Translations under genes and position numbers: made by a program
Virus record (IMG/VR): IMGVR_UViG_3300036846_001340
Coordinates: 1-21,969 of that record
Strand: one strand, 5' to 3'
From: a virus
Length of the DNA stretch: 21,969 nt
Notes under the pieces: generated by a model
Told to the model about the DNA's origin: nothing
Database searches by the model: none
Seen by the model: only the letters and a program-made list of their open reading frames with translations
Shown: positions 1 through 21,969 of the stretch, piece by piece
Layout of the letters: each line of letters starts with the position of its first letter
Position numbering within the stretch: position 1 is the first letter of the stretch

Positions 1-182
1 TCGACGAAATCGAGCGCCGAGGCACCACCACGACCTTCATCCGCTGGCTCTCGGATGAATGGCTCTGGGACGCCGACCGCCCCGATTTCAGGAGCATGTC
101 CTACGCGGAATATCTCCAGACCGAGCATTGGCAGACGACGCGCCGGGGTGCGCTCGTCCGCGCCGATTTCAAGTGCCAGCTC
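1..182. repeat. Terminal direct repeat, left copy
   Basis: These bases match 21788-21969 at 181 of 182 positions; the only difference is T128 versus C21915. The repeat lies inside one HNH gene whose frame continues across the join, and the difference is silent (CAT/CAC, His). The simplest reading is the overlap left when a circular or circularly permuted genome is assembled. A true physical terminal repeat cannot be excluded from sequence alone. Confidence 0.95.
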
Positions 183-320
183 TGCGGCCGTAGCGAACGC
201 GAAGTCGAACTGCACGTCCACCACAACACCTACAAGCGCCTCGGAGCCGAACGGCCGAGCGACCTCGTCGTCCTGTGCGCCAAGCACCATTCCGCCTTCC
301 ACGATGACGAGCCGGCGTGA
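1..320 (+). CDS. HNH endonuclease, 3' part (gene wraps across the contig ends)
   Basis: The reading frame is open from the first bases to TGA at 318-320 and joins in frame with the gene starting near 21733, giving about 124 aa in total. The visible part has the HNH core: a CQLC zinc pair, then LHVHHNTYKRLG, then VVLCAKHHSAFH, the usual arrangement of a small phage HNH nuclease with a bound zinc. Such proteins nick or cut DNA. Roles known in phages range from homing to help with packaging, and the sequence does not decide between them. The next gene overlaps its stop by 4 nt (GTGA), so it belongs to the early operon. Confidence in the family is high; confidence in the biological role is low. 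Confidence 0.9.
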   Translation, partial: DEIERRGTTTTFIRWLSDEWLWDADRPDFRSMSYAEYLQTEHWQTTRRGALVRADFKCQLCGRSEREVELHVHHNTYKRLGAERPSDLVVLCAKHHSAFHDDEPA

Positions 321-1231
321 ACGGCGACGGCGTGGCTGCCGCCCGTGACGCCCTCATGGCCGTCGAGGACATCCGCGACGACTCAGGCAAATGGGTCCGT
401 TCCATCGCGGCTCAGCTCGTACGCGACGATCCCGATTTAGCCGTCCGCGTCATAGCCGAGCTCGTCGCCATCGTCGGACATACCGACCGTCAGAACAACC
501 GGCTCCGCACCAGACTCGAGCGCGTCAAGGCCGAGCGCACGGCGAGGCCAAGAGAACCCCGCCCCCGTGGGTCTACAAATCCCGACCGAGACGCGGCCAT
601 CGCGGCCCGCGTCAATGAGGGCCTCACGCTCGAGGCCGTCGCCGCCGAGTTCGGGATCACGCGCGAACGCGTGCGACAGATAACAAAACGTGAGGGCGTC
701 ATCGTCGGCCAGACGCGAATGATCAAACGCCACGCCACCCAGGCGTGGGCCGAGGCCGAGGCCGAGGCGGCGCGTCAGGCCACGTGCGAGATATGTGGCA
801 AACCGTTTCGACGTAGGCGCAAAACCCAGCGCACGTGCGGTGGCGATTGTTATCTCATCATCACTGAAGGTCGGCGTTATCTCTCGCCTGAGAAATATGA
901 AACACAACGGCGCGCCCACGCATTGTCCGTTTTGCGTCACCCGACATCGCACTCGCCCTCGGAAGTAGAAAGGGCGAAGAAGATTCTCGACGGCACGGCT
1001 CCGCCGCCTAACCGGCGCTACGTCTCGCCGAGATCAAAGATCGGGCAAGCGTTACGCCGGGTCGGCCGTGAGGATCTCATACCGGCGATAGCGAACGGCA
1101 AACACCGAAATGAATACCCGTGTGCGGCGACCAATCTCAACGGGCAGCCATGCAGCCGCACGGTGCCGCTCGAGGGCGGTCTATGTCACATACATACCGG
1201 CGCCGTCGGTCGCGCCAGGTGGTCGGCGTGA
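317..1231 (+). CDS. Sigma-70 region-4-like HTH protein with two zinc-binding motifs
   Basis: A 304-aa protein starting at GTG, which overlaps the upstream stop. Residues about 94-128 (LTLEAVAAEFGITRERVRQ) match the region-4 helix-turn-helix of sigma-70 factors, which contacts the -35 element. No region 2 (-10 recognition) is visible. A C4 cluster follows (C157, C160, C174, C178), and near the C-terminus there is a second C-x9-C-x10-C-x2-H cluster (C269, C279, C290, H293). The N-terminal 90 residues are helical and charged. A phage-encoded transcription regulator or DNA-binding protein is the natural inference; the combination is not one I recognise as a named family. The middle of the gene (about 830-980) is more AT-rich than its neighbours, a possible sign of transfer. 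It could instead be a nuclease accessory protein. Confidence 0.8.
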   Translation: MNGDGVAAARDALMAVEDIRDDSGKWVRSIAAQLVRDDPDLAVRVIAELVAIVGHTDRQNNRLRTRLERVKAERTARPREPRPRGSTNPDRDAAIAARVNEGLTLEAVAAEFGITRERVRQITKREGVIVGQTRMIKRHATQAWAEAEAEAARQATCEICGKPFRRRRKTQRTCGGDCYLIITEGRRYLSPEKYETQRRAHALSVLRHPTSHSPSEVERAKKILDGTAPPPNRRYVSPRSKIGQALRRVGREDLIPAIANGKHRNEYPCAATNLNGQPCSRTVPLEGGLCHIHTGAVGRARWSA

Positions 1232-1518
1232 ACGAGCGCCAGTGGGAGAAGCAGGTTCTCGATCTCGCTCACCTCTACGGCTGGCGCACCTACAGCACGT
1301 CCTTCAGCCCCTACAGCACCCCCGGTTGGCCCGACCTGGCGCTCGTGCGCCCGCCCACGCTGATCCTGTGCGAGCTGAAGACCGAGCGCGGCCGACTGAG
1401 CGCCGAGCAGAAAGACACCCTTGAGCTGCTGAACACCTGCACGACCCTGCTGAGCTACGTCTGGCGCCCCGACGAGCTCGACGCCATCGCCCTGTTGCTC
1501 AAGCGGGGCGTGACGTGA
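1228..1518 (+). CDS. VRR-NUC domain nuclease
   Basis: A 96-aa protein starting at GTG 1228, which overlaps the preceding stop (GTGA). It is nearly all one VRR-NUC domain, a PD-(D/E)XK fold nuclease found in phages as a Holliday-junction resolvase-like or structure-specific endonuclease. Visible catalytic features are E7 in the first helix, GWPD (D36), the ELK motif (E49, K51) and Q61 in SAEQ, followed by YVWRPDELD. The length is typical of standalone phage versions. It sits in the early operon with a RecT-like protein, consistent with a role in recombination or in processing branched DNA before packaging. The family call is firm; the exact substrate is inferred. Confidence 0.9.
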   Translation: MNERQWEKQVLDLAHLYGWRTYSTSFSPYSTPGWPDLALVRPPTLILCELKTERGRLSAEQKDTLELLNTCTTLLSYVWRPDELDAIALLLKRGVT

Positions 1519-1757
1519 GCGAACCCGTCGAAAAGCGCGACGAGGAGAGCGCCTTCACCGAGCTCGAGCGCCGCCTCGACGCCCTCAAGGCCGCCATGAC
1601 CCGGCGCGAGTGGGACCGCATGGAATGGCACTTCGACCGGGTACGCCGGGCCGTCCAGAAGCTCGAGCGCGCCGAGATGGGCCAAGAAGCCGCCGACGAG
1701 CCGTTCGGGTTCTACCAGTACCTCCACGACAAGGCGCGGGGGCGCTACAGCCGGTGA
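1515..1757 (+). CDS. Small charged helical protein, unknown function
   Basis: An 80-aa protein starting at GTG 1515, with a 4-nt GTGA overlap to the VRR-NUC gene and another to the next gene, so it is translated as part of the same chain. The sequence is rich in Glu, Arg and Ala, with heptad-like spacing between about residues 14 and 53 (ELERRLDALKAAM, RVRRAVQKLERAE), suggesting a short helical hairpin or coiled coil. There is no signal peptide, membrane segment or cysteine cluster. I do not recognise a family. The tight coupling and unbroken frame support a real gene. Confidence 0.7.
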   Translation: MSEPVEKRDEESAFTELERRLDALKAAMTRREWDRMEWHFDRVRRAVQKLERAEMGQEAADEPFGFYQYLHDKARGRYSR

Positions 1758-2053
1758 AAGCCCAGGAGCGCTCAGGTGGGGCCATCTCCTGTCGTGTCTG
1801 TGCCCATGGAGATACCTACGGGTGGTTCGGGCTGAAATCGGGGACACATTGCCGCTCCTGCCATCGCACGTGGGCCGGATTCAAGGAAGCTCATTGCACC
1901 CGCTGTTGCTCCCACTTCTCGACGCCGTCCAACTTCGACCGCCACCTCGACCGCGAAGCCCGTTGCGTCGATCCGGCAACCATTGATGCCCTGCGAGCCG
2001 TGGAACGACCGTCGGGTTGGGTGTGGATCGGCGCGGAAGCCAGGCCGGCATGA
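1754..2053 (+). CDS. Zinc-finger protein of the phage FDRH type
   Basis: A 99-aa protein starting at GTG 1754 in a GTGA overlap. It carries CRVC and CRSC pairs at about residues 14-17 and 35-38, then HCTRC, and finally FSTPSNFDRHLD followed by a cysteine (ARCVDP). Small actinobacteriophage proteins share this last pattern, a phenylalanine-aspartate pair before a histidine and a final Cys, and are thought to bind zinc. The C-terminal PSGWVW is also typical of that group. The function is unknown; DNA binding is inferred. An in-frame extension upstream of 1754 exists but would overlap the previous gene deeply and reads like a shadow. Confidence 0.8.
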   Translation: MKAQERSGGAISCRVCAHGDTYGWFGLKSGTHCRSCHRTWAGFKEAHCTRCCSHFSTPSNFDRHLDREARCVDPATIDALRAVERPSGWVWIGAEARPA

Positions 2054-2187
2054 ACCGCCTGCGCTCACTGTGGCGCCGCTGGCGCCGGCATCGCAGCCCC
2101 TACGTCTACGACTGGCAGATCGAAGACCCCGAGCTGAACCTGCCCCAACAGAGCCACGTGCGACTCCTCGGGCGGTGGCCCAAATGA
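2050..2187 (+). CDS. 45-aa basic protein, unknown function
   Basis: This small gene starts at ATG 2050 in an ATGA overlap with the zinc-finger gene and ends at TGA 2185-2187. The first 17 residues are strongly basic (MNRLRSLWRRWRRHRS), followed by an aromatic stretch (PYVYDWQIEDPE) and LRLLGRWPK-like ending. The N-terminus could bind nucleic acid or form an amphipathic membrane-surface helix. I know of no family. The support is the coupling to the upstream gene and the filling of an otherwise empty 150-bp gap. Confidence 0.55.
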   Translation: MNRLRSLWRRWRRHRSPYVYDWQIEDPELNLPQQSHVRLLGRWPK

Positions 2188-2207
2188 GACGCGACTGAAA
2201 CGACGAG

Positions 2208-2414
2208 ATGACACCCGTTGACCGCGTCGTCTTCCTGCCGCACAACGACCACCGCATCACCGCGGTCACTGTGATCGTCGACTGTGCCTGTGGCCACTGC
2301 TCGGAGGCCGACACCGAGGAGCTGGCGATCGAGGAGTGGGAACAGCACGTTGAGAACGAGGCGCATACTGGTGGCCATGGCACTGAGCGCCCGCCAACGC
2401 AACGCCCTACCTAA
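2208..2414 (+). CDS. Small CxCGHC zinc-finger-like protein
   Basis: A 68-aa product from ATG 2208 with a weak upstream GACGAG. The core DCACGHCSEADTEELA...WEQHVENEAH carries C26, C28 and C31 and two histidines (47 and 53). This resembles the short phage motif C-x-C-G...H-x5-H found in many small actinophage proteins. It probably binds one zinc ion; the function is unknown. The 3' end overlaps the next gene by 38 nt in another frame. The last 15 residues (GGHGTERPP...) are low complexity. Confidence 0.6.
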   Translation: MTPVDRVVFLPHNDHRITAVTVIVDCACGHCSEADTEELAIEEWEQHVENEAHTGGHGTERPPTQRPT

Positions 2415-2652
2415 GAGTGCATTTGCTTTGCACTCTGGCCCACGTAGCAACTGGCGCTACCCAGCACCTACCAAGGCCCAGGCACGCCGGGCCGGCATAT
2501 CCGAGGCCCAGCGTGGGCGCACTCACCGTGCCGCCCTTTCATATTCGGCACGCCGTAATACACGCGGTGCGCCGAGCACGGTGAGAGCGCACGTGGCACG
2601 CCGGCACCAGGGCGCGGTGCGCTCCATGCGTGGTGGTCGTGGACGTCGATAA
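2377..2652 (+). CDS. Basic phage protein with an N-terminal LPKSAFAL motif
   Basis: A 91-aa protein from ATG 2377. It opens with MALSARQRNALPKSAFAL and continues RYPAPTKAQAR, a pattern shared with small phage proteins of the DUF6582 type, which start with a leucine-proline-x-S/E-x-F motif followed by a YP/P-type segment and helical repeats. The C-terminal half is extremely Arg-rich (ARRNTRGAPSTVRAHVARR) and ends MRGGRGRR, suggesting nucleic-acid binding. The upstream in-frame extension to 2284 is a shadow of the previous gene. It overlaps the following HNH gene by about 23 nt if that gene begins at 2630. The family link is from memory of the motif, not from a search. Confidence 0.6.
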   Translation: MALSARQRNALPKSAFALHSGPRSNWRYPAPTKAQARRAGISEAQRGRTHRAALSYSARRNTRGAPSTVRAHVARRHQGAVRSMRGGRGRR

Positions 2653-2929
2653 CACCCGACTGTTGTGGACCATGGGTTATCGGCGACTGCGTCGTCTCGT
2701 GTTGGCACGTGACGGCATGGAGTGCCAGATACGTGGGTCACGATGTACGCACTACGCCACCCAGGTCGACCACGTCATCGCACGCAGCGAGGGCGGCTCG
2801 GTCTACGACATGGCCAATCTGCGCGCGGCATGCCGCACCTGCAACGGCGGGCGACGTGCCGGTCGGCAGCGACCCGGCAGACGGGGGGCTGGTTCGAAGG
2901 ACGGTGTGTTCTACGAGGTGCGCCTGTAA
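2630..2929 (+). CDS. HNH endonuclease beside the terminase (packaging-type)
   Basis: A 99-aa HNH nuclease if it starts at GTG 2630; ATG 2672 (MGYRRLRRL) is an equally good start giving 85 aa, because the homology-like region begins there. Key features are C32 and C39, the VDH motif (D47, H48), N63 in MANLRAACRTC, and a zinc pair CRTC followed by Asn. HNH proteins immediately upstream of the small and large terminase genes are frequent in HK97-type phages, and some are required for packaging-linked DNA cleavage. Position therefore suggests a partner of the terminase rather than a selfish homing gene. The C-terminus is Gly/Arg-rich. Confidence 0.88.
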   Translation: MVVVDVDNTRLLWTMGYRRLRRLVLARDGMECQIRGSRCTHYATQVDHVIARSEGGSVYDMANLRAACRTCNGGRRAGRQRPGRRGAGSKDGVFYEVRL

Positions 2930-3100
2930 ATGAAATCGAAACGCGACTCGACCAATGCCTTCGACCTTGCCGGCATCGGGTCGACTCCCATGCCGGCACT
3001 GCCGCTGGGTGGTGGTCCGTTTTTTGACAGAGGATGCGCGCTTCACCCAGGGCACACTGTTTGTTTTCTTTCGAAACCGCTGGTCAAGGGGCTGATCTAG
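2930..3100 (+). CDS. Possible 56-aa ORF between HNH and TerS
   Basis: ATG 2930 directly abuts the HNH stop (TAA 2927-2929) and the frame stays open to TAG 3098-3100. The product begins MKSKRDSTNAFDLAGIG and then becomes Pro/Gly-rich (PMPALPLGGGPFF). No family is recognised. Its first four residues equal those of TerS (MKSK) with different codons. The DNA has an unusual T-rich patch (3019-3025 and 3058-3072) for this genome. It may be a genuine small gene, a leader for TerS, or non-coding. Confidence 0.35.
   Translation: MKSKRDSTNAFDLAGIGSTPMPALPLGGGPFFDRGCALHPGHTVCFLSKPLVKGLI
3024..3029 (+). promoter_or_regulatory. TTGACA -35-like hexamer upstream of the packaging genes
   Basis: A perfect TTGACA lies in a T-rich stretch about 75 bp upstream of TerS. 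I see no good -10 hexamer 16-18 bp downstream, so a promoter driving the terminase-head operon here is only a suggestion. Confidence 0.25.
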
Positions 3101-3104
3101 GCCG

Positions 3105-3404
3105 ATGAAGTCCAAGCCGTTCCAGATTGGCCGCGTCGAGAGCGGATTGAACCGGGATCTGACGACGCGCCATGACATCGGTCCGGCCGAGCGTTCGGCG
3201 CTCCGCGTGCAGGCCCGGGCGCTTGACCGGGCTGAATTGGCGGCCGATCCCGACGCCGTCACCCGGGCGAACGCGGTGTACCTGCAGCTCCGTCAAGCTG
3301 CTGGACTCAGTGCAGGAGGAACCAAAGCTGTCGATGCCTGGGATTCGCTCATGGCCGACGTCCTGCGGGCCACCCCCGGCGATAGCAAGCCGGCGAACGG
3401 CTAG
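3105..3404 (+). CDS. Terminase small subunit (probable)
   Basis: A 99-aa protein from ATG 3105 lying just upstream of, and overlapping, the large terminase gene. TerS binds the phage DNA packaging site and recruits TerL. The product is mostly helical (ERSALRVQARALDRAELAADPD, RANAVYLQLRQAAG) and ends with a short WDSLMADVLRATP segment like the tail of many small actinophage TerS proteins. Length and position fit; sequence similarity is weak, as is normal for this subunit. There is little Shine-Dalgarno signal before the start. Confidence 0.75.
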   Translation: MKSKPFQIGRVESGLNRDLTTRHDIGPAERSALRVQARALDRAELAADPDAVTRANAVYLQLRQAAGLSAGGTKAVDAWDSLMADVLRATPGDSKPANG

Positions 3405-4773
3405 CCGGTCGACCTACGGCCCGGCCGCGGCCAAGCTGGCCGAGGTCTGCGGCAAGCCGTTCATGCCCTGGCAGCGCCATGTGGCCGACGTGGCGCTCGA
3501 GATCGACGAGGACGGCCGATTCTGCTACCACCTCGTCGTCGTCACCGTCCCTCGGCAAAGCGGTAAGACAACGCTGTTCGGCGCCGTACTCGACCACCGC
3601 GCCCTGCTCGTGCCGCGTTGTAGGGCCTGGTACACGATGCAGACCCAGAAGGACGCGGTCGACTGGCTGACGAACGAACACTGGCCGCTGCTCGCCCCTT
3701 TCGCCGACGCGGCCCGGCTGCGGCGCATGGCGGGTTCGGAGGACATCCGCTGGAACGTGTCGGGCGGCATGATCCGTCCCTTCCCACCGAATCCGACCGG
3801 CCTGCACGGCAAGGTCTCCGACATCGTGGTCATCGACGAGTGCTGGGCCTTCGATCAGATGAAGGGCTCCCAGCTCGACCAGGCCATCGTGCCCACCCAG
3901 GCCACACGCCCCAACGCCCAGGTCTGGAAGCTCTCTACCGCCGGCGACGCGGCCGCCCTGTGGTGGCTCGGCACTGTCGAAGCCGGCCGGGCGGCGGCGC
4001 TCAGCGGCAAGGACCGGGGCATCGCCTTCTTCGAGTGGAGCTGCAGCGACGAGCTCGACCCGACCGATCCGGCGTCCTGGCCGCTCTACCACCCCGCCTT
4101 CGGGCGCACCATCGGCGAATCGTCCATGCACGCGGCGCTGGCGATGCTCGGCCCCGATGACTTCGCCCGCGCCTACGGCAACAAGTGGGTGTCCATGGTC
4201 GACCGGGTGATCCCCGCCCCGGCGTGGCGTGACGCGGCCGATCCCGAAGCCCCGATGCCCGAGCGTGGGCATGTCGCGCTCGGCTTCGACGTGGCGCTCG
4301 ACCGCTCCGAGGGCGCCATCGCCGCGGCCTGGCGTGACGAAAGCGGTACGGCGCACCTCGAGATCGCCGACTGCCGGCCCGGCGTGGGCTGGATCCCCGC
4401 GCGTGTCGACGAGCTCGTCGAGCGTTGGGCGCCGCTCGCCTTTGCCTATGACAAGGCCGGGCCGGCCATAGACGTCGCAGACGTGCTCATGCGCCACGGT
4501 GTGGCGCTCGAGTCCCTCGACGCCAAGGAATACGCGGCGGCGTGTCAGGGGCTCTTAGAACTAATTTGCGGCACCCCTCCGACGATTCGCATCCGGCCCC
4601 ATAGCGCGCTCGACGCGGCGGCGGCGTCCGCAGCGCGGCGCAGTGTCGCCGACGCGTGGGCGTGGGGACGGCGCCAGAGCGCCACTTCCATCGCCACGCT
4701 CACCGCGGCGACCGTCGCGCTGTGGGCCTACGACCATGCTCCGGCCGCGCTCGGGGCATTCAGGATTTACTAG
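3334..4773 (+). CDS. Terminase large subunit
   Basis: A 479-aa packaging motor and nuclease. The start at ATG 3334 is chosen because an AGGAGGA lies at 3314-3320 and no other start codon follows for over 100 bases; further upstream the frame is a shadow of TerS. The ATPase half has an adenine-contact-like MPWQRHV, Walker A PRQSGKT (residues 73-79) and Walker B IVVIDE (about 164-169). The RNase-H-like nuclease half has acidic residues D319 (GFDVALD), D373 (FAYDKAG) and D427 (HSALDAAAA). Length is normal for the family. The gene overlaps TerS by 71 nt, which is more than usual. Confidence 0.95.
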   Translation: MPGIRSWPTSCGPPPAIASRRTASRSTYGPAAAKLAEVCGKPFMPWQRHVADVALEIDEDGRFCYHLVVVTVPRQSGKTTLFGAVLDHRALLVPRCRAWYTMQTQKDAVDWLTNEHWPLLAPFADAARLRRMAGSEDIRWNVSGGMIRPFPPNPTGLHGKVSDIVVIDECWAFDQMKGSQLDQAIVPTQATRPNAQVWKLSTAGDAAALWWLGTVEAGRAAALSGKDRGIAFFEWSCSDELDPTDPASWPLYHPAFGRTIGESSMHAALAMLGPDDFARAYGNKWVSMVDRVIPAPAWRDAADPEAPMPERGHVALGFDVALDRSEGAIAAAWRDESGTAHLEIADCRPGVGWIPARVDELVERWAPLAFAYDKAGPAIDVADVLMRHGVALESLDAKEYAAACQGLLELICGTPPTIRIRPHSALDAAAASAARRSVADAWAWGRRQSATSIATLTAATVALWAYDHAPAALGAFRIY

Positions 4774-4779
4774 GTGCGC

Positions 4780-4823
4780 CGTCCGGCGTCGCCTACCCCA
4801 TCTTCCCCGAGCGACGCCGGGCG
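4780..4823. terminator. GC-rich hairpin between convergent TerL and the 55-aa gene
   Basis: An inverted repeat pairs 4780-4792 with 4811-4823 (12 Watson-Crick pairs and one G-T), with an 18-nt loop containing TACCCCA. It lies in the 51-bp gap between the TerL stop and the stop of the opposing gene, where a bidirectional terminator or mRNA 3'-end structure would be expected. There is no U-tract, as is common in high-GC actinobacterial terminators. TerL and portal belong to the same late block, so termination could be partial. Confidence 0.6.
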
Positions 4824-4824
4824 G

Positions 4825-4992
4825 TTACTTGGGTGGCGGCTCGGTGACCCCGTCGTCCTGGCGCAGGTACACGACCCAGCCGCCGCCCGAGATCGTCGAG
4901 GCCTCGGCGTGGAACGGCTCCCAGCCGCCCGGGAAGGTCGCCTCGTCGGTTTCGTCCTTGACTTCGACGCGGAGAACCTTGAAATGCCACAT
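4825..4992 (-). CDS. 55-aa minus-strand protein, DUF4177-like
   Basis: The frame runs from ATG (complement of 4990-4992) to TAA (complement of 4825-4827). The product is MWHFKVLRVEVKDETDEAT followed by FPGGWEPFHAEASTISGGG and WVVYLRQ. This resembles the DUF4177-type pattern of a first beta strand, a GWEPF/GWELV motif and a final strand ending in aromatic-x-R. The opposing plus-strand frame is Arg/Pro/Ala-rich junk by comparison, so this strand is preferred. It is the only minus-strand gene that is not an HNH gene. Function is unknown; being opposite to the late operon, it may be expressed early and silenced late. Confidence 0.7.
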   Translation of the reverse strand: MWHFKVLRVEVKDETDEATFPGGWEPFHAEASTISGGGWVVYLRQDDGVTEPPPK

Positions 4993-5007
4993 GAGTCCCT
5001 TATAGCA
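4993..5007 (-). promoter_or_regulatory. Extended -10 promoter giving a possible leaderless mRNA
   Basis: Read on the minus strand, TGCTATAAG (5007 to 4999) is an extended -10 element. Its last base is six nucleotides before the ATG at 4992, the distance at which transcription normally begins. The 55-aa gene could therefore be translated from a leaderless transcript, common in actinobacteria. The intervening AAGGGA could alternatively serve as a ribosome-binding site for a longer transcript. Confidence 0.4.
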
Positions 5008-5037
5008 CCAGGCGACGTGGCATAGCGTGTTAGCGAC

Positions 5038-6258
5038 ATGTCGCTGACCGCCACCCCGAGCGGGCCCATGATCACCAGCGCCCGGGCGCGCAGCGCCATG
5101 CCGCCGGGGGTGAACCTGCTCGCCGGCGTCGGGCCCTACGTGGTCGACGCCTCGACGGCTCGCCAGGTACCGGCGGTAGGGCGGGCGCTCCAGCTCTACA
5201 GCGGCATGTGCAAGCAGATGCCGATGGAGGCCTACCGCGGCTACCAGCGTCTCGACAACCAGCCGCGCCTGCTCAGCCGCCCCGACATGGACAACGCCGG
5301 CAGCTGGTTCGTCCAGGTCAACGTCGAGGACTACCTGCTCAACGGCAACGCCATCAGCTATGTGACGGCCCGCGGGGCCGACGGCTGGCCGCTGAGCGTG
5401 GTCTGGCTGCCCGTGCAGTGGGTCAACATCATGTGGAATTGGGTGGACCCGACCGGGCCCGCCGCGTCGTACAACTACCTCGGCGAGCCGCTCGTCACCG
5501 ACGACGTGATCCACGTCAAGCGCGGGGCGGACCGGTTCTACCCGGTGCGCGGGGTCGGCGTGGTCGAGGAGTACCTCAACACGCTGGACCGTGTGGCGAT
5601 GGAGGAGGAGTACGAGCGCGGGGCGCTCGCCAACGGCGCGGTGCCCTCGGCCGCCATCATCACCCCGCAGGCCACGCTCACTCAAGAGGTGGCCGACCAG
5701 GCCAAGGCGACGTGGATGACCAACTTCAGCGGCCCGGTGCGCGAGCCGGTCATCCTTCCCAACGGTACGGTGATCCAGCCGCTGGCATGGTCGCCCACCG
5801 ACACCCAGCTCTCAGAGGCCCGCCGACTGTCGCTGATCGACGTGGCGAACATGTTCAACCTCGACGGCTACTGGCTCGGCGCCCCCGTGGCCGGCATGAC
5901 CTACCGCACCGCGGGCCCGCAGTACCAACAGGTGCTGCGCACGTCGCTCGAACCGGTGCTGGCCGACTTCGAGGACGTGTGGAGCAACGCCTGGCTGCCA
6001 CGGGGCACCACGATCCGCTTCCAGCGCAGCCAGCTCCTGCGTGAAGACCTGGCCACCTCCATGACGGCCGCGGTGGCCGGCGTCTCCGCCGGCATCATGT
6101 CGGTGCCCGAGGCCCGCGTCATGGTGGGCCTGCCGCCCCAGACCTTCGGCGCCGTCGGTGCGACCGCCGATCTCGGCGGAACCTCGACCGCGTCGCCCGA
6201 CGACCCCAACGCACCGCTGGCGCCCGATACGGGCGAGACCGGAGGAGTCCAGCCATGA
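5038..6258 (+). CDS. Portal protein, HK97 family
   Basis: A 406-aa protein forming the dodecameric ring at the capsid vertex through which DNA passes. Typical portal features are the N-terminal VPAVGRALQLYSGMCKQMP, the core EDYLLNGNAISYV, VWLPVQWVNI, DDVIHVKRG, the helical segment around GVGVVEEYLNTLDRVA, and the conserved LPNGTVIQPLAWSPTDTQ followed by FNLDGYWLG. The C-terminal 40 residues are disordered (Asp/Pro/Thr/Gly-rich). The gene follows TerL, as in other HK97-like phages, and overlaps the protease gene by 4 nt (ATGA). No clear Shine-Dalgarno precedes the start. Confidence 0.93.
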   Translation: MSLTATPSGPMITSARARSAMPPGVNLLAGVGPYVVDASTARQVPAVGRALQLYSGMCKQMPMEAYRGYQRLDNQPRLLSRPDMDNAGSWFVQVNVEDYLLNGNAISYVTARGADGWPLSVVWLPVQWVNIMWNWVDPTGPAASYNYLGEPLVTDDVIHVKRGADRFYPVRGVGVVEEYLNTLDRVAMEEEYERGALANGAVPSAAIITPQATLTQEVADQAKATWMTNFSGPVREPVILPNGTVIQPLAWSPTDTQLSEARRLSLIDVANMFNLDGYWLGAPVAGMTYRTAGPQYQQVLRTSLEPVLADFEDVWSNAWLPRGTTIRFQRSQLLREDLATSMTAAVAGVSAGIMSVPEARVMVGLPPQTFGAVGATADLGGTSTASPDDPNAPLAPDTGETGGVQP

Positions 6259-6914
6259 CCAACAACGCAGCGACGCTCGTCGCGCCCGAGGCCCGCACCT
6301 ACGCCACCCGCCTCGAGCTCGTCGAGACCGAGACCACCGGCCGCAAGCCCTACCGCTACCTCGAGGGACGCGCCGTGCCCTATGACACCTGGGGCGATTG
6401 CGGCATGTTCATGGAGCGCCACGCGCTGAACAGCTTCAAGCGCTCGACGGGCGGCAAGTCGGGCGCCAAGTTGCCGCTCATGCTGTTCCACGACCGCCAG
6501 CGGATCCCCGTCGGCGTGGCCGAGCAATGGTCACACGACGACGGGTTGCGCGGGGTGTGGCGCCTGGCCGACTCTCCCGAGGCCCAACGCGCCGCCGACG
6601 CGGCGGCCGATGGCCTGCTGGTCGGGCTCTCGGTCGGGTTCCAGCCGCGTGAGTCGACCTGGGAGCACGTCTCGTGGGACGAGTGGGACCCCGCGCTCGG
6701 GGCGGACCACAAGGACAAGGTGACCCACATCGAGTCGCGTCTGGTCGAAGTGTCGCTGACGCCAACGCCGGTCTTCGAGGACGCCGGGGTGAGCGAGGTC
6801 CGCACCGTCATGGACGCGCTCGAGATCCGCGAGGCCAAAGTGGCCCGGCCCGGGCGCCAGGTCGATGCTTGGCGCGCCTGGCGCGCCGCATTAGAGTCCG
6901 CCAGCAGCGAGTAG
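6255..6914 (+). CDS. Prohead maturation protease, HK97 type (S78)
   Basis: A 219-aa serine protease that cleaves scaffold and capsid precursors during head maturation. The candidate triad is H79 (LMLFHD), S126 (LLVGLSVGF) and E165 (SRLVEVSLTPTPVF), spaced as in the HK97 protease family. The N-terminus has the typical YRYLEGRAVPYDTWG segment. ATG 6255 overlaps the portal stop, with GGAGGAG upstream at 6241-6246. It is followed by the capsid gene. Confidence 0.94.
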   Translation: MTNNAATLVAPEARTYATRLELVETETTGRKPYRYLEGRAVPYDTWGDCGMFMERHALNSFKRSTGGKSGAKLPLMLFHDRQRIPVGVAEQWSHDDGLRGVWRLADSPEAQRAADAAADGLLVGLSVGFQPRESTWEHVSWDEWDPALGADHKDKVTHIESRLVEVSLTPTPVFEDAGVSEVRTVMDALEIREAKVARPGRQVDAWRAWRAALESASSE

Positions 6915-6934
6915 TCCGCGGCCGGCCCGTTCCG

Positions 6935-6958
6935 ACGCCCGGCCCGGCGCCCGGGCGT
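6935..6958. promoter_or_regulatory. Perfect 8-bp hairpin between protease and capsid genes
   Basis: ACGCCCGG (6935-6942) pairs exactly with CCGGGCGT (6951-6958) across an 8-nt loop, within the 131-bp gap before the capsid gene. Without a U-tract it is more likely an mRNA-stabilising or processing structure that raises capsid mRNA relative to the protease, or a weak terminator. Confidence 0.45.
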
Positions 6959-7045
6959 ATCGCCCACCGCCGGGTCACCGTGGGGGCACCTTGGCGCCAT
7001 GCACCTTCTTGGCCCCGAATCCGACGTCCGGAAAGGAACGGCACC

Positions 7046-8395
7046 ATGCCCAACGTTGTCCTTGACCGTCTGCGCGAAGCGCGCGACGAGCAGATCTCGA
7101 CCATCGACGCCATCCTCGGCCAGGTAGGCGAAGAGCGCGACCTGGTCGACGCCGAGCGCAACCTGCTCGAGGCGGCGCGTCAGCGCATCAACGAGATCGA
7201 CGCCCAGATCGAGCCGTTGGCCGGCTTCGAGGCCCTGCGCGCCACCCACAACGACACCGTGTCCGCGCTGCCGCGGCCAGAGACCGCCGCGGTAAGGGCG
7301 GCGGCCGCCCCGACGCGCCCGTCGCCGTGGTCGACGCCCGGCGAGTTCATCGTGGACTACATCCGGGGCAACTCGATCCTCGACCGCTCGGTACGTGACG
7401 AACAGGCGGCGAGCCGGCTCGGGAACTTCTACGCCCAGCGCGCCGACATGACCACGACCCAGACGCCCGGCCTGTTGCCGACCCCGATCATCGGCCAGGT
7501 CGTCAGCCTCATCGACTCCTTCCGCCCGCTGGTCACCAGCCTCGGTGGCGCTCGAGGATTGGGCGGCATCCCCGGCACCACCTTCACCCGGCCCAAGGTC
7601 ACGACGCACACCACCGTCGGTGTGCAGGCGACGCAGAAGACGGCGCTTTCCAGCCAGGCCATGGTCGTCAGCCCGGTGACTTTCACCAAGGCGACCTACG
7701 GCGGCTACGTCGACATCAGCCGCCAGGACATCGACTGGACGAGCCCCGCGGCGTGGGACATCGTCGTGCGTGACCTGGCCGAGGTGTACTCGGTGCAGAC
7801 CGAGACCGCGGTGGCGGCCAACTTCAAGACGGCGGCGACCGGCACCGCCATCTCGGTGGGAACAGCGGCCCAGCCCGTCACGCTCAGCCAGTGGGCGACC
7901 GGCCTCTACACCGCCGCCATGCACTCCTACCAGCAGGCCCGGCGCATGCCCGACCGGATCTGGTGCTCACTCGACGTGTGGGCCGCGCTGGGCGCCCTGG
8001 TCGACACGACCCGCGTGGTCCTGCCCGTCGACACGACGCGCGAGATGGGCGCGCCGGGCACGAGCCAGCTCGGCATGTTCGCCGGCGACCTGTTCGGCCT
8101 GCCCCGCATCGTCGTGCCCACCTTCGCCAGCGGCACCCTCATCGTCGGGCCGTCCACGCTCTATGAGGTCTACGAGGAGGTCATCGGGCTGCTCAGCGTC
8201 ATCGAGCCTTCGATCCTCGGCGTCCAGGTCGCCTACGGCGGCTACGTGGCGTTCGGGACGCTCGACACGACCAGCTTCGTGCCGCTCACCGTGGTGGGCA
8301 CGCTGCCGACGGTCGCCGAGGCCGACGAGACCGACGAGACCGACGAGGAAGAGCCGGGTTCGGGACCGGGCACGCCCAAGGCCCGGAGGCGCTAG
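7046..8395 (+). CDS. Major capsid protein, HK97 fold
   Basis: A 449-aa capsid subunit. ATG 7046 has AAAGGA at 7032-7037; the frame is open further upstream only as a shadow of the protease gene. Residues 1 to about 80 form a charged helical delta/scaffold domain (DRLREARDEQISTIDAIL), which the protease presumably removes. The HK97 fold follows: an N-arm with LGNFYAQRAD, the segment LLPTPIIGQVVSLIDSFRP, the spine region and the A-domain strand GLPRIVVPTF. The C-terminus ends in an unusually acidic, repetitive DETDETDEEE stretch and a basic tip (KARRR). No separate scaffold gene is present, consistent with the fused delta domain. Confidence 0.94.
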   Translation: MPNVVLDRLREARDEQISTIDAILGQVGEERDLVDAERNLLEAARQRINEIDAQIEPLAGFEALRATHNDTVSALPRPETAAVRAAAAPTRPSPWSTPGEFIVDYIRGNSILDRSVRDEQAASRLGNFYAQRADMTTTQTPGLLPTPIIGQVVSLIDSFRPLVTSLGGARGLGGIPGTTFTRPKVTTHTTVGVQATQKTALSSQAMVVSPVTFTKATYGGYVDISRQDIDWTSPAAWDIVVRDLAEVYSVQTETAVAANFKTAATGTAISVGTAAQPVTLSQWATGLYTAAMHSYQQARRMPDRIWCSLDVWAALGALVDTTRVVLPVDTTREMGAPGTSQLGMFAGDLFGLPRIVVPTFASGTLIVGPSTLYEVYEEVIGLLSVIEPSILGVQVAYGGYVAFGTLDTTSFVPLTVVGTLPTVAEADETDETDEEEPGSGPGTPKARRR

Positions 8396-8398
8396 GCC

Positions 8399-8731
8399 AT
8401 GGCGAGCGGCAACTGGCCGAGACTCGCCGACGTGCGCTCGTGGCTGCGCCTGCAGCCAGACGCCGCCGAGGACGCCGTCATCGACCAGTGCCGCCTCGCC
8501 GCCATCGAATACGGCATCGGACGGACGGGTTCACAGTGGTTGTCCGACACAACCACCCTGCCCGATGCCGTGTTCCAGGCGTGCGTCATGGACGCGGGCC
8601 GCATCTATCGCCGGCGCGATTCTCTCGATGGGACGATCGCGTGGGGGGACATGGGTGTGGTCCGCGTCGGGCGCGCCGACCCCGACACCGAAAGGCTCTA
8701 TGCGCTCTACGCCCCGCTGGTCTTTTCTTGA
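8399..8731 (+). CDS. Head-tail adaptor (gp6-like connector)
   Basis: A 110-aa protein from ATG 8399, with GGAGG at 8385-8389. The sequence WPRLADVRSWLRL at the N-terminus, a helical core with EDAVIDQCRLAAIEYG, and the late segment VFQACVMDAGRIYRRRDS is the standard pattern of HK97 gp6/SPP1 gp15-type adaptors, which form the ring docking on the portal. The WGDMGVVRVGR segment fits the C-terminal strand region. Position directly after the capsid gene supports the call. Its stop overlaps the next gene's TTG start. Confidence 0.85.
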   Translation: MASGNWPRLADVRSWLRLQPDAAEDAVIDQCRLAAIEYGIGRTGSQWLSDTTTLPDAVFQACVMDAGRIYRRRDSLDGTIAWGDMGVVRVGRADPDTERLYALYAPLVFS

Positions 8732-9120
8732 GCTGGCAGCGCGCCCCGGTGGCGCTGGCCATCGCCGATCTGCTGTCGGGATGGGGCGACTCCCCGGTGT
8801 CGAGCTTCGCCACGCCACCCGAGACGCTGAACCCCCCGGCGTATGTGTGCGCCTACCCGCGCACGGTCCAATACGACCTGAGCAGCTTCGGCGTCGACCT
8901 GGTCGAGTACATCGTGGGCGCCTACGCCGGGCCGAACGACCCCGACACCCTCGACGAGCTCCTGGCGCTGGCGCGGGCGGCTCTGTCGGTCGACCCGGGC
9001 CTCGGTGGGGTGGTGCAGTCGCTCGTGCCGACGACGCAATCGAACTGGCGCCGTGTCGCCATCGCCAGCACCAATGTCAACGTGTTGGCGGCCGACCTGA
9101 CCCTAGAAATCCGAATGTGA
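8728..9120 (+). CDS. Head-tail connector or tail-completion protein (probable)
   Basis: A 130-aa protein if translation begins at TTG 8728 (TTGA overlap with the adaptor stop); GTG 8749 would give 123 aa. The protein contains PPAYVCAYPRTVQYDLSSFGVDLVEYIVGAY, with the segment split by a hydrophobic strand, then DTLDELLALARAAL and a long C-terminal beta part (NWRRVAIASTNVNVL). It resembles tail-completion or neck proteins that act between adaptor and tail tube. Position supports a connector role. I cannot say whether it is the stopper or the tail terminator. Confidence 0.65.
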   Translation: MSWQRAPVALAIADLLSGWGDSPVSSFATPPETLNPPAYVCAYPRTVQYDLSSFGVDLVEYIVGAYAGPNDPDTLDELLALARAALSVDPGLGGVVQSLVPTTQSNWRRVAIASTNVNVLAADLTLEIRM

Positions 9121-9130
9121 AAGGGGAACC

Positions 9131-9877
9131 ATGAGCCCAGAAGCGAAGAACGGCGGCAACGGTGGGAACGGCGGCCCGGTCGCCGCCTCGGCCGGCAACG
9201 GTGTCGCCCTGCTCGACGCCAGCGTGACGGCGACCGGCGACCCCGTACCGCCCGTAGCGAACCCGCTCATCCTGAACGACGCCTACTACGAGCTCAACGG
9301 GGTGAACCTGCGCTGCCTGGTCAAGCACATCGAGATCGTGCCTGAGAACAAGCTCGTGACGGTGACGAGCTTCTGCGCCGAGACCGACTACCCCGGCGTG
9401 ACCAAGTGGCACCAGAAGATGACCTTCTACCAAACCTTCGACACCGGGGCGGTCTACTCGACGCTCAACGCCGCCTACCAGGCGTACCTCAGCGGCGGCA
9501 CTCCGGCGACGTTCAAGGCGCGCCCGCACGCGAGCCTGGTGGCGGCCGCCAACAACCCGATCATCACCGGCCAGGTCATCCCGATGCCTTTTGAGCTGTT
9601 GATCGGCGACGCCGGCGCCGCGTCGGAGGTGGCGATCGACTGGAACTGCATCGCCCCGCCGACGGTCAACACCGGCGCCATCACCGCGACGGGCGCCACG
9701 GCCGGCTTCCCCGGCTACTACAGCCCGAGCGGCGCCACCGTGCCCGCCAACCTGGGCGCGCTGACCGGCATCACGGCCACCCCGGCCACGGCGTGGGCGA
9801 CCGGCCAGTACGTCATCACGGCCGACCTGATCGGGGCGCACTGGTCCGGTACGGCGTGGGTCGTGGGCAAGGCATGA
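9131..9877 (+). CDS. Major tail tube protein with C-terminal surface module
   Basis: A 248-aa protein from ATG 9131 with AAGGGGA at 9121-9127. The core (LNDAYYELNGVNLRCLVKH ... GVTKWHQKMTFYQTFDTGAVYSTL) is a tail-tube fold with a central helix and conserved FYQ motif. The C-terminal about 70 residues (GATAGFPGYYSPSGATVPAN, then LTGITATPATAWATGQYV, then HWSGTAWV) form a distinct Ala/Thr/Gly-rich module found repeatedly on virion proteins of actinobacteriophages, probably displayed on the tube surface. The N-terminus has a Gly/Asn linker (NGGNGGNGG). Its stop overlaps a small membrane-protein gene. Confidence 0.88.
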   Translation: MSPEAKNGGNGGNGGPVAASAGNGVALLDASVTATGDPVPPVANPLILNDAYYELNGVNLRCLVKHIEIVPENKLVTVTSFCAETDYPGVTKWHQKMTFYQTFDTGAVYSTLNAAYQAYLSGGTPATFKARPHASLVAAANNPIITGQVIPMPFELLIGDAGAASEVAIDWNCIAPPTVNTGAITATGATAGFPGYYSPSGATVPANLGALTGITATPATAWATGQYVITADLIGAHWSGTAWVVGKA

Positions 9878-9966
9878 CAGACACCGAGTGGGTCGTCCTG
9901 CTGATCGAGGTGGGCGTGATCGCGTTGGTGACCACGCTGGCGTGGCTGGGCGTTGGACGGCACTAG
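9874..9966 (+). CDS. 30-aa single-pass membrane protein
   Basis: ATG 9874 overlaps the tail tube stop (ATGA), and TAG 9964-9966 is directly followed by the GTG of the next gene. The product is MTDTEWVVLLIEVG followed by VIALVTTLAWLGVGRH: a short acidic N-terminus, about 20 hydrophobic residues and a basic end, giving a likely N-out/C-in single helix. A membrane protein amid tail genes is unusual; it might be a holin-like or superinfection-related peptide. The perfect gap filling supports translation. Confidence 0.6.
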   Translation: MTDTEWVVLLIEVGVIALVTTLAWLGVGRH

Positions 9967-10404
9967 GTGCCCACGACCCCCACGGTCGACGTCGTCGGCC
10001 TGCGCGCGCTGGTACGCGACGCCAACCGCCTCTGTGACGACGCCGGCCCGCTGAACAAAGCACTGAGTGCGGCGGGCAAACAAGCGGTCGAGCCGGTGGC
10101 CGCCCAGGCGCGCTCGAGCTATCCCCAGGTCTCTGGTCGCCTGGCGGGCAGCGTGCGGGCGAGCGGCACGCGCTCTGGCGCCGCTGTGCGTGTCGGAAGC
10201 GCCGCGCTGCCCTACGCCGGGCCCGTCGACTTCGGCGGCTACCCCGCGGGGCGCGAGTACGTCGCGACGGGGCGTTACCTATTCCCGGCGGCTGAGCAGT
10301 TGGCGTCGAGGGCGGCCGAGCTCTATGGCGCCGGGGCGCAGCGGGCCTTCGACTCATTCCCCTGGAGCAACGAGACGACCACAGCGGAGGCCGTGCATGA
10401 CTGA
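9967..10404 (+). CDS. HK97 gp10-like neck/head-closure protein
   Basis: A 145-aa protein from GTG 9967, abutting the preceding stop. It has the family pattern: an N-terminal helix (GLRALVRDANRL), a central SSYPQVSGRLAGSVRASG segment, VGSAALPYAGPVDFGG and the C-terminal YLFPAAEQL. HK97 gp10-type proteins act at the head-tail junction or as tail completion factors. Here the gene lies after the tail tube gene rather than before it, a modest rearrangement of the usual order. It overlaps the chaperone gene by 8 nt. Confidence 0.83.
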   Translation: MPTTPTVDVVGLRALVRDANRLCDDAGPLNKALSAAGKQAVEPVAAQARSSYPQVSGRLAGSVRASGTRSGAAVRVGSAALPYAGPVDFGGYPAGREYVATGRYLFPAAEQLASRAAELYGAGAQRAFDSFPWSNETTTAEAVHD

Positions 10405-10747
10405 GCCGTACGATGCCGAGCCGCCGACCCAGCAGTACGCGGCCATTTCGGCCGAGGAGCCGCTGCCGACGCTGGTGTCTGTCAGCCAGGCCTTCAGCGC
10501 CCGGCTGCCCTCCCAGCGCGTGCTCGACCTCATCACCAAGATCGAGGGCGTCGACTTCGCCGCGCTGGCGCAGAATGCGCCCTTCCGTATCGTCGCCTTT
10601 CGCGCGCTCTTGCGTGACTACCCCGAGCGCGACCCGACGTCGCTGTGGATGCACGCCTACGACGTCGAGGTGGAGGTCGAGGACGCAAACCCTATGAACG
10701 GCAGCTCGCCGACGCCCGGGCCGCTTTCTGCCGCTACTGGCGGATGA
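10397..10747 (+). CDS. Tail assembly chaperone G (short form)
   Basis: The unshifted product is 116 aa, starting at ATG 10397. The folded part (VSQAFSARLPSQRVLDLITK...) is helical and followed by LWMHAYDVEVEVEDAN. In tailed phages this protein coats the tape measure during tail assembly. The last 17 residues after the slippery site (MNGSSPTPGPLSAATGG) look unstructured, as expected of the terminated form. Position directly before the tape measure gene is diagnostic. Confidence 0.85.
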   Translation: MTEPYDAEPPTQQYAAISAEEPLPTLVSVSQAFSARLPSQRVLDLITKIEGVDFAALAQNAPFRIVAFRALLRDYPERDPTSLWMHAYDVEVEVEDANPMNGSSPTPGPLSAATGG

Positions 10748-10851
10748 CACCGGACCAGATCGACGAGCTCGCCGACGAGGACTTCGCCGCGATGGTGCGG
10801 TACATGGCCGCCGAGTCCGAGGAGATCGCTAGAGCGAACAGGACGCGCTGA
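10397..10851 (+). CDS. Tail assembly chaperone GT (-1 frameshift fusion)
   Basis: Read as 10397-10693 joined to 10693-10851 (the T at 10693 is read twice), the product is about 151 aa. The T domain has YERQLADARAAFCRYWRM, then PDQIDELADEDFAAMVRYM and EEIARANRT, a conserved-looking helical segment of the kind found in siphovirus frameshifted chaperones, with WRMTPDQID equivalent to the common W-x-P-x-E/D motif. There is no independent strong start in that frame (GTG 10645 would give an Arg-rich leader). The GT:G ratio usually matters for tail assembly. Its TGA overlaps an ATG at 10851, the ancestral tape-measure start. Confidence 0.85.
10687..10693 (+). promoter_or_regulatory. Programmed -1 slippery heptamer A AAC CCT
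   Basis: The heptamer fits the canonical X XXY YYZ rule in the zero frame (codons AAC at 10688 and CCT at 10691). After slippage the tRNAs re-pair with AAA and CCC. It lies at the point where the short chaperone loses, and the overlapping frame gains, protein-like sequence. No strong downstream pseudoknot was worked out. Confidence 0.85.
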
Positions 10852-10865
10852 TGGCCGGCCCGTCA
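10851..10865 (+). repeat. Abandoned tape-measure start (MAGPS), left flank of HNH insertion
   Basis: ATGGCCGGCCCGTCA encodes MAGPS and overlaps the chaperone stop by one base (TGATG), the classical position for a tape-measure start. The same five residues begin the current tape-measure gene at 11549. The last codon TCA (10863-10865) is the complement of the TGA stop of the minus-strand HNH gene. After these codons the frame is only a shadow of that gene. Confidence 0.75.
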
Positions 10866-11531
10866 CCCCCAACGAGCGGCGGCTCCTCGTTTCCCGGCGT
10901 CTGCACTCGTCGCCATCGGTTCGGTCATGGCCCGTTCGGCGGACCAGCCCCGATTCAGGCGTTTCTTCAACATGTTTTGGCTGACTGTGCAGCGGGGGTC
11001 GGTGAGCCATTGGTACAGCCATCTCGTTTCGCCCCAGGCCGTGACCGCCCGGCCGTGTCGACCTGGTTCGCCCTTGGTCCGGTTGTTCGCCTGCGCCTGT
11101 GGCGTGACCCACCGGCAGTTGGCCGGGGTGTAGTCCCCGTCGTTGTCGATCCGGTCGATGGAGAGGCTCTCGCCGTACCCGTTGGACAGGGCCCAGTCGC
11201 GGAAGGCGACAAAGGATCCGCGCCATTCGTCGCAGACGTCGATGCCGCGTGCGCCATAGCGCCGCCAGTTCCCCGAACGCGGATTCGAGCAGCGGTCGAT
11301 CATGGCCCGCCAGCACTTGTAGAGCCGGGCGCCCGACCCACTATGGCGGGTGACTCTCTCTCGCTGGTAACAGCCGCAGGACAGAGTCATGCCCTGAGTG
11401 AGGGCGTCTGTTCGAATGCGTCGCCGTTGCCCGCAGTCGCAACGACATTGCACGTAGTAGTGCCTCGTCCCCGTCTCACGGACGGGCTTGGTCTTGACGA
11501 CCAGCCGTCCGAATCGGTCTCCTACTCGCAT
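10863..11531 (-). CDS. Homing-type HNH/AP2-like endonuclease inserted at the tape-measure start
   Basis: A 222-aa protein on the minus strand, ATG at complement 11529-11531. The N-terminal part has a cysteine cluster (CRCDCG at about 29-34 and SCGC at 51-54). The centre has YKCWRAMIDRCSNP, a family hallmark, and the nuclease-like motif IDRIDNDGDYTPANCRW at about 125-141. The C-terminal RLNRGWSAERAMTEP is a DNA-binding segment typical of homing endonucleases. These genes spread by cutting DNA that lacks them. Here it sits opposite to the late operon, precisely between two versions of the tape-measure start. It has no role in virion building that I can see. Confidence 0.88.
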   Translation of the reverse strand: MRVGDRFGRLVVKTKPVRETGTRHYYVQCRCDCGQRRRIRTDALTQGMTLSCGCYQRERVTRHSGSGARLYKCWRAMIDRCSNPRSGNWRRYGARGIDVCDEWRGSFVAFRDWALSNGYGESLSIDRIDNDGDYTPANCRWVTPQAQANNRTKGEPGRHGRAVTAWGETRWLYQWLTDPRCTVSQNMLKKRLNRGWSAERAMTEPMATSADAGKRGAAARWG

Positions 11532-11548
11532 TCACCAAGGATACCGTA
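11532..11548. promoter_or_regulatory. 17-nt divergent spacer: RBS for tape measure, possible -10 for HNH
   Basis: On the plus strand AAGGA (11537-11541) is 7 nt before the tape-measure GTG. On the minus strand TATCCT ends 6 nt before the HNH ATG, the geometry of a leaderless start. The spacer therefore seems to serve both genes. The minus-strand reading is speculative. Confidence 0.45.
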
Positions 11549-13231
11549 GTGGCGGGGCCTAGCATAATGGTCAAAATTCTCGGCGACGTCACCGGGCTCG
11601 GGAAGTCCTTCACCTCGGCCGGCCAGAAGGGCCAGAGCGCCGCTCAGGGCATGCACAGCGCCTTCAGCGGCATGCTCGGCACGCTCAACTCGACCGGCGC
11701 GCTCGGGCCGTTCGGCAATGCGCTGCAGACGGCCGACCAGTCAATGCAGAACATGGGCGAGCACGCCAAGAGCACCGGGCTCAAGATGGCGGGCGTCGGG
11801 GGCGCGGCGGCCGGCGTCGGATTGGCGCTCAGCGCCCTCGGATCCAAGGACCAGGCGGCGCACGCCCAGCTGCAGGCGTCGATCACCGCCACCGGCCACT
11901 CCTACGACCAGTACTCCAAACAGGTCGAGGAGGCCATCGGCCACCAGGAGAAGTTCGGCAACACGGCGGACGAGACCCAGGGCGCGCTGCGCGTGCTCAC
12001 CTCTGCCACCCACGATCCGACCGAGGCGCTCAAGTTGCTCAACACGGCTACCGACCTCGCCGCGGCCAAACACGAGGATCTGACTTCGGCGGCGGGCCAG
12101 CTCGGTAAGGCCTACAACGGCAGCGCCCGGATCTTCAAGGAGTTCGGGATCGTCGTCACCAAGAACAAGGACGGCACCAAGGACTACAAGGGGGCGGTCG
12201 ACCAGCTGGGCCACAGTCTCGCCGGCCAGGCGAGCGCGTCGGCCAACACCTTCACCGGCCATATGCACGCGCTGCGTGCAGAAGTGACCGACCACGTCTC
12301 GCTGTTCGCCCAGAAGTACGGCCCGGCGATTTCTGCGGCGGGCCTCGCCATGGCCGGGCTCGGCTCGGCCATCGAGATCACCAAGAACGCGGTGAACCTG
12401 CTTAAGATCGGCCAGGCCGCGCAGGCCGTGGCGTCCGGCGTCGCCACGGCGGCGACGTGGCTGTGGAACCTCGCCCTCGAGGCCAACCCCGTCGTGCTCA
12501 TCGCCACTCTGATCGGCGTCGTGCTCGTCGGCGCCATCATCCTCATCGTCACGCACTTCAACACCTTCAAGGCCGTCGTGCTCGACGTATGGAACGCCGT
12601 GGTGGTCGCTTTCGACGCCATCAAGAACGCGGTCATGGTCGTCTACAACTGGATCGCTGCCAACTGGCCGTTGCTACTCGCCATCCTGACCGGCCCGTTC
12701 GGCCTCGCCGCCTACTTCGTCATCTCGCATTGGAACGACGTCGTGAGCTTCTTCTCGGGCATCCCCGGCAAGATCGTCGCCGCCATCGGTGATGTGGTGA
12801 ACCTGCTCTACAACATCGGCGAGACGATTATCAACAGCCTCAAGCGCGGTGCCGAGGACGCCTGGGGTGCTGTCGAGGGCTTCTTCAAGGGCGTGGCGAA
12901 CAAGATCGGGGGGTTTCTGAAAAACCCGCTGTCGATCTTCAGCCCGTCGCGGGTGATGATGGAACAGGGCAAGTTCATCATGGAAGGCCTCGGCCTCGGC
13001 ATCACGGCCGGGTTCAACCAACACGTCCAGCCCGCCCTCGACGCCACCGTCGCTGCGCTTACCCCAGGCCGAGGTGGCGGTGTATCTGCCGGCGGTGGCG
13101 CGCTGAGCCCGGCGATGGCGTCCTCGGCCAGCGGCCCGGCGGTCGTCGTCAACAACGCGCACTTCTCGTCCGGAGTGGACGTCGACTCCTTCATGCGCCG
13201 CGCCGCCTGGGTGGCGAGGAACCGGCTGTGA
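11549..13231 (+). CDS. Tape measure protein
   Basis: A 560-aa protein that sets tail length and is ejected ahead of the DNA. It starts at GTG 11549 with MAGPSIMVKILGDVTGLGKS. The Ala/Gly/Gln-rich N-terminal half is helical. Hydrophobic segments at about 258-275, 313-335 and 373-393 (PVVLIATLIGVVLVGAIIL, LLLAILTGPFGLAAYFVI) are typical of the membrane-inserting part. The C-terminal SIFSPSRVMMEQGKFIMEGL is a well-known tape-measure motif. The short length predicts a tail of roughly 80 nm. An ATG seven codons into the gene could be used instead. The gene start seems to have been rebuilt after HNH insertion. Confidence 0.95.
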   Translation: MAGPSIMVKILGDVTGLGKSFTSAGQKGQSAAQGMHSAFSGMLGTLNSTGALGPFGNALQTADQSMQNMGEHAKSTGLKMAGVGGAAAGVGLALSALGSKDQAAHAQLQASITATGHSYDQYSKQVEEAIGHQEKFGNTADETQGALRVLTSATHDPTEALKLLNTATDLAAAKHEDLTSAAGQLGKAYNGSARIFKEFGIVVTKNKDGTKDYKGAVDQLGHSLAGQASASANTFTGHMHALRAEVTDHVSLFAQKYGPAISAAGLAMAGLGSAIEITKNAVNLLKIGQAAQAVASGVATAATWLWNLALEANPVVLIATLIGVVLVGAIILIVTHFNTFKAVVLDVWNAVVVAFDAIKNAVMVVYNWIAANWPLLLAILTGPFGLAAYFVISHWNDVVSFFSGIPGKIVAAIGDVVNLLYNIGETIINSLKRGAEDAWGAVEGFFKGVANKIGGFLKNPLSIFSPSRVMMEQGKFIMEGLGLGITAGFNQHVQPALDATVAALTPGRGGGVSAGGGALSPAMASSASGPAVVVNNAHFSSGVDVDSFMRRAAWVARNRL

Positions 13232-14109
13232 CCATCGACACCGCCATCTCCGGCATGCCCACCTGTGTCCGTAAGGCCTGGCTCGTTCTGCCGAACACGG
13301 GCACCCAGATCCAGCTCGACAACCCGAGCGGGGGCTGGATGTGCCAGAGCCTGGACCTCGGCACCCCGGTCATGCGCACCGTGATGAACCCCGCGCCCGA
13401 CCGCAGCGGCATCATCGACCGGACCTCGTTGATGGGTGCGCGCACCGTGGTGGCCGCCGTCACCGCCCTCACCGGTGCCGGCGGTCAGATCGACGCCGTC
13501 GCCGCCAGCTTCGCCCCGTACATGGACCCGGCCCAGCGCCCGGTGCTCCACTACGTGCTCGACCGCCCCGGCGCGCCCGAGCGCACGCTGACGCTGCGCC
13601 CCGACTCCTACGACTGGCCGATTGTCGGCGCGGTCCAGCGTGACATCGCCCTGCAGTGGATCGCGCCGGACCCCGTCGTCTACGACCCGACCGTCAAGAG
13701 CGTGACCGTGGCCGCCGGGGCGGGCAACGTGCAGTTGAACAGCCCGGGCGACCTCGGCCTGCGGCCGGTCGTCGCGGTCACCGGGCCCGCCGGGCCCGCG
13801 ACCCAGTTCTACGTGGCGATGAACACGTGGTCGGCCACGCCCGGGCCGTTGCATTCGCTTGGCACCAACACGATCGCCTTCTTGTCGACCTACACGCTCC
13901 CGGCCGGCCAGACGGTGACGATCGACTGTGCGGCGCGCACGGCGAAGATCGGCACGACCTCGGTGCTCAACCAGATCGACTGGTCGAGGTCGAACTGGCC
14001 CGTGCTCCCCGTCAGCCCCGCCTATACCAACTGCGCGCTCACCGTCAACACGGGCTCCACCGGGGCGACCTCGGTGACGGTCAGCTGGAACGACGCGTAC
14101 TATTCATGA
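13228..14109 (+). CDS. Distal tail protein (Dit-like)
   Basis: A 293-aa protein from GTG 13228 in a GTGA overlap with the tape-measure stop. Position directly after the tape measure, an N-terminal beta-rich domain (GGWMCQSLDLGTP), the belt-like RSGIIDRTSLMGARTVV, and the mid-section RPDSYDWPIVGAVQRDIALQ followed by WIAPDPVVYDP match siphovirus distal tail proteins, whose hexamer caps the tube and anchors the baseplate. The second half is a beta-sandwich (LNSPGDLGLRPVVAVTGPAG ... NTGSTGATSVTVSWNDAYYS). Confidence 0.85.
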   Translation: MTIDTAISGMPTCVRKAWLVLPNTGTQIQLDNPSGGWMCQSLDLGTPVMRTVMNPAPDRSGIIDRTSLMGARTVVAAVTALTGAGGQIDAVAASFAPYMDPAQRPVLHYVLDRPGAPERTLTLRPDSYDWPIVGAVQRDIALQWIAPDPVVYDPTVKSVTVAAGAGNVQLNSPGDLGLRPVVAVTGPAGPATQFYVAMNTWSATPGPLHSLGTNTIAFLSTYTLPAGQTVTIDCAARTAKIGTTSVLNQIDWSRSNWPVLPVSPAYTNCALTVNTGSTGATSVTVSWNDAYYS

Positions 14110-15410
14110 CGACCGCCGACGGCTCTATCCCGCCCGGGCGAGGACGCTGGCGCCTGACCTTGCACAAGCGCCAGTTCGCCGACCAGGGCTGGGCCCAGAC
14201 CCAGATCGGCCTGCTCGACAGCGCGCGCAACCGAAAGCTGGTCCAGGCCTGGGACATGCCCGCCACCCTCACCTTCGACATCGACGGGCGCGCACCCGAC
14301 GCCACCACGGTCCAAGAGCTCGCCCACGACGTCATCGCCTGGCGCTGGGATGAGATCAGCGGGACCGACATCCCGGTCTTCCGGGGCATGGTCGAAGCGT
14401 CAGACGACCAGATCGACGAGTCGTCCCACGTCGTGACCTTCACTTGCCACGACTACCTGGCCATGTTGAACCGGCGTGTCTACACCGGCATCGGCACCGA
14501 CTACATGGGCTCGGGCACGCCGCCGGTCTTCGACCAGGACTACGCGGCGGACCAGTGGCGCCAGTGGGCGGGTGCGCCCTTCTCGACCTATCCGATTCCG
14601 GGCCAGCACGGGTTCTCGCCCGGCTCGTATCTGCCCCTCTACACGTTCCACGCCAACGGCAACGGGAGCCAGCGCACGCCACCGACCGGCGTGTCGCGCA
14701 CCGTGCCCCAGCAGGGCAACATGGTCGTGCTGACACAGCTCGACGCGTTGGCCAAGATGAGCAACGGGTTCGACTACGACGTCAAGCCCCTGTGCATGAA
14801 CGCCAACGCCAGCGCGCAGGTGGCGGTCAACAGCGCGACGCGCGACGCCATGCGCATCTTCTATCCCTCCCAGGGCGTCACCCAGAGTGGGATCACCTTG
14901 GCCTACGGCTCGAGTATCTCCAAGGTCCAGCGCCAGGTGACTGCGGCGGACTACACCAACTACTGGCGCACGATCGGCAACAACGGCAACGCCGACAACT
15001 CGGCGACCCAGGTGATAGGTGAGAACTGGAACAGCGACGCCACCGCCACGGTGGTCGGCACGTTCATGACCGCGGACTCGGCCAGCGTGACCTCGACCGA
15101 CACCGGGTGGCTCAACGCCGTCGCCGCCGGCAACGTCGGCAACTACGGGGTGCTCAACCCGACCTACGTACTCACGCTCACGCCGAACTTCTACACGTGG
15201 GGACTGTTCAACATGGGCGATACCGTGCCGGTCGTCATCCAGTCGGGGCGCCTCAACGTGACCACCGCCCAGCGGATCCTGGGCATCACCTACGACATCG
15301 GCGACGACGGCCAAGAGGACGTCGAGATCGTCGTCGCCCGCGCCACGACGACGCTTGGGGGGATGCTCCGGACCCAGAGCCAGGCCATCAACGCACTCTC
15401 TCGAAGATAG
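14106..15410 (+). CDS. Minor tail protein, tail-hub / Gp37-like
   Basis: A 434-aa protein from ATG 14106 in an ATGA overlap with the Dit gene. The N-terminal domain (WRLTLHKRQFADQGWAQ ... VQAWDMPATLTFDIDGRAP) and the following VTFTCHDYLAMLNRRVY are the pattern of siphovirus hub proteins, including the ReqiPepy6 Gp37-like group in actinophages. The second half is Asn/Ala/Thr-rich and probably beta-structured, ending in QRILGITYDIGDDGQEDVEI, also typical. It likely forms the tail tip with Dit. No peptidase motif is evident. Confidence 0.83.
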   Translation: MTTADGSIPPGRGRWRLTLHKRQFADQGWAQTQIGLLDSARNRKLVQAWDMPATLTFDIDGRAPDATTVQELAHDVIAWRWDEISGTDIPVFRGMVEASDDQIDESSHVVTFTCHDYLAMLNRRVYTGIGTDYMGSGTPPVFDQDYAADQWRQWAGAPFSTYPIPGQHGFSPGSYLPLYTFHANGNGSQRTPPTGVSRTVPQQGNMVVLTQLDALAKMSNGFDYDVKPLCMNANASAQVAVNSATRDAMRIFYPSQGVTQSGITLAYGSSISKVQRQVTAADYTNYWRTIGNNGNADNSATQVIGENWNSDATATVVGTFMTADSASVTSTDTGWLNAVAAGNVGNYGVLNPTYVLTLTPNFYTWGLFNMGDTVPVVIQSGRLNVTTAQRILGITYDIGDDGQEDVEIVVARATTTLGGMLRTQSQAINALSRR

Positions 15411-15421
15411 GAGACCCAACC

Positions 15422-15535
15422 ATGACGACCGCACCCGAACCCCAGGTGATCCCCGAGCCCGCACCCGAGCCCGAGGAGGAGCCGAGTCACGGCGGCGCCG
15501 AGGGCGACGTACCAGAGGACGACGGTGGCGCTTAG
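15422..15535 (+). CDS. 37-aa Pro/Glu-rich acidic peptide
   Basis: ATG 15422 has AGGAG at 15409-15413, and the frame ends at TAG 15533-15535. The product is MTTAPEPQVIPEPAPEPEEE followed by PSHGGAEGDVPEDDGGA, intrinsically disordered and highly acidic. No family can be assigned. It might be a virion linker, a tail-tip decoration or an anti-host peptide mimicking DNA charge; these are guesses. Its 3' end overlaps the ancestral lysin start and, by 3 nt, the opposing HNH stop. Confidence 0.6.
   Translation: MTTAPEPQVIPEPAPEPEEEPSHGGAEGDVPEDDGGA
15525..15535 (+). repeat. Abandoned lysin start, left copy of TGGCGCTTAG
   Basis: GTG GCG CTT AG at 15525-15535 would start a protein V(M)-A-L. Ten of these bases (TGGCGCTTAG, 15526-15535) recur exactly at 16110-16119, where the lysin begins ATG GCG CTT AGA (M-A-L-R). 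The stop codon of the minus-strand HNH gene (TTA, 15532-15534) lies inside this copy. Confidence 0.7.
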
Positions 15536-16089
15536 TGCCGTACCCGCTTCGACTCTCTGATGGCCATGCACGCCCGGCACATCCGGCTGTTAGGTGCGCC
15601 AGGCGGCCGATACGTATTGGCGGTGTCGTAAGGATGCCCGACCGGGCAGTGAGTCTTTCGGCCAGCGAGTCCAGCCGGAGACGACGAGCGCCGGTTGTTC
15701 TCCTGGTGGGTCACCAGCTCCATGTGAGTGACGTTGACGCAGCCTCGCGTGTTGCAGAGGTGGTCGACCTCCAATCCTTCGGGAATCGTTCCGCGCTCGA
15801 GTTCCCAGGCGACGCGATGGACGTAGTCCTGCCCAGCGGCTCGTCCACCGAGGCCGATGACGCCGTAGCCGTTGCCGTTGTTGGCGCCCAGCCAGAGCCA
15901 ACAGTCCTTCGGCCCGCCCTTTTGGACGCGGCGCCAGAGTCGTTCGCCGAGAGGTGTCATCGCCGGCCCGCGGTACTGGCACAGTGGGCACAGGCGTCGG
16001 CCGTCGGCACCTCGCGGCGTGTCCGGCGGGTATGCATGCCCGTTTTTGCAGGTGGTGACGACGTCGGCCCATCGTCCTTTACGTCCCAT
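15532..16089 (-). CDS. HNH_3-type homing endonuclease inserted at the lysin start
   Basis: A 185-aa minus-strand protein with ATG at complement 16087-16089. The core has CWLWLGANNGNGYGVIGLGG, YVHRVAWELERGTIPEGLEV followed by DHLCNTRGCVNVTHMELVT and HQENNRR: the standard HNH_3 pattern, with H91, D109-H110, C112, C117 and N119/H122. The core is flanked by two similar zinc modules: C14-x3-H18 ... C34-x2-C37 near the N-terminus and C148-x3-H152 ... C171-x2-C174 near the C-terminus. AGGGGA lies 11 nt before its start. It is not related in sequence to the HNH at 10863-11531 but occupies an equivalent position relative to the next gene. Confidence 0.92.
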   Translation of the reverse strand: MGRKGRWADVVTTCKNGHAYPPDTPRGADGRRLCPLCQYRGPAMTPLGERLWRRVQKGGPKDCWLWLGANNGNGYGVIGLGGRAAGQDYVHRVAWELERGTIPEGLEVDHLCNTRGCVNVTHMELVTHQENNRRSSSPAGLAGRKTHCPVGHPYDTANTYRPPGAPNSRMCRACMAIRESKRVRH

Positions 16090-16108
16090 CGAAAGGTGTC
16101 CCCTAAAT
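16090..16108. promoter_or_regulatory. 19-nt divergent spacer between HNH and lysin
   Basis: The plus strand carries GAAAGG (16091-16096), a possible lysin RBS 12 nt before ATG 16109. The minus strand carries AGGGGA before the HNH start, with TATTTA further out as a possible -10. The two genes share this short region. Confidence 0.4.
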
Positions 16109-16894
16109 ATGGCGCTTAGACGCGAGTGGATTGGCAGTCCAAACTATAGTTCCCGAGGTGGGAGTAATGTAAGATTATGTGTCGTCCACACCGCAGAGGG
16201 CGCCCGTACCTACCAGTCGCTCGGCAGTTTCTTCGCCAGCCCGAGCTCGGGCGTGTCGTCGCACACCGGCATCGACGACACCCCCGGGGTTATCGGCGAG
16301 TACGTCCGGCGCAGTGACAAGGCCTGGACCCAGGGCAACGCCAACCCCTACTCAGTCGCCACCGAGCTCTGTGCCTTCGCCGCCTGGACGCCGGCCGAGT
16401 GGGCGAAGCACCCGACGATGCTGTCCAACTGTTCGCAGTGGATCGCCGAGGAATGTGCGCACTTCGGCATCCCGCTGCGCCGTCTGAGTGCATCCCAAGC
16501 CCAGGGCGGCCAGGCCGGGGTCTGCCAGCACGTCGACCTCGGCGCGGCCGGCGGCGGCCACTGGGACTGCGGGCCGGGATTCCCGATGGATCAGGTGCTC
16601 GCCATGGCCGGCGGTGCGGCACCATCACCGACAGATTCGGAGGACAAGGAAATGATCATCTGCTCGACACCGAGCGGGCGCGGCTACATCGTGGTCAAGC
16701 CCGACGGGGCGGTGTTCGCCTACGGCGACGCCGCCTACCACGGGGGCGCCAACAAGGCGGGCCATCTGTCGGCCGGTGACCGCGTGACCGACGCCGCCTA
16801 CGTGACCCAGGGCTCGGGCTACTGGCTCGTCGCCAAATCCGGCGCCGTGTTCGCCTACGGAGACGCGCCCTACAAGGGCGGGCCCAACGCCTGA
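16109..16894 (+). CDS. Endolysin: N-acetylmuramoyl-L-alanine amidase with wall-binding repeats
   Basis: A 261-aa lysin. Residues 1 to about 168 form an Amidase_2/PGRP domain: REWIGSPNYSSRGG, then VVHTAEG (zinc ligand H27), SSHTGID, KAWTQGNANPYSVATELC, and CQH141...GGGH151WDC154GPGFP supplying the remaining zinc-site residues. It cleaves the link between muramic acid and the stem peptide. A linker (APSPTDSEDKE) follows, then two repeats, GYIVVKPDGAVFAYGDAAY and GYWLVAKSGAVFAYGDAPY, of a type common in actinobacterial surface proteins and probably binding the envelope. ATG 16109 is chosen because the frame upstream is a shadow of the HNH gene. The 5' end duplicates the sequence at 15525. Confidence 0.93.
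   Translation: MALRREWIGSPNYSSRGGSNVRLCVVHTAEGARTYQSLGSFFASPSSGVSSHTGIDDTPGVIGEYVRRSDKAWTQGNANPYSVATELCAFAAWTPAEWAKHPTMLSNCSQWIAEECAHFGIPLRRLSASQAQGGQAGVCQHVDLGAAGGGHWDCGPGFPMDQVLAMAGGAAPSPTDSEDKEMIICSTPSGRGYIVVKPDGAVFAYGDAAYHGGANKAGHLSAGDRVTDAAYVTQGSGYWLVAKSGAVFAYGDAPYKGGPNA
16639..16654 (+). promoter_or_regulatory. Internal ribosome-binding site and ATG within the lysin
   Basis: GGAGGA at 16639-16644 is 7 nt before the in-frame ATG 16652 (Met182), right at the linker between amidase and repeats. Translation from here would make an 80-aa wall-binding polypeptide. Internal starts that supply extra binding domains are known in some endolysins. Confidence 0.55.
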
Positions 16895-17087
16895 CTGGCG
16901 TGCGCTCGCCGCCCTCATCCTGGCCACCGGCGCCGCGGTCGCCATCGTGGTGCTGGCGTGGTCAGAAGCCGACCACCAGGTGGCCGGGCACATCTCAGAG
17001 GCCGAGTCGACGCTGCTCGCCACGGTGCTCGGCGCCATGGTCGGTGCCGTTGCCACGTTCCTCGGCACGCGCGACCGCCATGATTGA
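16893..17087 (+). CDS. Holin-like two-helix membrane ORF without a start codon
   Basis: From GAC 16893 to TGA 17085-17087 the frame encodes DWRALAALILATGAAVAIVV, LAWSEADHQVAGHISEAEST, LLATVLGAMVGAVATFLGTR and DRHD: two hydrophobic helices with a hydrophilic loop and a charged end, as in small holins. It directly follows the lysin, where a holin is expected. No ATG, GTG or TTG exists in this frame between the upstream stop (TGA 16803-16805) and the first helix; the earliest substitute is CTG 16920, inside the helix. A +1 slip at the lysin stop (GCC TGA C) would fuse it to the lysin. A natural or assembly indel is an alternative. Confidence 0.55.
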   Translation, partial: DWRALAALILATGAAVAIVVLAWSEADHQVAGHISEAESTLLATVLGAMVGAVATFLGTRDRHD

Positions 17088-17101
17088 GCAAAGGAGTTGA
17101 C

Positions 17102-17449
17102 ATGGGCGCCACCACCCGCATCAGTGACCTCCCGGCCGCCGTCGACCTCGGCCTGTACCAGGGCGACGACTTCTCGATGACGCTCAGCGTCGTCGACACC
17201 GCCGGCAACCCGATCGACCTGAGCGGGGGGACGGTGGCCGCCCAGATCCGCGCCACCCGATCCTCGACCACGGTGGCGGGCACCTTCACCACGACGGTCA
17301 GCGTCAACGTCGTCACGCTGGTGCTCAGTGCGGCCCAGTCGACGTCTTTGCCTCAGCTCTGCGTCTGGGACTGCGCGCTGACGCAGGGCGCGGTCGTGAC
17401 CACACTGGCCGGCGGGCGCCTCGAGCTCATGAGCCGGGTGACGCAATGA
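17102..17449 (+). CDS. Small structural protein preceding the tail spike
   Basis: A 115-aa protein from ATG 17102 with AAGGAG at 17090-17095. The pattern LGLYQGDDFSMTLSVVD, AGNPIDLSGGTVAAQIR, then TLVLSAAQST and WDCALTQGAVVTTLAGG is shared by small beta-sandwich proteins encoded next to tail fibres in many phages, comparable with the N-terminal domain of baseplate upper proteins. It probably forms an adaptor between tail tip and spike. Its stop overlaps the spike start (ATGA). Confidence 0.75.
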   Translation: MGATTRISDLPAAVDLGLYQGDDFSMTLSVVDTAGNPIDLSGGTVAAQIRATRSSTTVAGTFTTTVSVNVVTLVLSAAQSTSLPQLCVWDCALTQGAVVTTLAGGRLELMSRVTQ

Positions 17450-19152
17450 CCACGCTCGACGGCGCCCAGGTGGAGGTCGAGCTCGGCGAGCGGGCCAACG
17501 TCGACCTCGTCGGCATCGTCGGGCCGACGGGGCCCATGGGGCCGATGGGACCGCCCGGCAGCCCCATGGCGGGGTACTTCACCCCCCAGCAGTTCGGGGC
17601 GGTCGGCGACGGCGTGCACGACGACACCGCCGCGGTGAACGCGGCGATCCAGGCCGCGGCGCCCGGAGGGACGAGCCCGGCCCTCGGCCAGGGCGGCATC
17701 TGCTACTTCCCGCCTGGCACCTACAAGTGCACCGGGCCGCTCTTCTACTACCCCAACCAGCTCTGGGTCGGTGCGGGCTACGGCGCCTCGGCGCTGCGGC
17801 TCACGACCGAGCTGTGGCCCGGAGGCGCGGCGCCGGCCGCACACTTCATCTCGGCCGCGGGAGGACCGAACGGGCCCGGCCAGAGCCAGGGGGCGTCGAC
17901 CCGCATCTCGAACCTGTTGATCCGAGGGCCCGGCGCGGGGTCCTCGCCGGGACAGACCCAGTCGCACACCACGGGGATCCAGGGCTTCAACGGCGGGTTC
18001 TTGCTGGACAACCTGTCCATCGGGGGCGGCTTCTATGCCGGGCTCGAGATGGTTGGCAACCACAACAAGTGCTACAGCCTCTACATCACGGGGAATTACT
18101 ACGGGCTCGACTACTCCGACGCTCGCATATCGACGGGCAACGACGCCTACTTCGCCTGCAACCTGACAGGCAACGGGCTGGCCGGCATCCACGTCGGTGG
18201 GGCCGCGGTGATCCAGACCGCGGTGTTCTCGCAGCTGCACCTCGGCTTCGGACCGGTCGGGATCTTCAAGACCGACAATCAGAACGGGTGGGACGCCAGC
18301 GGCAACCCGGTCTATACCGGCGGTACGGCGTCGACCCAGGACCTGTTCCAGATGACATCGCTCGAAGACGTGTCCTTCGAGAGCATCGGCAACGGCGCCA
18401 TCTTGGACATCTCGACGGGCGCCAACCGGCTGAGCCTCGGCTACGGCACCGTGCTGCGCGGCAACGGGCTCTTGTGGAACAACGCTTCGGCGACGACGAA
18501 GGCGCCGCTCGACGGGACCGATTCCAAGAGCGCGTGGGCAATGGTGCTGCGCAACAACGACAGCGGGTCGCGCATCGAAACCGGCGTCTACCCGTTCATC
18601 ACCGCGCCCACCACCGGTGTCGGCGTCCTGAAGATCCCGGTGGCCGGCGCTGTGCCGCCGGCCTTCCGCTTCGGCGGCAACGGATTGCCGCCGGCCAACT
18701 TCTTCGGCTCGGGCACCAACTGGTCCGCCAACATCGGCGGACGCGGCAAGATGCTGGCGCTGGGCCAGTTCTCGGGTACCCAGTACATGGGGGACCTCTA
18801 CCCGATGGCGTGCGCCACCGCCACGACGGTCATCAACGTCGGCGACGTGGTCGAGCTGGCGAGCAACTCGTCGGTGCAGCGGGCGAGCGGCACCAAGCCC
18901 GCCTTCGGGATCGCGCTGACGCCCTCGCCGGGCAACGCCGGCGCCCAGGTCCCGCTGCTGGTCCAGACGACGGGCTTCTGCACGGTCAACTCGACCGTGG
19001 CCGCACCGGCCATCGGCTCGCCGCTCTACCTCGACGCCACGACCACCTACATGGTCAACAACACCAACACGTCGGGACGTGTCGTCGGCCAGTCGGTCTT
19101 CACCAGTGGCACGACCACGATCCCCGCTCAGCTCGCCTTCAAGGTCGCCTGA
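17446..19152 (+). CDS. Tail spike with collagen-like neck and pectate-lyase-fold beta-helix
   Basis: A 568-aa protein from ATG 17446. After a short head-binding part, residues 26-40 are five Gly-x-y triplets (GPTGPMGPMGPPGSP), a collagen-like trimerising neck. Then comes FTPQQFGAVGDGVHDDTAAV, the signature opening of pectate-lyase-like beta-helix proteins, followed by repeated Gly/Asn/Ser-rich turns to about residue 400. These proteins bind and often cleave host surface polysaccharide. The C-terminal about 110 residues (INVGDVVELASNSSVQRASG ... AFGIAL ... GSPLYLDATTTYMV) form a DUF2190-like beta-barrel tip. It is the prime host-range determinant here. Catalytic residues cannot be assigned. 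Confidence 0.88.
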   Translation: MTTLDGAQVEVELGERANVDLVGIVGPTGPMGPMGPPGSPMAGYFTPQQFGAVGDGVHDDTAAVNAAIQAAAPGGTSPALGQGGICYFPPGTYKCTGPLFYYPNQLWVGAGYGASALRLTTELWPGGAAPAAHFISAAGGPNGPGQSQGASTRISNLLIRGPGAGSSPGQTQSHTTGIQGFNGGFLLDNLSIGGGFYAGLEMVGNHNKCYSLYITGNYYGLDYSDARISTGNDAYFACNLTGNGLAGIHVGGAAVIQTAVFSQLHLGFGPVGIFKTDNQNGWDASGNPVYTGGTASTQDLFQMTSLEDVSFESIGNGAILDISTGANRLSLGYGTVLRGNGLLWNNASATTKAPLDGTDSKSAWAMVLRNNDSGSRIETGVYPFITAPTTGVGVLKIPVAGAVPPAFRFGGNGLPPANFFGSGTNWSANIGGRGKMLALGQFSGTQYMGDLYPMACATATTVINVGDVVELASNSSVQRASGTKPAFGIALTPSPGNAGAQVPLLVQTTGFCTVNSTVAAPAIGSPLYLDATTTYMVNNTNTSGRVVGQSVFTSGTTTIPAQLAFKVA

Positions 19153-19254
19153 GTGGATGCCGGTGAGCCCGACGACCGCGAGGTGCTCGTCGGCGCGCTG
19201 GTCATCACCGTCGTGATCCTCGCCCTCGTCGTGGCGCTCTTCGCCATCTTCTGA
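19153..19254 (+). CDS. 33-aa single-pass membrane protein
   Basis: GTG 19153 directly follows the spike stop (TGA 19150-19152) and the frame ends at TGA 19252-19254. The product has an acidic N-terminus (VDAGEPDDREVL) and a hydrophobic helix to the end (VGALVITVVILALVVALFAI plus F). It is almost certainly membrane-inserted with the acidic end outside. It may be a spanin-like or antiholin-like partner in lysis. Confidence 0.62.
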   Translation: MDAGEPDDREVLVGALVITVVILALVVALFAIF

Positions 19255-19255
19255 C

Positions 19256-19429
19256 GTGAAGGCCTGGCGCTGGCCGCTGTTCGCGATGGCTGCGGGCTGC
19301 CTCGGCGCCGGGGTGGGCCTGTTCGCCCAGAGCGACATGGGGCGCTCGGATGCCGCGGCGTTCCTGCTCGGCGTCGGTGGCGTGCTGCTCGGGGCGGGGT
19401 TGGCGCTCTACGTGCTGAGCGACCGGTAG
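19256..19429 (+). CDS. 57-aa two-helix membrane protein, candidate holin
   Basis: GTG 19256 lies one base after the previous stop and the frame ends at TAG 19427-19429. Two hydrophobic Gly/Ala-rich helices (WPLFAMAAGCLGAGVGLFAQ and AAFLLGVGGVLLGAGLALYV) are separated by SDMGRSDA and flanked by KAWRW at the N-terminus and SDR at the C-terminus. Size and topology match class II holins, which make membrane lesions for endolysin release. It is the last gene before the terminator of the late block. Confidence 0.65.
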   Translation: MKAWRWPLFAMAAGCLGAGVGLFAQSDMGRSDAAAFLLGVGGVLLGAGLALYVLSDR

Positions 19430-19443
19430 GGCATAATCGGCCG

Positions 19444-19469
19444 GTCAGTTGTCTCCCTAGGACATTGAC
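19444..19469. promoter_or_regulatory. Imperfect stem-loop upstream of the main terminator
   Basis: GTCA (19444-19447) and TGTC (19450-19453) pair with GACA (19461-19464) and TGAC (19466-19469) around a 7-nt loop, with a small internal bulge. It precedes the strong hairpin at 19472 by two bases, so the two may act together. A CATAAT (19432-19437) just upstream resembles a -10 box but lacks a -35. Confidence 0.3.
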
Positions 19470-19471
19470 TC

Positions 19472-19512
19472 GGCGCCGGCGGGTTACCCCAACCTCTGGA
19501 CCCGCCGGCGCC
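19472..19512. terminator. Strong 13-bp hairpin ending the late operon
   Basis: GGCGCCGGCGGGT (19472-19484) pairs perfectly with ACCCGCCGGCGCC (19500-19512) across a 15-nt loop containing TACCCCA. It lies after the last late gene and before the HTH gene, in the largest non-coding gap of the genome (19430-19638). No U-tract follows, as often in high-GC hosts. Confidence 0.75.
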
Positions 19513-19612
19513 ACCAATCCGAGATTTGACGCCCTGTTGTGCAGGCCTTGGCGCACACTGGCGCCTGGCGACGGCGGTGACAAAAACCGAGTAGCGGGTT
19601 TCGGACCTCAAC

Positions 19613-19639
19613 TTGACAACAACCGCCGATAAGGGTCAA
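19613..19639 (+). promoter_or_regulatory. Candidate early promoter/operator with TTGAC inverted repeat
   Basis: TTGACA at 19613-19618 is a perfect -35; the hexamer 17 bp downstream (TCAATG) is a poor -10. TTGAC (19613-19617) and GTCAA (19635-19639) form an inverted repeat separated by 17 bp immediately before the HTH gene. Two further TTGAC copies lie at 19465 and 19526, so regulator binding is plausible. Confidence 0.4.
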
Positions 19640-19839
19640 TGTGTCCGGCAGTGAGTGAAAGAATGTTGGGGGAGAAAGCGGCCGCCCGGCGTCTACGGAT
19701 CGCGGTCGGCACACTGCAGAACTGGCGCTGGCAGGGCAAGGGGCCCGCCTACATCAAGAGCGGGCGCACCGTCCTCTACGCCGAGTCCGACATCGTGGCC
19801 TGGCAGCTCGCCCAGCGCCAGGTGCCGAGCCGGTCGTGA
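19639..19839 (+). CDS. AlpA/excisionase-like helix-turn-helix protein
   Basis: A 66-aa protein if it starts at ATG 19639; ATG 19663 (MLGEKAAARRL) would give 58 aa and begins right at the domain. The pattern EKAAARRLRIAVGTLQNW, then RWQGKGPAYIKSGRTVLYAE and SDIVAWQ is the HTH_17 family, a winged-helix DNA-binding fold found in phage excisionases and AlpA-type regulators. With no integrase in the genome, an excisionase role is unlikely. It heads the early region next to a cluster of TTGAC motifs, so a transcription regulator, perhaps autoregulatory, is the better inference. Confidence 0.82.
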   Translation: MCPAVSERMLGEKAAARRLRIAVGTLQNWRWQGKGPAYIKSGRTVLYAESDIVAWQLAQRQVPSRS

Positions 19840-19863
19840 CTTTACATAACGATTGTTCGCGGC

Positions 19864-20241
19864 ATGGCTGAGTCGACGCTGGACTGGATCGAGCAGGCCG
19901 GTCGGGCCGGGGCCGAACTGAAGGCCCTGATCCGTGAGGCGCACGAGGCCACCCGCGACCTCCGCACGGTGCTGCGGGAGTTGGCCCAGGCCGAACGGTC
20001 GCTCGACGAGCGCCTTGAGCGCGCCCGTTTCGACTTCGTGGCCGAGGTGATCCGCGTTGCACTGGCCGACGTCGCGCCGGCGCTTGACTCCGCACGTGAC
20101 GCCATCGAGCGACGCGCCGCGAAAATCGAGGAGGAGCTTGACGCCGTGCACCGCGCCGCCACGGGAGTGCTGCGCCGATCGCGGTTGATGGAGGACGCTC
20201 TGGACGAGGCCGCGGCCCGCAATGGCAGAAGGGCGCCATGA
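19864..20241 (+). CDS. Coiled-coil protein of unknown function
   Basis: A 125-aa protein from ATG 19864, without a clear ribosome-binding site. It is almost entirely helical and charged, with heptads at ATRDLRTVLRELAQAERSLD and DSARDAIERRAAKIEEELDA, split by VAEVIRVALADVAPAL. The second half is basic at the end (LRRSRLM ... RNGRRAP). It overlaps the RecT-like gene by 4 nt (ATGA), suggesting cooperation in early DNA metabolism. A single-strand-binding or scaffold role is possible but unproven. Confidence 0.7.
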   Translation: MAESTLDWIEQAGRAGAELKALIREAHEATRDLRTVLRELAQAERSLDERLERARFDFVAEVIRVALADVAPALDSARDAIERRAAKIEEELDAVHRAATGVLRRSRLMEDALDEAAARNGRRAP

Positions 20242-21083
20242 GCGTCGAGCCCATGACCGGCGAGATCGTCCCGGCGTTCGCCGTGCGTGATTCCTTCGCC
20301 GTGATCCGCGACGTCGTGTTCCTGGCCGAGACGATCGCCAATACCGAGATGGTCCCGAGCGGCCTGCGGGGCAAGCCCGACGCCGTCTGCGCGGTGATCC
20401 TTTACGGCCACGAGCTGGGCCTGGGGCCGATGCAGAGTCTCAACACCATCAACATCATTTCCGGCCGCCCGTCGCTGTCCCCAGAAGGCATGCGCGCCCT
20501 GGTCATGTCGGCCGGCCACCAAATCCGGGTCCAAGGCGACGACGAGTCGGCGACGGCCCAGTGCCACCGCCGCGAGTGGGCCGCCGAGGAGTGGACCAGC
20601 CACACCTTCACCATGGCCGACGCCCAGCGCGCCGACCTGGTCGGCAAGCCGGGCTCTTCGTGGAAGAAATACCCACGCGCCATGCTCATGGCCCGCGCCA
20701 CCTCAGAAGCGTGCCGCGCCGACTTCTCCGACGTGATCCGCGGCCTGTCCTACACGACCGATGAAGTCATCGACATGACGCCACCGCCGCCGATGCCGAC
20801 CTCGGGGCTGAACCGCCAGAAGCAAGCTGCCCCGCGCCGCGCACCGGCGGGGAAGCGCGACGAGGGGCCTACCGACGCTAACGGCGAGCTGATCAAGGCC
20901 ACTGCCGAGCTTCAGTTGCGTCTCAACAGACTGAAGCCAGCCGACCGCGCCGCATTCCGTAAATGGCTGGACTCGGTGAACCTGGACTTTCCGCCAACCA
21001 CGCTGCGTGATTTCGCCGCCCAGGTGGCCGAGCTGGGCAAGATCGAAGAAGCCGCCGCGATCGATGCCGAAAACTACGAGTGA
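20238..21083 (+). CDS. RecT-family single-strand annealing protein
   Basis: A 281-aa protein from ATG 20238. The conserved part spans about residues 25-175: VVFLAETIANTEMVPSGLRG, AVILYGHELGLGPMQSLNTI, SGRPSLSPEGMRALVMSAG, a variable beta section and SWKKYPRAMLMARATSEACR, ending with the YTTDEV segment. This is the pattern of RecT-like annealing proteins of actinobacteriophages. They coat single strands and pair homologous DNA during replication or repair. The C-terminal 90 residues are a Pro/Arg-rich linker and a small helical domain (FRKWLDSV...). No partner exonuclease (RecE-like) is next to it; the VRR-NUC protein downstream may be a nuclease partner. Confidence 0.9.
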   Translation: MSVEPMTGEIVPAFAVRDSFAVIRDVVFLAETIANTEMVPSGLRGKPDAVCAVILYGHELGLGPMQSLNTINIISGRPSLSPEGMRALVMSAGHQIRVQGDDESATAQCHRREWAAEEWTSHTFTMADAQRADLVGKPGSSWKKYPRAMLMARATSEACRADFSDVIRGLSYTTDEVIDMTPPPPMPTSGLNRQKQAAPRRAPAGKRDEGPTDANGELIKATAELQLRLNRLKPADRAAFRKWLDSVNLDFPPTTLRDFAAQVAELGKIEEAAAIDAENYE

Positions 21084-21241
21084 TTTGCCCGATCTGTAAA
21101 ACCCGGCTCGAAGCAGTACTCGTGGTTCACGACGCCGATGGCGTGCCCGACCTCGAGGTGCGCGAAGCCTGGAGCCAGGCCGAACAGGCCGCCCTCTTGC
21201 GCGAGGCCGAACGGGGCGAGAAGGGCGACCCGACATGGTGA
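21080..21241 (+). CDS. 53-aa CxxC zinc-knuckle protein
   Basis: GTG 21080 overlaps the RecT-like stop (GTGA), and TGA is at 21239-21241. The product starts with MICPICKTRLEAVLVVHDAD and continues to a helical acidic part (VREAWSQAEQAALLREAERG). One CPIC pair is visible without a second pair, so zinc binding would need a partner or dimer. The function is unknown. Coupling to the RecT-like gene suggests an accessory role. Confidence 0.62.
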   Translation: MICPICKTRLEAVLVVHDADGVPDLEVREAWSQAEQAALLREAERGEKGDPTW

Positions 21242-21248
21242 GACGGTG

Positions 21249-21602
21249 ATGCCCTGGGTCTATCTCGACGACCATTTTGACGAACATCCGAAGGTGATCG
21301 ACGCCTTCGAGCTCGACACTCAAGCGCCGCTTCTTTTCGTTTCAAGCTTGGCCTATTGCCGACGCGGCGACACCAGCGGACGTGTGCCGGGAACCAAAGT
21401 GCGAGCCCTCCTCGGCTACCGGCCCAAGGCGCACCGCGCTCTCCTCGCCGTCGAGCTCTGGCACAAGGTTGGACCAGGGGAAACCATCGAAGTACACGAC
21501 TACGCCGAGTGGAACGGTGTCGCCGAAACCCGTTCCGCCTCGGCCCGGAACGCCGCACGGATCCGGTGGGGCAAAGAGCGAAACGAAAGGAACAAATCGT
21601 AA
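21249..21602 (+). CDS. Replication-initiator-like N-terminal domain protein, possibly truncated
   Basis: A 117-aa protein from ATG 21249 (GTG 21246 is an alternative). MPWVYLDDHFDEHPKVIDA, SSLAYCRRGDTSGRVPGT, ALLAVELWHKVGPGETIEV and HDYAEWN form the pattern of the N-terminal winged-helix domain of phage replication initiators/replisome organisers; SASARNAARIRWGK is the usual linker. In relatives the linker leads into a long Asn/Arg/Pro-rich tail. Here the frame ends at TAA 21600-21602, while the +1 frame continues with NRNAFAYAPRMRSHMPRHMP and LYPYPKT, which resembles such a tail. A frameshift, natural or programmed, is likely. It directly precedes the presumed origin. Confidence 0.72.
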   Translation: MPWVYLDDHFDEHPKVIDAFELDTQAPLLFVSSLAYCRRGDTSGRVPGTKVRALLGYRPKAHRALLAVELWHKVGPGETIEVHDYAEWNGVAETRSASARNAARIRWGKERNERNKS

Positions 21603-21728
21603 TGCGTTCGCATATGCGCCCCGTATGCGTTCGCACATGCCGAGGCATATGCCCGGCGATGCCCTCTACCCCTACCCAAAGACAATTACTTACATCTGTT
21701 AATTACTTTCAGTTGGGGGTGTGGATAA
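21602..21728. other. Putative replication origin (repeats, AT-rich stretch, DnaA box)
   Basis: Two 16-bp repeats ATGCGTTCGCA(T/C)ATGC start at 21602 and 21625, and a third partial repeat with GCATATGC lies at 21645-21652. They are followed by an AT-rich stretch (about 21679-21711), exceptional in this genome, and a perfect DnaA box at 21720-21728. Repeats, a melting region and a DnaA box next to an initiator-like gene are the normal parts of a phage or plasmid origin. Confidence 0.55.
21720..21728 (-). other. Perfect DnaA box
   Basis: TGTGGATAA is the complement of the consensus TTATCCACA. It is just beyond the AT-rich stretch and overlaps the beginning of the HNH frame (GTG 21721), so 21733 is preferred as that gene's start. 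Confidence 0.6.
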
Positions 21729-21732
21729 CGCT

Positions 21733-21969
21733 GTGACCAGCGAAAACGCGAGACCGATCCACATCTCGGAGCTGTTGGGCCGACTCCTCGACGAAATCGA
21801 GCGCCGAGGCACCACCACGACCTTCATCCGCTGGCTCTCGGATGAATGGCTCTGGGACGCCGACCGCCCCGATTTCAGGAGCATGTCCTACGCGGAATAT
21901 CTCCAGACCGAGCACTGGCAGACGACGCGCCGGGGTGCGCTCGTCCGCGCCGATTTCAAGTGCCAGCTC
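21733..21969 (+). CDS. HNH endonuclease, 5' part (continues at base 1)
   Basis: The frame starts at GTG 21733, with GGGGG at 21714-21718 upstream; GTG 21721 is an alternative. The protein begins VTSENARPIHISELLGRLLD and continues IERRGTTTTFIRWLSDEWLW before the zinc/HNH core. The helical N-terminal 60 residues are an extension not present in minimal HNH proteins and may bind DNA. The gene leaves the window after the CQL of its first zinc pair; the remainder is at 1-320. The family evidence is in that part. Confidence 0.88.
   Translation, partial: MTSENARPIHISELLGRLLDEIERRGTTTTFIRWLSDEWLWDADRPDFRSMSYAEYLQTEHWQTTRRGALVRADFKCQL
21788..21969. repeat. Terminal direct repeat, right copy
   Basis: This copy matches 1-182 except C21915 for T128, a silent change (His codon). 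It closes the map at about 21,787 bp. Confidence 0.95.

Follow-up and report, generated by a model that had tools for sequence, protein, structure and literature searches.

Probable replacement of a phage tape-measure gene start by an HNH homing-endonuclease element

Introduction

In the WHO elements of Torulaspora and Lachancea yeasts, a homing endonuclease gene is joined to a replacement 3′ end of the essential gene FBA1; the recipient's old FBA1 end survives as a fragment beyond the endonuclease gene, the host gene becomes chimeric without any splicing, and the new end has been shown to resist the element's own nuclease (PMC7282813). The mORF elements of fungal mitochondria, which carry foreign gene ends, are known from atp6 of Allomyces and from atp6, atp9, cox2 and nad3 of Glomus (PMC3630166). 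In phages, free-standing HNH and GIY-YIG homing endonucleases are known, such as the mob and seg genes of T4 (PMC2988022), those of Cluster J mycobacteriophages (PMC3706429) and those of HEG islands (PMC10448857), and ShiLan-type out-of-frame HNH insertions have been found in actinophage methylase genes (PMC11855218). Here we analyse a virus record of 21,969 bases with a siphophage-type late operon (the whole of which is hereafter referred to as the window), in which an HNH gene separates a remnant of the native tape-measure start from a rebuilt start encoding the same residues. Relatives have the corresponding empty site, the HNH gene and the rebuilt start are conserved together, and the arrangement recurs at three other genes, also in unrelated phages. 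Comparison of the sequences makes it probable that a homing-endonuclease element has replaced the start of this essential late gene, with altered codons that would block self-cutting.

Organization of the tape-measure locus

The ORF upstream of the insert gave no match in a family profile search, and its position and −1 overlap suggest that it encodes a gpG-like tail assembly chaperone (Table 1). It appears to be read by an ordinary −1 overlap, and the AAACCCT heptamer within the overlap is consistent with −1 frameshifting. The same heptamer is present in relatives.

A sequence-only reading of the window had described a chaperone stop overlapping the ATG of a first MAGPS copy as TGATG, a minus-strand HNH gene ending within the Ser codon of that copy, and a tape-measure gene that restarts as MAGPS at a GTG with its own AAGGA ribosome-binding site, and each of these elements was confirmed at the positions listed in Table 1. 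The HNH stop codon TGA is the complement of the TCA at 10863–10865 in the remnant. From GTG 11549, the rebuilt start reads GTG GCG GGG CCT AGC ATA ATG GTC AAA ATT CTC (MAGPSIMVKIL); the two MAGPS copies differ in 5/5 codons and have 8/15 bases in common, and the altered spelling runs on to about codon 11. As that reading had also held, this is not a simple target-site duplication, for all five codons of the right copy are changed and its closest match is another allele. The stop codon TAG at 11547–11549 overlaps the GTG and closes a 232-codon plus-strand ORF that begins at ATG 10851 and runs antisense to the HNH gene. This ORF is open both in the window and in the relative L002.

The 222-residue HNH protein is assigned by its profile matches to a phage HNH homing endonuclease family (PHROG 374, E = 1.2e-56; PHROG 3377, E = 1.5e-47), and it has no Pfam or NCBIfam match. 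The gene is under purifying selection (dN/dS of 0.085 between the window and L002). In a structural model (pLDDT 82.6, pTM 0.48), residues 64–154 align with the HNH enzyme PacI (Z 5.8, rmsd 2.7, 76 residues), a weak match from a list that includes unrelated rows; a Foldseek search returned no match at E ≤ 0.001, and a sequence search of solved structures returned just two matches, at E values of 0.34–0.37. Canonical HNH enzymes have a catalytic His at the motif position; the family alignment has DRIDND at the canonical motif, with Arg in place of His across the aligned homologues. Nuclease activity is predicted from the family only.

Two further small HNH genes lie on the plus strand of the window, at 96–320 and 2630–2929, and show weak similarity to the HNH region of IscB; the latter stands just upstream of the terminase genes.

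Several other origins of the insert were rejected. An assembly chimera is out, since the 698-nt insert recurs in L002, which comes from another contig. An intein is incompatible with an HNH ORF on the opposite strand and a host protein that restarts at GTG 11549. Rfam searches found no intron match in window positions 10500–16500 up to E = 1, and none at gathering scores in two further HNH-interrupted loci described below (L011 and L020); on these grounds a structured RNA element such as a group I intron was rejected, and with the start rebuilt, splicing is not needed.

Table 1 Features of the tape-measure and lysin loci of the window and of two further interrupted genes
Feature	Position	Strand	Remarks
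Tail assembly chaperone, frame 0 (putatively gpG-like)	10397..10747	+	ORF; conserved in 80 loci
AAACCCT slippery-type heptamer	10687-10693		In chaperone overlap
Chaperone -1 frame extension	10645..10851	+	Stop TGA 10849-10851 overlaps ATG 10851
Native tape-measure start remnant, ATG GCC GGC CCG TCA (MAGPS)	10851..10865	+	Matches uninterrupted L003 start through CCGTC; in L002 too
HNH endonuclease gene, 222 aa, PHROG 374	10863..11531	-	TGA stop within Ser codon of remnant
AAGGA ribosome-binding site of rebuilt start	11537-11541	+	7 nt before GTG; aligns with AGGA at L007 chaperone end
Rebuilt (probably donor-type) tape-measure start, CGTAGTGGCGGGGCCTAGCATAATGGTCAAAATTCTC plus codon 12	11544..11584	+	7/41 mismatches to L007, 2/36 to L002
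Tape measure protein, 560 aa	11549..13231	+	PHROG 58, E = 2.9e-23
Native lysin start remnant, GTGGCGCTTAG	15525..15535	+	Overlaps upstream stop TAG; matches uninterrupted L002 junction
Second HNH endonuclease gene (HNH2; Pfam HNH_3, PHROG 826)	15532..16089	-	Stop TAA within remnant
Rebuilt lysin start, ATG GCG CTT AGA..., AT-rich synonymous codons	16109..16201	+
L011 tail-tube start duplication across HNH	2301-3489	- (gene)
L020/L022 methylase start duplication across HNH	2892-4364

Empty sites in relatives

IMG/VR yielded eight tape-measure relatives. Seven have no HNH gene and carry a single MAGPS-like start directly after the chaperone stop, and the eighth, L002, has the same HNH gene (97% identical) at the same position. 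The uninterrupted homologues expected from the sequence-only reading thus exist: the junction is TGATG in L003 and L006, TAGTG in L007 and TAG or TAA followed by ATG in the rest, and MAGPS-x-MVKILGD follows. That reading would have been contradicted by HNH-less relatives that never have MAGPS at the junction, or by both copies occurring without the HNH gene; MAGPS-type junctions are present in HNH-less relatives, and no relative examined has two MAGPS copies without an intervening HNH gene. Given these uninterrupted junctions and the lack of an HNH-free double copy, MAGPS-x-MV[KR]ILGD is taken as the ancestral start.

Wider scans gave the same picture. The start pattern was found in 18 contigs, 17 of them without the HNH gene, and a scan keyed on the chaperone alone yielded 80 loci, in essentially all of which the chaperone is followed directly by a GPS-type (or SPS/SPT-type) start; the HNH gene is present in L002 alone. 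The tape-measure insert is carried by two contigs only, the window and L002. A search for host prophage relatives through the chaperone gave 27 pattern matches in genome contigs, none of which was a true relative.

Origin of the rebuilt start

The left remnant is L003-like. Relative to L003, the rebuilt start has 11/36 mismatches and the following 116 nt have 9/116 (p = 0.001), and a short foreign-looking tract therefore lies between two recipient-type flanks. Among 48 natural starts, the nearest to the rebuilt 41 nt is that of L007 (the same contig as L104), with 7 mismatches, and the next have 10 and 12; the median natural pair has 13. L007 shares the 15 bases CGTAGTGGCGGGGCC exactly with the rebuilt start, as well as AAA ATT CTC, and has its GTG GCG GGG CC, although it lacks the HNH gene.

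The window and L002 have in common a 698-nt unit from the ATG to the GTG. Across the block at 10851–11584 they differ at 29/734 positions (4%), compared with 22/200 (11%) just downstream (p = 3e-4) and 15/200 in the 200 nt to the left (p = 0.06 against the block). Their left junctions are of different types, TGATG in the window and TAGATG in L002, and downstream of the rebuilt tract each resembles a different HNH-less relative, L003 for the window and L009 for L002. With low divergence in the block and differing flanks around it, the HNH gene and the rebuilt start behave like a single unit.

Together, these alignments support a donor-type origin of the rebuilt start. The sequence-only reading had gone further and proposed that the HNH gene brought the start with it from a donor phage. 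This is borne out in part: the similarity to L007, the divergent 36-nt tract and the block common to the window and L002 speak for a donor-type start, which may have arrived together with the HNH gene or separately and may derive from a foreign phage or from a synonymously recoded allele of the same lineage.

Recurrence at other genes

The second HNH gene of the window, HNH2, interrupts the lysin start. The uninterrupted junction of L002 reads ...GAGAACGGTGGCGCTTAGACGCGAG, and the window has GGTGGCGCTTAG on the left and restarts with TATGGCGCTTAGACGCGAG on the right. The rebuilt lysin (amidase) start shows heavy synonymous change over ~30 codons. The GC content of codons 2–31 is 0.53 in the window and 0.52–0.56 across the three HNH2 carriers (window, L183 and L184), and 0.67–0.72 in nine HNH2-less GC-rich loci; after codon 31 it is 0.67–0.70 in carriers and these nine loci alike. 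Two AT-richer HNH2-less loci, L176 and L177, have low GC throughout the lysin gene region compared. A minus-strand TATAGT is located inside the rebuilt lysin start, at window positions 16143–16148, and is also found in L183 and L184; it is possibly the HNH2 promoter. The lysin remnant is too short for the start-anchored scan described below, and the evidence for this case is the alignment with L002.

In L011, an HNH homologue (49% identical) lies at the start of the tail-tube gene. The left copy reads ATG GCA GTT ACC CGA GCA CTA and the right copy ATG GCC GTG ACT AGG GCG CTC; both encode MAVTRAL, with 6/6 non-start codons changed. The HNH-less loci L266–L272 have one tail-tube start, at the position of the L011 left copy, and the two L011 copies agree in residues even where these relatives vary. 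Identical residues with 6/6 codons changed would fit synonymous recoding at least as well as a foreign donor. In L020/L022, the interrupted gene encodes a DNA adenine methylase and has the same orientation as the HNH gene; its start, MKTPCSYYG, occurs twice, and 5/9 codons differ between the copies. L021, a near copy of L020/L022, has the right MKTPCSYYG copy only. In all three divergent cases (tape measure, lysin and L011 tail tube), the HNH stop codon lies within the remnant.

We scanned 148 HNH loci, some of them redundant, for start-anchored duplications of 5 or more residues across the HNH gene. The scan recovered the tape-measure, tail-tube and methylase cases and no others, and the null frequency was 2/12,000 mismatched flank pairs; start duplication across HNH genes is thus more than chance. 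None of 18 regions sampled from named phages with HNH homologues has the remnant layout, and the pattern is therefore uncommon.

Proposed mechanism and alternatives

Under the gene-start replacement that we consider probable, a divergently oriented HNH gene would have come to lie five codons into the tape-measure gene, with the recipient's old start to its left. The HNH enzyme would cut or nick the native start of HNH-less relatives, and repair on the carrier would copy the HNH gene and the new start into the recipient. The old start would then persist as the left-hand remnant, followed by a meaningless ORF, and the new start, comprising the ribosome-binding site, the GTG and the re-spelled MAGPSIMVKIL, would continue into the gene body of the recipient. 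The altered codons would spare the carrier from its own enzyme and leave the protein unchanged.

The re-spelling could instead be a by-product of plain co-conversion, in which a free-standing HNH gene moved from another phage together with a repair-tract flank, leaving donor codons with no protective role. Phage homing endonucleases are well known to cause such co-conversion (PMC2988022), L007-like alleles occur naturally without the HNH gene, and 533/1,128 natural pairs of MAGPS-type starts differ by 3–5 codons. Pairs in which all five codons differ are rarer (26/1,128), and an unusual natural allele is a possible source of the rebuilt codons, with no role in resistance. Co-conversion accounts for an imported flank. 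On its own, it offers no reason for the survival of the old start as a remnant across the HNH gene, nor for the repeated occurrence of a layout in which nearly all codons (6/6 in L011) are changed and the residues kept, even where relatives vary. We consider it rather unlikely.

Two readings that assign the rebuilt region another function fare less well. The new codons might have arisen mainly because the start region doubles as the promoter or leader of the divergent HNH gene: a minus-strand HNH gene within a plus-strand operon needs a promoter, and 3/3 HNH2 carriers combine a low-GC lysin start with the minus-strand TATAGT, neither of which occurs in the nine HNH2-less GC-rich loci. A consensus scan, however, found no sigma-70-type promoter around the tape-measure insert, L007 shares many of these codons yet lacks an HNH gene, the rebuilt codons of L011 are GC-richer than those of its remnant, and the HNH gene of L020/L022 reads in the same direction as the interrupted gene. 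At the lysin start a promoter role may contribute, but it cannot explain L007, L011 or L020; as the main cause it is improbable. Still harder to credit is a translation relay, in which ribosomes would restart at ATG 10851, read the 232-codon ORF and restart again at GTG 11549 (TAGTG), preserving coupling through the insert. The ORF is indeed open in both carriers, with its stop overlapping the GTG, but a frame of this kind is expected by codon usage to be open by chance in ~47% of cases and is probably meaningless, the rebuilt start comes with a ribosome-binding site of its own, and L020/L022 have no such relay.

A broader proposal builds on gene-start replacement: unrelated phage HNH nucleases may repeatedly have evolved 'cut and rescue', attacking an essential gene at its first codons and carrying a synonymously re-spelled, uncuttable version of that start. 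We put it forward tentatively, as a possibility that falls somewhat short of probable.

Discussion

If gene-start replacement is correct, a free-standing nuclease gene can provide a fresh start for the essential gene it enters and so settle there with no need for splicing, and the re-spelled start could make the host gene uncuttable. Both the nuclease target (the first codons) and the resistant allele would then be predicted directly from sequence, and short oligonucleotides could be used to test which targets poorly characterised phage HNH enzymes recognize. Start replacement would also explain abrupt synonymous mosaicism at gene starts, and it carries a warning for annotation, as, where two identical gene starts are present, the upstream one can be a remnant.

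The locus resembles the free-standing phage endonucleases in having an HNH gene beside essential structural genes, flank co-conversion and no splicing machinery, but the reports describe those endonuclease genes as lying between genes, or describe split or spliced genes. In the passages of open-access literature searched, we found no description of a remnant with a rebuilt start in phages. As in the ShiLan-type insertions of actinophage genes, an HNH element lies inside a gene without splicing signals; unlike here, those elements are inserted within the gene and read through in frame, with no duplicated start.

The closest parallels lie outside phages. Like a WHO element, the locus combines an endonuclease gene with a replaced end of an essential gene, the old end surviving as a remnant and the host gene being chimeric without splicing. 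WHO elements, however, encode LAGLIDADG-type enzymes and replace a 3′ end in a eukaryotic nucleus, whereas here an HNH gene accompanies a 5′ end with a rebuilt start codon and ribosome-binding site among phage late genes, and the resistance of the replaced end, demonstrated for WHO, is suggested here by the codon changes. With mORFs the locus has in common an endonuclease ORF beside a duplicated, foreign-looking gene end, a native end left as a remnant and largely synonymous differences (PMC3630166); mORFs differ in carrying C-terminal ends, LAGLIDADG or GIY-YIG enzymes and a mitochondrial location. Acting at 5′ ends, 'cut and rescue' would be a naturally occurring parallel to recoded rescue gene drives and to the yeast WHO elements. 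The phage locus thus has the duplicated, re-spelled functional gene end beside an endonuclease gene and the recipient remnant on the other side that characterize WHO and mORF elements, but the end replaced is the 5′ end rather than the 3′ (C-terminal) end. It is best read as a layout that works like a WHO or mORF element without being classed as one, a mirror image that would form their 5′-end counterpart.
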